A stretch of 64,000 nt of DNA. Origin: Phycisphaerae bacterium. Lineage in GTDB: Bacteria > Planctomycetota > Phycisphaerae > SM23-33. The translations under genes were made by a program, and so were the position numbers. Shown piece after piece: positions 1 to 64,000 of the stretch. The notes below the pieces were generated by a model. It made no database searches, was not told the origin of the DNA, and was given only the letters and a program-made list of their open reading frames with translations. The stretch lies in NCBI GenBank assembly GCA_011050235.1, contig DRGC01000079.1:1-64000 (forward strand). Reading direction: 5' to 3'. The first letter of the stretch is position 1. Each line of letters starts with the position of its first letter.

Positions 1-429
1 GATCCGCAGCCGTCCGACCTCGCAGCCGCCCAGGCGGGCCATCACGTCGGCCAGGCCTTTGTGCCCGCCGGCCGACCCGCCTGTCCGGGCCCGAAGCTGC
101 GCCAACGGCAGGGCGATATCGTCCATGACGATCAGCACGTCGCCCATCGCGACGTCGTAATACCGCATCACGCCTGCAACGGCCCGGCCGCTCTCGTTCA
201 TGAACGTGTGCGGCTTAAGCATCAACACACGTTGTGGCATCTGTGCAGGCCTTGCGGGGCGCGCGTCATAAATCATTCCGTCGTGCGCCGGCCGGCCGGT
301 CGCTTGCCATCGCCGGGCCAACTCCTCCACAACGCGGAAACCCACGTTGTGGCGCGTTTTCTCATAGCGTCGGCCGGGATTGCCCAGTCCGACGACCAGT
401 TTGGTTGTCTGTTCCGACAGGTCGGACAC
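1..429 (-). CDS. pth: Peptidyl-tRNA hydrolase, C-terminus cut by window edge
   Basis: Releases peptides from peptidyl-tRNA that drops off ribosomes; cytoplasmic. The visible 143 residues carry the family signatures in order: VVGLGNPG near residue 12, the TRHNVGF motif with the catalytic His, FMNESG, MDDIALP and GGSAGGHKGL. The open frame continues through base 1, so roughly the last 50 residues are missing. The start is a GTG at 429; an in-frame stop at 436-438 blocks any longer version. A GGGAGG lies about 12 nt upstream. It is the last visible gene of the prs-rplY-pth operon, 28 nt after the rplY stop, an arrangement that is common in bacteria. Confidence 0.95.
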   Translation of the reverse strand, partial: MSDLSEQTTKLVVGLGNPGRRYEKTRHNVGFRVVEELARRWQATGRPAHDGMIYDARPARPAQMPQRVLMLKPHTFMNESGRAVAGVMRYYDVAMGDVLIVMDDIALPLAQLRARTGGSAGGHKGLADVMARLGGCEVGRLRI

Positions 430-457
430 CGGCGGTCAGGGCCTCCCTGGCTCGGCG

Positions 458-1111
458 TCAGGACGCCTCACCTTCGGCCGTTTCGGCGTCGCCGGCTTCT
501 TCGGGCTTCTCGCCGATGACTTCCGGCTCGACGCCCACTTCGGCCTCTTCGCCTTCGGCCGGGACTTCCTCTTCCGCCACCACCGTTACCGAGCACAGCA
601 ACTGCTGCGGGTCGGTCACCAGTGTGGCGCCTTCGGACAGCTCGAGATCACCGACGCGCAGTGAATCGCCGATGTTCAGAGCGTTCACCTGAGCGCGAAT
701 TTCGTCCGGGATCGCCGTGACGAGACACTCGACGGTGACCTCGTTGGTCTGCTGCTGCAGGACGCCGCCTTCGTCGACGCCGGCCGGCGTGCCGCGGAGC
801 ACGACCGCCACGGTCACCTCGACGCGATCGTGCAGGTCGACCCGCGTCAGGTCTACGTGGATGATCATCTGGCCGAACGTATCGTACTGCACGTCCTTGA
901 CGAACACGTTCTCCTTGACCTCGCCCAGGTCGATCTCCAGCAGGCGTTCGCCGTGGGCGATGGCGACATCCAGATCGTGCTGGTTCAGCGCGATCGAAAC
1001 GTTCTCCTGCCCGCGGCCGTATATGATGCCGGGCGTCAGGCCCTGGGCCCGCAAAGCGCGGGTCGGACGGGCGCCCATCTTGGTGCGTCGTGTTGCCTTC
1101 AATGCTTCCAT
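458..1111 (-). CDS. rplY: 50S ribosomal protein L25 (general stress protein Ctc type)
   Basis: Binds 5S rRNA in the large ribosomal subunit. At 217 residues it is the long Ctc form: an N-terminal L25 domain (about 1-90, with the IIYGRG motif near residue 29) followed by the beta-rich TL5-type C-terminal domain (about 95-180). A very acidic Glu/Ala-rich tail occupies about 180-217. GGAG sits 7 nt before the ATG at 1111. Lies between prs (25 nt upstream) and pth, in one transcription unit. The acidic tail is common in high-GC homologues and probably disordered. Confidence 0.95.
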   Translation of the reverse strand: MEALKATRRTKMGARPTRALRAQGLTPGIIYGRGQENVSIALNQHDLDVAIAHGERLLEIDLGEVKENVFVKDVQYDTFGQMIIHVDLTRVDLHDRVEVTVAVVLRGTPAGVDEGGVLQQQTNEVTVECLVTAIPDEIRAQVNALNIGDSLRVGDLELSEGATLVTDPQQLLCSVTVVAEEEVPAEGEEAEVGVEPEVIGEKPEEAGDAETAEGEAS

Positions 1112-1136
1112 CTACTTCTCCAAGAACCGCGTCGAC

Positions 1137-2093
1137 CTAGCGGCCGTTATCCATACTGAACAGACTGCTGACGGATTCATCGTTGTGAATGCGGTGAATG
1201 GCTTCACCCATCAGCATGGCCACCGACAGGACCTTGAGCTTGCCGATGGCATCGATCTTATCTTGCGGCACGGGGACCGTGTCGGTGACCACCACCTCGT
1301 CGATCGGGGCCGTCGAGAAGTTTTCGATGGCGTTGCCCACCAGGATCGCGTGGGTCGCGCCGACATAGACCGCCTTGGCGCCGGACTGGCGGCAGACCTT
1401 GGCGGCGCCGCAGATCGTCGCGCCGGTGGTGATCATGTCATCCACCATCAGGACGGTTTTGCCCTTCACCTCGCCAATGAGATATCCGTGCTCGACGGAG
1501 TCGCCGCTGACGCGGCGCTTGTCGACGATCGCCAAATCTGCGCCCAATCGCTCAGCATAGACGCCGGCCCGGCGGGTGCTGCCGGGGTCCGGGCTGACGA
1601 CCACTAAATCGGTCCAGTTGCGGGATCGGAACTCCCGGCTGAGGACCGGTTCGGCGTAGAGGTTATCGACGGGCACGTCGAAGAAGCCCTGAATCTGCCC
1701 GGCGTGCAGGTCCATCGTCAACACGCGGTCGGCCCCGGCGGTCACGATCAAATTGGCCACCAGCTTGGCCGTGATGGGCGTTCGGCCTTCGTCTTTGCGG
1801 TCCTGGCGGGCGTAGCCGTAGTAAGGGATCACGGCCGTGATCCGCTCGGCCGAGGCCCGACGGGCGCAATCGATGAAAATCAGAAGCTGCATCAACGTTT
1901 CGTTCGTCGGTGCGCAGGTTGATTGAATGATGAACACGTCGCGGCCTCGGACGTCTTCTTCGAGCTTGACCAGTTGCTCGCCGTCGGGGAAGGGTATGAT
2001 ATTGACCCGCCCAAGCGGAATGCCCAAGTATTCACCGATGGCCTGCGCCAACGGCGGGTTCGACGTTCCAGCGAAGATGGCCAAGTTGTCCAT
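1137..2093 (-). CDS. prs: Ribose-phosphate pyrophosphokinase (PRPP synthetase)
   Basis: Makes 5-phosphoribosyl-1-pyrophosphate from ribose-5-phosphate and ATP for purine, pyrimidine, His, Trp and NAD synthesis. Full length (318 residues) for a class I enzyme. It shows FPDGE at 35-39, the ATP-site segment PYYGYARQDRK at 90-100, catalytic-loop His130 in MDLHAGQIQGFFD, and the PRPP-binding loop VDDMITTGATI at 217-227. AAGGA lies 9 nt before the ATG at 2093. Upstream on the same strand, 44 nt away, is tRNA-Gln, and no separate promoter is evident between them, so prs is probably co-transcribed with the tRNA. Confidence 0.97.
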   Translation of the reverse strand: MDNLAIFAGTSNPPLAQAIGEYLGIPLGRVNIIPFPDGEQLVKLEEDVRGRDVFIIQSTCAPTNETLMQLLIFIDCARRASAERITAVIPYYGYARQDRKDEGRTPITAKLVANLIVTAGADRVLTMDLHAGQIQGFFDVPVDNLYAEPVLSREFRSRNWTDLVVVSPDPGSTRRAGVYAERLGADLAIVDKRRVSGDSVEHGYLIGEVKGKTVLMVDDMITTGATICGAAKVCRQSGAKAVYVGATHAILVGNAIENFSTAPIDEVVVTDTVPVPQDKIDAIGKLKVLSVAMLMGEAIHRIHNDESVSSLFSMDNGR

Positions 2094-2137
2094 ACAGCCC
2101 TGTCCTTACAAGCTGCCTCTGCCGGTCTTGTCCAGCA

Positions 2138-2209
2138 TTACCCGGCCAGGACTTGAACCTGGAATGGAAGGTCCAAAACCTTCTGTGTTACCAATTACAC
2201 CACCGGGTA
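2138..2209 (-). tRNA. tRNA-Gln (anticodon UUG)
   Basis: On the minus strand the sequence folds into a full cloverleaf. It has a 7-bp acceptor (TACCCGG with CCGGGTA), a 4-bp D stem, the anticodon stem GAAGG/CCTTC around loop TTTTGGA (anticodon TTG), and a 5-bp T stem CCAGG/CCTGG with loop TTCAAGT. The discriminator base is A. CCA is not encoded. It stands about 167 nt downstream of a strong promoter and 44 nt upstream of prs, so it is probably excised from a longer tRNA-mRNA precursor. Confidence 0.95.
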
Positions 2210-2382
2210 AGGTGTTTGGCAAATCTGCCGATCGGCCGAAGGCATGGGTGTCGATCGACGGACAAACGTGTCGCGGCTGGGGATTCGTCCGGAAGCCTGA
2301 ATCAGCGGCCGCAACCTCGCTGACCCACCGCCCGCCATGCGGGCACGCTCCATACGAACGAACACGCCTTCTGAAGGAGAAA

Positions 2383-2411
2383 CTTATACGCGCTGGTAGG
2401 GGTCCTGTCAA
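2383..2411 (-). promoter_or_regulatory. Sigma70-type promoter for tRNA-Gln-prs-rplY-pth
   Basis: Minus strand: perfect -35 TTGACA (2406-2411), 17-nt spacer, -10 TATAAG (2383-2388). The expected start is near 2376, giving a leader of about 167 nt before the tRNA. No gene was recognised in that leader (2210-2376). Confidence 0.8.
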
Positions 2412-2447
2412 ATGCCATTTACGATTTTCACCCCCACAGCAGGGCGT

Positions 2448-2477
2448 TTGACATGTGCAGCAATGGCGTGTTATCTA
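2448..2477 (+). promoter_or_regulatory. Promoter for DUF401 gene, start-codon proximal
   Basis: Plus strand: perfect -35 TTGACA (2448-2453), 17 nt, then a weak -10 TTATCT (2471-2476). Predicted transcription start is about 2483, two bases before the ATG at 2485, so the mRNA would be essentially leaderless. Back to back with the divergent tRNA-Gln promoter; the two -35 boxes are about 36 bp apart. Confidence 0.6.
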
Positions 2478-2484
2478 GGTGGCC

Positions 2485-3810
2485 ATGGATGGTTTATGGG
2501 AGATGATTGAGCCGGTCAGTGCGTTGGCGTCGATGTTGGGGGGTTTCGGGCTGATTCTGCTGCTGACGCGGGTGAAGGTGCCCATCATGGTGTCGATCCT
2601 GGCCGGGGCGGCGGCGGTGTCGCTGCTATTCGGCAGGGGGATCGGCGAGACCGGCTCGATGATGGTGGCCGGCCTGCTGCGGATCGACATGCTGGCGCTG
2701 TCAGCGATCATTATCAGTGTGATCGTCCTGACGCAGGTGATGCGCAAGACAGGCCGGCTGGAGGAGATCGTCTTGTCGCTGCGGCTGCTGCTGCGGAGGC
2801 CGGCCGTATCCATGGCGGCCGTGCCGGCGATGATCGGCCTGTTGCCCATGCCGGGCGGCGCGCTGTTCTCGGCCCCGCTGGTCGCTGCCGCTGCCGGCAA
2901 GACGAACGTCTCCGGCGTGCGGCTGTCGGCGATCAACTTCTGGTTTCGCCACGTCTGGGAGTATTGGTGGCCGCTATATCCCGGGGTGATCCTGGCGATG
3001 CAACTGGTGTGGGACAAGACCGGCACGTCGGAAGGGCGGTTCCTGCTGTTCAATATGCCGCTATCGATCCCGATGATCCTGGGCGGGTTGGTGCTGTTTG
3101 TCGGGTCCCATCCGGATTTGCACATCTCCGGCCCGCCGCCCCCGCGCGGCACGAAACGCCGGCTGCTGCGGGCGACGTCGCCGATCTGGATCATCATACT
3201 GATCTACGCCGCCGGGAAGGTCGCCCTCGTGCTGATCGGGCGATGGACCGGCCAGCAGCTCGATAACGGCGCGCTGGGCAAGACGCCGATCCTCGTAGGC
3301 TTGGCGACAGGGCTGATCTGGACTATCGCGACTTCCGGCCTGAGCCGACGCGAGATCGCCGTCACCTTCGCCGCCAAGACGATCTACAAGATGCTGCTGA
3401 TCGTCCTGATGACGATGATCTACAAGCACGTGATCGAGACCGTCCAGGCCGGCCGGCTGATGGGCGAAGAACTGGCCGCCCTGCATGTTCCGACCGCCGT
3501 GGTGGTGGCCGTGTTGCCGCTGATCGCCGGGCTCGTGCTGGGCGTGGCGGTGGGCTTTGTGGGCACGGCCTTTCCCATCATCCTGCCGCTGGTGGCGGAT
3601 AAGCCCGAGGTGTCGGCCTACATCGCGCTGGCCTACGCGTTCGGCCACATGGGCCAGATGCTCAGCCCCATCCATATCTGCCACATCGTGACCATCGAAT
3701 ACTTCAAGACCAACTACCGCGCGATGTACCCCCGCATCCTTCCCCCAGCCATCCTCACCGCCGCCGGGGCCGTGGCCTACTTCCTCCTCCTGCGCTGGCT
3801 GTTGGGGTAG
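2485..3810 (+). CDS. DUF401 family polytopic membrane protein
   Basis: About 441 residues, almost entirely hydrophobic, with around ten predicted transmembrane segments. The N-terminal half has the LLPMPGGALFSAPLV motif followed by the FWFRHVWEYWWPLYPG segment, which is how I recognise DUF401. The C-terminal half repeats a similar pattern, with AYAFGHMGQMLSPIHICH near residues 380-400. The organisation resembles small-molecule permeases of the gluconate/citrate carrier type, but no substrate is known to me. A GTG at 2479 in the same frame is an alternative start; neither has a clear Shine-Dalgarno. It stands alone between two minus-strand operons. Confidence 0.8.
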   Translation: MDGLWEMIEPVSALASMLGGFGLILLLTRVKVPIMVSILAGAAAVSLLFGRGIGETGSMMVAGLLRIDMLALSAIIISVIVLTQVMRKTGRLEEIVLSLRLLLRRPAVSMAAVPAMIGLLPMPGGALFSAPLVAAAAGKTNVSGVRLSAINFWFRHVWEYWWPLYPGVILAMQLVWDKTGTSEGRFLLFNMPLSIPMILGGLVLFVGSHPDLHISGPPPPRGTKRRLLRATSPIWIIILIYAAGKVALVLIGRWTGQQLDNGALGKTPILVGLATGLIWTIATSGLSRREIAVTFAAKTIYKMLLIVLMTMIYKHVIETVQAGRLMGEELAALHVPTAVVVAVLPLIAGLVLGVAVGFVGTAFPIILPLVADKPEVSAYIALAYAFGHMGQMLSPIHICHIVTIEYFKTNYRAMYPRILPPAILTAAGAVAYFLLLRWLLG

Positions 3811-3830
3811 GACGCACTCCGCGCGAACAT

Positions 3831-3886
3831 AGTTAACGAGTCAACGAGTTAACCAGTTAACGAGTGAATCGATTAACAAGTTAACC
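3831..3886 (+). repeat. Tandem octamer array (AGTTAACG)n
   Basis: Seven imperfect copies of an 8-bp word, AGTTAACG/AGTCAACG/AGTTAACC and variants, fill the spacer between the convergent DUF401 and moxR genes. Five copies keep the word TTAAC. The unit is too short for a CRISPR and has no spacers. Function unknown. Confidence 0.85.
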
Positions 3887-3935
3887 GGCCAGCCGGAACG
3901 ACGCGTGCGGCGCGGTGGAGTTTGGCAAAGGGGCC

Positions 3936-4925
<990 letters not shown>

Positions 4926-4958
4926 GGCTTGTCTCCACCCCCGCCAAGCGTAGACCGC

Positions 4959-5741
4959 TTACACGGACAAGTCCAGCCCAAAGAGGCGGCGGGCGTTGGC
5001 GGTGGTCTGTTCGGCGAAGGCATCGGGGCTGATGTTGCGCACTTGGGCCAGGCGCATGGCGACGTGGGCGACGTTGGCCGGCTCGTTGGTTTTCATCTTC
5101 CGGACAGGCTCGGGCGATAAATACGGCGCGTCGGTCTCGACCATGATGCGATCGGCCGGCGTCAGGGCGACGGCCTGGCGGATGTCGTCGGCCCGGTTGA
5201 AGGTGGCGATGCCGCTGAAACCGATCGTCGCGCCGATGTCCAGCACGCGCCGGGCTCCGTCGGCCCCGCCGGTGAAGGAATGGAAGACCACAGGCAGGTC
5301 GCCGACATCGGCCTCGGCCAGAATCGCCAGCGTGTCCTCCAGCGCCTCGCGCGTGTGGATGACGATGGGTTTGGCGATGTCCCGCGCCAGCGCCAACTGG
5401 GCGGCGAAAGCCTGTCGCTGGGCCTCGCGCGGCGAGAAATCGTAGTGGTAGTCCAGCCCGATCTCTCCGACCGCTGCGCAGCGATCGCGACCGGCGAGTT
5501 GGCCGATCTGTCGTAGCGCGTCATCGTTGACACTTGTGGCGTCATGGGGGTGAACGCCGGCGGTGAACCAGACCGTGTCGTATTGGCCCGCCAGGGAAAG
5601 AGCGGCTTTGGTCTCGGCTACGGTCCCGGCCGCGCAGATGCAGCTGATCACGCCGGCCTCGGCTGCGCGGGCCAGGACGTCGGGGGTGTCTTGGCGAAGT
5701 CGCCCGTGGGCAAGGTGGCAGTGGGTGTCGATCAGTTTCAT
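4959..5741 (-). CDS. tatD: TatD family metal-dependent deoxyribonuclease
   Basis: About 260 residues with the amidohydrolase-type TIM barrel metal motifs: IDTHCHL at the very N-terminus, AVGEIGLDYHYDF near residue 85, the VIHTRE segment near 128, HSFTGG near 155, and VETDAPYLSPEP near 203. Family members hydrolyse DNA 3' to 5' and are linked to DNA repair. I chose the ATG at 5741 because it places IDTHCHL at residue 3. A TTG at 5753 in the same frame overlaps the yraN stop and is possible. No Shine-Dalgarno is visible; translation may be coupled to yraN, whose stop lies 8 nt upstream. Confidence 0.93.
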   Translation of the reverse strand: MKLIDTHCHLAHGRLRQDTPDVLARAAEAGVISCICAAGTVAETKAALSLAGQYDTVWFTAGVHPHDATSVNDDALRQIGQLAGRDRCAAVGEIGLDYHYDFSPREAQRQAFAAQLALARDIAKPIVIHTREALEDTLAILAEADVGDLPVVFHSFTGGADGARRVLDIGATIGFSGIATFNRADDIRQAVALTPADRIMVETDAPYLSPEPVRKMKTNEPANVAHVAMRLAQVRNISPDAFAEQTTANARRLFGLDLSV

Positions 5742-5749
5742 TGCGCGTG

Positions 5750-6136
5750 TCAAAAAGCGTTCGGTGTGTAGCGGACGGTGGGCCGGTCGCCGTCGAAGAC
5801 GACGGCTACGATGTCGAAGCGGATGTTGTATCCCTCCACCCGTCGCCGCTGCAGATAATACCCGGCCACCTTTCGGATGCGCCGCTGTTTGTCGGCGCGG
5901 ACGGCGGATTCGGGGTCGGTGTAATGGTCGCTGGAGCGGCTCTTGACCTCGACGAACGCGATGGTTTCGGCCCCCAGATGCTTGTTGGTGGGATCGAGCG
6001 CAATCAGGTCCACTTCGCCGGCGGGGCAGCGGTAATTGCGGGCCAGGATCTTCAGGCCTCGGCGCTTGAGATGGCGGGCGGCCAGTTTTTCACCGCGCCG
6101 GCCCAACGACGTTTCAGCTCGTCGGAAGGGCCACAT
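5750..6136 (-). CDS. YraN/UPF0102 family endonuclease-like protein
   Basis: 128 residues, typical length for UPF0102. It has the GRRGEKLAARHLKRRG helix, then the nuclease-like core: GEVDLIALD (Asp) and AFVEVKSR (Glu-x-Lys), arranged as in PD-(D/E)xK folds. Biochemical role is unsettled in the literature. It sits 6 nt after the rplS stop, in the conserved rpsP-trmD-rplS-yraN neighbourhood. Confidence 0.9.
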   Translation of the reverse strand: MWPFRRAETSLGRRGEKLAARHLKRRGLKILARNYRCPAGEVDLIALDPTNKHLGAETIAFVEVKSRSSDHYTDPESAVRADKQRRIRKVAGYYLQRRRVEGYNIRFDIVAVVFDGDRPTVRYTPNAF

Positions 6137-6142
6137 CGCGGG

Positions 6143-6526
6143 TTACTCGTCGGCGGGCTTGGCTTTGGGGCGGGCGGGGCGCTTGACCTCTCGCAGCCGC
6201 GTCGCCTTGCCGGTTCGGTCGCGCAGGTAATAGAGCTTCGCTCGCCGCACCTTGCCGCCGCGAACGACCTCGACGCTGGCCACTCGGGGGCTGTGCAGGG
6301 GGAAGACGCGCTCGACGCCTTCGTTGTTGACGATGCGGCGGACCGTGAAGGTCTCGCTGATGCCCGAGCCCTTGCGGGCGATCACCACGCCCGTGAACAC
6401 CTGCAGGCGTTCACGGTCGCCTTCGATGATCCGGACCGACACGTTGACGGTGTCGCCGATCTGAAAGGCGGGAACGTCTTTCTTCATGCTGGCCGCGACG
6501 GCCTTGTCTAACAGTTCCTTACTCAC
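6143..6526 (-). CDS. rplS: 50S ribosomal protein L19
   Basis: Protein at the 30S-50S interface. 127 residues from the GTG at 6526, giving [20 protein letters not shown] and then the L19 core with [35 protein letters not shown] and [19 protein letters not shown] longer reading from 6676 would only translate trmD out of frame, so I reject it. The GTG overlaps the trmD stop by 8 nt, which suggests translational coupling. The tail is rich in Lys, Pro and Arg. Confidence 0.96.
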
Positions 6527-7280
6527 GGTCCTGCTCCTGCGGCGGCGTGTCGCCCTCGTCGGGCGCGACGTCGCGCTGGTTCGAATGTTGCTGTTTATAC
6601 TGCTGCCACAAATCCGGACGGCGCTGCTGCGTTCGCAGCTTCGCCTGCTCCAGCCGCCACGCGGCGATCCGTGCATGGTCGCCGCTGAGCAGCACGTCCG
6701 GCACGCTCATGCCGGCAATCTCGCGCGGGCGCGTGTAGTGCGGATACTCCAGCAGGCCCGCACTGAACGACTCCTCGTGCGTCGATTCGTCCTTGCCCAG
6801 GGCTCCGGGCTGCAGCCGAATCACCGCGTCGGCCAGGGCCATCGCCGCGATCTCGCCGCCGGACATCACAAAATCGCCGATGCTGATCTCCCGGTCGGCG
6901 AGGGTCCGAATCCGCTCATCGAACCCTTCATAGTGTCCGGCAATCAGGATCAGCCGATCCTTGCCGGCCAGTTCCTCGACCGTCGCCTGCTTCAGCGGGG
7001 CGCCCTGGGGGCTCAGCAAAATCACCTCGCCCGGCGTCGGGTGCCGGCTCTGCACATGCGCGACGGCGTCGCAAACCGGCTGGTACATCATCACCATGCC
7101 GACACCGCCGCCAAACGGGGCGTCGTCGACCGTGCCATAGCTGTCCGTCGCGAAATCCCGGATGTTCGTCCGCTGGACGTCCACCAGGTCGCGCTCGACA
7201 GACCGCCCGACGATACTGGTCGAGCAGAAGGCATCGAACATCTCGACGAACAAAGTCAGAATATCGATGCGCAATGCCAT
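6519..7280 (-). CDS. trmD: tRNA (guanine-37-N1) methyltransferase
   Basis: SPOUT-class methyltransferase that makes m1G37 in tRNAs with G36 and so prevents +1 frameshifting. 253 residues from the ATG at 7280 ([14 protein letters not shown]). It shows [45 protein letters not shown] and the trefoil-knot SAM segment, then the HYTRP and SGDH motifs. A longer version from a GTG at 7337 overlapping the rpsP stop is less likely because it adds a non-conserved leader. The last 40 or so residues are a Gln/Asp-rich extension. Confidence 0.96.
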
Positions 7281-7333
7281 CACCGCATCCGCCCGCAGGG
7301 GCATCCGCACGGACGGGCCGATGCCGCCCGCCC

Positions 7334-7594
7334 TCACGTCTTGCGAACGGAGATGCCCTGACGCTTGAGCAGATCGCTGACGGTATCGCTGGGCTGGGCG
7401 CCTACGCTCAGCCAGTACTCGATGCGCTCGCGATGCAGCGATAGCTGCTTGTCGGCGTCTTTGCTGTTCGGGTCATACCAGCCGAGCTCTTCGATCGCGC
7501 GGCCATCGCGCGGAGATCGGCTGTCCATTGCGCAGACGCGGAAAAAGCTCCGATGCGTCCGGCCCAAGCGTTTTAGCCTTAGCTTGACTGCCAA
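7334..7594 (-). CDS. rpsP: 30S ribosomal protein S16, TTG start
   Basis: 86 residues beginning with (M)[19 protein letters not shown], the canonical S16 start. The start is chosen as the TTG at 7594 because it gives the family N-terminus and is preceded by TTGGAG with a 6-nt spacer. An ATG at 7618 would add eight non-conserved residues. Also present: [19 protein letters not shown]. First gene of the rpsP-trmD-rplS-yraN-tatD-moxR operon. Confidence 0.95.
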
Positions 7595-7687
7595 AACACG
7601 CTCCAAACTGGCCCCCACACCAAGGCACGCCTCGGCGCGGTGGGTCTATAGGTCATCTGTCTTATCTCAGAAGAATGCGAACCGCAG

Positions 7688-7715
7688 ATTGTAGCACTCG
7701 CTGCAGGTCTTGCAA
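7688..7715 (-). promoter_or_regulatory. Promoter of the rpsP operon
   Basis: Minus strand: TTGCAA (7710-7715), 16-nt spacer, TACAAT (7688-7693). Expected start near 7681, leaving an untranslated leader of about 87 nt before the rpsP TTG. No ribosomal-protein leader structure could be confirmed by eye. Confidence 0.65.
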
Positions 7716-7762
7716 GGGCTTTTCGCGGGCTTTATGGCCCCGCTCGCCCGACCCGTCGGCCG

Positions 7763-8125
7763 CTACGGCCGGATCGTGCAGCGGGAGGTGTCCGACTCCC
7801 ATACCGTAATGGCGCTGAGGGTGGGCAGTTCAGGCGTGATTCGGTCCCAGAGGTACTTGGCCAGCACCTCGCTGGTGGCGTTCTCCAGGCCCGCCACGTC
7901 GTTGAGGTTGCGGTGGTCCAGATCGTTGTCGAGGATGTCGCCGACGATGCGTTTGATCTCGCCGAAGTCCACCACCCAGCCGGTGTGCGGATCGGGCTGG
8001 CCGGTCACGTGGATATCGATGCGGTAGCCGTGGCCGTGCAGACGGCGGCACTTATGGTCCGGCGGCACGTTGGGCAGCGAGTGGGCGGCTTCGAAGCGAA
8101 ACGTCTTGATCAGTTCGTATTCCAT
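7763..8125 (-). CDS. queD: 6-carboxy-5,6,7,8-tetrahydropterin synthase (QueD)
   Basis: Second step of the queuosine/7-deazaguanine pathway, converting dihydroneopterin triphosphate to carboxytetrahydropterin. 120 residues, the usual length. It carries the zinc ligands FEAAHSL (His) and RLHGHGY (two His), the WVVDFGEIK strand, the LDHRNLN motif with the catalytic Asp-His, and the Glu of VWESDTS. GGGGAG lies 8 nt before the ATG. Only 3 nt separate it from queE, so the two form an operon. Confidence 0.95.
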   Translation of the reverse strand: MEYELIKTFRFEAAHSLPNVPPDHKCRRLHGHGYRIDIHVTGQPDPHTGWVVDFGEIKRIVGDILDNDLDHRNLNDVAGLENATSEVLAKYLWDRITPELPTLSAITVWESDTSRCTIRP

Positions 8126-8128
8126 GGG

Positions 8129-8776
8129 TCAGACTCCCCGGTCCCGGTCGGGCCAGATGATCTTGTGTAACTGAACGCCCAGCCGCACGTCCAGGCCGTC
8201 GGTGAGGATCCACTCGGCCAACTCGGCCGGTTTGAGGCGATCGAGTACGGGCGAGAAAAGCACCTCGCAGCGCCCGATCAGTTTGTGTTCGCATGCGACA
8301 CGGCGGGCGAAGTCGAAATCGTCGCGGTCGGCGATGACGAATTTTACTTCGTCGCCCGCCCGCAGATGCTCGAGATTGGCCCAACAGGTTTCTTCGGCGG
8401 CTCGGCTGGAAGGGCACTTGATATCCAGGACGCGGCGAACGCGCGGGTCCACGCCCGAGACATCCAGCGTCCCGTTGGTCTCCAGCATCACGTCGTAGCC
8501 GGCATCGCAGAGGCGCTGCAGCAGCTGCGGCGCGGCCGGCTGGGTCAACGGCTCGCCGCCGGTGACCAGCACGCGCGGGCATGACGGCGCGGCGATGCGG
8601 TCGAGGATGGCGTCGATCGTCATCGGTTCGCCCTCGTCCAGCGCCTGGGGCGTGTCGCACCAGTGGCAGCGGAGGTTGCAGCCGGTCAGGCGAATCAGCA
8701 CGCACGGCAGGCCCGCCTGCGACGATTCGCCCGCGATGCTGCGGTAGATTTCGTTGACGATCAGGTGTTCGCTCAC
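8129..8776 (-). CDS. queE: 7-carboxy-7-deazaguanine synthase (QueE, radical SAM)
   Basis: Radical-SAM ring contraction of carboxytetrahydropterin to carboxydeazaguanine. 215 residues from a GTG at 8776 (SEHLIVNEIYRSIAGES). The cluster motif has Cys33, Cys37 and Cys40 (CNLRCHWC), followed by GGEP near residue 72 and LETNGT near 97. The GTG is exactly where transcription should begin from TACAAT at 8783-8788, and no Shine-Dalgarno is present, so initiation is probably leaderless. The open frame extends far upstream to 9832, but that part only mirrors the opposite gene. Confidence 0.95.
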   Translation of the reverse strand: MSEHLIVNEIYRSIAGESSQAGLPCVLIRLTGCNLRCHWCDTPQALDEGEPMTIDAILDRIAAPSCPRVLVTGGEPLTQPAAPQLLQRLCDAGYDVMLETNGTLDVSGVDPRVRRVLDIKCPSSRAAEETCWANLEHLRAGDEVKFVIADRDDFDFARRVACEHKLIGRCEVLFSPVLDRLKPAELAEWILTDGLDVRLGVQLHKIIWPDRDRGV

Positions 8777-8782
8777 GGGGTC

Positions 8783-8812
8783 ATTGTAACGCTGCGGGGG
8801 GGGCTTTAGGAT
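8783..8812. promoter_or_regulatory. Overlapping divergent promoters for queE and the GT-C-like gene
   Basis: Minus-strand -10 TACAAT (8783-8788) lies 6 nt before the queE GTG. On the plus strand TTGTAA (8784-8789) shares five bases with it and forms a -35 box, 17 nt from TAGGAT (8807-8812), which lies 9 nt before the ATG at 8822. The whole intergenic space is 45 bp with a run of eight G in the middle. The two polymerases could not bind at once. Confidence 0.6.
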
Positions 8813-8821
8813 ACGCCGGAG

Positions 8822-10117
8822 ATGAAAAACCGCGCGCTGTGGATCATTCTGGCCGTTGCGCTCGTGCTGCGGGGTGGGCTGTTCGTCGCCGCCGCCTGTA
8901 ACCGCGAGGGCGTTCTTACGCCCGATTCGCACGGGTACTGGCAGCTGGCGACATCGATGGCCGAGCAGGGGCGGTTCACCCGCGACGGGAAGGCGGAGAT
9001 TTTTCGCACGCCCGGCTATCCGGTGTTTCTGGCGGCGTTGCGGCCGGTGGCCGGATGGCGGGCGGTTCTGGCGGCGCAGGTGCTGCTGGATGTGGCGTTG
9101 GTGGCGCTGACGTTCGTGTTGGGGCGGATGCTGGCTGGGCCGGCCGTGGGGCTGGTGGCGGCCGGGCTGCAGGCGGTCTCGCCGCTGGCGATAGCGGGCA
9201 GCTGTCGCATTCTCTCCGACGGCCTGTATGCGCTGCTGCTGACGGCGGCGGTGGTATTGCTGATTGGGGGCTTTCGCAGCAGGCGATGGGGCCCGTTGGT
9301 CATCGCGGCGCTGGTGGCTGCGGCGGCCTGCTACGTTCGCCCGGCCGGGCTGGCGGTTGTCATAATCATGACGGGCGTTGTGCTGTTTCGAGGCGGCGGG
9401 TTGGCCCGCGCGGGCGTTTTTGCCGCCATCGCGGCCGCCTGCCTGGTGCCGTGGGTCGTGCGCAATGCACGGGTGGCCGACTACCTGGGATTCTCGAGTT
9501 TCGCCACCGACAGCCTCGACCGCTTCGCTGCCGCCGAGATCATCGCCCGCCGGTCCGGGCGCTCGGTCGATCAGGTCCGCTGGCAACTGGACAATGAGCT
9601 CGATGGCCAGGCCCTGGCGACCCCCGGGGAGGCCGCGCGGTATCGCAGCCGCCGGGCGATTGAGACGCTCGTGAGCAATCGAGCCCTGTATCTGCGCGTC
9701 CATCTGACGGGATCGTTGGTGGCGATGCTGCCCGGGGCGACCGATGTGCTCGAGGTCGCCGGCGTGACCTCCGGCCAGCAGGGCACGCTGGCGGTGCTGC
9801 ATCGGCGGGGGTTGTGGCCGGCCGTTGCGCATTACTTTGGGGGCAGTCCCTGGGCGGCGGTGGTGGCGGCTCCACTGGTGGCGGTCTGGCTGATCCGGCT
9901 TCTCGGTGGGCTGATCTGCGCGGCCCTGAAAGCGCGGTGGCGGATGTCAGCGTCGGCGTGGCTGATTCTACTGGTGGTGTGCGGGGCGATCCTGATCGGC
10001 GGGCCGGCGTCGACGCCGCGTTTTCGTCTGCCGATCGAGCCGCTGATCAGCGTAGCGGCGGCGCTGGGGCTGGCGTTAGCGGCGAGGGGCATCCGGCCAG
10101 ATCAGCGCGACGGCTAG
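8822..10117 (+). CDS. Polytopic GT-C-fold glycosyltransferase-like membrane protein
   Basis: 431 residues with about ten hydrophobic helices. The first periplasmic loop holds the Asp-Ser-x-x-Tyr motif of ArnT/PMT-like lipid-linked sugar transferases (TPDSHGYWQLA near residues 37-47), followed by IFRTPGYPVFLAALR near 60-75, a hallmark of this group. An arginine-rich motif TPRFRLPIEPL precedes the last helix. Substrate unknown; these enzymes use polyprenyl-phosphate sugars at the outer face of the inner membrane. GGAG abuts the ATG, too close to act as a normal Shine-Dalgarno. The stop interlocks with that of convergent rnfD in a shared CTAG. Confidence 0.75.
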   Translation: MKNRALWIILAVALVLRGGLFVAAACNREGVLTPDSHGYWQLATSMAEQGRFTRDGKAEIFRTPGYPVFLAALRPVAGWRAVLAAQVLLDVALVALTFVLGRMLAGPAVGLVAAGLQAVSPLAIAGSCRILSDGLYALLLTAAVVLLIGGFRSRRWGPLVIAALVAAAACYVRPAGLAVVIIMTGVVLFRGGGLARAGVFAAIAAACLVPWVVRNARVADYLGFSSFATDSLDRFAAAEIIARRSGRSVDQVRWQLDNELDGQALATPGEAARYRSRRAIETLVSNRALYLRVHLTGSLVAMLPGATDVLEVAGVTSGQQGTLAVLHRRGLWPAVAHYFGGSPWAAVVAAPLVAVWLIRLLGGLICAALKARWRMSASAWLILLVVCGAILIGGPASTPRFRLPIEPLISVAAALGLALAARGIRPDQRDG

Positions 10118-11367
10118 GTCCGCACGTGCCACTTGGTCAGCGCTGCCCAGCGCGTGATGCCGAATGCGCGAGGCCGCCACAGACGGTCGATGGTCAGCGA
10201 GAAGGTGTTCATGACCAGCACGGCCATGTAGCAGGGCAGGGGGAACCGTGTGTAAAGGCGAAGCAGCATGGCCAGCACACCGATCCCGGCGCCATAGAGG
10301 ACTTGGCCCTTCATCGTGATCGGGCGGGTCGTCATCTCGGTCGCCAGGAAGAACGCCGACAGGACCAACCCCCCGCTGGCCAGGTGGTGGATCACGTAGA
10401 GCATCCCCACGTCCACCCCTTCGTAGGTGATCGGGTACCAGACGGTGAACTCCCTGTCGGTGATCAGGTGAATGGGCGCGATCGCCACGACGGCGGCCGC
10501 CGCCACGAGAATGCTCACCGGCAGCTGCCACCTGGTGAAGTTGCGGTAGATCAGATACAGCCCGGCGATGATGATCAGCACCGTGGACGTTTCGCCGATG
10601 CCCCCGGGGACGGCGCCCAGCAGGAGGTCCTTGGGCGAAGGCGTCGTCAGCAGCGCTGCCGGCATGAGGCGGTCGAGCCCCAGCGGTGCGCGGGCCAGAG
10701 CGCTGAAGGCGGGCTTGCCGCGCGTCAGCGGCGCCAGATGCGCCTCGGGGCGCGTCACCAGCATCGCATCGGTCCGAGGCGGCGATCGCCGGTCCTCCCA
10801 TTGCCGATAATCTTTCGTCGCTCGGTAGTTGTTGATGTCGCCGACGACGACTTTGTTGCGGGGCAAGATGGGCCACTGGCCCGGGAAGGCCGACGACGGC
10901 CCCACCGCCAGGGCCGGGAACATCAGCGCCACCACCAACCGGCCCACCAGCGCGGGCTGCCAGACGAAATGCCCTACGCCGCCGAAGACGCCCTTGCCGA
11001 CGATGATGGCGAACGCTGCGCCGATCACGGCGACGTGCCACGGGGCGAACGGCGGGAGCGTCAGGGCCAGGAGGATCCCCGTCAGGGCGGCGTGGGACCG
11101 CCCCAGCAGCGACGGCGTCCGCGTGACGCGAAAGTACAGCCACTCGATGGTCACACAACTGATCATGGCCACCAACGCCAGGTGGACGGCGCGCCAGCCG
11201 AAAAAGAACAGCCCGCCCAGCAGCGGCCCGCATGCCGCCGTCGCCGTCACCAGGAAGATCGTCCGCGCCGCTTCGGGGGCGTGCATGAAGGGTGCTTGCG
11301 AGATGGGCAGCCGACGGTAACCGTCGACCTGCTCAAGGGCGCCAACTTGGTGGGGTGTTAGTGTCAT
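10114..11367 (-). CDS. rnfD: Rnf/Nqr electron transport complex subunit D
   Basis: Membrane subunit of the ferredoxin:NAD oxidoreductase (Rnf), which carries covalently bound FMN in known homologues. About 417 residues with repeated transmembrane helices, FHAPEA-like N-terminus (FMHAPEAART), HAALTGILLALTLP, and PGGIGETSTVLIIIAGLYLI. The usual flavinylation motif SGAT is not evident; the equivalent stretch reads LLTTPSPKD. Start ATG 11367 overlaps the rnfC stop as ATGA. The frame is open further upstream, but that part shadows rnfC. rnfG, rnfE, rnfA and rnfB are not in this window. Confidence 0.88.
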   Translation of the reverse strand: MTLTPHQVGALEQVDGYRRLPISQAPFMHAPEAARTIFLVTATAACGPLLGGLFFFGWRAVHLALVAMISCVTIEWLYFRVTRTPSLLGRSHAALTGILLALTLPPFAPWHVAVIGAAFAIIVGKGVFGGVGHFVWQPALVGRLVVALMFPALAVGPSSAFPGQWPILPRNKVVVGDINNYRATKDYRQWEDRRSPPRTDAMLVTRPEAHLAPLTRGKPAFSALARAPLGLDRLMPAALLTTPSPKDLLLGAVPGGIGETSTVLIIIAGLYLIYRNFTRWQLPVSILVAAAAVVAIAPIHLITDREFTVWYPITYEGVDVGMLYVIHHLASGGLVLSAFFLATEMTTRPITMKGQVLYGAGIGVLAMLLRLYTRFPLPCYMAVLVMNTFSLTIDRLWRPRAFGITRWAALTKWHVRT

Positions 11368-12743
11368 GCGTGTCGTCGAAACAATCGGCCGAAAACGCCG
11401 CGCGAGGGCGGCGACATATTGGCGTGATCGTGCGGGGGGTCGTCGGGGGCCAGTTCGGTCAGCGCCCGGCGCAGCGCCTGGGCGCGTTCGGTCAGGGGCA
11501 GGCGCGCCGGGCATACGTAGCTGCAAATGCCGCAGCCCATGCACGCCAAGGCGTCAGCGCGATGAGCCGCGGGCAGGTCGACCAGCTCGAAGGCATCGTT
11601 CAGCTCTGCAACGTTCAGCCTCGCCGGACAATGGTCGCTGCACCAGCCGCACCGGATACAGGGCGTGGGGCGCGCCGGTTCGGCGACAGCGAGTGCGAGC
11701 ACGGCGTCGGTGGCCGGCGTGACCACGGTATTGGGCGTGCACGGCAGAGCCACCATCGGACCGTTGTGGATCAGCGAGCGCGCCGTCAGGCCGGCGAGAT
11801 GTTCGCATGGCGTGCCGAAGGGGACCAGATAATTGGCCGGCTTGACGATTTGCTCGCCGGCGACCGTTACCACGCGCTGGCCCGCTCGGTAGCCGCCATG
11901 GATCCACCGGCAAACGGCCAGGCATGTGGCGGCGTCGATCATGGAGGCGCCGACGGCGGTGGGGCCTCGCCCGACCGGCGCCTCGATGCCGGTGAGCACT
12001 TTCAGCAGGACCTCCTCGACGCCGATGGGGTACTTGTGCGGCAGGGCGACGAGTTGCACGTTGTAGCGCCTGGCCAGGGGCACGACATGGCGATAGTCGT
12101 CCGTACGTCGCTGATCGACGGCCAGCACGACCTTGTCGGCTTCGATGGCGCGGGCCAGAAGGGCCAACCCCCTCAGGACGTCCTGTCCGTTCTCGGTCAG
12201 GATCCGGTGGTCGGCCGTGACGTAGGGCTGGTTCTCCATGACGTTGGCGATCAGCAGGGCCCGCCCACCCTCCTGCGCGTGCAATAGCCACTGCGCAACC
12301 GGCTGCATAGGCCGGCGAAAACATGTCAACTGCCCGGCGGCAATCTGCCGGCGCAGGTCGGCCGGTTCGCCGGACAGCGCGTCGTCATCGGCGCTGCGGG
12401 GCGGCGGCGACGGCGGCTGGAGGTCGCTCAGTTCGATCGCGGGCACGGTGATCAGGCCCCAGGCCCCGGCGACGTCGGCCGAGGCGTCCGCCGACGAGAC
12501 CACGCCCGCCACCGGGGCGAACACATCGACATTGTCGTCACCGCCGCGGGCCAACACGGCCCCGGCTTCGACGCTCTGGCCGGTGGTGACGACCACCTCG
12601 GCCGGGGCGGCCGAGGTCAGTGTCAGGGGGATGCGCAGAGACTCGGGCAGTGTGCAGGACCGAACGGGTTCGGCCAGCGTCTCGCGCTTTTCATCCGGCA
12701 GGTCGACCCCGCCGATGAAGTCACCGTGTCGCCGAAGGAGCAT
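11364..12743 (-). CDS. rnfC: Rnf complex subunit C (NADH-binding, two [4Fe-4S])
   Basis: Peripheral subunit that passes electrons between NADH/FMN and ferredoxin. About 459 residues. The N-terminus has GDFIGGVDLPDEK, typical of RnfC, then a barrel-sandwich segment. A Rossmann-like central part follows, then an SLBB-type domain, then two ferredoxin motifs: CIRCGWCSDHCP near residue 361 and CMGCGICSYVCP near 398. The tail is short; the long Lys/Ala repeat tail of gamma-proteobacterial RnfC is absent. ATG 12743 chosen; TTG 12791 and GTG in frame are alternatives. Overlaps rnfD by 4 nt. Confidence 0.9.
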   Translation of the reverse strand: MLLRRHGDFIGGVDLPDEKRETLAEPVRSCTLPESLRIPLTLTSAAPAEVVVTTGQSVEAGAVLARGGDDNVDVFAPVAGVVSSADASADVAGAWGLITVPAIELSDLQPPSPPPRSADDDALSGEPADLRRQIAAGQLTCFRRPMQPVAQWLLHAQEGGRALLIANVMENQPYVTADHRILTENGQDVLRGLALLARAIEADKVVLAVDQRRTDDYRHVVPLARRYNVQLVALPHKYPIGVEEVLLKVLTGIEAPVGRGPTAVGASMIDAATCLAVCRWIHGGYRAGQRVVTVAGEQIVKPANYLVPFGTPCEHLAGLTARSLIHNGPMVALPCTPNTVVTPATDAVLALAVAEPARPTPCIRCGWCSDHCPARLNVAELNDAFELVDLPAAHRADALACMGCGICSYVCPARLPLTERAQALRRALTELAPDDPPHDHANMSPPSRGVFGRLFRRHA

Positions 12744-12800
12744 GGCGAAATGATATCCCGGCCCCGTTGCTTGTTCCACGTTCGCCTGCAATTGGGCCTG

Positions 12801-13784
12801 TTATTGCGCCCCGGCCGGGTCGACCTGGCGGCGCAGGATCGGATCGACGATTTCGATCTTGGCGTTGCGCTTCAAGTCCGCCAGGATCATCTTGGCGATA
12901 GTTCGAATCTGAAACTCGCGCGCCGCGCGGCGCAGGTCGTTCTTGACGACATTGAAATCCGCCTCCTCCGGCTCGTAGGCCTTGACGAGCTGCAGCAGGT
13001 GATAGTGCTTGCCGACGCGGATCGGCTGGCTGGTCTCGCCGACGGTTTCGAGGGCGACGGCCGCTTCGCGGATGGCCGGTGGAACGTCGACGGTCTTGAG
13101 GTTCAGCGGCGGCAGCAGGCCGTCGTTCATGCGAGACGAGTTCAGCGAGTATTCCCGCACCAACTCCACGAACGCCCGCCCGTCCTGCGTGTTCTGGAGG
13201 ATCTGTTGGGCGGCTGCGAGAGATTCCACCTCTATGTGGCGGACCTGGACCCGCCGGCCGAACTGACGCTCATACTCGTCATGCAGATCCGCCTCGGTGA
13301 TCTGGACCTGCTTGATCGCCAGCTTCCGCAGCGTTGCGCCGCGCCGCATCGCGGCCCGCCATCGCTCGCGCGTGATTCCCTTCTGCTTAAGCAACTGCTT
13401 CAGGACGGCTTCGCGCTGGGCGGGGTCGGTGATTCGCTCGGGGGCGACGGTCGCCAGGGCGCGATCGTTCTCGTTCTCAACGTCCTTGCGGGTCACCTCG
13501 ATGCCTTCGCGCTTGGCCTGCTGGGCCAGCAGCTCGTCGGTAATCAACTGCTGTGCGATCGGCAGGCCGAAGTTCGTAACCAGGACCCGGTTGATCTCGC
13601 GCATGTAGATGGCCTTTCCGTTGACGTAGGCCATCACCGGCTCGGCCTGGGTGACTGTCGGGGCGGGCTCGGGGGGTGTCGGTTGCTGGGCGCCATTGTT
13701 GGGCCAGAGGGGCTCGTTCGGCTCGCAGGCGATCGCCGAGATACACACAGCCGCCGCCAGAAACATCATCGCCAGGATCTTCAT
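12801..13784 (-). CDS. PpiC/SurA-type peptidyl-prolyl isomerase, probable lipoprotein
   Basis: 327 residues. A signal peptide ends in SAIAC, a slightly unusual lipobox with Ala at -3, so membrane anchoring after Cys20 is likely. A Pro/Thr-rich linker (about 25-48) is followed by an N-terminal SurA-like helical region and a parvulin-like domain (about 170-275) with VQVRHIEVES, FVELVREYSLNSSRMNDG and a hydrophobic LLPPLNL. It would help fold exported proteins outside the inner membrane. AAGGA lies 9 nt before the ATG. Immediately upstream of rnfCD on the same strand, 57 nt away. Confidence 0.85.
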   Translation of the reverse strand: MKILAMMFLAAAVCISAIACEPNEPLWPNNGAQQPTPPEPAPTVTQAEPVMAYVNGKAIYMREINRVLVTNFGLPIAQQLITDELLAQQAKREGIEVTRKDVENENDRALATVAPERITDPAQREAVLKQLLKQKGITRERWRAAMRRGATLRKLAIKQVQITEADLHDEYERQFGRRVQVRHIEVESLAAAQQILQNTQDGRAFVELVREYSLNSSRMNDGLLPPLNLKTVDVPPAIREAAVALETVGETSQPIRVGKHYHLLQLVKAYEPEEADFNVVKNDLRRAAREFQIRTIAKMILADLKRNAKIEIVDPILRRQVDPAGAQ

Positions 13785-13880
13785 GGGGTTGGTCCTTTTA
13801 CGGTCTGCCGCGTCGTTCGTTCCGTCGACAACGTAATCGCCCGGTCAGGGGGCGTCAACTGCGGGGTCGGCGCGGGGAGG

Positions 13881-14774
13881 TCACTTAAGCTTCAATCGCA
13901 CACCCTTGTCCTTCCATTGCGCAACGAGTCCCCGCAGTTCGCCCATCAACTTGGACATCTGGTCGGCCGTGTCGATGAACTCGCGGTAGAGGCGGTCATC
14001 GTTGATAAATCGCCCGGCCGTGCCTTCCCCCTCGTCGATCTTCGTGGCGATCTGGTTCAGTGTCGTCATCAGTTGCGAGAGCTTGTCGGCCGAGTGCACC
14101 AACCGTCCGGCGAGTTGTTCGACGCGCTCGCCCGTGTCGGTGACCGTGTCGGTGACACGGGCCACCGAGGTGCGTGCATCGACTGCAAACGCGTGAAACT
14201 CGTCCAGCGTGCGGTTCAACCGGACGACGACGCCCCGAATGCCGGCCTGTTCGGCGGGGGCATCGGGGGCGTCACGTGGGCCCATCAGATCCACCAGGCC
14301 GTCGGCGACGTCGGTCAGCGATTTCAGGGCCGGTTTGAGTTCCGCCAGCGGGCCTATTTGTTCGATCTTGCCCAGGATCGTGTCGCCGGGAAGGGAGGGG
14401 CGGTCGCGGAGGTCGCCCGGCCGGCCTCGTCTCAGCTCGATCCATGGTGTGCCAAGGACGTTGCGGGTAATGTAGCAGATCGTATCTCGCGAGACCTTGA
14501 CATCGTGGTCGATCTGAGCGGTCATCTTGATGCCCTTGTCGGGATCGTCCTCGTCGGCGAACCGGATCCGGTTGATATGCCCGACCCGCAGGCCCCGCAT
14601 GTAGACCGTGTCGCCTTCTTTCACACCGCCGGTATTGTCGATGACAATGTCCAGCTCGTAGCCGCCCTTGAAGCCGCCAGGCAGCTTGGCGAACAGAAAG
14701 ATCATCCCGGCCAGGACGACCAGTGAGCCCAGGACCGTTAGGCCCACGATGATATTCCGTGTCTGTTCCTTCAT
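13881..14774 (-). CDS. MCE-domain protein (MlaD-like)
   Basis: Substrate-binding subunit of an Mla-type lipid ABC transporter. 297 residues: one N-terminal transmembrane helix (about 8-29), a single MCE domain (about 37-115, with GGVKEGDTVYMRGLRVG and GTPWIELRRG), and a long helical, probably coiled-coil C-terminal half (about 140-290). It is 22 nt downstream of the ATPase gene. The MlaE permease that normally lies between or beside these two genes is not found in the window. Confidence 0.9.
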   Translation of the reverse strand: MKEQTRNIIVGLTVLGSLVVLAGMIFLFAKLPGGFKGGYELDIVIDNTGGVKEGDTVYMRGLRVGHINRIRFADEDDPDKGIKMTAQIDHDVKVSRDTICYITRNVLGTPWIELRRGRPGDLRDRPSLPGDTILGKIEQIGPLAELKPALKSLTDVADGLVDLMGPRDAPDAPAEQAGIRGVVVRLNRTLDEFHAFAVDARTSVARVTDTVTDTGERVEQLAGRLVHSADKLSQLMTTLNQIATKIDEGEGTAGRFINDDRLYREFIDTADQMSKLMGELRGLVAQWKDKGVRLKLK

Positions 14775-14796
14775 GATCCGCTCTCCTGCATCGCTG

Positions 14797-15600
14797 TCAG
14801 CGCCCGTTGGACCAGGCGGAAAACTGCCCGTGCTGCAGTTCGGCCAGTTCCTGGGGACTGGCCCGGCCCTCGACGAACCGCGAAACGACCTCGTTATCCG
14901 CCCGGTCGAGTTCGTCGGGCGTCGCGTCGATGATGAACTTCCCTTCGTGCAGCATGACGATCCGGTCGCCCACCTTCCGGGCCGAGGCCATGTCGTGGGT
15001 GACCACCAACGCCGTCGTGCCCAGCGTCTGCTGGAGCTTAAGGATCAACTCGTTAATCAGGTCGGCCCGAATGGGGTCCAGCCCGGTGGTGGGCTCATCG
15101 TAAAGAATCAGTTCGGGGGCCATGGCGATCGCGCGGGCCAGGGCGACTCGTTTCTTCTGCCCGCCGGACAGCTCTTCGGGGAAGCGGCCCTGCAGCCCGT
15201 CCAGGCCCACCAGGGACAGCACCTCGCGGCAGCGCTGCACTTGCTGGTCGCCGCTGCCGATACGATGCTCGGCCAACGGGAAGATGATGTTCTGCTCGAC
15301 CGTCATCGAGTCGAACAGCGCTCCGCCTTGAAAGAGAAACCCCATTCGCCTCCGGACCTTCACCAGCGCGTTTTCGGACAGGGCGGAGATCCGGTGATGG
15401 CGAAAATACACGTCTCCGCGGTCGGGCCTCAGCAGGCCGACGATGTGCTTGAGCAGCACGCTCTTACCGCAGCCGGATGGGCCGATCACGACGGTTGTCT
15501 GTCCGCGGCGAATCTCCAGGTTCACACCGCGCAGCACCTGGAGACCTTCGAAGGCCTTGTACACATCGACCAGCCGGATGATGACATCGTCTCTCGTCAC
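14797..15600 (-). CDS. Mla-type ABC transporter ATPase (MlaF-like)
   Basis: 267 residues. Walker A GPSGCGKS near 40-47, Q-loop in MGFLFQGGALFDSMTV (the FQ-GALFD form is characteristic of MlaF), signature LSGGQKKR near 146, Walker B ELILYDEPTTGLDPI, and H-loop VVTHD. It energises retrograde lipid transport with the MCE protein encoded downstream. GTG start at 15600 preceded by AAGGA with 7-nt spacing. Divergent from zwf. Confidence 0.92.
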   Translation of the reverse strand: MTRDDVIIRLVDVYKAFEGLQVLRGVNLEIRRGQTTVVIGPSGCGKSVLLKHIVGLLRPDRGDVYFRHHRISALSENALVKVRRRMGFLFQGGALFDSMTVEQNIIFPLAEHRIGSGDQQVQRCREVLSLVGLDGLQGRFPEELSGGQKKRVALARAIAMAPELILYDEPTTGLDPIRADLINELILKLQQTLGTTALVVTHDMASARKVGDRIVMLHEGKFIIDATPDELDRADNEVVSRFVEGRASPQELAELQHGQFSAWSNGR

Positions 15601-15645
15601 AGAGATGTCCTTGTCGGCGCGCGGTGGTGCGCCACGTAGAGATGC

Positions 15646-15673
15646 ATTGTACTCATGGCGGGCCCGCCCACAA
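15646..15673 (-). promoter_or_regulatory. Promoter of the mlaF-mlaD operon
   Basis: Minus strand: TTGTGG (15668-15673), 16 nt, TACAAT (15646-15651). Expected start near 15639, leader about 38 nt. A plus-strand -10-like TAGAAT at 15728-15733 could serve zwf, but I see no good -35 for it. Confidence 0.5.
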
Positions 15674-15781
15674 CCATCACTGTCGCGCCGAAGCCGATAA
15701 GTTCTGGCCCTCGGCCTGTGGGCGTACTAGAATGATTTGCGAGTCCTGTGAGACTTCGCGGATTGTTGGGAGTCACACCCG

Positions 15782-17323
<1,542 letters not shown>

Positions 17324-17333
17324 GGGGCACCGC

Positions 17334-18110
17334 ATGACATCGACAAAATCGACACCAGATGTTCGCGTCCTGGCCACGGCCGCCCAGGCCACCACCACGG
17401 TCGCCAGGCTGTTCAAGAAGATCGTCAACGAGGCGGTCCGAATGCGGGGCGAGTGCACGGTGGCGCTGGCGGGCGGAACGACGCCCCACGCGCTGTATCA
17501 GGAACTCGCCGCCCACGTGTTCGACGCCGACGTGCCCTGGCAGCACGTGGAGGTGTTTTTTGGCGACGAGCGCAACGTGCCGCACGACCACGTCGAGAGC
17601 AACTATCACATGGCCCAGCGGTCGCTGCTCGATTATGTGCCGATCTCGCCGGATCGCGTTCATCCCATGTCCGCCGACGCCGACGATCTGCAGGTCGCTG
17701 CGAACGAGTACGAACAGATCGTTCGCCGCATCGTCCCGGCCGGGGAGAGCGGCATTCCGCAGTTCGACCTGATCCTGCTGGGGATGGGCGGCGACGGCCA
17801 CACCGCCAGCCTGTTCCCGCACACCGAAGCGCTGGGCGAAGCCGAGCGCCTCGTCGTCAGCCAGCACGTGCCCGTGCTGGGGCGTTCTCGCATGACGGTC
17901 ACGTTCCCGTTGATCAATGCGGCGCGGCACGTGATCCTGTTGGTCACCGGCGACGACAAAGCCGAGGTGGCCGCGGGGCTGCTCAGCGACGACCCCACCC
18001 AGCGCGAAGAGATCCCGGCGGCCAGTGTTGCCCCGACCGACGGCAAGCTGACGATCGTTCTGGACAGCCCAGCGGCCCGGCAGACCGATCTGAAGGCGAC
18101 CGAACTGTAG
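17334..18110 (+). CDS. pgl: 6-phosphogluconolactonase
   Basis: Hydrolyses 6-phosphogluconolactone made by the upstream zwf product. 258 residues of the NagB/DevB type: VALAGGTTPHALY near residue 45, VFFGDERNVPHDHVESNY near 78, and LLGMGGDGHTASLFPHT near 147. Start ATG 17334 is preceded by AAGGGG with 6-nt spacing, in an operon with zwf. A longer open frame from 17127 only re-reads zwf. Convergent with the peptide transporter operon; only 16 nt separate the stop codons and no terminator is visible there. Confidence 0.96.
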   Translation: MTSTKSTPDVRVLATAAQATTTVARLFKKIVNEAVRMRGECTVALAGGTTPHALYQELAAHVFDADVPWQHVEVFFGDERNVPHDHVESNYHMAQRSLLDYVPISPDRVHPMSADADDLQVAANEYEQIVRRIVPAGESGIPQFDLILLGMGGDGHTASLFPHTEALGEAERLVVSQHVPVLGRSRMTVTFPLINAARHVILLVTGDDKAEVAAGLLSDDPTQREEIPAASVAPTDGKLTIVLDSPAARQTDLKATEL

Positions 18111-18126
18111 CCGTTCCGCATGGGTG

Positions 18127-19236
18127 CTAGTGGGGATGCTCGATTCCGGCGCTGCTTGCCTTCATGTCCTGGCGCAGCAGACAGGCGTGGCTGTGGTGGG
18201 GATTGTCCGAGACAGGCTCCAGATGCGGCGTGTCGGCGATGCAGCGATGGGCGATCACAGTCGATGCGCGTTCGGTGACGAGAATGTGCTGCTGTTTGGC
18301 TGGCAAGACGGCGGCTGCGCGGCGGGTCAGTGGGCAACGCGGATGAAACGCACACCCGCTGGGTGGGGCCAGGGGCGAGGGCATTTCGCCGGACAACGGT
18401 TCGCACGATCGCCGACGGGACGGATCGGGCTTCGGAATGGCCGCCAACAGCGATTCGGTGTAAGGGTGGCGGGCCCCGCCGCCGGAGAGCAGCTCGGCTG
18501 CGGGGGCGGTTTCGACGATTCGGCCGAGGTACAGGATGGCGACCTCGTCGGCCATGTGCTGGACCACCGCCAGATTGTGCGCGATCAGCAGGTAGCTCAG
18601 CCCCAGTTCGGCCTGGAGGTCCTTCAACAGATTGAGGATCTGGGCCTGGATCGATACGTCCAATGCGCTGACGGGCTCGTCGCAGACGATGAAGTCCGGC
18701 TCGCCGGCCAGGGCGCGGGCGATGCCGATTCGCTGCCGCTGCCCGCCGGAAAACTCGTGCGGGTACCGCCCGCCGCAGCCGGGCGACAGGCCCACGCGCT
18801 CCAGCAACTGGCCCACCCGGTAGGCGCGTCGGCGGCGGGGCACGACGGAATGGACCATCAAGGGCTCGGCCACGATGTGTTGGACCGTCATCCGCGGGTT
18901 CAGCGAGCCGACGGGGTCCTGGAAGATGATCTGCATTCGCCGCCGCAGCCTGCGCAGCGCCCGATCGCCGGCGGCGAAGACATCGTGCCCGTCGAATGTG
19001 ACGGCGCCGGAGACCTGCGCCGTCGGCGCCAGGCGCAGCAGCGCGCGGGCGATGGTGGTTTTGCCCGATCCGCTCTCGCCGACCAGCCCCAGCGTTCGGC
19101 CGCGGGCGAGCGTGAAATCCACGCCGTCAACCGCTCGAACACGTCCGCGCGTCCGGCCGAACATCCCTCGCCGAACAGGGAAGTGCGCCCGCAACTGGCG
19201 GACGGTCAAGATCACGTTGTTGGGGCTATTTGTCAT
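18127..19236 (-). CDS. Oligopeptide/dipeptide ABC transporter ATPase (OppF/DppF-like)
   Basis: 369 residues. Walker A GESGSGKT near residue 53, [17 protein letters not shown] (the OppF-type Q-loop segment), signature [14 protein letters not shown], Walker [15 protein letters not shown], and the C-terminal oligo_HPY zinc-type segment with CAFHPRCP. The last residues are His/Cys-rich. Start ATG 19236 overlaps the upstream ATPase stop as ATGA. Last gene of a five-gene peptide-type importer. Confidence 0.94.
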
Positions 19237-20294
19237 CGGTCGCGAGAATTTGTTCTCAAGTTCTCATTTCCCAGCACATGCTGGCTGGGGTCGGTCGGTT
19301 TGGCTTGTTCGTAGTTGTCGCAGTGCCAGCACGCGCACCAATGGCTGGGGGCGATCTCGCGTAGGTCGGGCGATTGTTGTTGGCAGCGGGGGTCGTCGCG
19401 ACCGATGGGGCAGCGGGGGTGGAAGGTGCAGCCGGTGGGCAGGGCGAGTGGGTCGGGCACGCTGCCGGGGATTGTTTCCAGCCGGGCGATGCATTGGCCC
19501 AGGCGGGGAAGCGACCGGAACAGCCCCTGCGTGTAGGGGTGCAGCGGGCGAGCGAAGAGTGTGTGGACGTCGGCGAGTTCGACGAGTTTGCCGGCATACA
19601 TGACGGCGACGGCGTCGGCGAGCTGAGCGACGACGGCCAAGTCGTGGGTGATCAGCAGGATGCTCAGGCCGGCGTCAGCCTGGATGGAGGCCAGCAGGTC
19701 GAGGATCTGCGCCTGGATCGTTACGTCCAGTGCGGTGGTGGGCTCGTCGGCGATCAGCAGTTGTGGCTGGCAGGACAAGGCCATGGCGATCATGACGCGC
19801 TGCCGCATGCCGCCGGATAGTTGATGCGGGTAGTCGTCGAACCGATCTGCGGGCGAAGGGATGCCGACCTTCTCGAGCAGTCCGACGGCGATGTCGCGGG
19901 CCTTGGCGGGCCCGACGCGCCGGTGCAGGCGGATGGCCTCGACGATCTGACGGCCGACCGTGAAGACCGGATTGAGCGCGCTGGCGGGCTCCTGGAAGAT
20001 CATGCTGATTTTGGCCCCGCGGACGGCCCGCATCCGACGCTGCGATAGCGGCAGCAGGTCTTGGCCGGCCAGCTCGACCGAGCCGCCGTCGACGCGTCCA
20101 GCTGCCGGCAGCAGTCGAAGGATCGAATAGGCTGTTACGCTCTTGCCGCAGCCGCTCTCGCCGACCAGGGCGAACGTCTGCTGCGGGCCGACGGCGAAGC
20201 TGACGCCGTCGACCGCCCGGACGAGGCCATCCTCGGTCCGAAACGCGGTCCGAAGATCGCGAACACGCAGCAGGGGTGTCGGGCCGGCCGTCAT
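19233..20294 (-). CDS. Oligopeptide/dipeptide ABC transporter ATPase (OppD/DppD-like)
   Basis: 353 residues from the ATG at 20294. Walker A GESGCGKS near 40, [18 protein letters not shown] (OppD-type), signature [15 protein letters not shown], Walker [15 protein letters not shown], and a C-terminal CTFHPRCP segment. The frame stays open upstream to 20837 but that part overlaps the permease gene out of frame. ATGA overlaps with both neighbours indicate coupled translation. Confidence 0.94.
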
Positions 20295-21244
20295 GCGTTC
20301 CTCAATTTCGGGTCCAGCGCATCGCGCAGGCGGTCGCCGAGGATGTTCATCGCCAACACGAGGACGAACATGGCTGTGACGGCGGCGGTCAGTTCCCACC
20401 ACCGCCCGACGATCAGATCGGTCCGAGCGGCGTTGATCATGCCTCCCCAACTGGGCTGGCCGACCTGCACGCCCAGGCCCAGATAGCTGAGGATCACCTC
20501 GGCGGTGACCGCCCCGACGAAGCCCAGCGAGAAGTTGATCACGCCGATGTGCGCGACGTTGGGCAGGATATGCCGCAGCAAGATCGACAGTCGCCCCCGC
20601 CCGGCGGCGCGGGCGGCGAGCACGTAGTCCAGCTCGCGGAGCTTGAGCGTCTCGGCCCGGACGAGCCGGCAGGTGCCGATCCAGTAGGTCATCGCCAGCG
20701 CCACGCAGACCCCCCCCATGCCGGCCAGGTCGAGCTCCCACGCCGTGCCCGCAAACAGCACCTTGCCCTGGAAGGCGAACTTCAGGGCGATCACGCGGAT
20801 GATGCCGGGCACGGCCGCCAGCGTGGTGTAAAACCAAACGATTACGTCATCGATCCATCGCCCGTAGGAGCCCGCCACCGCCCCCAGAAACATACCCAGC
20901 GGGATGGCGATCAGGTTGGTCACTAGTCCGACGGTCATGGCGACCTTCGTCGCCAGCAGCGTTTTGGCCAACACCGATCGGCCGAACGTGTCGGTCCCCA
21001 ACAGATGGTCGGCCGAGGGTGGCTGGTTGGCTTGGGCGTAGTTCGTATCCCCCTGCCAGTCGGCGTAAGCCAACGGCGCGACGACAGCCACCAGCGCGTA
21101 CAGCGCGATCACGCCCAGGCAGATCATGGCCGTCGGCGATCGCGCCAGCCGGCGGCGCGCATCCGACCAGAAGCTCCGCCCCGAATCCACAGGCAGACCG
21201 CCGGCGGCGGCTGAGGCGAGATCGGATGTCGGTTGATGGTCCAT
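20291..21244 (-). CDS. Peptide-type ABC transporter permease (OppC/DppC-like)
   Basis: 317 residues: an N-terminal OppC_N segment with LARSPTAMICLGVIALYALV, the HLLGTDTFGRSVLAK motif that precedes the BPD domain, then five hydrophobic helices and the EAA loop near AARAAGRGRLSILLRHILPN. Inner-membrane channel half that pairs with the OppB-like subunit. Stop overlaps the next ATPase start by 4 nt. Confidence 0.93.
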   Translation of the reverse strand: MDHQPTSDLASAAAGGLPVDSGRSFWSDARRRLARSPTAMICLGVIALYALVAVVAPLAYADWQGDTNYAQANQPPSADHLLGTDTFGRSVLAKTLLATKVAMTVGLVTNLIAIPLGMFLGAVAGSYGRWIDDVIVWFYTTLAAVPGIIRVIALKFAFQGKVLFAGTAWELDLAGMGGVCVALAMTYWIGTCRLVRAETLKLRELDYVLAARAAGRGRLSILLRHILPNVAHIGVINFSLGFVGAVTAEVILSYLGLGVQVGQPSWGGMINAARTDLIVGRWWELTAAVTAMFVLVLAMNILGDRLRDALDPKLRNA

Positions 21245-21255
21245 GGTCTTGTCGG

Positions 21256-22212
21256 CTATTGCAGGCGGACGCGGGGGTCGAACACGGCGTATAGGATGTC
21301 GGTGACCAGGTAGCCCAGGACGTAGATGACGGCGGTCAGGAACGTCAGCCCGGCGATGATGGGCACGTCGCGGCTGGTGATCGAGCTGATCATCTGCTCG
21401 CCCAGACCCGGGATGCCGAAGAACGTCTCCAGCAGCAGGCTGCCGAGGATCAGGAATGGCACGGCCGTCACGAGATTCGTCAGGATTGGCAGCATGCAGT
21501 TTTTCAGCACGTGGCCGAACAGTATGTTCGACAGGGGCGCACCTTTGGCGCGGGCGGTGCGGACGTAATCGCGGCGGACCTCGTCGAGGATGATCGTCCG
21601 ATAGAAGCGGACATTATGGCCCAGCGAGGCGATCACGGCGATGGTGACGGGCACATAGATGTTGGTGGTGTGGCCCAAGCCCCATGCCGCCGACGGCAGG
21701 ATCTTCAGCACCAGCCACTGGCCGAGAATCATGTAGGCCAGGAACGGCACGCACATCCCCAGCACCGACAGGAACACGCCCGTTCGGTCCAGCCACGTGT
21801 CGCGGTAGTAGGCGACGACCAGGGCGATCACCAGGGCCGCGACCCAGCCGGCCGCCAGGGCGGGCACGGAAATCGCCAGGCTATAACGCCCGCGCTTGGC
21901 GATGATGTCCCTCAGCCGCTCGTGCGTACGAAAGCTCCGCCCGCCGAATGTGACACTGTCGACCAGATGGTTGACGAACTGGGAATCCCAAAACGCCTTC
22001 GACCACGGCGCGTGGTGGGTGTCGACGAAGAGGGGCTTGGTCAGACCGTGCTGGGCGAGCCACCGCTGGCGGTCCTGCTCGGTCGCGCGGGGGCCAAGGT
22101 ACTGGGCCGACACGTCGCCGGCGATTACGCGGAACAGCACGAACGTCAGCAGCATCACGCCCAAGACGGTCAGGGCCGCCTGGAGCAGTCGTCGCCGGAC
22201 GTAGGCGCCCAT
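21256..22212 (-). CDS. Peptide-type ABC transporter permease (OppB/DppB-like)
   Basis: 318 residues from the ATG at 22212, which gives YVRRRLLQAALTVLGVMLL, the classic OppB N-terminal helix. There is a long periplasmic loop (about 35-110) and then the BPD domain with the EAA motif YVRTARAKGAPLSNILFGHV and FGIPGLGEQMISSI. AGGA lies about 10 nt upstream. Five nt separate it from the binding-protein gene. In-frame sequence upstream of 22212 is a shadow of that gene. Confidence 0.93.
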   Translation of the reverse strand: MGAYVRRRLLQAALTVLGVMLLTFVLFRVIAGDVSAQYLGPRATEQDRQRWLAQHGLTKPLFVDTHHAPWSKAFWDSQFVNHLVDSVTFGGRSFRTHERLRDIIAKRGRYSLAISVPALAAGWVAALVIALVVAYYRDTWLDRTGVFLSVLGMCVPFLAYMILGQWLVLKILPSAAWGLGHTTNIYVPVTIAVIASLGHNVRFYRTIILDEVRRDYVRTARAKGAPLSNILFGHVLKNCMLPILTNLVTAVPFLILGSLLLETFFGIPGLGEQMISSITSRDVPIIAGLTFLTAVIYVLGYLVTDILYAVFDPRVRLQ

Positions 22213-22217
22213 GGGCC

Positions 22218-24152
22218 TCAGTCCTCCCGCCCGCCCAGCCGGCGGCGCTGGTCGACGTCGATGCGGATGTATTTGGCGAACCCATATCCGACGGGGTGGG
22301 GTTTGAAGTTCTTCACCCACTCGTAGTGGACGACGAAGGCCTCCGGCTCGGTCGTCATCATCACCGGGCAGTCCTCGCTAATGATCCGGGCCATCCGGGC
22401 GTAGAGCTTCGTCCGCTTGGGGTTGTCGGCCATCACGCGGGCACGCTCATAAAGGCGGTCGTACTCGGCGTTGCGGTATCCTGAGTTGTTCGTGCTGCCG
22501 ATGTTGCCGCTGTAGAAGTTCTGCAGGAAGTTCTCCGCGTCGGGATAGTCGGCGTGCCACCCCATGGCGAATATCTGGCAGCGCCCGGCGTGGGCCTTTT
22601 CCTGCAGTGTGGGCCAGTCGTTCAGCGTGACCTGCAGCGTCAGCCCCACGCGCTGAAACTGTTGCTTGTAGAAATCGCCCCTCTTCATATCGAAGTTTCC
22701 CCGCCCGCCGAGGTCCAACTTCAGGGGCGGTATCCGCCCGCCAACCAGCAGGCCGGCGGCGGCCAGCTCGTCGCGCGCCTGGGCGAGCATCTCGCGAGCG
22801 GCCAATGGGTCGTAGCGATAGAACGGTCCCTGGCCGGCCAGTTGATGGGCCTCGTAGCTGGAGGACGTCAGGTTGCGGAGGCTGGCCGGGATGCAGTTGA
22901 CGGCGCGGCGGCCTCGCCCGTTGCGGAGCACGGCGATGAAGCCCTCGACGTCGATGCTCAGGCAGATCGCCTTGCGGAGTGAGGGGCTGGCCGAAAGGAC
23001 AGGGTCATTGGCGTTGAATACCAGCCAGTAGGTGATCGGCGACTCGTAGATCTCCAGGGCGATGTGGCGGCGACGCCAACTGTCGGCCAGTTGGCGATCG
23101 GGCGTGACGACCGATTCGAACAGATCGGGCGGGATCGCGGCGGCGTCCACGTCGCGGTTGAGCAGCCGTATCCACCGGGCGTATTCCTCGGCGACGTAGT
23201 CCATCCGAATCACGTCGACGAAGGGGACGACCTCGCCGGCGTCATCGAGCAGGCCGGCCTCGGCGTCGCCGGGGGCGCCCTGGGCGGGGTAGGTCTGGCG
23301 GCGAAAGTCCGGGTTTCGGACCAGGACGATGCGGTGCTTGCGCAGGAAGGTCTCCAGGCGATAGGGCCCGGTGCCGACGATCCAGCGGTGGTCGGTGATC
23401 TTCGCGGTCGCCTCGCCGTTGCGGGCGAGCCAGTGGTCGACCATTTCATGCGGGATGGGGGCGACGTTGTGCATCGCCAGCACCTGCAGGAATTGTGGGA
23501 AGGGCTCGACCAGGCGAATCTGCAGCGTGTGATCGTCCAGCGCGCGGATGCCGTCGATGTTCAGATCGTATCGGCTGAAGTCGCCGGGTTCGTATGTGCG
23601 GGTCCGCTCGTAATAGGCCTCCAACCCGGCCACGCGGCCCCGCAGCAGCGCCCAGGCCAGGTCCGCCCCGACGTGGTGATCGGCGATGCGCTTAAAGGCC
23701 AGGACGAAGTCGTCGGCCCTGACGGTGCGCGTGTTGGGCCGGCCGTCGGGGCCGAGCCCGAAGCATTCGTTGCGGGCGTACCGAACGTCGGGCTTGAGCT
23801 TGATCGTGTAGGTGCGCCGGTCGCGGGAGATGACCGGAAGCTCGGCGGCCAGCAGGGGGATGATCTCCAGGGGGCGCTTGAGGTAGTGGTAGGCGTAAAG
23901 CCCTTCGTAGAAGTGGGCCTGCAGGTGGGCCGACGACGTATCCCCGCAGGTGGCCGGGTCGATCGACCGGATGGCCGAGCGGTAGCTGGCAAAGCGGACG
24001 ATCGGCGCGGATTTGATGATCGGCGAACCGTCGTCGCGATAGCCGACTGTGACGGGGGGCGTGTGGCCGCCGGCATCAGAGGGCAACAGCAGGTAGGGCG
24101 ATGCGATCATCGCTGCGGCGACGGCGAGCGAGATGATGTAGAACCATTTCAT
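22218..24152 (-). CDS. Extracellular solute-binding protein, family 5
   Basis: Peptide-type binding protein of 644 residues, longer than typical OppA (about 540). An N-terminal hydrophobic segment (about 6-24) acts as signal or anchor without a lipobox. SBP_bac_5 features include ADDFVLAFKRIADHHVG, VGTGPYRLETF and MGWHADYPDAENFLQNFYSG. Preceded by AGGGG 5 nt before ATG 24152; a GTG at 24158 is an alternative. First gene of the transporter set; ligand cannot be read from sequence. The family also binds nickel, sugars and opines. Confidence 0.92.
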   Translation of the reverse strand: MKWFYIISLAVAAAMIASPYLLLPSDAGGHTPPVTVGYRDDGSPIIKSAPIVRFASYRSAIRSIDPATCGDTSSAHLQAHFYEGLYAYHYLKRPLEIIPLLAAELPVISRDRRTYTIKLKPDVRYARNECFGLGPDGRPNTRTVRADDFVLAFKRIADHHVGADLAWALLRGRVAGLEAYYERTRTYEPGDFSRYDLNIDGIRALDDHTLQIRLVEPFPQFLQVLAMHNVAPIPHEMVDHWLARNGEATAKITDHRWIVGTGPYRLETFLRKHRIVLVRNPDFRRQTYPAQGAPGDAEAGLLDDAGEVVPFVDVIRMDYVAEEYARWIRLLNRDVDAAAIPPDLFESVVTPDRQLADSWRRRHIALEIYESPITYWLVFNANDPVLSASPSLRKAICLSIDVEGFIAVLRNGRGRRAVNCIPASLRNLTSSSYEAHQLAGQGPFYRYDPLAAREMLAQARDELAAAGLLVGGRIPPLKLDLGGRGNFDMKRGDFYKQQFQRVGLTLQVTLNDWPTLQEKAHAGRCQIFAMGWHADYPDAENFLQNFYSGNIGSTNNSGYRNAEYDRLYERARVMADNPKRTKLYARMARIISEDCPVMMTTEPEAFVVHYEWVKNFKPHPVGYGFAKYIRIDVDQRRRLGGRED

Positions 24153-24188
24153 CTCCACCCCTGTCGGCCGTGGCGCCGGCGGCGGCGA

Positions 24189-25334
24189 TCAGTCGTCATC
24201 GGGCGCCGGTTCAGGGGCGGCGTCGGCTGGGGTCTCGTCCCCGTTGTCCACCAACTTGATGTCGGGCTTCTTGACCTCGTAGTCCTTCAGCAGCTTTACC
24301 CACGCCGCGACGGCCAGCCCGGCCTGATCTCGTTTCTGCTCGGCCGTGTTCCCGCGTTTCGTCAAGGCGGCTTTGATCGCGCTGTCGGTGATCCCGGTAA
24401 ACGACCGCAGCGCCGATTCGCACGCCAGCAGCAGGGCCGAGGTCGTGCTGTTTACATCGTCGCCGGGCTCGGACCGGTCGTAGGCCCGAAAGGCCGCATA
24501 CATCAGATTGACGATCAACTGCAGCGGCTCCTTGACGGCGTCGGGCTCATCGCTATGCGGGCGTGCGAGGAGTTTGAGCGTCGGCAAGGCGCGTCCGGCG
24601 GCATCGATCCAAGGGAGACGGCCTTCACTGACGTGGGTCGTGCAGCGCGACCAACTGGCCGAGAGGATTTGGAGGAACGTCTTCGATGCTGCAGCCCAGA
24701 CGTCTTCAGGTACGGTCTCGGGCGCCACCGGCGGCAGGGCCATCACGTCGAATATCACCCCGCAGACCAGCCCCGACGGCTCGGCCTTACTGCGCTGGCG
24801 AAGCGCTTCGAACAGCGCATTCGCCGGTCCCTCTCCCTGGGCCAGCGACAATTGCCGGATGGCTGCAAAGCCCCTCCAGCCCCAGAGGCGGACGGCGGGG
24901 TTGCGGTGAACGATCATCTGCTCCAAAGCCGGCTGGACACTGACCTGATCCATTCGTGCAACGGCTATCGCGGCGTTGAGCTCACGGACCTGGCGAAGCT
25001 CGCCGTCGTTCAACTGGCCGAACATCTTCAGCACGCTGGTGGCGGTCAGGCTGGCGTAGTCGTAGCGAAACTGCGGATCATCGAAGTGCAGGTAGTCGCT
25101 GATCAAACGACGGCGCGCTTCGGTGATCTTGCGGATATCTTCATCGCCGGCTAGAGCATCAAGCCAGTAGGTAATGCGCTGCTGAATCGCCAGCCGGTCG
25201 GGCAGGCCGCCATCGGGTCCGGCAAGTTTGGGGGGCTGGTCCGCCCAGGCCGTCACGGCCACGAAGACAACAAGGACCGCCGCAGCAAATCGGGTCGAGT
25301 GCGCTCTGGCCATAGCATTCAGTTCCTTGAGCAT
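24189..25334 (-). CDS. Exported protein of unknown function
   Basis: 381 residues (374 if the second ATG at 25313 is used; both have Shine-Dalgarno-like purine runs). A Sec signal peptide runs to about residue 31 with cleavage after AWA. The mature part is alpha-helical with no motif I recognise, broadly reminiscent of HEAT-like solenoids, and ends in an acidic Pro/Ala/Asp tail. It is transcribed from its own TTGACA promoter and lies 36 nt upstream of the peptide-binding protein gene, so it may belong to that operon. Function unknown. Confidence 0.8.
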   Translation of the reverse strand: MLKELNAMARAHSTRFAAAVLVVFVAVTAWADQPPKLAGPDGGLPDRLAIQQRITYWLDALAGDEDIRKITEARRRLISDYLHFDDPQFRYDYASLTATSVLKMFGQLNDGELRQVRELNAAIAVARMDQVSVQPALEQMIVHRNPAVRLWGWRGFAAIRQLSLAQGEGPANALFEALRQRSKAEPSGLVCGVIFDVMALPPVAPETVPEDVWAAASKTFLQILSASWSRCTTHVSEGRLPWIDAAGRALPTLKLLARPHSDEPDAVKEPLQLIVNLMYAAFRAYDRSEPGDDVNSTTSALLLACESALRSFTGITDSAIKAALTKRGNTAEQKRDQAGLAVAAWVKLLKDYEVKKPDIKLVDNGDETPADAAPEPAPDDD

Positions 25335-25359
25335 TCAAAGCTTCCGTCTGTAGCGTGTG

Positions 25360-25389
25360 ATGGTAGGCTGGCCGCACCGAGTGTGTCAA
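25360..25389 (-). promoter_or_regulatory. Promoter of the exported-protein/ABC importer unit
   Basis: Minus strand: perfect TTGACA (25384-25389), 18 nt, TACCAT (25360-25365). Expected start near 25353, leader about 19 nt to the ATG at 25334 with GGAAG in between. Confidence 0.65.
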
Positions 25390-25577
25390 GCGGCCTGTGA
25401 GAGCGACAGGCCAGGCAGTTGTGGCAGCATGTGCGGGTCGCCGGCCGGCTCGCGCAGACCTCGTCGATCGCCGCGCTGCCAGTGGCCGCTATGGCAGATC
25501 AAGCAGCCCGATGATCCAGCTCTGCCGACGCCGACGTCCTGACAGGCTGGGTCGAGCTCCCACAATGGCCGGGAGGC

Positions 25578-25601
25578 AAAAAAAAACTCGCCTCTTGGCG
25601 A
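25578..25601 (-). terminator. Intrinsic terminator on the minus strand
   Basis: Read on the minus strand: TCGCC-AAGA-GGCGA, a 5-bp perfect stem with a 4-nt loop, then G and nine consecutive T. The only transcription it can stop comes from 25602-25900, where no minus-strand protein gene exists. See the ncRNA candidate. Confidence 0.75.
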
Positions 25602-25800
25602 ATTGTGCGCATAACATATTGTGTAAGAGCTAGTTATCTCGGCATGTTCCTTATGCACTACTTGCGGCCCGGCAAGAGGGGCATGGAAGCATCTCCGGAA
25701 TGGCCCGCTGGTAACATCCTTCTGCGGCAAAGGATAAATATGGTCGATCGATAGGCGATCTCTCTTGGAAAAATCGCAATAAGAGCAGGCAAGGCTCTAG
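25602..25800 (-). ncRNA. Candidate small RNA upstream of an orphan terminator
   Basis: The minus-strand segment ending in the terminator at 25578 has no protein gene but shows local self-complementarity, for example GAGC near 25797 against GCTC near 25630. It is AT-richer than the genome. I could not find a convincing promoter or match it by eye to 6S, SRP, tmRNA or RNase P RNA. The 5' end is a guess. Alternatively it is simply the divergent 5' region of the GH35 gene. Confidence 0.25.
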
Positions 25801-25918
25801 GGGTTTCTCATCTAATGGATTTTTGTTGCATCGCAAATTGGCAGACCTACACTTTTGGTCAAGATACGGGCAGTTAGCGCGGCGTATCCGGCGGGGCGAC
25901 CCTGCGAGGGGTCTGTCA

Positions 25919-28591
25919 ATGGCGACGGTAACATTTGACGATAACAGCCTTTTGATTGACGATCAGCGCGTGTGGCTGGTTAGTGGTTCGATCCACTACT
26001 TTCGCGTGCCGTCTGAACTGTGGCGCGATCGCCTGCTCAAGGCCAAGCGTGCGGGGCTGAACTGCATCTCGACTTACGTCGCATGGAACTTCCACGAGCC
26101 GATCGAAGGCCAGTGGGATATGTCCGGCGACCGGGATGTAGCCGAGTTCGTGCGACTGGCCGGGGAGTTGGGGTTGTATGTAATCGTCCGCCCCGGGCCC
26201 TACATTTGCGGGGAGTGGGACTTCGGCGGACTGCCCGGCTGGCTGACGGCCAAGACCGGCATGACCTACCGCACGAACAACGCGGCGTTCATGCATTACT
26301 TCGACAAGTATTTCCGCCAGCTATTGCCGAAGCTGGCCGAACTGCAGGTCACGCGGGGCGGGAATATCATTCTGATCCAGAACGAGAATGAATACATGGT
26401 CGGCGATACGCCGGACGGACGGGCGTACGTGGAGTTTATCAGCCAACTGTTCCGCCGGGCGGGGTTCGAGATCCCGATTCTCACCTGCAACATGTTCTCA
26501 GGCCCCGAGCTGCCCGAGCGGATCGAATGCATGAACGCCTGGGAGGGCGCGGACCGGGCGATGAAACGAGCCCACTACCTCCAACCCGGCGCGCCGCTGA
26601 TCATGCCGGAGTTCTGGCCGGGCTGGTTCGATTCGTGGGGCGCCGCCGACCACGAGACCCGCGATGACGAGGAGGTCGCCCGCCGGGCAATGGAGATCGT
26701 CGGCTGCGGCGCCCAGTTCAATTACTACATGTTCCACGGGGGGACGAACTTCGCCTTCTGGGGCTCGCACTTGGTCAGCGCGCCGGATGCATATCAGACC
26801 ACCAGCTACGACTACGACGCCCCGCTGGCCGAGGGCGGCGGGTTGACGGACAAGTACTACCTCACCCGGCTGGTCAACATGCTGGCCAATCACATGGGCC
26901 CGTACCTGGCGCCGGCCTTTATGGAGGACCCGGGCGCGTGGATCCACGACGGGACGGACAGCCGCAACCTCATCGGCGCGCTGGGGCGGTGGGTGTTCGT
27001 GACCAACAACGGCCAGGAGGACGTCATGGATGTGACGATCTCCCTGCCGGACGGTGAGAAACTGCTGCGCATTTCGCTCGAGCCGTTCGGCGCCGCCGCA
27101 ATCCCGATCGACATGGCCCTGACGCCGACGGTGACGCTGGACTACGCCAACTGCACGCCGCTGGGATTCTTCGGGCGCAAGGTGCTGGTGCTGCACGGGC
27201 CGGAGGGCTGGCCGGCGGAGGTCAGCATCGAAGGGAAGGTGCTTACCGGCGAGATCCCCGAGGCCGACGACGAGCCGCTGATCTTCGAGTGCGAGGAGCT
27301 GCGCGTCGTGCTGATCAGCAGCGAGTTGGCCATGCGAACGTGGTGGGTCAATGAGACGCTCGTATTCGGGCCGACGTTCGTCGGCGAGACGCTGGCCGAC
27401 GTGGTCTGCAAGAAATCGGCGAAGCTATACTACCTTCTGGATGCCGAGGGGTTGCTGACGACCAAGAAGCTCAAACCGTCGACGACCAGTCCCCGCAAGA
27501 CTGCGCCCCGCCTCAGCGCGTGGCGGCGCGTCAGCGTCTGCAGCGAGCCCATCGACGAGGCGGACTGGAAAAAGCTCGACCGTCCCCGCGACGTCGACCG
27601 GCTGGGGCTGCACTATGGCTATGTGTGGTATCGCGTCCAGGTCGATCAGCCTCGCCAGGTCCGAAAGAATCTGTTCCTGCCCGATTGTGCCGACCGAGCG
27701 ACGATCTTCCTCAACGGCGCGCGCGTGGGCGTGTGGGGCGCCGGCGCCGACGCCAAACGCCGGCCGATGGCGGCCACCTTCAAACGAGGCACGAATACGC
27801 TGACCATTCTGACCGACAATCTTGGCCGGCTGAACTTCAGCGCCGATATCGGTGAACGGAAAGGCCTTTACGGCCACATCCACGACGCCAGCCCGTTGCC
27901 GGCGCGGAAGTTCCGCATCAACGCCGAGGAGTCCTTCTCCCGGCGAATCGTGCCGCGACACAAGGCCCACCTGATCTCCCGCCTGGAGAAGAGCCCCGTC
28001 GCCTCGGCCCAGTGCGATATTTCCATGCGGAAGGTCACACCCGTCCATCTGTCCTTTTCGGGCCTGGGCTTTCCGGTGGCCGTCCTCTGCAACGACAGGC
28101 CCGTGGGGCTGTTCGAGCGCGGGCACGGCCAGATCACGCTGCAGAGCGAACTGAAGACCGGCCGAAACGTCGTGAAACTGCTGCTGTGGACCAGCGAGGT
28201 TTCGGCCAAGCTGCTGACCAACTTCCATTTCCATCAGCTCAATGAATCCGTCACGCAGGGAGGACGCTGGAGCTTTCGGCCTTGGATGCTGCCGAAAGAG
28301 GGTGGGCGAGTCGTCGGCAAGAACCTGCCGGCCTGGTACGCCAGCAAGTTCCGATACAACCCAACGGGCGTGCCGCTGTTCCTGCATATTCTTGCCGCCA
28401 AAAAGGGGCAAGTTTTCCTGAACGGCCGAAACGTCGGCCGGTTCTGGACCATCGGCCCGCAGCACTACTATTATCTGCCCGAGTGTTGGTTGCAGCAGCA
28501 GAACGAGTTACTGCTGTTCACCGAAGGCGGCGAGAACCCTTCGGGATCCCGTCTGGAATACCGCCCGCTGGGCCCGTTCAAGCAGCCCTAG
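25919..28591 (+). CDS. GH35 beta-galactosidase
   Basis: 890 residues. The N-terminal TIM barrel matches glycoside hydrolase family 35: SGSIHYFRVP near residue 22, GLNCISTYVAWNFHEP near 46-61, RPGPYICGEWDFGGLPGWL near 91, acid/base Glu158 in QNENEYM, and nucleophile Glu231 in MPEFWPGWFDSWG. C-terminal beta-sandwich domains follow (FLNGARVGVWG and FLNGRNVGRFW are jelly-roll repeats). No signal peptide, so it is probably cytoplasmic. Start ATG 25919 has GAGGGG 8 nt upstream; an ATG at 25823 in the same frame lacks a site and adds non-conserved residues. Not linked to a transporter. Confidence 0.93.
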   Translation: MATVTFDDNSLLIDDQRVWLVSGSIHYFRVPSELWRDRLLKAKRAGLNCISTYVAWNFHEPIEGQWDMSGDRDVAEFVRLAGELGLYVIVRPGPYICGEWDFGGLPGWLTAKTGMTYRTNNAAFMHYFDKYFRQLLPKLAELQVTRGGNIILIQNENEYMVGDTPDGRAYVEFISQLFRRAGFEIPILTCNMFSGPELPERIECMNAWEGADRAMKRAHYLQPGAPLIMPEFWPGWFDSWGAADHETRDDEEVARRAMEIVGCGAQFNYYMFHGGTNFAFWGSHLVSAPDAYQTTSYDYDAPLAEGGGLTDKYYLTRLVNMLANHMGPYLAPAFMEDPGAWIHDGTDSRNLIGALGRWVFVTNNGQEDVMDVTISLPDGEKLLRISLEPFGAAAIPIDMALTPTVTLDYANCTPLGFFGRKVLVLHGPEGWPAEVSIEGKVLTGEIPEADDEPLIFECEELRVVLISSELAMRTWWVNETLVFGPTFVGETLADVVCKKSAKLYYLLDAEGLLTTKKLKPSTTSPRKTAPRLSAWRRVSVCSEPIDEADWKKLDRPRDVDRLGLHYGYVWYRVQVDQPRQVRKNLFLPDCADRATIFLNGARVGVWGAGADAKRRPMAATFKRGTNTLTILTDNLGRLNFSADIGERKGLYGHIHDASPLPARKFRINAEESFSRRIVPRHKAHLISRLEKSPVASAQCDISMRKVTPVHLSFSGLGFPVAVLCNDRPVGLFERGHGQITLQSELKTGRNVVKLLLWTSEVSAKLLTNFHFHQLNESVTQGGRWSFRPWMLPKEGGRVVGKNLPAWYASKFRYNPTGVPLFLHILAAKKGQVFLNGRNVGRFWTIGPQHYYYLPECWLQQQNELLLFTEGGENPSGSRLEYRPLGPFKQP

Positions 28592-28674
28592 CCCCAAGCG
28601 TCAGTTGCGCCGCCGAGGATATTGAGCGGTGCGGAATCGCAGCAGTTGTCCGTCACAACGTGATATATATCCCC

Positions 28675-28709
28675 CCGCCGATGGCCTCTTCGCCGGCCAA
28701 TTGCGGCGG
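28675..28709 (+). terminator. Composite hairpin after the GH35 gene
   Basis: CCGCCG and CGGCGG pair (6 bp), enclosing TGGCC/GGCCA (5 bp) with a small internal loop and an 8-nt apical loop. There is no following T-run, so if it terminates transcription it is not a classic intrinsic terminator. Confidence 0.35.
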
Positions 28710-28740
28710 ATAAAGGGTTACAAAAAGAGATAAAAAGCCC

Positions 28741-28784
28741 TTGCTTGCAAGAAGTTGTTAAGCTACGATGACTTGTGATCGTAG
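28741..28784 (+). promoter_or_regulatory. HU gene promoter with overlapping inverted repeat
   Basis: TTGCTT (28741-28746), 17 nt, TACGAT (28764-28769); expected start near 28776. A perfect 7-bp inverted repeat, CTACGAT-N8-ATCGTAG (28763-28784), covers the -10 box and the start site. It is well placed for an operator. As RNA only part of it would be transcribed. Confidence 0.55.
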
Positions 28785-28853
28785 TAGGCATTTCCGACAA
28801 TAACAACACAGGTGCATGCGTGTTTCTGTGGCAACGTTTCGGAAGGACGATTC

Positions 28854-29219
28854 ATGGAAACTATTACGAAGAAAGAACTCGTTGATCGCATTGCCGATCA
28901 GACCGGCAGCAAGCGAGTGGTGGTCAAGGACATCCTTCAGCGATTCCTCAACGAGATCATCAGCGAGTTGGGCCGAGGTAACAGGCTCGAGTTCAGAGAC
29001 TTCGGTGTCTTCGAAAGCAAGCAGCGCGCTGCCCGCATCGCCCAGAACCCAAAGACGCTTCAGCGCGTTCACGTTCCCGCCAAGCGAACGGTCAAGTTCA
29101 AGGTGGGGCGCTTGATGAAACTCAAGCTTGCCGAAGGCATGGAAGGCGCGTCAGGCCAAGCACAGGCCGGCGGTGATGTTGCGCCAGTTAAGCCGACCCC
29201 TCCCCCGCCCGCTGAGTAG
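28854..29219 (+). CDS. HU/IHF family DNA-binding protein
   Basis: Nucleoid-associated protein of 121 residues. The fold is clear: TKKELVDRIADQTGSKR at the N-terminus, ILQRFLNEIISELGRGNRLEFRDFGVFE in the middle, then the beta-arm with AQNPKTLQRVHVPAKRTVKFKVG carrying the DNA-intercalating Pro. A 25-residue Gly/Ala/Pro-rich tail follows the normal HU end. AAGGA lies 8 nt before ATG 28854; an ATG at 28812 has no site. Monocistronic, with its own promoter. Confidence 0.93.
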   Translation: METITKKELVDRIADQTGSKRVVVKDILQRFLNEIISELGRGNRLEFRDFGVFESKQRAARIAQNPKTLQRVHVPAKRTVKFKVGRLMKLKLAEGMEGASGQAQAGGDVAPVKPTPPPPAE

Positions 29220-29405
29220 TGTGACCAGCTCGCGTAGCTCGGCCGCGGCGGGGTGGGCAGCGGGTGCGCGGCCGGCGCAGGCAGACCTAGGGGCAGCGTT
29301 GTCGGTGTCTAGCTCGCGATTCGCCGCGACTCCATCGAGTGGGCCTTCACAGACGGTGGCTCTTGCGCGCGGAGAATTGCCCATCGTTTTAAGTTCCTCC
29401 CCCCG

Positions 29406-29411
29406 TATACT
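29406..29411 (+). promoter_or_regulatory. -10 box next to the PduS-like start codon
   Basis: TATACT lies 10 nt before ATG 29422, placing the transcription start about 4 nt before it. No Shine-Dalgarno is present in CTAGATCGTT. The -35 region is weak. The preceding stretch 29220-29400 shows no gene. Confidence 0.45.
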
Positions 29412-29421
29412 CTAGATCGTT

Positions 29422-30747
29422 ATGAGCGATGTTTCCGTCGAACAAGTGGCCCGCGCTGGTGTGGTGGGGGCCGGTGGGGCGGGCTTTCCCACCCACGTCA
29501 AGCTCCTCGCGTCGGCCGACACGGTGCTGATCAACGCCGCCGAGTGCGAACCCCTGCTGCACAAGGACAAGGAAGTTCTCAAGAACTTCATCGAGCCGGT
29601 CCTGGCCGGTCTGGGGGCGTCCATGCAGTTGGTCGGCGCTTCGCGCGGCATCATCGGCATCAAGGAGAAGTACGGCGACGTTATCGATCTGCTTCGGCCG
29701 AAGCTGTCGGCCGGCATGTCGATCGCGCCGCTGCGCGACGCCTACCCGGCCGGCGATGAGTTCATCCTCGTCTACGATATCCTGGGCCGAGTCGTGCCGC
29801 CCGGCGGCATCCCGCTGAATGTCAACGTGGTCGTCATGAACGTGGAGACGGCCATGAACATCGCCATCGCGCCGACGAGGCCCGTCACCGACAAATATCT
29901 CACCATCGCCGGCGCCGTCGCCAACCCGATCACGCTGTGCGTGCCGATCGGCGTGACGCTGGCCGACTGCGTTGCTGTCGCCGAGCCCACCGTCGGCGAC
30001 GCCAACTACATCGTCGGCGGCGTGATGATGGGCACGCTGGAAGATGACCACGACGCCCTTGTCGACAAGACCACCGGTGGCGTTATCGTCCTGCCGTCCG
30101 ACCACGTCGTCGTCCGCCGCCGCCGGCAGAACTGGCGGCAGATCGTCCGCATCGGCCGAAGCGCCTGCGATCAGTGCAGCTTCTGCACCGAGCTGTGCCC
30201 GCGCTGGCTGCTGGGGCATCCCATCGAGCCGCACCGGGCTATGCGGTCGCTGGAGTTCAACCTTGTCGGCGAGTCCAACGTCCGCGGCACGAGCTACTGC
30301 TGCGAGTGCAACCTCTGCAGCCTGTATTCTTGCCCGGAAGACCTGGATCCCAAGAACGTCTGCAGTCAGAACAAGCGCCGCCTCGCCGAATCGAAAAGCA
30401 CCTGGGCCGACCCGCCCTTTAATGCCAACCGTCCCGACCTGCACATGGCCAACCGCAAGGCGCCGATGAAACGTCTGATGAGCAAGCTCGGCCTGACGCA
30501 GTTCAACAACGTTGGCCCGCTGACAGATCGGCCGCTAGCGGCAGGGAAGGTGGGCATCAAGCTCAAACAGCACGTCGGCGTCCCGTGCGAGCCGGTCGTC
30601 TCGACCGGCCAGGCCGTCCGCGTCGGCGATGTCGTCGCCACGCCGCCCAGCGATAACGGCAAGGCCGCCCTGGGCGCGCCCGTGCACGCGTCGATCGATG
30701 GAACCGTCACCGCCGTCGCAGACGGTGTGGTCTGGATTGAAGGATAA
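29422..30747 (+). CDS. PduS-like flavin/[4Fe-4S] reductase (RnfC relative)
   Basis: 441 residues, the length of PduS. In propanediol microcompartments PduS is the cobalamin reductase, carrying FMN and two [4Fe-4S] clusters. Seen here: VVGAGGAGFPTHVKL near residue 14 and INAAECEPLLHKD near 37 (the RnfC-type FMN/NADH domain). An SLBB-like middle follows, then cluster motifs CDQCSFCTELCP near 250 and CCECNLCSLYSCP near 293. A barrel-sandwich C-terminus ends the protein. Its neighbour 6 nt downstream is a PduT-like shell protein, the natural partner of PduS. It could equally be a generic electron-transfer subunit for a glycyl-radical or other microcompartment. Confidence 0.88.
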   Translation: MSDVSVEQVARAGVVGAGGAGFPTHVKLLASADTVLINAAECEPLLHKDKEVLKNFIEPVLAGLGASMQLVGASRGIIGIKEKYGDVIDLLRPKLSAGMSIAPLRDAYPAGDEFILVYDILGRVVPPGGIPLNVNVVVMNVETAMNIAIAPTRPVTDKYLTIAGAVANPITLCVPIGVTLADCVAVAEPTVGDANYIVGGVMMGTLEDDHDALVDKTTGGVIVLPSDHVVVRRRRQNWRQIVRIGRSACDQCSFCTELCPRWLLGHPIEPHRAMRSLEFNLVGESNVRGTSYCCECNLCSLYSCPEDLDPKNVCSQNKRRLAESKSTWADPPFNANRPDLHMANRKAPMKRLMSKLGLTQFNNVGPLTDRPLAAGKVGIKLKQHVGVPCEPVVSTGQAVRVGDVVATPPSDNGKAALGAPVHASIDGTVTAVADGVVWIEG

Positions 30748-30753
30748 CGGAAC

Positions 30754-31314
30754 ATGGCTGAACCCAGAGCCATCGGAGCGATCGAACTATCGAGCATCTC
30801 GTTGGGCTACAAGGTCCAGGACGACATGCTCAAGGCCGCCTCCGTCGATCTGCTGATCGCGCGGACGATCTGCTCGGGCAAGTATTTTATCGTGATCGGC
30901 GGGTCCGTCAGCGACGTGACCAGTTCCATCGAGACCGCCCTGCGCGTCACCGACGACGCGATCATCGATCACGTCGTCATTCCCAACGTGCACGAGGACG
31001 TCTTCCCCGCGCTGGGCCAATCGGTCGTCGTCGATGACGACAACATCGGCGCGCTGGGCGTTGTCGAGACCTTCAGCGGCGTCAGCATCGTCGCCGCCGC
31101 CGATGCCGCCGCCAAGGCCGCCAAGGTCACGCTCTTTCGCATTCAGGTGGCGATGGCCCTGGGCGGCAAGGGGTACTGCCTGATGACGGGCGATATCTCC
31201 GACGTTCAAGCCGCCGTCGCCGCCGCCGCCGCCGTCGCTCGCGAGCGGGGCCTGCTTGTCGGCGAAGTCGTCATCCCCCGCCCAAGCGTCGAACTGCTGG
31301 CCGAATACCTCTAA
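30754..31314 (+). CDS. Tandem-BMC microcompartment shell protein (PduT-like BMC-T)
   Basis: 186 residues made of two BMC domains (about 8-90 and 100-182), each with the GxxAxDxxx-type helix and the (I/V)IP(N/R) end. Cys40 in TICSGKY matches the position of the Cys that binds a [4Fe-4S] cluster at the three-fold pore of PduT (Cys38 in the characterised protein). It would form trimers in a microcompartment shell and could conduct electrons across it. Directly follows the PduS-like gene. No hexameric BMC-H, pentameric BMC-P or enzyme genes are nearby. Confidence 0.88.
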   Translation: MAEPRAIGAIELSSISLGYKVQDDMLKAASVDLLIARTICSGKYFIVIGGSVSDVTSSIETALRVTDDAIIDHVVIPNVHEDVFPALGQSVVVDDDNIGALGVVETFSGVSIVAAADAAAKAAKVTLFRIQVAMALGGKGYCLMTGDISDVQAAVAAAAAVARERGLLVGEVVIPRPSVELLAEYL

Positions 31315-31514
31315 GCGGTCTTACGTAAGTTTGTAGCGGTTGTGGTGGGAGGGGGGCAAGTCGTGGCCTTACCGGTCGCCCCCCCCGAGTTCGGCATATC
31401 AGAGCCCGACCGTCGCCGCCGGCCGATACCTCATGTGCCGAGGTATCGTTCCGTTCGACCGAGATGCCGCTTGCCCAAGACCGGAAAGCACGCCCCCACC
31501 TGCAGAGCGGTCGC

Positions 31515-31556
31515 ATTGGACATTCGACATTCAGCATTCGACATTCGGCATTGGGA
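31515..31556 (+). repeat. Tandem heptamer array (ATTCGAC)n
   Basis: ATTCGAC-ATTCAGC-ATTCGAC-ATTCGGC-ATT, a 7-bp period with four full copies, flanked by related words. No coding potential. Confidence 0.8.
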
Positions 31557-31615
31557 GGCCCCCCAGCGGGCCATTGCCGGGAAACGGACTTACGCAAGGC
31601 CGCTTAGCCTTGGCT

Positions 31616-31639
31616 GGGGCGATGTCTTTGCATCGCCCC
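31616..31639 (+). terminator. Perfect 9-bp hairpin
   Basis: GGGGCGATG-TCTTTG-CATCGCCCC; four T follow 5 nt later. It may end the transcript of the PduS/PduT-like pair, though it lies about 300 nt beyond the stop. An alternative role is a 5' structural element. Confidence 0.4.
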
Positions 31640-31746
31640 GGTCGATTTTCGTAGAATCGATGTGGAGGAATGCTGTCGACGGACGGTGCGGTCGTCGACG
31701 GCCCGCAGGCCCCTCGCCGCAGGGCCCGCACACAACGAGGTAGATG

Positions 31747-31775
31747 TTGACACAGCCTGCCGGAGAGGCCAAAAT
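31747..31775 (+). promoter_or_regulatory. Promoter of the fusion-metV-metF operon
   Basis: Perfect TTGACA (31747-31752), 17 nt, CAAAAT (31770-31775). Expected start near 31782; leader about 60 nt, with GGAG 7 nt before ATG 31844. Confidence 0.6.
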
Positions 31776-31843
31776 CCGCGACCCGCTTGAGTGTCGAGGC
31801 ATGGCCGCCGACCCGGCGGGGCGAAGTGGTTCGGAGAGGCGTC

Positions 31844-33940
31844 ATGCGTGATCGTGATCTTACGTCTGCGGATGTGGCCGAGTTCGCCAGCCCGCGCGAA
31901 TTGATGGAGGCCGAGTGGGCGCCGTGTCGCTATCACTGCCCAGTCCATGCCGATGTGCGGGGCTATATCGAGTTGGCCGCCCGCGGGCAGTTCGAGGCCG
32001 CCGCCAACCTCGTCCGCGACTGTCTGCCGTTCGCCTCGGTCTGCGGGCGGATTTGTCACCATCCCTGCGAGGCCAACTGCCGCCGCTGCGAGGTCGACCA
32101 GGCCGTCGCCGTCCGCGAGGTCAAACGCTTCGTCTGTGAACTCACCGGCGTCAGGGCGGCGGTTCACAAGGCGGATAAGCAGGACCTGGCCAAGGTCGCC
32201 ATCGTCGGGGCCGGGCCGGCCGGGATGGCCGCAGCGCTGGAGTTGGCCCGCATCGGCTATCGCCCGACCGTCTTCGAGAAATTCCCCGTCGCCGGCGGCA
32301 TCCCTGCGACGGCCATTCCCTCCTACCGCCTGCCGCGCGACGTGATCCGCCAGGACACCGATTGGATCTTCGCCCACGGCGTGGACTTCGTGCCCAACTG
32401 CGACATCGGCAAGGACAAGACCATCGCAGACCTCGAGGCCGAGGGGTTTGAAGCCGTGCTCATCGCCACCGGCCTGGCCGATAGCCGCATGCTGCCCCTG
32501 CCCGGGGCTGACCACAAACGCGTGCTGCCCGTGCTGACGTTTCTCACCGACGTGTCCTTCGACCGCACCCCTGACGTCGGGGCCAATGTGTTGGTCATCG
32601 GCGGCGGCAACGTGGCCATGGACGCCGCTCGAACGGCCCGGCGGCTGGGCGCGCAGGTCACGGCTATGTGCCTGGAAAACGAAGAGGAAATGCCCGCCTG
32701 GGACTGGGAGCGCGACGAGGCCGACGAAGAGGGCGTGACGTTCCTCTTCCGCCGCGGGCCCGTCGAAGTCCTGCTCGACGGCGACAAGATCGTCGGCATG
32801 AAAACGCGGAAGGTCACGCGCGTCTTCGACGGGGAGGGCAAGTTCAGCCCCGAATACGACGACAACGACCTGCAGAACATCCCCTGCGATACCGTCATCA
32901 TGGCTATCGGGCAGACGGCGAATCTGAATTTCATCGAAGGCAGCGACCTGACGGCCGACGACCGCGGGCGGCTGACCTATGATTCGGCGACGCATCAAAC
33001 GTCCTTGCCGGAGGTGTTCGCCTGCGGCGAAATCGTCACCGCGCCCGGATCGGCCGTCGAGGCCTGTGCATCGGGCCAGCGGGCGGCCAAGGCCATCGAC
33101 CTGTATCTGTCAGGTCGGACGATCCAGATCGACGACGCGCTGCCGCCGACCATCGACAAGATTGCGCCCGCCACGGCGGAGAAGGTCCTGAAGGTCGAGC
33201 GATACGGCGTTGATACCGAGCAGCCTGAGATGCGCATCACCACGTTCGACGAGATCGATCACAATTACGATCCCGAAATCGCCGTCCGCGAGGCGCGGCG
33301 CTGCATGAGTTGCGGCGGTGGGGCCGAGGTGCTGGTCGACAAGTGTGCGGCCTGCCTGACGTGCCTGCGGGTGTGCCCGTTCGATATTCCGGTCGTCACC
33401 GACGTGGCCCGGATCGAGTCGTCGCTGTGTCAGGCCTGCGGCATGTGCATCGCCGATTGCCCGGCCAACGCGATCATCGCCCGAAGTTGGTCGCCCGAAG
33501 AGGATCTGCGGCAGGTCGCCGCCAAGATCAATGCTCTAACAGGCGAGCGCAAGATCGTCGCCTACGTCTGCGGGCATCACTCGCCCGCGACGGCTTGGGG
33601 CGGCACGCTGGAAGATACGATCCCCGGTGTCGTCGAGGAGTATCTGCCCAGTATGTCCCGTCTGTCGGCGGCCGAGATCCTTCACACGCTGGAGGCCGGC
33701 GCCACCGGCGTGATCGTCGTGGCCTGTAACGAAGGCGCCGACCGCTACCCGACGGCCCCGCTGCGGGCGGCCAAACGCGTCGAGCAGGTCCGGGAGCTTC
33801 TGGACGAGATTGGTCTGGGTGCCGAACGTGTGCAATACGTGGCGGTCGCCGATCGTGGGCGGGCGGCGACGCGGGAGGCGATGGCCGAGGCTGCCGACCG
33901 TATCGAAGGCAAGGTCCAGGAATCAGTGGAAAGCGAATAG
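31844..33940 (+). CDS. GltD-like flavoprotein fused to ferredoxin and MvhD-like domains
   Basis: 698 residues in three parts. (1) About 25-100: Cys-rich helical Fe-S domain of the GltD/dihydropyrimidine dehydrogenase type (CRYHCPVH, CGRICHHPCEANCRRC). About 117-460: FAD and NAD(P) Rossmann domains (VGAGPAG near 121, VIGGGNVAMDAART near 250, and MAIGQT). (2) About 485-545: two ferredoxin motifs (CAACLTCLRVCP, CQACGMCIADCP). (3) About 565-665: a domain resembling MvhD, the [2Fe-2S] electron-transfer subunit of heterodisulfide reductase/hydrogenase complexes. Here only two of the expected cysteines are evident. Encoded just before metV-metF, so I infer it feeds electrons from NAD(P)H, and perhaps ferredoxin, to methylene-THF reductase. 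GGAG precedes the ATG by 7 nt. Confidence 0.85.
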   Translation: MRDRDLTSADVAEFASPRELMEAEWAPCRYHCPVHADVRGYIELAARGQFEAAANLVRDCLPFASVCGRICHHPCEANCRRCEVDQAVAVREVKRFVCELTGVRAAVHKADKQDLAKVAIVGAGPAGMAAALELARIGYRPTVFEKFPVAGGIPATAIPSYRLPRDVIRQDTDWIFAHGVDFVPNCDIGKDKTIADLEAEGFEAVLIATGLADSRMLPLPGADHKRVLPVLTFLTDVSFDRTPDVGANVLVIGGGNVAMDAARTARRLGAQVTAMCLENEEEMPAWDWERDEADEEGVTFLFRRGPVEVLLDGDKIVGMKTRKVTRVFDGEGKFSPEYDDNDLQNIPCDTVIMAIGQTANLNFIEGSDLTADDRGRLTYDSATHQTSLPEVFACGEIVTAPGSAVEACASGQRAAKAIDLYLSGRTIQIDDALPPTIDKIAPATAEKVLKVERYGVDTEQPEMRITTFDEIDHNYDPEIAVREARRCMSCGGGAEVLVDKCAACLTCLRVCPFDIPVVTDVARIESSLCQACGMCIADCPANAIIARSWSPEEDLRQVAAKINALTGERKIVAYVCGHHSPATAWGGTLEDTIPGVVEEYLPSMSRLSAAEILHTLEAGATGVIVVACNEGADRYPTAPLRAAKRVEQVRELLDEIGLGAERVQYVAVADRGRAATREAMAEAADRIEGKVQESVESE

Positions 33941-33989
33941 GCCGTGACGGGGCGCCGCGGCGCTCAGGAATCCGGCAGGAGATAGGACG

Positions 33990-34676
33990 ATGATTGTTGC
34001 CGAACGCAAACCGATGGATGAGATCTTCCAGATGCTCGCCGGCTGCAAGAAGGTGCTCGTGCTGGGCTGCGGCGGGTGCGTGACCGTCTGCCTGACCGGC
34101 GGCGAGCGCCAGGCCGAGATGCTGGCCAGCCAGTTGAACCTGGCCGCCAAGGCCAAGGGCGAGGCGATGCAGGTGGACTTCGACTCGATCACCCGCCAGT
34201 GCGAGAAGGAGTTCTTCGATAACCTTTCGGAGGCCCCGGCCGACTACGACGCGGTGCTCTCGATCGCCTGCGGAGCGGGCGTGGGATACATGTCCGAGCA
34301 GTTCCCGAAGGTGACGGTCCTGCCGGGCATGAACACCACGCATCTGGCCGCCAACGTCGCCCTGGGCATCTGGGAAGAATACTGCCGCGGCTGCGGCGAC
34401 TGCATGCTGGCCTGGACCGGCGGCGTCTGCCCGATCGCCAAGTGCTCCAAGAGCCTCGTCAACGGCACGTGCGGCGGCACGGACAAGGGCAAATGTGAAG
34501 TCAACCCGGAGATGAACTGCGGGTGGCTGATGATCTACGAGCGGCTGAAAGAATTGGACCGGCTGGACGAATACCGCACGATGAGGCCGTTGCGCGACCA
34601 TCGGACCGATCGCGGCAACGGCGTGCGACGGCTCGTGCTGGCTGAAATGACTGAAGAGGAGGCCGGCGATGAGTAA
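33990..34676 (+). CDS. metV: MetV-type zinc/Fe-S subunit of methylene-THF reductase
   Basis: 228 residues, recognisable as the free-standing C-terminal MTHFR domain called MetV in acetogens. N-terminal VLVLGCGGCVTVC near residue 23, CGAGVGYMSEQFP near 90, and a Cys-rich C-terminus: CRGCGDCMLAWTGGVCPIAKC near 131-151, then CGGTDKGKCEV. In Moorella-type systems MetV links MetF to an electron-transfer partner. GGAG lies upstream of ATG 33990. Its stop overlaps the metF start by 8 nt. Confidence 0.88.
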   Translation: MIVAERKPMDEIFQMLAGCKKVLVLGCGGCVTVCLTGGERQAEMLASQLNLAAKAKGEAMQVDFDSITRQCEKEFFDNLSEAPADYDAVLSIACGAGVGYMSEQFPKVTVLPGMNTTHLAANVALGIWEEYCRGCGDCMLAWTGGVCPIAKCSKSLVNGTCGGTDKGKCEVNPEMNCGWLMIYERLKELDRLDEYRTMRPLRDHRTDRGNGVRRLVLAEMTEEEAGDE

Positions 34677-35583
34677 CGAGCCTGTCAGCAATCTGCAGCG
34701 TGATCTGGACTCCGGCGAGTTTGTCGTCACCGCCGAGATCGGCCCGCCCAAGGGCACGAACATCGCCCCGGTCATCCACGAAGCCGAGGAGTTTCTCAAG
34801 GGCAAGGTCTCAGCGGTCAACGTCACCGACATTCAGACGGCCGTTATGCGCGGGTCCAGCATGGTCGGGGCGAAGCTGCTGTTCGATGCCGGCATCGAGC
34901 CGGTCCTGCAGATGGTCACGCGCGACCGCAACCGCCTGGCCCTGCAGAGCGATCTGCTGGCGGCCCATATTTTCGGCATCCGCAATGTGCTGTGTTTGAC
35001 CGGCGACCACGTGACGATGGGCGACCACCCCCAGGCCATGCCCGTCTACGATCTGGATTCGGTCTCGCTGCTGGATGCCATGTGCAAGCTGGAGGCCGGC
35101 ACGGACCTCGGCGCTGACATGAAGGGCAAGGCCAACGAACTGGACGGCGTGCCGACGTTCTTCAAGGGCTGCTGCGTCACGCCCTGTGCCGATGAGGTCG
35201 ACCCGCAGGTTATCAAGCTGGAAAAGAAAGTCGAAGCCGGCGCCCAGTTCGTCCAGACGCAGGCCGTCTATGAGCCCAAAGTGTTCGAGACCTTCATGAA
35301 GAAGGTCGAGCACATCAAGGTGCCGATCCTGGTCGGCATCGTGATGCTCAAGACTGCCGGCATGGCCAAGTACATGAACCGCGGCGTTCCCGGCGTGGTT
35401 GTCCCCGATGCCATCATCCAGCGGATGACCGATTGCGAGAAGCCCGACCGCGAGAAAGTGTCCATCGAGATCTGCGGCGAGCTGGTCTCGACCATGAAGG
35501 ATATGTGCCAGGGCGCCCACCTGATGACGCTCGGCTGGGACCACTGCGTCCCCGGCATCATCCAAGCCGCCGGCCTGGCGTAA
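34669..35583 (+). CDS. metF: 5,10-methylenetetrahydrofolate reductase (MetF)
   Basis: 304-residue TIM-barrel flavoprotein that reduces methylene-THF to methyl-THF. EIGPPKGTN near residue 24, VNVTDIQTAVMRGSS near 46, LCLTGDHVTMGDHP near 108, and GAQFVQTQAVYE near 192. GGAGG sits 5 nt before ATG 34669, inside the end of metV. The arrangement of fusion, metV and metF resembles the MetFV complexes of anaerobes rather than the NADH-dependent MetF of aerobes. A 13-bp hairpin follows the stop. Confidence 0.93.
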   Translation: MSNEPVSNLQRDLDSGEFVVTAEIGPPKGTNIAPVIHEAEEFLKGKVSAVNVTDIQTAVMRGSSMVGAKLLFDAGIEPVLQMVTRDRNRLALQSDLLAAHIFGIRNVLCLTGDHVTMGDHPQAMPVYDLDSVSLLDAMCKLEAGTDLGADMKGKANELDGVPTFFKGCCVTPCADEVDPQVIKLEKKVEAGAQFVQTQAVYEPKVFETFMKKVEHIKVPILVGIVMLKTAGMAKYMNRGVPGVVVPDAIIQRMTDCEKPDREKVSIEICGELVSTMKDMCQGAHLMTLGWDHCVPGIIQAAGLA

Positions 35584-35614
35584 GGCTGACAGCCCCCGAT
35601 TTGGTGAAAACAAG

Positions 35615-35644
35615 AGCGCGGCGAGACGGATGTCTCGCCGCGCT
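35615..35644 (+). terminator. 13-bp perfect hairpin between convergent metF and folD
   Basis: AGCGCGGCGAGAC-GGAT-GTCTCGCCGCGCT, followed by TCTCTATT on this strand and, on the other, by TCTTGTTTTC. Probably a two-way terminator. A sister hairpin at 50214-50243 differs by one compensatory A-T to G-C pair. Confidence 0.7.
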
Positions 35645-35666
35645 TCTCTATTAGACTGACGTCGAG

Positions 35667-36644
35667 CTACGCCATCGCTTTGGCGCAGGCGATGGTGTTC
35701 TTCAGGAGCATGGCGACCGTCACCGGGCCGACGCCGCCGGGGACGGGGGTGATGGCGGCGGCCTTTTCCTTGGCCGCCTCGAAGTCCACGTCGCCGACGG
35801 TCTTCATGGCGTTCTTGCCCTTGTCGTTCTTGAGTGGGGCGCCGCCAGAGTCGAAGCCCTTGGGGATGCGGTTGATGGCCACGTCGATCACGATGGCGCC
35901 TTCTTTGACCATCTCCCCGGTGATCAGCGGCGTCAGGTCCGGCAGGGAGACATCTTCGCCGGCCTTTTTCTTGCGGTTGTAGCCGCGCCATTTGGCCTGG
36001 CTGACGCCGGCGGCTACGAAAAGAATGTCCGCGTTCTTCGTGTGGGAGGCCAGGTCCTTGGTGGCGATGTGGCAGACTGTGACCGTGGGCGATTCCGTCA
36101 GCGACTGCAGCAGCATCGCGGCGATGGGCTTGCCGACGATCTCACTGTGGCCGACCACGACCGCTTCCTTGCCGGCCAGGTTGCTTTCGGTCTGCTTGAG
36201 CAGTTCGACCGCCGCGGCCGCCGTGCACGCCGAGACGATCCCGCCGCCGTAAAACAATTGCCCCATGTTCTCGGGGTGCATGCCCTCGACATCCTTGGCC
36301 GGTGAGATGGCCACCTGGACCTGGCGGGCGTCGATCTGAGAGGGCAGCGGCATCTGGAGGATCAGCCCGGTGACCTTCGGGTCATTATTGAGTTCATCGA
36401 TCTTCGCCAGCAAGTCGTTCTGCGAGATGCCCTCGTCCAGCTCGAGCAGTTCGTATTCCAGCCCGGCGGCCTCGCAGTTCTTCCGCTGCATGTTGGTGTA
36501 GATCTTGCTGGCGGGGTTCTCGCCAACCTGCACCGCCACCAGATGCGGCGGTCGCCCGGCGGCCGTCAATTCGGTGGCGTCGGCGATGATCTGGTCGGTG
36601 AGGGTCTTCGCTACAGCTTCTCCGTCAATAATCTTGGCAGCCAT
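35667..36644 (-). CDS. folD: Methylene-THF dehydrogenase/methenyl-THF cyclohydrolase
   Basis: Interconverts formyl-, methenyl- and methylene-THF. 325 residues, about 40 more than typical FolD because of a Lys-rich insertion in the C-terminal half (about 235-285). Seen: SKIYTNMQRKNCEAAG with the catalytic Tyr and Lys near residues 49-56, LILQMPLPSQID near 93, VVVGHSEIVGKP near 172, and TPVPGGVGPVTVAMLL near the end. GGAG precedes the ATG by 6 nt. With metF and metV it covers the methylene-to-methyl part of the C1 pathway. Four nt separate it from the next gene, which is upstream in the same operon. Confidence 0.95.
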   Translation of the reverse strand: MAAKIIDGEAVAKTLTDQIIADATELTAAGRPPHLVAVQVGENPASKIYTNMQRKNCEAAGLEYELLELDEGISQNDLLAKIDELNNDPKVTGLILQMPLPSQIDARQVQVAISPAKDVEGMHPENMGQLFYGGGIVSACTAAAAVELLKQTESNLAGKEAVVVGHSEIVGKPIAAMLLQSLTESPTVTVCHIATKDLASHTKNADILFVAAGVSQAKWRGYNRKKKAGEDVSLPDLTPLITGEMVKEGAIVIDVAINRIPKGFDSGGAPLKNDKGKNAMKTVGDVDFEAAKEKAAAITPVPGGVGPVTVAMLLKNTIACAKAMA

Positions 36645-36647
36645 CGG

Positions 36648-37541
36648 TCACTCCCGTTCGTCATGGTATTCAAGCGTTTCCCGCAACTCGCGTGCGGTGT
36701 GGTGATCTATCGTGCCCTTTCGCAGGGCCAGGTCTACGGTCCGCAGGCCAGCGACGCAATACAAATGCGTCACATCCGCCGGGCAATCGGCCATCGCCGC
36801 CAGGTGTCGCCGGACGGTCCCCACGTCGCCGCGGGCGATCGGGCCGGTCAGCGAAGCGGCCAGGTCCATCGTGCGGGCGTTGTCGGCGGTGGCTGCGGCC
36901 AGGACGCTGAGTGCGGCCTGGGCGGCCTGGGGGTCGATATCGGCTTGGCGACACATCTCGACGGCGGCGTCGAGTAGGGCGGTCGTGTAGTTGCCGGCCA
37001 TCACGGCTGCGGCGTGGTACAGCGCCTTACCGGCCGAGGACACCCTCACCGGCCGGCCGCCGATCGCCTCAGCCAGCGCCGTCAGCGCGGCGACGGCGAC
37101 GTTGTCGCCTTCGCAGAAGCAGTAGACGCCGGCGAATCGCCCCACGGCTGCGTCGGCCGTCGGGAACGTCTGCAGCGGATGCATCGAGCCGACCGAACAG
37201 CCCAGCTCTCGCGCCGCCGACAGCGCGTCGCTGCTCAGCGCGCCGGAGCAATGGGCCACGATCACGCCGTCGCCGAAGGCTTTGGCATCGGCCAACTGGG
37301 CGCAGACAGCCTCGATGGCATCATCGCTGACGCACAGCAGCACCAGGTCGCCCGCGCCGGCGGCGGCCTCGATCGTCATCGGCGCTATGTTGCCGCCGAT
37401 CCGCTCGGCCGCCCGGGCGGCTGCGGCGAGCTGCCGGCCGCCAATGGCCGTCACCGGCAGGCCGGCGCGGCGGGCCAGAACGCCCAGCGCCGTGCCCACG
37501 ATGCCGGGGCCGATGATCGCAATGGAAGGAGCGTCGGTCAT
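36648..37541 (-). CDS. Rossmann-fold/DUF2520 oxidoreductase-like protein
   Basis: 297 residues. N-terminal NAD(P)-binding loop IIGPGIVGTALG near residue 9, CVSDDAI near 70, AHCSGALSSDAL near 97, MHPLQTFP near 120, then the helical DUF2520 domain with GKALYHAAAVMAGNY near 171. The layout resembles ketopantoate or pyrroline-carboxylate reductases, but the substrate is unknown. It precedes folD in a two-gene operon. Confidence 0.85.
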   Translation of the reverse strand: MTDAPSIAIIGPGIVGTALGVLARRAGLPVTAIGGRQLAAAARAAERIGGNIAPMTIEAAAGAGDLVLLCVSDDAIEAVCAQLADAKAFGDGVIVAHCSGALSSDALSAARELGCSVGSMHPLQTFPTADAAVGRFAGVYCFCEGDNVAVAALTALAEAIGGRPVRVSSAGKALYHAAAVMAGNYTTALLDAAVEMCRQADIDPQAAQAALSVLAAATADNARTMDLAASLTGPIARGDVGTVRRHLAAMADCPADVTHLYCVAGLRTVDLALRKGTIDHHTARELRETLEYHDERE

Positions 37542-37617
37542 GATTGTTCGGCGAGCGGCCTTTGGGCAAGCATCGGCCGCAGCAGAGGGGCAGGATACGC
37601 CGCCGCCGGCGGAATCG

Positions 37618-39276
37618 TCAAGCGTTGGCGGGCGACGAGGGGCTGTCCGTCAGGACGTCGGTCAGGAGGTACTGATGCTTGTACTGCTCGCTTCGGCCGA
37701 GGCGGCTGCGAATGGTCTCGATCTCGATCCGCTCGAGCGTGCCCGTCGGCAAGATGACAGCCTGGATCGGGCCCAGCCGGCCGCTGGAGCGTTTGGCGGC
37801 GTATTCGATGTTCAGGCGGCCCAGCGCCTGGTCCACGGCGCCGACCAGGGATAATAGTTCACCGTCCACGGCTTCAGCGCGAAGTTCGTAATAGGGCGGA
37901 CTGTCGAAGTGTCCCTGCATAATGAAGCGATCCACGCGGTGCCCGGTGGCGGCTGAGGCCGATTTCATCGCTTCGACGACCTGGTGTTCGGTGATTTTCT
38001 CGCCGGTGATGTTGGCTGTGTGCAGGCCGCGACAGAGGAACTCGAAGACCGGACTTTGGCCGAGGCGGTCGACCACACGGATGCGGTCGTCGAGGTTGTA
38101 TCGCCAGAGGCCGGCATGGTTGGTGACGACCAGGAAGTACTCGCCGCCGATGTCCACCTCGTCGGGTCGAAGCGCGGTGGGGTCGGGCTTGTCGTGCTGG
38201 TCGGCGGGGATGAACTCCAGGACGTTGGCGGTAATTTCGGCGACGCCGGCCGGCGTGCCGTCGGCCAGCGGGATGGAAAACCGTCCTTCGCTGGCGACCA
38301 GGCCGATGTCTCGGATGGGAATGTTGTCGAACAGCTCGCGCAACCTGGGCAGGTAGAGCTTTAGCGTCCCGCCGGTCCAGTTGGCCAGGAAGGCGACGTT
38401 CCAGAAGTGCCTCGGCAGGAGCTGCCCGTCGCGGCGGAGGCCCTCTTCCAGCCGGCGGGCGAGCTTGCGGTTCGGCCGAAACCGCAGCGATGCAGCGGTG
38501 GCGGGGTCGATGGGCTCGGGGGGGGTGAGCGTTCCATCGGCGATGTCGCGGATGAGACGCTCGACGTGTTGCTGGCCGGTCTCGATGAGCTGGATGGTGC
38601 TGGAGGGGTTGGCGGTGGTGATAAAGCTGACGTCGCGGGGGATGCTGCACCGCAGGGCGGCATAGTACTTGGCGACCGGATGGCCGATGGTCTTCACCTG
38701 CGACGGGACGGTGTATAGCCGCCGCACGAGGCGAATTTGCTTGTCGTTCAGCAGGCCGCTGATGGCCCCGCACGGCAGGCCGGTGGGGCTATCGACCTCT
38801 CGTGTGGGCGAGGTGATCGTCAGGATCGGGCGCAGCCACACCTCCTTGTGGTCGGAGAGGGCCTTGTAGCCGAAGACGCTGAAGGTGCGTTTCAGATGGG
38901 CGGCGAAGGCGGGGGTGACGGGGATGTGCTTGGGCTCGCCGGTGGTCCCGCTGGTTCTGGAGAACATCAGCACGGGCTGATCGGCGGGCAGCAGGGCGGT
39001 GGTTTCGCCGGCGAGGACTCGCTGCATATAAGGCTCAAGCGTGTCGTAGTTGCCCAGGGGCACGGCCTTGACGAACTCGTCGTAGGTCCGCACGGCGGCG
39101 AGGCCGTGGTCTCGGCCGAAGGCCGTCTCACGCGCGCGGGCGATCAGGCTGGCCAGCAAACGGTCCTGGACCTCTCGCGTGCGCCGGTGGGAGTTGACAA
39201 ACGCCCGCAAGGTCAGGTAAGCGTGCGTGGCCGCCAGCCGGGCTGCCGGTCGCAGCAGTAGCCGCTTGAGATTCAT
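37618..39276 (-). CDS. GH3 auxin-responsive-promoter family acyl-adenylating enzyme
   Basis: 552 residues. Members of this ANL-superfamily branch adenylate carboxylates and in plants conjugate them to amino acids. ATP motif FSRTSGTTGEPKHIPVT near residues 105-121; a later LWRYNLDDRIRV segment and GEKITEHQVVEAM near 425 match the family. Bacterial copies often lie near lipid or polyketide genes. Here it is the last gene of the ketosynthase cluster, so I infer that it activates or transfers an acyl chain made there. AGGGAA precedes the ATG. Confidence 0.85.
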   Translation of the reverse strand: MNLKRLLLRPAARLAATHAYLTLRAFVNSHRRTREVQDRLLASLIARARETAFGRDHGLAAVRTYDEFVKAVPLGNYDTLEPYMQRVLAGETTALLPADQPVLMFSRTSGTTGEPKHIPVTPAFAAHLKRTFSVFGYKALSDHKEVWLRPILTITSPTREVDSPTGLPCGAISGLLNDKQIRLVRRLYTVPSQVKTIGHPVAKYYAALRCSIPRDVSFITTANPSSTIQLIETGQQHVERLIRDIADGTLTPPEPIDPATAASLRFRPNRKLARRLEEGLRRDGQLLPRHFWNVAFLANWTGGTLKLYLPRLRELFDNIPIRDIGLVASEGRFSIPLADGTPAGVAEITANVLEFIPADQHDKPDPTALRPDEVDIGGEYFLVVTNHAGLWRYNLDDRIRVVDRLGQSPVFEFLCRGLHTANITGEKITEHQVVEAMKSASAATGHRVDRFIMQGHFDSPPYYELRAEAVDGELLSLVGAVDQALGRLNIEYAAKRSSGRLGPIQAVILPTGTLERIEIETIRSRLGRSEQYKHQYLLTDVLTDSPSSPANA

Positions 39277-39321
39277 TGGCGTTCCCTGTGGACGACGCCT
39301 CGACGGATGGCGATCGGCCGC

Positions 39322-40395
39322 TCAGGCGACCTCCTCTATACTATCGGCCGGGGAGATAATGGCATTCTCGTTAATATCCTCATTGGCCAGGTGACGACGG
39401 AAGAATGCGATCGTCCGGTCGGCGTACTGCGTCGGCTGGACGATCACGGACTGGTTGTGTTTGGCTTCGGGGACGACCCATAGGTATTTCGGGGACGGCG
39501 CCTGCTGATAGAGCAGGCGCGTCTGGTCGACGCGAATGTAGCTGTCCTTCTGTCCGTGGATAAAGAAGATCGGCCGGGGCTGCATCTCCTTCAGCGCCCG
39601 CGAGACCGAAGGGTACTTGCAGCCAAGCTTGGGTCGGGCGAAGCGCAGCAACACCCACAGCAGAATCTTCCAGAATCCTTCGGAGTGGTGCTCGTAGACC
39701 AGCTTGACGCGGGCGAAAATATGGGCCCATCGCTTCATCAGGGCGATGAGCGTCGTATCCGTGCAGAAGGCTCCGTCACAGACGATGGCCTTGATGTTCG
39801 GGTCGCTGGAGGCGGCCAGTAGCCCGGCCCCCGCGCCGCGCGAGATTCCGAACAGGCCGATGTCTGTGGGCTTTCCCTCGGCGGCCAGGGCGGATTCGAC
39901 GTGTGCGGCGGCTCCAAGGACGTCTTCCAGTTCCTTATCGGAAGGCCACTGCAGCGGGCGGTAGCGGCTGCGATTGGAGCTTTCGCCGTGCCCGCGAAAA
40001 TCGAACGCGAAGATGTCGAACCCGCTGTCGAGCAGAGGACGGGCGTAGCGGGCGCAGCTGTGCCTGTCCGAGCCGTATTCGTGGCAGAAGATGATTGTGC
40101 CCCGATAGTCCTGGCGATTGGGGCAGCGAAGGTGCATGCCCTGAAGGCTTGTGCCGTCGAAGCTGCGGAATCGCTTTTCCTCGCCCCCAAGGCGCTGGAA
40201 GTCCAGCGGGCCCATCGACAGCGGCGGAGGGGTGTCGATGAAGATGTTCAGGGCGATGCGAACGTACCTGGCCATCAGCAGGATGAAAAAAACGAGCAGG
40301 GACACCAGCGTGAGGGCGATGGCCGTCGCCGCCCAATGGCGGGAGAGAAAATTACTCGCCGCCAGCATCACCGTTGTTTGTGCGATTGCGTTCAC
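39322..40395 (-). CDS. Membrane-anchored alpha/beta hydrolase
   Basis: 357 residues with an N-terminal transmembrane helix (about 22-45) and a serine hydrolase domain. Oxyanion segment IIFCHEYGSDRHS near residue 100, FDFRGHGESSNRS near 131, nucleophile elbow GLFGISRGAGAG with Ser near 181, Asp in HGQKDSYI near 283, and His in PEAKHNQS near 316. GTG start at 40395 with AGGAG 4-5 nt upstream. Between GH3 and the ketosynthases; it may act as a thioesterase or lipase for the cluster product (inference). Confidence 0.85.
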   Translation of the reverse strand: MNAIAQTTVMLAASNFLSRHWAATAIALTLVSLLVFFILLMARYVRIALNIFIDTPPPLSMGPLDFQRLGGEEKRFRSFDGTSLQGMHLRCPNRQDYRGTIIFCHEYGSDRHSCARYARPLLDSGFDIFAFDFRGHGESSNRSRYRPLQWPSDKELEDVLGAAAHVESALAAEGKPTDIGLFGISRGAGAGLLAASSDPNIKAIVCDGAFCTDTTLIALMKRWAHIFARVKLVYEHHSEGFWKILLWVLLRFARPKLGCKYPSVSRALKEMQPRPIFFIHGQKDSYIRVDQTRLLYQQAPSPKYLWVVPEAKHNQSVIVQPTQYADRTIAFFRRHLANEDINENAIISPADSIEEVA

Positions 40396-40404
40396 AGGAC
40401 TCCT

Positions 40405-40543
40405 ATGAACCTAGTTCCCCCCACCGACGAAATCAAGTGGCACCTGCTCTGGGATCGATCAGGGGTCCCGGAAATGATCAAGGCCTTGTTGGACCTATCG
40501 CGTGCGCTCGCTCGCAACAGACGCCGATGGCGGCCGGGGCCGT

Positions 40544-40563
<20 letters not shown>
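40405..40563 (+). CDS. Doubtful 52-residue ORF in the hydrolase-ketosynthase spacer
   Basis: ATG 40405 is preceded by AGGACTCCT, a near-palindrome that also supplies the AGGAG of the divergent hydrolase. The product would be Trp/Arg-rich and helical, ending in GPSMWLRL, and overlaps the ketosynthase 3' end by 20 nt. No homologue is recognised. It occupies a 148-bp space otherwise empty apart from possible hydrolase promoter elements. Confidence 0.2.
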
Positions 40564-41829
<1,266 letters not shown>

Positions 41830-41833
<4 letters not shown>

Positions 41834-43149
41834 TGTTCTGGGTCGTATCGTTTCAGCGCGCAGGCGGCGCTTTGTCCGCCGATGGTGAAGGCCCCGCTGA
41901 GGGCGTAGGTCAGGTTACCCGGACGGGATTGGCCGGCGAGGTTCAGATCGCAGCCATCGGCCAGGGCCTTGAAGTTAGCCGTTGCCGGGATGGTTTGCGT
42001 GTGCAGGGCCATGGCTGCGGCGGCCAATTCCGCCCCGCCCGCTCCGGCCGACATGAGCCCGATTGCGCCGGTGATGGCGGCCGCCGGTGGCCGGTGGTCG
42101 CCGAGGACCTGTTTCCATGCGTCGGATTCCAGTTCGTCCTCGGCGGCGACGCCCGTGCCGTGGGCGATCAGCAGATCGACCTGATCGGGCGACATCCCCG
42201 CGTCGGCCAGCGCCTTGGCAGCGGCCAGGTGCAGCGACCCGACGTTCGCTTCGGTAACCTTGATGCCGGCAGGATCGCAGGCGGCGCCAAAGCCCACCAC
42301 CTCGGCATAGATCGTGGCGCCTCGTCGGCGTGCGTGGGCAAGATCTTCCAGGATCAACAATCCGCCGCCTTCGCCCAGGGCGGTCCCTTCGTGTGCGACG
42401 TCGAAGGGACGGCAGTGCCCGCCCAATCCGTCGTCGCCGGTCAGGGACAGACGCTTCAGCAGCGCCTGGCGCAGAAGGCTGAGGGGGTGGAGCTTGCTTT
42501 CGGCTCCGCCGGCGATGACGGCGTCGACAATGCCGTCGGTGACGTATCGAGACGCCTCGCCCACAGCCAGGTGGGCCGACACATCGCCGCAGGTAATGCA
42601 GTTACTTGGTCCCATCGCGCTGTGAATGATGGTCACATGGCACGAAAGCATATTGGGCAAATATTTCAGCAGCCACAGGGGATTGAGGTTATTGATCCCT
42701 TCGGCCCCCCACTTGGCGATGTCGAAGATCCCGTTGGCGTCGACGGACGTGATGGCCGCGGCGGCCAGTTCATCCAGTTCGCAGCAGATCAGCCCCGCGC
42801 CGATATTGCATCCGAGGCGTTTCGGATCGACGGTCATCTCGGCCGATTCGTCCGTGCCTTTGGTGACCAGGCCGCTGTGGCGAAAGGCCTGATCGGCGGT
42901 CGCTACGGCCAGTTGGATGTCGCGGGCCATCACCTTGACGGACTTGCGATAGCTCTTGGGCACATGGGAGCGGGCGGAGAAATCGGGCACTTCGCCGCCT
43001 ACGCGGGTGGGGTACCGGGACGTATCGAACAGGTCGATGGGGCCGACGGCAGAGGCCCCTGAACACAGCAACTGCCAAAACGGCTCGATGCCGATGCCAG
43101 CCGCCGTGACCACGCCGATGCCGGTGATGGCCACGCGGCGGTCAGCCAT
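41830..43149 (-). CDS. Ketosynthase homologue with degenerate active site
   Basis: 439 residues of the KAS fold. Cys187 (NCITCGDVSA) and His330 (LIAHGTG) are kept. The second catalytic His is Leu365, in GAIGLMSAGAGG where GHxxxAAG is expected, and the supporting Lys is Thr360. Such a protein could be a chain-length-determining partner (KS-beta-like), or use a different substrate. Its start overlaps the upstream dehydratase stop by 8 nt and its stop overlaps the intact ketosynthase. The loss is in an otherwise full-length, well-kept frame, so it is not a decaying gene. Confidence 0.88.
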
Positions 43150-43624
43150 TGCTTTCCCCGCGGAGAAACGGTTCGACCAGCCTCTGGAAGAACGAGCCGG
43201 TGAAGATGAAGTTCTCTTCGGGGAACTCCGTGCCGGCCATGTTCTGATCCAGGTGCGAGAACATCAGGTCCACCTGGCCGATGACGTCCCCGTTCTTGCG
43301 GACGATTCCACTAGTAGCGGCGGCCTCGGGGGCGATGGAATCCAACGCGACCTCGTAGGTCAACTGATCGCCCGGCAGGGCGACGTCGGAGAACTCGGCC
43401 TTGGTGATCTTGGCCAGGGCCACCTTCTCCTTGAAGTCGCTCACTTGCCCGACAAGGATGCCGCCGGTCTGGGCGACGCCTTCGATCATCAGCGAGGGCG
43501 GATGGTTGGGAAACTGCTCCCAGTGGTCGTGCAGGTGCTCCTCGGCCAGAGAAACATTCTTAATGGCCACGGCGCGCTTGCCCGGCTCAAGCTCGACAAG
43601 CCGGTCAATCCAAAACCAACGCAT
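43142..43624 (-). CDS. FabZ-like hot-dog dehydratase, second copy
   Basis: 160 residues. Active-site pair His34 (LHDHW) and Glu48 (LMIEGVAQ) keep the FabZ spacing, but the normal FPGxPxxPG sequence is altered to WEQFPNHPPS. It is clearly paralogous to the hot-dog gene at 44233: both have an EPG(K/R)R motif and LAEE before the active-site loop. It probably dehydrates or binds 3-hydroxyacyl-ACP for this cluster and may pair with the other copy. No clear Shine-Dalgarno at ATG 43624. Confidence 0.82.
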   Translation of the reverse strand: MRWFWIDRLVELEPGKRAVAIKNVSLAEEHLHDHWEQFPNHPPSLMIEGVAQTGGILVGQVSDFKEKVALAKITKAEFSDVALPGDQLTYEVALDSIAPEAAATSGIVRKNGDVIGQVDLMFSHLDQNMAGTEFPEENFIFTGSFFQRLVEPFLRGESNG

Positions 43625-43711
43625 GTGCCGCTCCGTGTGATAGGCCGCTGTGACGAAGCCGCCCTGAGATTCGGGGCGGGGTCGGCAGCGGCTTGGCCGA
43701 TGCCGCTCGTG

Positions 43712-44098
43712 CTAGGCGACCTTGGTGACCACGTAGTTGACGATCGTCTGGACCTTGAACAGTTCGGCCATCTTGTTGATGTCCGGGTCCTTCTCGAAAT
43801 CGCTAAAGTCCGCGTGAGGCATGCGCTCTTTCAGTTGGGCCAGACCCGTATCGGTCAGCTTGCCGTCCTGAACGAACTCCGGATTGTTGAGGATATTGTC
43901 CGGGAACAGTTCGCCGCGCGGGATCTTGATGTCAAAGGTCTTTTCCAGGCGGAAGACAATGTCCAGAAAATCAATGGACTCGGCCCCCAAGTCGCCTGTC
44001 AGCGTGGCCTCGGGCGTGACTTCGTCGTCGTCCAGGCCAAGCGCGTCGACCAGTGTCTCTCTTACCTTTTCGAAAACGTCTGTTTCAGTCATCGGCAT
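43712..44098 (-). CDS. Acyl carrier protein, extended form
   Basis: 128 residues against about 80 for housekeeping ACP. The 4'-phosphopantetheine site is Ser41 in DLGAESIDFLDI. The extra length is an insertion after helix II (about 60-110) before the final VQTIVNYV helix. It serves as carrier for the neighbouring ketosynthases and dehydratases. GGAG is 10 nt before the ATG, with a good promoter upstream. The insertion suggests a dedicated carrier rather than the general fatty-acid ACP. Confidence 0.88.
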   Translation of the reverse strand: MPMTETDVFEKVRETLVDALGLDDDEVTPEATLTGDLGAESIDFLDIVFRLEKTFDIKIPRGELFPDNILNNPEFVQDGKLTDTGLAQLKERMPHADFSDFEKDPDINKMAELFKVQTIVNYVVTKVA

Positions 44099-44190
44099 TG
44101 GTCGATGTCTCCTGTTTTGCCGGTGGCTTACCTGTCAATCCGTCCCGTTCCATCGGGCTCGGTCCGTTGGCGGGCGTGATAAGGTGTCCA

Positions 44191-44219
44191 TGTATAGATA
44201 TTCCAACAAGGAAAGTCAA
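44191..44219 (-). promoter_or_regulatory. Promoter before the ACP gene
   Basis: Minus strand: TTGACT (44214-44219), 17 nt, TATACA (44191-44196); expected start near 44184 and a leader of about 86 nt. It would drive ACP, the second hot-dog gene, both ketosynthases and possibly the hydrolase and GH3 gene. Confidence 0.65.
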
Positions 44220-44232
44220 TGGCCTAATCATC

Positions 44233-44736
44233 TCAGCCGGCCGGTTGCTCCGAGGCCGCCAAGGCCGCCGGGCCGTGAATCAAACGGAACCTGTGCTTCA
44301 TCTCTTCGATGATAGCCTCGTCGATCTCGGGCGCAAGTCCTTTTCGCTCCGAGAGGCTGAAGCACGTCAACTCCAGCTTGCCGGTGACGGCTTTCTTGTC
44401 ATTGACTAGGCCGGTGCCCTTGAACTTGGCCACCTCGTCGTCTATCGAGATGAGTTCAAGCTCACAACGCAAGATGTTGCCCGGCGCGACAAAGGTCGCA
44501 TACCGCACATTCTGGGCCTTTTTCAGCAAGATTACACTCTTGGAGAAATCCTGCGCCACGCGGACCAGCCATGCGGCCGATTGCGTCAGCGCCTCGAGCA
44601 TCAGCACGCCCGGCATGACCGGAAATGCCGGGAAATGGTCGCCCAGATACTCTTCCGCCAACGTCAGCGCCTTGATCGTGACGATTCGCCTTCCCGGCTC
44701 GATCGATTCTATGCGGTCAACCAGTTGAAATCTCAT
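44233..44736 (-). CDS. FabZ-like 3-hydroxyacyl-ACP dehydratase
   Basis: 167 residues from the ATG at 44736, which has AGGAA 6 nt upstream; a TTG at 44757 is an in-frame alternative. Active site is canonical: His34 in GDHFPAFPVMPG and Glu48 in LMLEALTQ. The remainder is a standard hot-dog fold with a C-terminal extension. It precedes the ACP gene by about 130 nt, which includes a separate promoter for ACP. Confidence 0.9.
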   Translation of the reverse strand: MRFQLVDRIESIEPGRRIVTIKALTLAEEYLGDHFPAFPVMPGVLMLEALTQSAAWLVRVAQDFSKSVILLKKAQNVRYATFVAPGNILRCELELISIDDEVAKFKGTGLVNDKKAVTGKLELTCFSLSERKGLAPEIDEAIIEEMKHRFRLIHGPAALAASEQPAG

Positions 44737-44786
44737 ATCCCGTTCCTGCCTCGCCAACGGCCCAGGCCGAGGTTAAAAGATGGAGG

Positions 44787-44815
44787 ATTTAAGCCGGTTT
44801 TCCAACCCCATGCAA
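44787..44815 (-). promoter_or_regulatory. Possible promoter of the first hot-dog gene
   Basis: Minus strand: TTGCAT (44810-44815), 17 nt, TTAAAT (44787-44792). Moderate match; expected start near 44780. Confidence 0.4.
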
Positions 44816-44850
44816 GTGTTTTTTCCTCTTTGGTCCTTTGCCGATTGCCT

Positions 44851-46245
44851 TTAGGCCCATTGCTCGACGATCTCGTCGGCGGCCGCCGGCATGATCCCCG
44901 TCAAGATCGCCAGGTCAAGGATCGTGAATCGTGAGCGAATGGCGTGGGCGTGGACCATCGCCGCCCGCAGCCGATCGCGCTCGCAGCCGAGATGTTCCGC
45001 CCGCCAGGCGCCGCCGGCGCGGTGAAGACACTCGCGAATCTGCTCGGGCGGGCGCAACAACGGGGCCAGGGACGTTCGCAGCGTCTCCCACGTGCGGCCT
45101 GCGGCCAGCTTGCACCCGGCCTGGGCAAGTCTGGGGCGCTTGTCGGCGTACTGTTGGGCGACAGCGCCGGCCAACGGGCCCCAGAAGGTCCGGTCGATCT
45201 GATCGGGTGGATCGACGAGGCGGGGCGATTCGATCGCCAGCACGCGCCGGTAGAGCTCAGCCGTCAGGATCGCCGCGACGCCGACCTGCCGGCCGTGCAG
45301 ATCGTGAGCGCGACCGTCGATTCCGGCCATCATGTCCAGCGCGTGGCTGATGAGATGCTCCCCCCCGGACGCCGGCGCCGACGTGCCGGCCAACGTCATG
45401 GCGATGCCCGTCAGCAGCAGGGCGTCGAAGACGGCATTGACGGCAGACGGTTGGCGGTCGGCCAGGGCCTGCGGGGCGTCGAGATACAGCGGCTCGACGT
45501 TCGCGATCAGGCCGACCGTCTCATCGCAATAGTCATCGCCGAACAGCAGATTGTTCATCCGCCAATCGGCCGAGGAGATGCTCTTGGCCAGCACGTCGCC
45601 CAGCCCGGCAGCCGTCATCTCGAACGGCGCGTCGCGGATGATTCGCGGGTCGGCGAAGACCGCCTTGGGCGCCGCCGCCCGGATCAACGTCTTAACCCCA
45701 TCCACGGTCGCGGCCACGTTGGCCGACGTATAGCCGTTCATGCTGGTCGCCGTCGCAAACGTCACAAACGGCAACTGCCGATCGAACGCGATCCACTTGC
45801 CCAAATCGTTCACCACGCCGCTGCCGACCGACACGACCAAATCGACTTCGAACATCTCATCCATCAGCGTGTCGTGCGTGGCCGTATCGCACACAGGCGA
45901 TTGGCCATCGGGCGTGTCGGCGATCCGAAGTTCCTGGACCGCCAGCCCATACTCCCGCAAGGCGCAAGCGACCTCCGCGCCGGCGACATCGTATGTGCGC
46001 GTGTCAAACAGGACGGCTGCGCTGTAGCCAGTGGGGCAGGCAGCGTTTCCGCCGTCAGGGTCGGCTTTCTGTTGGGCCACTTGCAGAACTGTGATGATGC
46101 TGGAGCAGAGCCTTGGCGCGCGGTCCAAGATGTCGTCGCTGTAATAGACGATGGCCGGCTTGGCGGAGGCTGTGGGCGGGTCGGACAATGTCTCCGGCGA
46201 GACGTGACCGTGGGTCTGCAGTCGGACGTTTCGATCAGAACTCAT
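44851..46245 (-). CDS. Putative sn-glycerol-1-phosphate dehydrogenase (EgsA/AraM-like)
   Basis: 464 residues of the iron-type alcohol dehydrogenase fold. NAD loop GSGVVNDLGK at 141-150, ATATSMNGYTSANVAAT at 164-180 (typical of EgsA/AraM), and metal ligands predicted as Asp217 (GLGD), His297 (GGEH) and His318 (HGRQVGV). Characterised members reduce dihydroxyacetone phosphate to glycerol-1-phosphate, the archaeal-type lipid stereoisomer, also made by Bacillus AraM. Adjacent to an ACP/ketosynthase/dehydratase cluster, which suggests a role in an unusual lipid. A long N-terminal extension (about 30 residues) is not conserved. Overlaps the aminotransferase by 11 nt. A sugar-alcohol dehydrogenase role cannot be excluded. 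Confidence 0.8.
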   Translation of the reverse strand: MSSDRNVRLQTHGHVSPETLSDPPTASAKPAIVYYSDDILDRAPRLCSSIITVLQVAQQKADPDGGNAACPTGYSAAVLFDTRTYDVAGAEVACALREYGLAVQELRIADTPDGQSPVCDTATHDTLMDEMFEVDLVVSVGSGVVNDLGKWIAFDRQLPFVTFATATSMNGYTSANVAATVDGVKTLIRAAAPKAVFADPRIIRDAPFEMTAAGLGDVLAKSISSADWRMNNLLFGDDYCDETVGLIANVEPLYLDAPQALADRQPSAVNAVFDALLLTGIAMTLAGTSAPASGGEHLISHALDMMAGIDGRAHDLHGRQVGVAAILTAELYRRVLAIESPRLVDPPDQIDRTFWGPLAGAVAQQYADKRPRLAQAGCKLAAGRTWETLRTSLAPLLRPPEQIRECLHRAGGAWRAEHLGCERDRLRAAMVHAHAIRSRFTILDLAILTGIMPAAADEIVEQWA

Positions 46246-47353
46246 CGGCGAGCTTGACCATGATCTCCAGGCCCTGCTGGAGCTTGGCGTCGTCGCAGGC
46301 GAAGGAGATTCGGAAATGGGTGTCCTTGGCGGAAAAGACGCTGCCGGGGATGATCAGCACGTTGTTGGCGATGGCGCGTTTGACGAACTCGGTGGCGTCG
46401 CCGCCGGGGGCGGGCACGAAGGCGTAGAACGCCCCGCCTTGCTTGACCCAGCCCAGCCGATCGCAAAGGGCGTCGGCGACCATGTCGCGTTTGACCTTGT
46501 AGGCGGCGATGGTCTCGCTCATGTCGGTCGTCATCGCGATCACGCCGGCGGCCTGGGCCATGCTCGGCGCGCACACGAACGTCCATTGCTGCAGCGTCTT
46601 CATCCGGTCGATGATGGCTTCGGGGCCCGCGCACCAGCCCATCCGCCAGCCCGGCATGCCGAACGACTTGGAAAACCCCCGCATCAGGACCGTGTTCTCG
46701 CAGATGCTGGCCATCGACGGATAGGGCTCGTCATAGCAGAACAGGTCGTAAATCTCGTCCGACAGGACAAGCAGGCCGTGGCGCTCGGCGATTTCGGCGA
46801 TGCCGCGCAGCTCAGCCTCGCTATAGACGCAGCCGGTCGGGTTGCAGGGCGAGTTGATCACGATCAGCCGGGTCTTGTCGGTCACGGCGTCGGCGATCCG
46901 CTGCACGTCCGGGCGGAAATCATCGTAGGTGTCGACGGCGACCGGCACGCCGCCGGCCATGCGGGTGATGTACGAATACATCACGAAGTGCGGATCGGTG
47001 ACGATCACCTCGTCGCCGGGGTCGACGGTGGCGAAGATCGCCAGCGTCAGCGCCCCGGCTACGCCGGAGGTGATCATGATCGACCGCTCGTCGGTCCAGC
47101 CGAACTCGCGGCGGCAGGCCTGGCTGACGGCCTGGCGCAGCGGGTCGATGCCCTGGGTGGGGGTGTATCGGTTCTGACCGCGCTGGATGGCGGCGATTGC
47201 CTCGTCCTTGATCGGCTGAGGGACGTCGAAGTGCGGCATCCCGATCGACAGATCGATGGGATCCTTGAGATGGGCGCCGAGGTCAAAGACTTTGCGAATG
47301 CCGGAGGCCGTGATGTGGTCCATCCGGGCGGCGATTCTCTGGGGGTCGCGCAT
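46235..47353 (-). CDS. Class I/II PLP-dependent aminotransferase
   Basis: 372 residues, fold type I. SSM-like INSPCNPTGCVYS near residue 165, DEIYDLFCYD near 200, PLP lysine in GFSKSFGMPGWRMGW near 227-241, and the C-terminal Arg in FRISFACDD. The closest general group is aspartate/aromatic aminotransferases; substrate not assignable. Its stop overlaps the glycerol-1-phosphate dehydrogenase start, so they are co-translated. Confidence 0.9.
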   Translation of the reverse strand: MRDPQRIAARMDHITASGIRKVFDLGAHLKDPIDLSIGMPHFDVPQPIKDEAIAAIQRGQNRYTPTQGIDPLRQAVSQACRREFGWTDERSIMITSGVAGALTLAIFATVDPGDEVIVTDPHFVMYSYITRMAGGVPVAVDTYDDFRPDVQRIADAVTDKTRLIVINSPCNPTGCVYSEAELRGIAEIAERHGLLVLSDEIYDLFCYDEPYPSMASICENTVLMRGFSKSFGMPGWRMGWCAGPEAIIDRMKTLQQWTFVCAPSMAQAAGVIAMTTDMSETIAAYKVKRDMVADALCDRLGWVKQGGAFYAFVPAPGGDATEFVKRAIANNVLIIPGSVFSAKDTHFRISFACDDAKLQQGLEIMVKLADEF

Positions 47354-47416
47354 CGTGAGTCTGGATTGCCCTGCGTCGGCCGGCGACGACTGCGGGCGCC
47401 GGCCGGTCGCTGGGGG

Positions 47417-47698
47417 CTATTTCTTCTTGTTTTCGGTCGCTTCGGTCGCTTCGGCGGCGGGGGCCTCGGTGCCTTCGGCGGCCTCAGCCTCGGCCTCGGC
47501 GTCGGGGGCGGCTTCCTTCTTGCTCTTCGTGCCGACCTTGGAGTGGCGAATGCGGACCTTCGGCAGCCCGAACGGGTTATCGGCCTCGGGGTCGAACTTG
47601 CCTTCCTCAATCAGGAGAGTGATCCGTTCGGCCCGGGTCAGCACGCTGCGCGAGCCCTTCAGGGCGCCGTGAAATTTCAATGTACGATCTATACTCAT
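47417..47698 (-). CDS. PVC-type small basic protein
   Basis: 93 residues. N-terminal half MSIDRTLKFHGALKGSRSVL followed by TRAERI and GLPKVRIRHSK matches the small basic protein described from Chlamydiae, Verrucomicrobia and Planctomycetes, function unknown. The C-terminal 35 residues are Ala/Glu-rich and end in NKKK. GGAG lies 8 nt before the ATG. It is a useful lineage marker. Upstream of the aminotransferase on the same strand. Confidence 0.85.
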   Translation of the reverse strand: MSIDRTLKFHGALKGSRSVLTRAERITLLIEEGKFDPEADNPFGLPKVRIRHSKVGTKSKKEAAPDAEAEAEAAEGTEAPAAEATEATENKKK

Positions 47699-47718
47699 GG
47701 GGTGTGCTCCGACGTCCT

Positions 47719-48588
47719 CTAGGAGGACGGTTCTGGGTGGTGGGTCAAGAACAGCGGCTGAAACTCGCCGCCGGGGTGTGTTCGCTGCTGAAACCGGTAC
47801 GTCCGGTGCAGTTTGAAGTACTTCTGACCCAGTTCCTCAATGGCTTTGGCATAGGCTCGCGCGCGCGAGCTGTTGGGGTTGTCGAACGGCTTGAGCGACC
47901 AGATGCCCCAGCATCGCCCGCCGTCGGTCAACTCGAATTCAGTGACCTCGGCCGGGTGGCCATGATGGTCACAGAAATCAACAATCTGCTCGGCCTCTCT
48001 GTAATCCGCGTCGGAGTGGCCCCGGAGACTTTCGATGACCAGGTAGTGCTTGCCGGGAATTCGGGCGATCGGCCCACTGATGGATGTATTGGTAGGGGGG
48101 GCGGCTTGATGGATGTTCTGGTTCGGCTGGTTGGCGGTCGGCTTGGGGGTCCCCGGGCCGACGCTGACTGTCGATCGCCCGATGAAGAACGCCAACATCA
48201 CCACCAAAATGCCCCCGGCGACCTTGAACGCGAACGGGATTCCCTGCTGGTCGCTAAGCGCCGCCGCGGGCTCATCAACGTCCGTGAACTCCCGGTGGGC
48301 GGGCCGGGTCGCGGGGATGTGTGTGGGGGCCGGCTTGGGCAGGTCGGCCTTCGACGGCTCGGGCGATTCGTCGGGCGATTCGTCGGCCTCGGCCGTCTCG
48401 GGCGCCGATGGGGTCTGCGGTCCGGCCGCCTTGTCGCGCGCGTCTTCAGATACGCCGCGACGGGCCGTCTCATCTCCGTCCATCCATCCGGGGACGACGA
48501 ACTTGTCCGGGTCCTTGGGCTTGTCCAGCTTGTCCCGCTGGCGAGTGATCAACTCGAACAGGGTCGTGATGTCTTTCTTCTTACCCAT
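47719..48588 (-). CDS. Single-pass membrane protein, unknown function
   Basis: 289 residues from the ATG at 48588 (MGKKKDITTLFELITRQR). The N-terminal cytoplasmic part is acidic with Pro/Ala/Asp repeats (about 40-110). One transmembrane helix lies near 125-147 (FKVAGGILVVMLAFFIG). The outer domain (about 175-289) contains DADYREAEQIVDFCDHHGH and may be SPOR-like in size, but I do not recognise it. In-frame sequence upstream of the ATG covers the promoter, so the longer reading is rejected. Twenty nt upstream of the small basic protein gene. Confidence 0.75.
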   Translation of the reverse strand: MGKKKDITTLFELITRQRDKLDKPKDPDKFVVPGWMDGDETARRGVSEDARDKAAGPQTPSAPETAEADESPDESPEPSKADLPKPAPTHIPATRPAHREFTDVDEPAAALSDQQGIPFAFKVAGGILVVMLAFFIGRSTVSVGPGTPKPTANQPNQNIHQAAPPTNTSISGPIARIPGKHYLVIESLRGHSDADYREAEQIVDFCDHHGHPAEVTEFELTDGGRCWGIWSLKPFDNPNSSRARAYAKAIEELGQKYFKLHRTYRFQQRTHPGGEFQPLFLTHHPEPSS

Positions 48589-48659
48589 GACGATGGAGCA
48601 ATCGCTTTCGGCCGACCACAGGCCGGCTACACGCCGAGCGCCCTCTGTAGAATCAGCAA

Positions 48660-48689
48660 ATGATACCGCCTGCCACGACATTCTGTCAA
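48660..48689 (-). promoter_or_regulatory. Strong promoter for the membrane protein/small basic protein unit
   Basis: Minus strand: perfect TTGACA (48684-48689), 18 nt, TATCAT (48660-48665). Expected start near 48653, leader about 65 nt. Confidence 0.7.
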
Positions 48690-48797
48690 GGTCCACCGGC
48701 CGGCCAATGCCGGGCTGGGCGGCACTTGCACGGTCTGTTCGGCGCGGTACAATGCCGCCCACATCCCCTCCGGGCAGCTGCGCCCCCCGGGGTGACC

Positions 48798-48828
48798 GAC
48801 AGACGTCTGTCTTCCATCCTTATATATA
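48798..48828 (+). promoter_or_regulatory. xylA promoter region with 14-bp palindrome
   Basis: GACAGACGTCTGTC (48798-48811) is a perfect palindrome located where the -35 box should be, 9 nt before the TATATATA stretch (48821-48828) that can serve as -10. The -35 sequence itself is poor, which fits a regulated promoter. The protein that binds is not identifiable here. Confidence 0.5.
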
Positions 48829-48846
48829 GAGACAAGGAGACTAGTC

Positions 48847-50160
48847 ATGGCAGAAGCATTCGCCGGAATCCCCAAGATCGAATACGAGGGCCCCAAGTCC
48901 AAGAACCCCCTGGCCTTTAAGCACTACAATGCCGAAGAGCTCGTCGAAGGCAAGACGATGGCCGACCACTTGCGGTTCAGCGTGGCGTTCTGGCACTGCT
49001 TCCGCAACCGCTGTCAGGACCCCTTCGGCGCGCCGACCCGCCTGATGCCCTGGGACGACGGAACCGAGAGCCTCGACAACTCCAAGAACCGCATCCCCGC
49101 CCTCTTTGAGTTCTGCGAAAAACTGGGCGTCAAGTACTTCTGCTTCCACGACCGCGACATCGCCCCCGAAGGCGACAGCCTCAAGGAGACCAACAAGAAT
49201 CTCGACGAGGTCGTCAAGGTCGTCAAGGATCACTCCGAGAAGACCGGCACGACGCTGCTGTGGGGCACGGCCTGCCTGTTCGCCAACCCGCGCTTCATGC
49301 ACGGGGCGGCCACCAGCCCCAACGCCGATGTCTTCGCCTACGCCGCCGCGCAGGTCGCCAAGGCCATGGAAGTCACCCAGACTCTCGGCGGCCAGGGCTT
49401 CACCTTCTGGGGCGGGCGCGAGGGCTACAAGAGTCTGCTGAATACCGATATGGGCCGCGAGCTCGACCACCTCGGCGCGTTCCTGAACATGGCCGTCGAT
49501 TTCAAGAAGGACATCAGCTTTGACGGGCCGTTCTATATCGAGCCCAAGCCCAAGGAACCCACCAAGCACCAGTACGACTTCGACGTTGAGGCGTGCTTCG
49601 CCTTCCTGCAGAAGTACGGCCTGACCGAGCACTTCCGGTTCAACATCGAAGCCAACCACGCCACGCTGGCCGGGCACGATTTCGTCCACGAGCTTCGCTT
49701 CGCCCGTGAGGTGGGTCTGTTCGGCTCGGTGGACGCCAACCGCGGCGATCTGATGCTGGGCTGGGACACCGACCAGTTTCCCAACGACGTCAGCGAATGC
49801 ACGCTGGCGATGTTGGAGGTCCTCGAAGCCGGCGGGTTCACCACCGGCGGGCTGAACTTCGATTGTCACGTCCACCGCGAGAGCTTCGAGCCCGTCGACC
49901 TGTTCCACGCCCACATCGGCGGCATGGACACCTTCGCCAAGGCCCTGAAGATCGCCGCCGACATCCGCGCCGACGGCGACCTGGCGAATTTCGTCAAGGC
50001 CCGATACGCCAGCTACGATGGCGGCATCGGCGCCGACATCGAATCCGGCAAGGCCGATTTCAAGTCGCTCCGCAAGTACGCCGAGGACAAAGGCGAGCCC
50101 GCCGCCAACGAATCCGGCCGAGTAGAAATGCTCGAAAACCTACTGAACTCGTACTTGTAG
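48847..50160 (+). CDS. xylA: Xylose isomerase (class II)
   Basis: 437 residues, length of class II enzymes. Converts D-xylose to D-xylulose (and glucose to fructose). Catalytic dyad His101 and Asp104 in [14 protein letters not shown] near 186, metal-site segments [16 protein letters not shown] near 235, [12 protein letters not shown] near 263, and DANRGD near 298. AAGGAG is 7 nt before the ATG. No xylulokinase gene is adjacent. A 13-bp hairpin follows about 50 nt after the stop. Confidence 0.96.
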
Positions 50161-50167
50161 CTCTTTT

Positions 50168-50196
50168 GCCACAGAGGCACAGAGACACAGAGAGAA
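50168..50196 (+). repeat. CACAGAG-word repeat, copy 1
   Basis: GCCACAGAGGCACAGAGACAC plus further AGAG words, period 8-9. Its reverse complement closely matches the element at 51236-51261, so the two form an inverted pair around the orphan gene at 50348. Confidence 0.75.
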
Positions 50197-50213
50197 GATA
50201 ATATATGCAGAGC

Positions 50214-50243
50214 AGCGCGGCGGGACCCCTGTCCCGCCGCGCT
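50214..50243 (+). terminator. 13-bp perfect hairpin after xylA
   Basis: AGCGCGGCGGGAC-CCCT-GTCCCGCCGCGCT, followed by TATTCGTT. Nearly identical to the metF/folD hairpin, with one compensatory base-pair change and a different loop. Likely terminator, with a weak T-tract. Confidence 0.65.
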
Positions 50244-50347
50244 TATTCGTTGCGGTAGCCGGGCGAGTGTCGTAGCGTATTAGCAGTTTCTTGTGGATTT
50301 CCATCATAGCCGAATGTGTCGGGGATCGACCTGGTGAGATGATCGGA

Positions 50348-51100
50348 ATGAGCAGATGGGTCTTCCTGGTGCCGGTGTTGGTCTTGGCGGGCGCGGCATG
50401 CCTTGTCTACTGGCTGTTGTCCCAACGCGATTCGGCCCCTCGTGAGCAGTGTCAAGGGATGTTGGACATTCCGACGTACCTCCTCCTTGATCGTGAGTAC
50501 CTGGTTTTCATCGGCGTCCCCCCATCGCATCCTTCGCGATGGACGCGGGTGATTCGCCTCGACGGCGACGATCTCGTTGACGTGCACGATCATCGTTACG
50601 TTCTGGGGGACGTCAGTGCAGCTATCGTCGCTTACCCCAACGGGGAGATCCTCGAAGAAGTGAGAGCTTTTCGCCCATTTCCAGACGGCATCGATTACAT
50701 CCAGGACGCCCTAGAGACCATTCGCGATGTCCTCGATGTAGATCAGCTGTCAACCGGCAGGGATTACGTGAAGGTCGAGCATACAGACTATCGCTCGGCC
50801 GAGGATGGGCGTCTGGTCTACCTTACGACAGTGACCAACATAGGTAGTGAGCGGATACGTGTGCTCAAGCTTGGTGGATATCTTCTCATCGATGGCGAAT
50901 GGACCCTTCACACAATTACTGGCGGCTACTTCACGGCTGAGCAGTTTCGCAGTTGGTATGCCGTCGAGGGCGACGGTTGGATATCGCCGGGCGAGACCGT
51001 CAGTGACCCCGACAACTTCGGCAACAGGGGGGCTCTGTGGGCCTATTTCTGTGAGACGGAATCAGGGGTCAGATTCGTAGCGGGCGCGAAGGTTAACTAG
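50348..51100 (+). CDS. Membrane-anchored protein of unknown function, orphan
   Basis: 250 residues from ATG 50348 (GGTGAG 9 nt upstream; ATG 50339 is an alternative). One N-terminal transmembrane helix (about 5-25), then a probably beta-rich exported domain (about 50-250) with many Asp, Tyr and Trp, ending in RFVAGAKVN. No family recognised. GC content is visibly lower than in neighbouring genes, and it is bracketed by an inverted pair of CTCTGTG-type repeats. Both fit later acquisition, but no mobility gene is present. Confidence 0.65.
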   Translation: MSRWVFLVPVLVLAGAACLVYWLLSQRDSAPREQCQGMLDIPTYLLLDREYLVFIGVPPSHPSRWTRVIRLDGDDLVDVHDHRYVLGDVSAAIVAYPNGEILEEVRAFRPFPDGIDYIQDALETIRDVLDVDQLSTGRDYVKVEHTDYRSAEDGRLVYLTTVTNIGSERIRVLKLGGYLLIDGEWTLHTITGGYFTAEQFRSWYAVEGDGWISPGETVSDPDNFGNRGALWAYFCETESGVRFVAGAKVN

Positions 51101-51235
51101 ATGGCCAGCCGGTCCGTTTCTACTGCGGTTCCATTTGCTCCGAGTCGTTCGGGAACATTTTAGACCGGTACTCCTGGCCCCGCGCTGCACAATTAAATCA
51201 ATCCCTTGCATCCCCTGAAGCCCTGCTTTTCCTTT

Positions 51236-51261
51236 CCTCTGTGTTCTCAGTGCCTCTGTGG
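51236..51261 (-). repeat. CTCTGTG-word repeat, copy 2
   Basis: CCTCTGTGTTCTCAGTGCCTC followed by TGTGG, ending at the stop codon of the aldo/keto reductase. Reverse-complement partner of 50168-50196. The rest of 51101-51235 shows no gene. Confidence 0.75.
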
Positions 51262-52296
51262 CTAATTCGTCTTTTCTTGCTCAGCCAGGAAACGTTCCGC
51301 GGCGGGGAGGATGTCTTTGAGCAGGTCGGGGATGGGTAGGTCGTAGGGGCATTTTTCTATGCAGTCGCCGCAGTCGGTGCAGTCGGGGATCTTTTCGATC
51401 AGGCCCTTGGCCATGCCGACGACGTTTTCGGGCGGCATGCGGTTGGTGAAGCCTTCGAAGATCAGGGCTGAGGTGATCGGGATCCCCTCCGGGCATGGCT
51501 GGCAGTAGCCGCAGCGGCGACAGAACACCTTGCCCAGCCGTTGGACGATCTCGTCGGCGCGGGTCTTGTCGTCGCCGGTGAGTGTGGCGCCCGATTCGAC
51601 CACAGCGGCGATCTGCTCGATCTCCTGAGACGTTTGGATGCCGGGAATGGCCACCAGGTCCGGATAGCTGTTGAGGAACTTGAAGGCCAATTCGGCGTCG
51701 TCGAACTGCCCGCCGCACATGGGTTTCATCACGATAAAGCCCAGGCCGTTCTCGGCCGCGGCCGGGATAAGCCGTTCGCCCGGCTCGCAGGCGACGAGGT
51801 TGAAGGGGAACTGCACCGTCTCCATCGCCTCATGTTCGACCAGTTGCAGCGAGATATCCACACCGTGCGACGTAAAGCCGATGTGGCGAATGTGGCCCTT
51901 TTCTTTCGCCTCCAACAGCCCCTCCAGCGCGCCGTCGGGGCCGGCGAGCGTCTGCCACTGCTCGTCGCTGCCGACGCCGTGGAACTGGTACAGGTCGATC
52001 ACGTCGGTTCGCAATTCCTGCCGCGACCGCTCGACGTCCTTGAGCATGGCCTCCTTGGTCGTCGCGCCGCTTTTGGTGGCGATCACCAGCCCGTCGCGGC
52101 GGTCGTGAATCGCGGCGCCGATTTTCTGTTGGCTGTCGCCGTAGCCGGCGGCGGTGTCGATGAAGGTTACGCCCAGATCGAGCGCGCGATGGATCACGTC
52201 GACCGCTTCGGCCTGCGAGATTCGCATGATCGGGATGCCGCCAACCCCAACGGCCGAAACCGCCAGGCCGCTCTTGCCGAGAATACGTGTCTGCAT
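51262..52296 (-). CDS. Aldo/keto reductase with C-terminal ferredoxin domain
   Basis: 344 residues from ATG 52296 (GGAG 7-8 nt upstream). The TIM-barrel AKR part has Asp47, Tyr52, Lys75 and the His of YQFHGVG near 107, the usual catalytic tetrad. After residue 255 come CRRCGYCQPCPEGIPI and CTDCGDCIEKCPYDLPIP, two cluster motifs as in anaerobic AKR/ferredoxin proteins. It probably exchanges electrons between ferredoxin or a cluster partner and a carbonyl substrate; substrate unknown. Confidence 0.9.
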   Translation of the reverse strand: MQTRILGKSGLAVSAVGVGGIPIMRISQAEAVDVIHRALDLGVTFIDTAAGYGDSQQKIGAAIHDRRDGLVIATKSGATTKEAMLKDVERSRQELRTDVIDLYQFHGVGSDEQWQTLAGPDGALEGLLEAKEKGHIRHIGFTSHGVDISLQLVEHEAMETVQFPFNLVACEPGERLIPAAAENGLGFIVMKPMCGGQFDDAELAFKFLNSYPDLVAIPGIQTSQEIEQIAAVVESGATLTGDDKTRADEIVQRLGKVFCRRCGYCQPCPEGIPITSALIFEGFTNRMPPENVVGMAKGLIEKIPDCTDCGDCIEKCPYDLPIPDLLKDILPAAERFLAEQEKTN

Positions 52297-52381
52297 GATG
52301 GTCTCCTCTGTGTCGTTGGCGACATCATAAGGGATCATCAGCACAAAGAAAACGCAGCGGGACAGAGCCTCGTCGCGCCAG

Positions 52382-52411
52382 GTCTTTGTGACCTTTGTGT
52401 TCTTTGTGGTG
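52382..52411 (-). repeat. CTTTGTG-word repeat, copy 3
   Basis: CTTTGTGACCTTTGTGTTC followed by TTTGTGGTG; three words with a period of 9-10, just after the rubrerythrin stop. Same design as the CTCTGTG elements at 50168 and 51236 with T replacing C. Confidence 0.65.
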
Positions 52412-52419
52412 AGTTGTGG

Positions 52420-52920
52420 TCACTCGACCTCGAAGAACTTGCCCTTCTTGGCCCCGCAGACCGGGCAGGTGTCGGGCGCATCGCCGTAGACGGTGTTGCC
52501 GCAGATGCCGCAGACGAAGACCTTCTGGGTCGGCAGATCGGCGCTGTCTTGGAGGCCCTTCAACGCTTCGCTGTAGAGGCGATGGTGGATTTCTTCGACA
52601 GCCAGGGCGTTCTTGAACGAAGCGATGGCGCCCTGGTCGCCTTCGGACTCGGCCTGGGCGAGGAACTTCGGGTACATTTCCTTGAACTCGGCCCCTTCGC
52701 CGTCGATAGCGGCCTGGAGGTTGTCGGCCGTTGAACCCACGCCCTTCAACACGCGGAAGTGCGCGTGGGCATGGACGGTCTCAGCAGCAGCCGCCGCCCG
52801 AAACAGCTTGGCGATCTGCGGGTGGCCATCGGCGTCAGCTTTCTTCGAGAAGGCGAGATACTTGCGGTTGGCTTGGCTTTCGCCGGCAAAAGCTTCCTTG
52901 AGATTGTCAACTGTAGCCAT
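52420..52920 (-). CDS. Rubrerythrin
   Basis: 166 residues. Four-helix di-iron domain with Glu-rich motifs (FAGESQANRKY near 11, AAAAETVHAHAHF near 44, ALAVEEIHHRLYSEAL near 105) and a C-terminal rubredoxin domain with CGICGNTVYG and CPVCGAKKGKF. Reduces hydrogen peroxide in anaerobes. AAGGAG lies 8 nt before ATG 52920. A TACAAT -10 box lies at 52970-52975; its -35 is unclear. Confidence 0.95.
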   Translation of the reverse strand: MATVDNLKEAFAGESQANRKYLAFSKKADADGHPQIAKLFRAAAAAETVHAHAHFRVLKGVGSTADNLQAAIDGEGAEFKEMYPKFLAQAESEGDQGAIASFKNALAVEEIHHRLYSEALKGLQDSADLPTQKVFVCGICGNTVYGDAPDTCPVCGAKKGKFFEVE

Positions 52921-53018
52921 CGGGTTGCTCCTTTGGGCTTGGTGTTCCAATGGAATTCTCTTCGGCCCCATTGTAGACAGGCCAACTTGTGCAATGGGTC
53001 AAAAACTGTCCAACATTA

Positions 53019-54311
53019 TCAAGAAAAGCTCGGCAGAAACTCGCTCTGCAGCTTCAGCATCTCGTCGAGCATCTTTTCGGCGCGGCCGATGCTGTCGACC
53101 ACCGGGTCCAGCACCAGCGCCTGCAGGAGCGGCTTTCGGCAGCTCGTGCGATAGGCTTCGGTCACCAGCCGAATGATCTCGAACTGCGGGCGCAGGAACG
53201 TTTCGATGGCTCGGGGAATCGAGCCGACCTCGACAGGATGAATCCCGCCTGAGTCCGTCCTGCAGGGCACCTCGACCACGCCGTCGCGAGGGAGGTTGTC
53301 AATGAGGCCGGCGTCGTTGAGGACATTGACGGCCGGGTGATTGCGGCCGCGGTCGAGCTCGATATCGCAGATGATGGGGACCACACTTTCGCCACTGGGC
53401 GAGAGCACGTCGGCGTCGTCCGCCGGGCGCTCGCCGTCAACGTATTCCTGAAGCGGATCGGGCCCGGGCGTGTCGGTGGGATTGAGCTTTTGTTTCTCCA
53501 GGCCGTAGGGCCACTGCGTGCCGCAGAACTCGTGTGCGAAGGAGACGTATTCGCCGATGTGGTCGTCGGAGGGGAACACAAACGTATCGTACACGCGGGC
53601 GAAATGGGCGAACAGTTGCAGGTGCGGGCTGGTTTCCCGGGCCGCCAGTTCGATGGCCCGCGGCAGCAGATCTTCGTTGGTCTGGCGGTCGAGGCACTGG
53701 AGGATGCAGTAGAAGTGGTTCATCCCGGCAGAGACGATATCGAGCTGCTCAGCCGGTCGGTCCAGATATCTGGCGAGTGTCTCGATTGCGGTGAAGACCC
53801 CGTGGCAAAAGCCGTATCCGTCCACGGTCGTCAGTGTGCGGATGGCGTGGAGAATGCGGGCCTCGGGGTTGGTGAAGTTCAGCAGCCGCGCTTTGGGGCA
53901 GAGCGCCTCGACGTCGCGACAGATTGGGATGACCAGTTCGAGGTTCCGCAGGGCGTGGAAGACGGCGCCCGGGCCGCCGTTTTCGCCGAGGACGTGCCGA
54001 AAGCCGTAGCTCAAGGGCACGCGGAAGTCCTGCTCCCACAACTCCCATCGGCGGACGGTGACGGCGACGACGACGTAGTCGGCCCCCGGCAGGGCTTCGC
54101 GCCGGTCGGTTGTCGCCTCGATGGCGATATCCGAGCCGGTGTAGGACCGCATCCGCTCGGCGACGCGGGTCATTTTCGTCAGGGCCGCTTCGTTGGTGTC
54201 CACCAGCGACAGCGTTATGCCCCGGCCGACCAAGTCCTTGCACTGCAACATGTCGGCGATCTGCCCGCGGCCAAAGCTGCCGCTTCCGGCGCCGATCAAC
54301 ACCATCTTCAT
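53019..54311 (-). CDS. GH4 family NAD-dependent glycosidase (LplD/alpha-galacturonidase-like)
   Basis: 430 residues from ATG 54311 (GGAG 8 nt upstream). N-terminal Rossmann loop VLIGAGSGSFGRGQIADML, NFTNPEARI near 145, metal Cys/His in GFCHGVF near 165, and GMNHFYCI near 193. GH4 enzymes use NAD and Mn(II) and cleave alpha- or beta-glycosides by redox elimination. The exact sugar cannot be read from sequence. It follows an MFS carrier gene on the same strand, 10 nt away, which may import the substrate. Confidence 0.88.
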   Translation of the reverse strand: MKMVLIGAGSGSFGRGQIADMLQCKDLVGRGITLSLVDTNEAALTKMTRVAERMRSYTGSDIAIEATTDRREALPGADYVVVAVTVRRWELWEQDFRVPLSYGFRHVLGENGGPGAVFHALRNLELVIPICRDVEALCPKARLLNFTNPEARILHAIRTLTTVDGYGFCHGVFTAIETLARYLDRPAEQLDIVSAGMNHFYCILQCLDRQTNEDLLPRAIELAARETSPHLQLFAHFARVYDTFVFPSDDHIGEYVSFAHEFCGTQWPYGLEKQKLNPTDTPGPDPLQEYVDGERPADDADVLSPSGESVVPIICDIELDRGRNHPAVNVLNDAGLIDNLPRDGVVEVPCRTDSGGIHPVEVGSIPRAIETFLRPQFEIIRLVTEAYRTSCRKPLLQALVLDPVVDSIGRAEKMLDEMLKLQSEFLPSFS

Positions 54312-54321
54312 GACCGTCTCC

Positions 54322-55605
54322 TCAGTCTCCAGGCCCTTCGGCCGGGGCGCCGCGATCATAGGCCCGCCGCCGCCCCGTTGCCAGCATGCCCAGCGGGATG
54401 ATCAGACCCAGAACCACAATGGGCAGAAATCGCCACCATTCGGTCATGGTGTTCGACCCCTTGACGATCGGCGTCATCGTGTCGACGGCCCAACCCGTCA
54501 GCGGTGCGAAGATGGCGATGAACAAGCTCTTCGCCTGTGACTCGATGGACAGGATGGTGGCCGTCTGATCGGGATCGGCCTGGGACGCACACTGGCTGAT
54601 CAGGATCGGCCGCCAGAAGTTCTGTGCGATCGCCAGCAGCACGAAGGCGACGATCATCAGGATCGGCCAGCTCAGGAGAATTCCGATCGCCAGCAGGGCG
54701 AAGCAGCCGAAGTCGACTGTCCACAACCATCGGCTGGCGGCCCGCTCGCCGCCGAGGCGGCGTGTCAGTGCGCCGGCGTTGCGCGAGGCGAGGGAACTGA
54801 GCAGATTAACGGCCACGGCGGCTGCGGCGATCAGGATAGCCGTGCGCCGCCGGCCGGACAGGAATGTCGCCACGGGCAGGGCCACCACGGCCGCCTGGAG
54901 AACGGGCTGGATGTAACCCTTGGTCGTCCTGAACAGCCCCTCGAACCCCATCGACTCGACCAACAGTCGGCGCAGGGGCCGGCGTCGCCAACTGGCCGAG
55001 ACCGCCGCCAGAAGCGTCCGAAGGATCTGGCCGATGCCGGCGCCGCTGCGGCGCGGGCCGTCGAGGTAGGCCGGGTAGGTCGCCAGGTTGATGACGTTCA
55101 GGCCGTAAGGAATCAGGCAGCCCCAGAAGACGACATCATAGTTCTCGAACCCAAAGACCAGCACGCCGGCGATTACCGCGCTGAGGGCCGAGCCGAGCTT
55201 CGACCACGAGCGCGTCAGGCCGTACACCGTCGTCCGCTCGTCGGTGCGGCCCTGGCGGGCGAGCCAGTCGAAGATGATGGCCTTGTGCGTGCCCGTGCGA
55301 AGCGCCTCGCCGACGGCGAACAACCCCGTCGCCGCAAATAGCGCCCACAGCGTTTGTGTGCTGCCGAAGACGGCGAACGACCCGATGTAGGCCAGCATCG
55401 AGATGACCATCGATCGTCGCCGGCCCAGCACGTCGGCGGCGGCTCCGGTGGGCACCTCGAGCACGTTGACGCAGATCGCGCGAAAGCCCATCAGCAGGCC
55501 CACTTCGGTGAGCGACAACCCCTTGGCCAGCAGCGCCAGCCACAAGAACGGGTCATAGTACTGCTGGTTCTTCAGAAAGCCGTAAAGGCAGAAGCGTCGC
55601 AGCAT
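54322..55605 (-). CDS. Major facilitator superfamily transporter
   Basis: 427 residues with about twelve hydrophobic helices. Motif A GAAADVLGRRRSMV near residue 54; N- and C-terminal halves are separated by a charged loop near 190-215. ATG 55605 immediately follows the upstream stop (TGAATG). Operon with the GH4 enzyme suggests uptake of a glycoside or sugar, by context only. Confidence 0.87.
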   Translation of the reverse strand: MLRRFCLYGFLKNQQYYDPFLWLALLAKGLSLTEVGLLMGFRAICVNVLEVPTGAAADVLGRRRSMVISMLAYIGSFAVFGSTQTLWALFAATGLFAVGEALRTGTHKAIIFDWLARQGRTDERTTVYGLTRSWSKLGSALSAVIAGVLVFGFENYDVVFWGCLIPYGLNVINLATYPAYLDGPRRSGAGIGQILRTLLAAVSASWRRRPLRRLLVESMGFEGLFRTTKGYIQPVLQAAVVALPVATFLSGRRRTAILIAAAAVAVNLLSSLASRNAGALTRRLGGERAASRWLWTVDFGCFALLAIGILLSWPILMIVAFVLLAIAQNFWRPILISQCASQADPDQTATILSIESQAKSLFIAIFAPLTGWAVDTMTPIVKGSNTMTEWWRFLPIVVLGLIIPLGMLATGRRRAYDRGAPAEGPGD

Positions 55606-56565
55606 TCAGTTCTCAGCCCCCACCTTGGCGTAGGCGATGACAATGACCCGCCCGGTGAGGAAAAGCCGGCGGGCCTCGGGGTGTTGGGCCAGGTCCTGCT
55701 CGGCCGGGGCCGATAGGATCAGTGTCGACAGCGAGCGCCGTTTCGCGCCGGCGGCGTGGCGGAGAATCAGCGGCCTGGAAAAGACACGCCTCGCGGCGGC
55801 GGCGAGGGAGGCCTGTTTGTTTCGCTCACCGGGCTTGGACTCCTGCAAGACCCGGGCCGATACGTACGTGACCATCGTCTGTCGATCGCGCCGGTCGACG
55901 GGCCCGAACACGCGCCGGCCGTCGATGGTGAGGATGATGGGCAGCAGGGCCGGGGCCAATTCCACGCCCCGCGCATCGATGACGATCCCGTTGACGGCGG
56001 TGTCTTCATCGACGTCGACATTGTCGGGCCAGTCCCACGCCCGGGCCGATTCGCTCGCAGCGACGCCGGTCAGGCTGACCACCCCGCGGGCGCCCAGCAG
56101 CGATGCCTGCAGCCGAACGGTCGCCTGACGCGTCTGCTCGTCGTAGCTGCGGTCGAGCTCGGTGAAGTCTTTCAGGACGGCGTCGACGGAGATTCGCCCG
56201 CTCCTAAGCGCGCGGATTCTGCCGGGGGCGCCCGTCCGCAGTTCGGCCAGCAGGAGAATCGCATTGCGAGCGGCGACCAAGCGGGCGGCGCCTATCGCCG
56301 AGGCGCGGGCCTGGCCGCCGCTACCCCTGCCCGTGGCCGTGCCGGTAGCGATCACGGTTCCGGCCGTCCAGTCGATCTGGCCGTGGCCGAGCGTCTCGAC
56401 GAGCGGGGCGAAGCCCTCGCCCATCCTCTCGGCGACGGCCGCAATGGCGGGCTGGGTGGTGGCTGCGGCTGTGGTCGGGGCTGTAGCCGGCTGGGTGGTC
56501 GGTTCGGAGGCCAACAGAATGGCCGACAGGACAGCAAAAGCGAGCATCATGGCTGGATATTTCAT
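55606..56565 (-). CDS. Exported LPP20/FlgT-like protein
   Basis: 319 residues from ATG 56565 with a signal peptide (MKYPAMMLAFAVLSAILLAS) and a Thr/Pro/Ala linker. The core contains AARLVAARNAILLLAEL near 95, the helix typical of LPP20-type exported proteins, then a second module with VTYVSARVLQESKP. Function unknown. The open frame extends upstream to 57303, but that part shadows ribD. First gene of a unit with the MFS and GH4 genes. Confidence 0.65.
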   Translation of the reverse strand: MKYPAMMLAFAVLSAILLASEPTTQPATAPTTAAATTQPAIAAVAERMGEGFAPLVETLGHGQIDWTAGTVIATGTATGRGSGGQARASAIGAARLVAARNAILLLAELRTGAPGRIRALRSGRISVDAVLKDFTELDRSYDEQTRQATVRLQASLLGARGVVSLTGVAASESARAWDWPDNVDVDEDTAVNGIVIDARGVELAPALLPIILTIDGRRVFGPVDRRDRQTMVTYVSARVLQESKPGERNKQASLAAAARRVFSRPLILRHAAGAKRRSLSTLILSAPAEQDLAQHPEARRLFLTGRVIVIAYAKVGAEN

Positions 56566-56597
56566 GATCTGTTTTTCCGTATTTTGCCGTAGCCTTG

Positions 56598-56635
56598 CTA
56601 ACAACCATAATAGCGTTTCCATATAATGCTTGCCA
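56598..56635. promoter_or_regulatory. Interlocked divergent promoters for ribD and the exported protein
   Basis: Plus: CTAACA (56598-56603), 18 nt, perfect TATAAT (56622-56627); the start predicted 7 nt on coincides with the ribD ATG at 56635. Minus: TGGCAA (56630-56635), 17 nt, TATTAT (56607-56612). The minus -35 box overlaps the ribD start codon. Confidence 0.6.
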
Positions 56636-57762
56636 TGGAAGACCCCCACGAGCAGTTCATGATGTTGGCGCTGCAGTATGCCCAAGAGGGCCGGGGCGCC
56701 GTCGAGCCCAACCCGATGGCCGGCGTCGTGATCGTCCGCGGCGACAACGTCATCGCGTCGGGATACCATCAGAAGTTCGGCGGCCCGCATGCCGAACGTA
56801 TGGCGCTGGCCGATGCCGACCGCAAGGGCGTCAGCGTGCGCGGCGCGACGATGTATGTCACGCTCGAGCCGTGCTGTCACTACGGCAAGACGCCGCCATG
56901 CACGGCCGCCATCATCTCTGCCGGCATCCGCCGCGTCGTGATCGCCATGGAAGACCCTGACGAACGCGTCGCCGGGCGGGGCATCCAGCAGCTTCTGTCG
57001 GCGAGGGTGAAGGTGACGCTGGGCTTTTGCGAGGACGAGGCCCGCGCCCTGATGGCGCCGTACGTCAAGTTTAAGACCAAACGCCAGCCCTGGGTTATCT
57101 GCAAGTGGGCCCAGACCTCCGACGGGTACCTGGCCCTGCCTAGCGAGCAGGATCGCTGGATCACCAGCGAGGAGGCCCGCGAGCATGTTCATCTGCTTCG
57201 GGGTCGATGCGACGGCATTCTGGTCGGCGTGGAAACCATCGTCGCCGACGATCCGCTGTTGACCAACCGCGCCAAGTGGACGGCCACGACCGAGGCCCGC
57301 CAACCCAGCCGAATTGTGCTGGATTCCAACCTATCGATTCGCGTGGACTGTCGACTGGTTGGGTCTTCGGACGTCTCGCCTGTCATCATTGCCACGACCC
57401 TCGCAGCGACGCGCCGCCACCGGGCGCACATGGGCACGCTGTCGCAGTTGGATGTTGAGGTGTTGGGGCTGCCCGCAGATCGCGGCGGGCGGGTGGACCT
57501 GTCGGCGCTGCTGAACGATCTGGGCCGGCGCCAATGGACCTATCTGCTGGTTGAAGGCGGAGCGCAGGTGCTGCGGAGCTTCATCGAGGGTGGGTTCGCC
57601 GACGAGTTGGAGGTGTATATCTCGCCCAAGACGGTCGACGAGGCCGACGATGAGTCGCTGCCGCACCTGGATGTCGCCGCGATGGAGGAGGTGGCTTCGC
57701 TGACGCCGACGGAGGAGACGATCGGGCCGGACCGGCTGCTGCACTATCGGCTGTCGGACTGA
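56635..57762 (+). CDS. ribD: Riboflavin biosynthesis deaminase/reductase
   Basis: Bifunctional enzyme of riboflavin synthesis. 375 residues. Deaminase domain: EPNPMAGVVIV near 24, zinc ligands in HAE (52-54), PCC (79-81) and Cys89. Reductase domain from about 150 with KWAQTSDGYLAL, ILVGVETIVADDPLLTNR, and LVEGGAQVLRSFIEGG. ATG 56635 chosen over ATG 56626, which lies inside the -10 box. No FMN riboswitch is possible with such a short leader. Other rib genes are not adjacent. The 3' end overlaps rlmN by 19 bp tail to tail. Confidence 0.95.
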   Translation: MEDPHEQFMMLALQYAQEGRGAVEPNPMAGVVIVRGDNVIASGYHQKFGGPHAERMALADADRKGVSVRGATMYVTLEPCCHYGKTPPCTAAIISAGIRRVVIAMEDPDERVAGRGIQQLLSARVKVTLGFCEDEARALMAPYVKFKTKRQPWVICKWAQTSDGYLALPSEQDRWITSEEAREHVHLLRGRCDGILVGVETIVADDPLLTNRAKWTATTEARQPSRIVLDSNLSIRVDCRLVGSSDVSPVIIATTLAATRRHRAHMGTLSQLDVEVLGLPADRGGRVDLSALLNDLGRRQWTYLLVEGGAQVLRSFIEGGFADELEVYISPKTVDEADDESLPHLDVAAMEEVASLTPTEETIGPDRLLHYRLSD

Positions 57763-58772
57763 AGGGGACGATTTCGACGCAATTGCCCACACGCCGCCGC
57801 CACGTCGCGCCCGCGAGGGCGCCGCACGTGGACGTTGACGCCGCGCTTACCCAGCCGCTGGGCAAACGCCTTGACTGTCGCGATCGTGGGCGGAACGAGT
57901 GTTGACGGGTCGACGGGGTTGAAGCGGATCAGGTTGACGTTGCACCGGATCGTGCGGGCGAGCTTGGCCAGGGCATCGGCGCAGACCATCGAATCGTTGA
58001 CCCCGCCAAGCAGGACGTATTCAATCGTGATCTCGCGTTTGTGCGCCTCGAAGAATTCTTGCGCCGCGGCCAGGATGTCGGCGATGGGCGTTCCCCCGGC
58101 CGTCGGCAGCAGCTGCTTCCGCAGCGCGTCGTTCGGTGCGTGCAGCGAGATCGCCAGGGTGATCGGTAGGCCCTCGCGGGCGAGGCGGCGAATCTTCTTG
58201 GGCAGGCCCACGGTCGAGACCGTCACGTGACGGGCGGAGATATTGAACCGCTGGGGGTCCACCAGGGCGCGCACGGCGGCAATGGTGGCGTCGTAGTTGG
58301 CCAGCGGCTCACCGACGCCCATGAAGACCGCGTTGGTGATCCTTCGCTTGCAGGCCTGACTGAGGTGGAGGATCTGCTCGAGGATTTCACCCGCCGACAG
58401 GTTCCGCCGCAGGCCCTCCATGCCCGACGCACAAAACACGCACGCCATCGAACAGCCCACCTGGGTGGACAGGCACGCGGTGACCCGTTTGGGCGAGGGC
58501 ATCATCACGCACTCGATTCGCTCGCCGTCGGCCAGTTCGATCAGCAGCTTGATCGTACCGTCGCGGCCATCGGCGCGGGCGACCACGCGGGAGGTGAGAA
58601 TGTCGAATCCCTGGGCCAGGGCCTTGGGGAGATTGGTCATGGCGGCTGGGTCGGTGACGGCCTTGGCGTAGACCCAATCGGCCAGCTGCCGTGCGCGATA
58701 GGCGGGGTGACCGAGCTGTTGGACGGCGTCGGTCAACTCCTCGACGGTCATGGCCAGCAGGGCGGGGGTCAC
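57744..58772 (-). CDS. rlmN: Dual-specificity 23S rRNA/tRNA adenine-C2 methyltransferase
   Basis: Radical-SAM enzyme that methylates A2503 of 23S rRNA and A37 of some tRNAs. 342 residues: cluster cysteines 107, 111 and 114 (CSMACVFC), GVGEPLANYD near 151, STVGLPKKI near 186, SLHAPND near 208, and the C-terminal catalytic Cys in DVAAACGQL near 327. GTG start at 58772 overlaps the stop of the upstream gene. Confidence 0.95.
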   Translation of the reverse strand: MTPALLAMTVEELTDAVQQLGHPAYRARQLADWVYAKAVTDPAAMTNLPKALAQGFDILTSRVVARADGRDGTIKLLIELADGERIECVMMPSPKRVTACLSTQVGCSMACVFCASGMEGLRRNLSAGEILEQILHLSQACKRRITNAVFMGVGEPLANYDATIAAVRALVDPQRFNISARHVTVSTVGLPKKIRRLAREGLPITLAISLHAPNDALRKQLLPTAGGTPIADILAAAQEFFEAHKREITIEYVLLGGVNDSMVCADALAKLARTIRCNVNLIRFNPVDPSTLVPPTIATVKAFAQRLGKRGVNVHVRRPRGRDVAAACGQLRRNRPLQSDSR

Positions 58773-59206
58773 AGGTTTCTCTTGGCGGCGATCAGGGCGG
58801 TCAGCTCGCCGCTGGCGGCGAAGGCCTCGAATGCGGCGACATCGGGCAGGATGCGGTCGCTATAGGCCCGAAGGACCCAGTTGGCCGTCAGAGGGCTGAT
58901 CGTGACGATCACGGCGCCGCGGGCGTAGGCCTCGTGCATCTCGATGGCCGTTCCCATCGACGCCGACGGCACGTAGGCGATCAGCACGTCGCTTTCGGCG
59001 GCGCAGCGATTGCCTGTGGCCAGCGTCTCGCGGATCTCGGGCAACTCGTAGGTGATGCTGTCGGGGTGCCGGCTGTAGTGGCAGTAGACCTCCGCCTGTG
59101 GCAGGTGGGCAGCGAGAGCGGCCTTGATCGGCTCGCGCCAATCTTGGTCGTGAATGACGGGCTCGGCGAGGGAGCCCTGGATGATGCCGGCCAGGAAAAC
59201 CTTCAT
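58769..59206 (-). CDS. Nucleoside 2-deoxyribosyltransferase-like protein
   Basis: 145 residues from ATG 59206 (MKVFLAGIIQGS). The Rossmann-like layout with SDVLIAYVPSASMGTAIEMH near 75-95 and ARGAVIVTIS after it matches the nucleoside deoxyribosyltransferase/DUF4406-type family, which includes DNA-base salvage enzymes and TIR-like relatives. Substrate unknown. It overlaps rlmN by 4 nt and follows lspA by 20 nt. Confidence 0.7.
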   Translation of the reverse strand: MKVFLAGIIQGSLAEPVIHDQDWREPIKAALAAHLPQAEVYCHYSRHPDSITYELPEIRETLATGNRCAAESDVLIAYVPSASMGTAIEMHEAYARGAVIVTISPLTANWVLRAYSDRILPDVAAFEAFAASGELTALIAAKRNL

Positions 59207-59226
59207 GGTGCAGCGCCTTGTTGGTG

Positions 59227-59913
59227 TTAACCCTTGGCTTTTGGCGGGGCGTCGGCCGCTCGGCGCCAGTTTACCAGTCCATGAAGAATAATGATAGCGA
59301 CGCCCACGACCAGCAGGGCGTCGGCGATGTTGAACACCCACGGATAATGCCACGCGCTGAAGTCGAGGAAGTCGCGCACCTGGCGGCGGATCGGCTCGAT
59401 GCCGGGCAGCGTCACGGCCGCGAACAGCCGGTCATACAGATTGCCCAGCGCTCCGGCCAGCACCAACCCCAGCGCCGCATGCAGCCATCGCTGCCGAGCG
59501 GAAGACGTCGCAAAGAAGAACCCCACGATCGCGACGGTGACCAGCGTGGCGACCACGACGGCGGCCCGTTGCATCGGCATGCCGAACACCACGCCGGGAT
59601 TCGTCGACAGCGTCAGCTCGACGCCCAGGGCCAGGGGCCTGCGGACGTTGAGATGCCGCAGGACCTCTCGGCTGGCGGGTGGGGGTCCGAGGGGGGCGCT
59701 GAGTCTTTGGCTGACGGTCCGGACGTCCTCGGCCAGGTCGGCCCGCTCGCCCAGCAGGGAATCGAAGACGTATTCCTTGGAGATCAGATCGCCCGCCAGA
59801 CCGGCGACGGCCGTCAGTAGGAAAACGATCACGGCCCATCGGCTGCGGAAGGCTTTTGGATGATCGGTGGCGTCGGCGGGGGGGCTCGGGCGGGATTCTT
59901 GGGCAGGGCGCAA
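59227..59913 (-). CDS. lspA: Signal peptidase II (prolipoprotein)
   Basis: Aspartyl protease that cleaves lipoprotein signal peptides in the membrane. 228 residues, longer than the usual 160-170 because of an N-terminal extension and a loop insertion after helix 1 (about 48-85). Catalytic Asp residues in LGNLYDRL and FNIADALL; the STNPGVVFG motif replaces NxGxAF. TTG start at 59913 with GGAG 9 nt upstream; no ATG or GTG is better placed. Confidence 0.92.
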   Translation of the reverse strand: MRPAQESRPSPPADATDHPKAFRSRWAVIVFLLTAVAGLAGDLISKEYVFDSLLGERADLAEDVRTVSQRLSAPLGPPPASREVLRHLNVRRPLALGVELTLSTNPGVVFGMPMQRAAVVVATLVTVAIVGFFFATSSARQRWLHAALGLVLAGALGNLYDRLFAAVTLPGIEPIRRQVRDFLDFSAWHYPWVFNIADALLVVGVAIIILHGLVNWRRAADAPPKAKG

Positions 59914-59928
59914 GGCCGGAAGCTCCGA

Positions 59929-60582
59929 TCAGTTCTCGTCGCCCGACGGTCCGTTGTCGTCGCCGTTGCTGACGTCGTTCTGGAGAGAGGCCGAGACGAG
60001 GCCCTGCTCGATCTGTCGGGCGTATTCGATGCTGTACTTCGCCCAGGCGCGGGCGCGAAGGCGCGCCAAGCGGATCGGCTGGCCCGTGCCGAGACAGATG
60101 CCGAAGATGCCCTTGTCGACTCGCTCCAGGGCCTCCTCGATCTCCAACAGCAGGCTGCGCTCGCTTTCCAGCAGGCCGAGCGTGAACTCGTGCTCATAGT
60201 TATCCGTGCCGATGTCGGCCGGGTGAGTGGGCATGTTGGACAGGTCGCCGCTGGATCCCTCTCGGCCGGACCGGAAGGCCTCGGCCTCGATGCCGTTCAT
60301 GTCGCCCATGAGGTCGCGGCGTTTGGCCATGAGCATCTTACGGAACTCTTTGAGTTCCGCCCTGGTCAGAGGGCTTTTCTTGAGGGGCTGTTTGGCCTTG
60401 ACGGCGCGCGGCGCCTTCTTGGTCGGGGCGGCTTTCTTGGCGGATTTGCGACGGGGTGCGGCTGTGCGGGATTTCGTCTTTGCGGCGGCCTTGACGGTCT
60501 TCTTGGCTTTCTTAGCCTTCTTGACCTTCTTGGCTTTCTTGGCCTTTTTGGCCGGCGCCTTACGGATCGCTTTTTTCGCCAC
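59929..60582 (-). CDS. DksA/TraR-like protein with histone-H1-like Lys-rich N-terminus
   Basis: 217 residues from GTG 60582 (AAGGA 7 nt upstream). About 1-70 is a Lys/Ala repeat tail resembling histone H1 and bacterial HC1 proteins, likely to bind nucleic acid. About 72-200 is a coiled-coil DksA fold (RAELKEFRKMLMAKRRDLMG, LLLEIEEALERVDKGIFGIC). The four-Cys zinc motif is reduced to Cys163; the other positions are Thr166, Ser184 and Tyr187, so zinc is probably not bound. It may act on RNA polymerase secondary channel or as a nucleoid protein. 15 nt upstream of lspA on the same strand. Confidence 0.8.
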   Translation of the reverse strand: MAKKAIRKAPAKKAKKAKKVKKAKKAKKTVKAAAKTKSRTAAPRRKSAKKAAPTKKAPRAVKAKQPLKKSPLTRAELKEFRKMLMAKRRDLMGDMNGIEAEAFRSGREGSSGDLSNMPTHPADIGTDNYEHEFTLGLLESERSLLLEIEEALERVDKGIFGICLGTGQPIRLARLRARAWAKYSIEYARQIEQGLVSASLQNDVSNGDDNGPSGDEN

Positions 60583-60750
60583 GACGATGTCCTTAAAGAA
60601 AACTCCCCGGGGCGATGCGGCTGACTCCACACCGCACCCAGGCCACGTGTAACGAGCCGCGGAGTATAGGGGTCACTCCGAGGCGTGTCAAGCGTTGAAA
60701 ACGCCTCTTGCGGGCTAAGACCGGACGGGGGTCAAAGGGCGAAAACACGC

Positions 60751-60779
60751 TTGTCACGCCCGTCCGGGGCCGATAGACT
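60751..60779 (+). promoter_or_regulatory. metK promoter
   Basis: TTGTCA (60751-60756), 17 nt, TAGACT (60774-60779); start near 60786, leader about 40 nt with AAAGGA upstream of ATG 60826. The leader is too short for a SAM riboswitch. The remaining spacer 60583-60750 shows no gene. Confidence 0.65.
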
Positions 60780-60825
60780 CTTCCATTCGACTTTGTGAGA
60801 ATTTCTGAAAGGACATCGAATCGCG

Positions 60826-62094
60826 ATGGCTAAGAAGACCGCCAAGCGCCCGTCCGCCAAGAAGCCGACTGCTCCCAACGGCCGGGCAAAGCACTTTTTC
60901 ACAAGTGAATCCGTCACCAAGGGCCATCCCGACAAGGTCGCCGACCAGATTTCCGACGCCATTCTGGACAGTCTGATCCGCGCCGACGCCAACGCCCGCG
61001 TCGCCTGCGAGACGCTCGTGACCACCGGTCTGGTGGTCCTGGCCGGCGAGGTGACCGTCCACAACGAAAAGGCCGAAATCGCCTTGCTCAATGCCGAGCA
61101 GACCGTGCGGGATACGATCCACGGTATCGGCTATGACGATCCGACCATCGGCTTCGACTACCAGTCCTGTGCCGTCGTCACCAGTATCCACAAGCAGTCG
61201 CCCGACATCTCCCAGGGCGTGACGGTCGGCAAGGGCGAGGACCGCCACCAGGGCGCCGGCGACCAGGGGCTGATGTTCGGCTTCGCCTGCGACGAGACCA
61301 GTCAACTGATGCCGCTGCCGATCTTCCTGGCCCATCGCCTGACCGAAAAGCTCAGCGAGGTCCGCGAAACCGGGAAGGTCAAATGGATCCGCCCGGACGG
61401 CAAGAGCCAGGTCACCATCCAGTACGCCAACAACCAGCCCCAGCGGCTGGACATTGTCGTGCTGTCGACCCAGCACACCGAGGCCATCATCAGTCCGCGG
61501 ACGGGCAACATGATGCCCAAGGCCCGCGAGGAACTGATCCGCAAGGTCATCAAGCCTGTCGTCATGGCCGAGTGCCCCAAGCTGTGGAACAACCGTATCA
61601 AGTTCCATATCAACCCGACGGGCCGGTTCATCATTGGCGGGCCGGCCGGTGATACGGGCCTGACCGGGCGGAAGATCATCGTCGACACCTACGGCGGACG
61701 CGGGGCCCACGGCGGCGGTGCGTTCAGCGGCAAGGACCCCTCCAAGGTCGACCGGTCGGCCAGCTACATGGCCCGCTACATCGCCAAGAACATCGTGGCA
61801 GCCAAGATCGCGAAGGTCTGCGAGGTGCAGTTGTCTTACGCCATCGGCGTTCCCAGGCCCACCAGCATTCTGATCGATCTGCAAGGCACGGGCATTGTGC
61901 CCGAGAACAAGCTGGAGAAGGTCGTGATAGACCTGTTCCCGCTGGCCCCTCGTGAAATCATTCGCTATCTCAAGCTCCTGCGGCCCATCTATCTGGAAAC
62001 CGCCCATGACGGGCACTTCGGCCGAAGGGGCCGAGGCTTCACGTGGGAAAAGACCGACATGGTCAAGCCCCTGCGAAAGGCACTGAAGCTGTAA
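60826..62094 (+). CDS. metK: S-adenosylmethionine synthetase
   Basis: Makes SAM from methionine and ATP. 422 residues with a Lys/Ala-rich leader of about 20 before the conserved [20 protein letters not shown]. Further motifs: [18 protein letters not shown] near 145, [20 protein letters not shown] near 270, and [20 protein letters not shown] near 302. Last residues [11 protein letters not shown]. Followed by a strong intrinsic terminator. Confidence 0.97.
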
Positions 62095-62144
62095 CCCCGT
62101 CCCCGCGGTTTCATTTCAACCATTGCCGCAACAAGCGCAATACC

Positions 62145-62176
62145 AAAGCCCAGCCATAGCCATGGCTGGGCTTTTT
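62145..62176 (+). terminator. Intrinsic terminator of metK
   Basis: AAAGCCCAGCCAT-AGCC-ATGGCTGGGCTTT, a 13-bp perfect stem with a 4-nt loop followed by TTTTTC. Convergent rpmH ends at 62218, so the hairpin may also serve the other strand, though its T-run there is short. Confidence 0.9.
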
Positions 62177-62217
62177 CTTGATTGATCCAGGCGCCGAGAC
62201 CCCACGACAAGGCCCCG

Positions 62218-62352
62218 TTAAACCGCTTGCACCTGTCGGCCTTTGCGGCGTTTGCGGTTGATAAGCTTCCGCCCGCCGGGCGTGCGCATCCGGGCGCGGA
62301 AACCGATCTTGCGGGCCCGCTTGCGTTTTGAAATTCTGTGTTGGTAGTGCAT
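62218..62352 (-). CDS. rpmH: 50S ribosomal protein L34
   Basis: 44 residues, short and very basic: MHYQHRISKRKRARKIGFRA then RMRTPGGRKLINRKRRKGR, the L34 signature (GFRARM, GGR, RRxKGR). GAGG lies 6 nt before the ATG. In most bacteria rpmH lies beside rnpA, yidC and dnaA; here it stands alone between metK and the CYTH gene, so the origin-linked cluster has been broken up. It is too short to appear among long open frames. Confidence 0.93.
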   Translation of the reverse strand: MHYQHRISKRKRARKIGFRARMRTPGGRKLINRKRRKGRQVQAV

Positions 62353-62403
62353 TCGACACCTCGCGGTGGTTATCTGTCAATCTCGTTCCGTCGAAGACCG
62401 CGT

Positions 62404-62432
62404 ACTATAGTGGCCCGCCGCCGATCTGACAA
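62404..62432 (-). promoter_or_regulatory. rpmH promoter
   Basis: Minus strand: TTGTCA (62427-62432), 17 nt, TATAGT (62404-62409). Expected start near 62397, leader about 45 nt. Good match to sigma70 consensus. Confidence 0.75.
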
Positions 62433-62470
62433 GACAAAAGTCGGCCCTAGCCGCCCCTGAAGCGGCGCTC

Positions 62471-62476
62471 TACAAT
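62471..62476 (+). promoter_or_regulatory. -10 box of a probable leaderless CYTH transcript
   Basis: TACAAT is followed by exactly 6 nt and then ATG 62483, so transcription should begin at or next to the A of the start codon. No Shine-Dalgarno. No clear -35. Confidence 0.5.
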
Positions 62477-62482
62477 GCGGCC

Positions 62483-63067
62483 ATGGCCGACGAAATCGAG
62501 GTCAAGTTCAAGGTCGTCTCTCACGCGTCGCTTCGGCGCAAGCTCAGCGCCCTGGGGGCGGAGTTTTGCAGCACCGTTATCCAGGAGGACGCCTACTTCG
62601 ACACCCCTGGCCGGTCGCTGCTGGCCGATCAGATCGGCCTGCGCGTGCGCGAGGTGAAGGTGCTCCGGGCTGCGGCGGGCGCCCGGCCCGACGGCCAGCC
62701 TACGCTGACCTACAAAGGCCCGATCCACGCCAATCGAAAGGCCAAGGTCCGCCGCGAGATCGAGACGCACTTCGAGACCCCTGGCGCCATCGAACAGGTG
62801 CTGATGGCGATCGGCCACGAGTTGGTGATGAGCTTCCAGAAACGCCGGACCACCTACCGCCTGGGGCGATGCCTGATCGAGCTGGACGAGCTGCCGCTGC
62901 TGGGGCTGTTCGTGGAGGTGGAAGGGCCGAGCGAACGGCTTGTTCTTTCGATCGCGCGCAAACTGGGCCTGGCGGGCGAGTCCATCAAGGTCAGTTACGC
63001 CCACCTGATAGCGGATGCCTGCACCGCAGCCGGCCGAAAGCCCATCGGCATCAAGATCCGAACCTGA
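62483..63067 (+). CDS. CYTH-domain phosphohydrolase/class IV adenylate cyclase-like
   Basis: 194 residues. N-terminal EIEVKFKV is the ExExK signature of the triphosphate tunnel fold. Charged strands follow: TLTYKGPI, RREIETHFE, KRRTTYRLG, CLIELDELPLLGLFVEVEG. Family members hydrolyse thiamine triphosphate or polyphosphate, or cyclise ATP; the activity here cannot be chosen from sequence. The CyaB-type FVEVEG motif is present. Confidence 0.88.
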   Translation: MADEIEVKFKVVSHASLRRKLSALGAEFCSTVIQEDAYFDTPGRSLLADQIGLRVREVKVLRAAAGARPDGQPTLTYKGPIHANRKAKVRREIETHFETPGAIEQVLMAIGHELVMSFQKRRTTYRLGRCLIELDELPLLGLFVEVEGPSERLVLSIARKLGLAGESIKVSYAHLIADACTAAGRKPIGIKIRT

Positions 63068-63075
63068 CGGTTCGG

Positions 63076-63159
63076 AAGCTCCAAGCTCCAAGAAAAGAAC
63101 AAGCTCCAAGGATCTGCCGGAGGCGCCCTTGGAACTTGTGGGTTGGAACTTGAAACTTG
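63076..63159. repeat. CAAGCTC-word array with internal inverted repeat
   Basis: AAGCTCCAAGCTCCAAG and AACAAGCTCCAAGG on the left, CCTTGGAACTTG and TTGGAACTTGAAACTTG on the right. CAAGCTCCAAGG (63100-63111) pairs with CCTTGGAACTTG (63127-63138) over 12 bp with one mismatch. Fills the space between two convergent genes; possibly a two-way terminator, but without a T-run. Confidence 0.75.
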
Positions 63160-63166
63160 CTGTTTC

Positions 63167-64000
63167 TTAGTCGTCCAGTTCGCCTGGGGCCAGGCCTGCC
63201 GGGAGAGGCGCGGGTTGCCGGCACGTGGTTGTCAGCTCGATGTGCTTGCCCGTGTCGGAGGCGTCGTGGAAGGCCCACATGATGTCCAGCACGTGGTTGC
63301 CCAGTTCGCCGCTGGCGCGGTGCGCTCGGCCGGTCCGCAGGGCGTAGGCCATGTCGGCCGGGCCCATGCCGCGGCCGTTGGGGTCGGCGGTGTGGGTCAA
63401 GGCGATCTCGTCCTGCTTTTCCCAGTCCTTGCCGATCCGGACCGGCCCGCCGAACCCGTTGGGGTCGGGCGCCCACATCGTTCCTTCGGTGCCGTAAATC
63501 TCGATGATGGGCAGCCGATGCGTCCAGACGTCGAAGCTGGTGACGATCGTGGCGATGGCGCCGTTGTCAAAATCCATCACGCCGGCGACGTGCGTGGGCA
63601 CCTCGACGGGGATGACCTTGCCGTTCTTCTTCTCGCTGGTGATGGTTCGCTCGTCGAACCCCTTGCCCGTCGAGCCGGTAACGCGCTTGACCGGCCCCAT
63701 CAGGGAGACCAGCGCGGTGATGTAGTAGGGGCCCATGTCGAACATCGGCCCGCCGCCGGGGGCGTAGTAGAACTCCGGATCGGGGTGCCAACTCTCGTGG
63801 CCGTGACAGGCCATGAACGCCGTCGCCGCGATCGGCCGACCGATGGCGCCTTCGTCGATCAGCTTGCGGCAGGTCTGCAGCCCGGCCCCGAGGAACGTAT
63901 CCGGGGCCGCCCCGGTCAGCACGCCCTTGGCCTTGGCGGCGTCGAGGACCTTGCGGGCCTCGTCGCGCGTGACGGCGAAGGGCTTTTCCACGTGGACATT
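63167..64000 (-). CDS. Gfo/Idh/MocA family oxidoreductase, N-terminus beyond window
   Basis: Sugar or inositol-type NAD(P)-dependent dehydrogenase. The visible 277 residues begin in [17 protein letters not shown], where VEKP contains the catalytic-region Lys. They continue with [40 protein letters not shown] and [19 protein letters not shown]. The frame runs off the window end, so about 90 residues with the Rossmann GxGxxG are missing. It stands apart from the sugar genes; substrate unknown. Confidence 0.9.

Follow-up and report, generated by a model that had tools for sequence, protein, structure and literature searches.

Which microcompartment, if any, is served by a PduS-PduT gene pair whose surroundings encode no other part of a shell? 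We followed up this question for a stretch of 64,000 nucleotides (the window) of contig DRGC01000079.1 from a Phycisphaerae bacterium (assembly GCA_011050235.1). PduS and PduT have been found in PDU and GRM loci as well as at some others, and satellite loci have also been described (PMC4207490, PMC8217296). An earlier note, made from the sequence alone, had called the pair an orphan without a microcompartment locus and had offered two readings: a satellite serving a shell encoded elsewhere, or a redox device acting outside a microcompartment. For the coordinates of all features see Table 1.

Table 1. Features of the PduS-PduT region in window coordinates.
Feature	Positions	Strand	Remarks
PduS-type flavo-iron-sulphur NADH oxidoreductase	29422..30747	+	441 aa, ATG at 29422
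Glycine-rich FMN/NADH motif GVVGAGGAGFPTHVK	29458..29502	+	PduS residues 13-27; near-invariant in 12 PduS
First four-cysteine motif, C249-x2-C252-x2-C255-x3-C259	30166..30198	+	all four Cys invariant in 12 PduS
Second four-cysteine motif, C293/C296/C299/C304-P	30298..30333	+	invariant in 12 PduS
C-terminal RnfC_N barrel-sandwich domain	30544..30723	+	PduS residues 375-434
PduT-type tandem BMC-T shell protein	30754..31314	+	186 aa, two PF00936 domains; PDB 3pac/3n79
Cys40 codon, predicted [4Fe-4S] ligand at threefold pore	30871..30873	+	alignment with PduT cluster cysteine
Terminator-like intrinsic hairpin 3' of PduT	31610..31645	+	strong; 16 pairs, then TTTTCG

The first gene product comprises a Complex1_51K domain (PF01512, 136 bits), a Fer4_17 domain (PF13534, 48 bits) and a C-terminal RnfC_N domain (PF13375, 45 bits). 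These are all three domains expected of PduS, in the order given for it in PMC6325248; an SLBB domain (PF10531) was not found at E 0.001. An alignment of 12 sequences revealed the two four-cysteine cluster motifs of PduS, and orthologues across the family share 65-74% identity. Identification as RnfC or RnfC2 was rejected: the protein scores 200 bits against an rnfC cut-off of 246 bits, and its RnfC_N part is C-terminal, unlike that of RnfC, which is N-terminal in the alignments.

PduT follows after a spacer of 6 nt. Pfam searches and alignment with PDB entries confirmed the arrangement read from the sequence, including Cys40 at the cluster position. The best PDB matches are 3pac (1.3e-42), 3n79 and 3nwg, all PduT or shell proteins, and the alignment with the solved PduT structures 3pac and 3n79 spans nearly the entire length. 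The score of 122 bits is below the NCBIfam TIGR02526 equivalog cut-off of 250 bits; judged by its sequence, the protein appears to be a related type working like PduT and not an equivalog of the enterobacterial PduT. Cys40 occupies the column of the PduT cluster cysteine within a C-P/S/A-G-K-Y/F context (TICPGKF in 3pac, TICSGKYF in the window protein). It is invariant in 14 aligned orthologues, two of which share only 42-44% identity, and present in all matches of the phylum above 50% identity. Its absence from close relatives would have spoken against the earlier reading; all of them carry it. In most planctomycete BMC-T proteins with less than 48% identity, which are parts of other types of organelle, this position is taken by Ser, Thr, Gln or His (L229-L248). 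Cysteine conservation in our set of 80 loci was left out as evidence, since the scan pattern contained that cysteine and the set is thus biased; we rely on the alignment of 14 orthologues and the phylum-wide comparison of BMC-T proteins by identity.

The G+C content of PduS (0.656) and PduT (0.647) is close to that of the window (0.647) and the gene order HU-PduS-PduT recurs in relatives, so that a binning artefact is unlikely. A profile search found no further PF00936 or PF03319 gene on the full contig of 105,965 bp, which extends the observation that other shell genes are missing nearby. The hairpin behind PduT suggests that PduS and PduT probably form a separate transcription unit. Downstream, at 31844-36644, lie genes for an FAD/4Fe-4S oxidoreductase that ends in an FlpD domain, MetV (PF12225) and MetF on the strand of PduT, together with FolD on the opposite strand; they represent a methylene-THF reductase of the MetVF type and an electron-input protein belonging to it. 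In some acetogens RnfC2 serves as the electron-input module of methylene-THF reductase, and PduS-PduT might play this part outside any shell. The downstream position on the same strand is compatible with this idea, and the FAD/FlpD and MetF genes also stand behind PduT in one further genome (G012), the only other one seen to keep the link. The link is absent from most relatives, however, whereas BMC genes co-occur in all of them. The two units are set apart by a strong terminator-like hairpin and a promoter-like site, it is hard to see what a BMC-T shell protein would do in such a complex, and the RnfC_N domain is placed as in PduS and not as in RnfC. We therefore treat FAD/FlpD-MetV-MetF-FolD as a unit of its own and reject the link as the main function; even as an explanation of the pair it is highly improbable.

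A search of the whole genome for PF00936 and PF03319 yielded, besides the PduT of the window, six genes, three for BMC-H and three for BMC-P, which all lie on two other contigs, C30 and C3. Their gene order is DeoR, PduL, BMC-H, BMC-H, AckA, BMC-H, BMC-P, AldDH on C30 and BMC-P, RpiB-like, BMC-P, class II aldolase on C3. C30 ends inside the AldDH gene and C3 starts just before the BMC-P gene that follows AldDH in relatives; most likely, therefore, both belong to a single locus. With class II aldolase, DeoR, AckA, AldDH, PduL, BMC-H and BMC-P it has the full set of genes that marks a PVM-type locus, and the pair in the window is accordingly no orphan. Neither PduS nor PduT is encoded at the C30/C3 locus; a locus with a pair of its own would have spoken against the earlier reading. 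A lactate/malate dehydrogenase gene is missing from the locus, and the whole genome gave no match at all, for which reason we call the locus a PVM variant. Behind the PVM aldolase we observed a gene for a NACHT-type-NTPase-like protein of 1014 residues (L010:2395-5439). Its third-position G+C of 0.58 is below that of its neighbours; it occupies the site where other loci carry the dehydrogenase gene and may be an insertion.

There is no glycyl radical enzyme at C30/C3 or around PduS-PduT, and no B12 enzyme at the PVM locus. Assignment to GRM5 was discarded, as a glycyl radical propanediol dehydratase is found in neither place. These gaps bear on the possibility that the pair works in a compartment but draws electrons into it, to reduce cobalamin or to activate a glycyl radical enzyme. 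Such roles have been proposed for PDU and GRM organelles, PduS of the PDU system being a corrin reductase and an activase role having been suggested for GRM (PMC6325248). The window genome does contain nine PFL-like glycyl-radical-enzyme matches (contigs C2, C17, C19, C51 and C55). Six of the nine are located on two contigs, none is on a BMC-bearing contig, and many relatives have none. B12 reduction is at odds with a PVM locus that encodes no B12 enzyme. An activating role for glycyl radical enzymes cannot be general, because 9/16 of the PduS/PduT-positive genomes tested are without any PFL-like enzyme, including the closed genome G182 and four others at 97-99% completeness (G305, G208, G226 and G023). 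These genomes refute an inward electron role as the general one, and for the window pair we regard it as very unlikely.

Within the order, a PduT match was found in 16/38 genomes, and all 16 also encode BMC-P. The two genomes of the order with BMC-P but without PduT are bins of 73% and 76% completeness. The corresponding phylum-wide count (BMC-P in 55 of 56 PduT genomes) is inflated, since matches below about 48% identity are mostly cysteine-free BMC-T proteins of other organelle types; we therefore used the order-level count and matches above 50% identity. In three genomes (G008, G028 and G030) PduS-PduT immediately precedes DeoR-PduL-BMC-H, with all genes reading in one direction. The same layout occurs in two MAGs of the Phycisphaerae (L171, L173), and L141 and L143 show it interrupted by a gap. 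In G182, a closed genome on a single contig, the main locus maps to 1.32 Mb and PduS-PduT to 3.35 Mb. A distance of about 2 Mb on one contig means that satellite placement is real and not an effect of assembly. The second locus in the genome, the co-occurrence and the linkage in relatives thus support the first of the two readings offered earlier, a satellite for a shell encoded elsewhere; a redox device outside a microcompartment found no support. The pair is contiguous and has an insufficient shell complement in a genome with a second BMC locus, as is characteristic of satellite BMC loci. PMC4207490, taken strictly, would class it as "satellite-like", since the BMC-related PduS adjoins. Membership of PduS-PduT in the PVM organelle is well supported.

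The two genes can also part from each other. Where PduT stands apart from PduS, PduS is found elsewhere in 17/18 genomes (Planctomycetaceae and rumen Thermoguttaceae MAGs), and loss of PduS as an explanation of PduT-only loci was rejected on this ground. Such separation was seen in gut-associated and other Planctomycetota (L149, L150, L153, L156, L162, L175 and L181-L189). Upstream of PduS and of the DeoR operon in one genus we noticed the direct repeats TTCTTTCAG and TTCTGTCAT, approximately 21-22 nt apart (L116:3143-3200, L118, L009 upstream of DeoR). This motif, chosen by eye and weak as evidence, is a possible DeoR operator. In the window genome it occurs as a single copy before DeoR and is absent before PduS; this gives no sign of co-regulation of the pair with the main operon and counts against our explanation. 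Divergent EtfB and EtfA genes adjoin PduS in L115, L116 and L117 (G027-G029). In L115 they are followed by a glycolate/lactate-type FAD-linked oxidase, possibly forming a lactate-oxidising complex beside the electron port of the organelle. These genes, found beside the pair in one genus, offer a lead to the electron acceptor outside.

The earlier note had further stated that PVM microcompartments are not known to include PduS or PduT. This agrees with the available parts of PMC4207490 and PMC8217296, which do not describe these proteins in PVM organelles, while supplements or the primary PVM paper may mention them; many planctomycetes nevertheless have both genes, some of them within the locus. 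In the classical PVM locus, the proposed NAD+ regenerator is a lactate/malate dehydrogenase encoded there (PMC4207490). In the PVM loci of genomes without PduS/PduT, an LDH-fold gene (PF00056/PF02866) lies directly behind the aldolase. At the genome level a PVM-type LDH is present in 30/31 such genomes, off-locus in three of one genus. It is present in only 2/34 PduT-positive PVM genomes, counting those with enough sequence behind the aldolase; those of the others that were searched genome-wide have only remote MDH-like matches at 32-38% identity or none. Fisher's test of 30/31 versus 2/34 gives 5e-15, uncorrected for kinship, which inflates the significance. On the AldDH tree, 4-5 independent pairs differ in PduS/PduT. 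LDH differs in the opposite sense in 2-3 of them and never in the same sense (sign test, p 0.25). G338 is nested in an LDH-bearing clade and its locus otherwise matches that of the clade; here the aldolase adjoins the 405-aa-type gene and the intervening LDH is cleanly gone. Proteins of this kind (405-459 aa) are encoded next after the aldolase in either redox variant of the PVM locus (L132:4437-5654, L134:4492-5721, L123:14010-15389), and that of L132 has no Pfam match. Exceptions are G351 (Aquisphaera insulae) and G355 with both systems and G197 with neither. PduS/PduT is thus almost exclusive with the PVM dehydrogenase, an exclusivity that rests on 4-5 independent switches. The available parts of the literature searched do not describe this distribution; supplements or the primary PVM paper may mention it.

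So few switches, together with the two genomes that have both systems, would also suit a minor shell tile (PduT) accompanied by a relic (PduS), with the correlation to LDH loss reflecting shared ancestry alone. None of the eight cluster cysteines of PduS varies, however, and neither does Cys40 of PduT, in whose place more distant planctomycete BMC-T proteins carry Ser, Thr, Gln or His; PduS is also retained even when unlinked from PduT. A tile with a relic is therefore rather improbable.

Based on these results we consider it likely, if far from certain, that PduS-PduT is a satellite electron port of the C30/C3 PVM-type organelle and replaces the internal lactate/malate-type dehydrogenase. With B12 reduction and radical-enzyme activation set aside, electron export for NAD+ regeneration remains. 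By analogy with characterised PduS/PduT, the following mechanism can be proposed, in which we infer the [4Fe-4S] cluster, the binding of PduS to PduT, the way the electrons run and the acceptor that takes them up outside. The organelle would process fucose/rhamnose-derived lactaldehyde, with PduS and PduT made from genes outside its locus. PduT would enter the PVM shell and hold a [4Fe-4S] cluster at its threefold pore, and PduS would dock onto its inner face. NADH produced by the AldDH of the lumen, which would need re-oxidation inside, would be oxidised by PduS, and the electrons would pass via its FMN and clusters to PduT and on to a cytosolic acceptor. NAD+ would thereby be regenerated inside without spending part of the aldehyde, which is how the pair could stand in for the dehydrogenase of the classical PVM. 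The opposite drive, in which PduS-PduT would feed electrons into the lumen or reduce a substrate there with NADH, e.g. lactaldehyde to propanediol as a substitute for an alcohol dehydrogenase, appears unlikely. An alcohol-forming role of PduS has been suggested for other loci without alcohol dehydrogenase (PMC4207490), and the pair does occur where LDH is missing; PduS has no substrate-reducing domain, however, and in characterised PduS the oxidation of NADH leads to reduction of the protein's own FMN and cluster (PMC6325248).

PVM-type organelles may come in two redox designs that can replace each other: in the closed design an internal lactate/malate dehydrogenase recycles NAD+, while the open one lets electrons out by way of PduS/PduT, whose genes may lie off-locus. 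Several switches between the two would have taken place within the Planctomycetota. We advance this generalisation tentatively, as a serious possibility that falls somewhat short of an even chance. In PDU and GRM organelles it is hard to tell whether PduS/PduT moves electrons across the shell, since B12 reduction or radical-enzyme activation confounds the matter and the pair can also adjoin an alcohol dehydrogenase there; the PVM variant has none of these confounders. Natural pairs of organelles differing in their NAD+ recycling device would allow a direct test of electron export. Furthermore, counts of parts taken from the main locus alone overlook a redox module.

The comparison with known systems places the pair as follows. 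With PduS/PduT of the PDU system (Citrobacter/Salmonella) it shares the order Complex1_51K-Fer4_17-RnfC_N, the two four-cysteine motifs and a tandem BMC-T with the cluster cysteine. In the PDU system, PduS is an NADH-oxidising protein with FMN and two clusters that binds PduT (PMC6325248), and a PduT-like BMC-T has been proposed as a redox carrier in Listeria EUT organelles (PMC8547011). In contrast to PDU, the locus of the window genome has no B12-dependent diol dehydratase or PduO, the pair serves a PVM-type organelle, and its PduT stays under the NCBIfam PduT cut-off. GRM5, the fucose/rhamnose glycyl-radical compartment (PMC6325248), likewise combines a class II aldolase with PduS and PduT, but here the locus has no glycyl radical enzyme or alcohol dehydrogenase, and glycyl radical enzymes are absent from the 9/16 genomes mentioned above. 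Like the satellite BMC loci of PMC4207490 and PMC8217296, the pair supplies too few shell proteins for a compartment, the main locus lying in another part of the genome, but it contributes a redox enzyme and a cluster-bearing BMC-T instead of pore-tuning tiles or an EUT module. The closest relative of the main locus is the PVM microcompartment of the Planctopirus limnophila type (PMC4207490), with which it shares DeoR, PduL, AckA, AldDH, class II aldolase and the BMC-P triplet. It differs in having no lactate/malate dehydrogenase behind the aldolase, in its three BMC-H genes and in the PduS/PduT pair.
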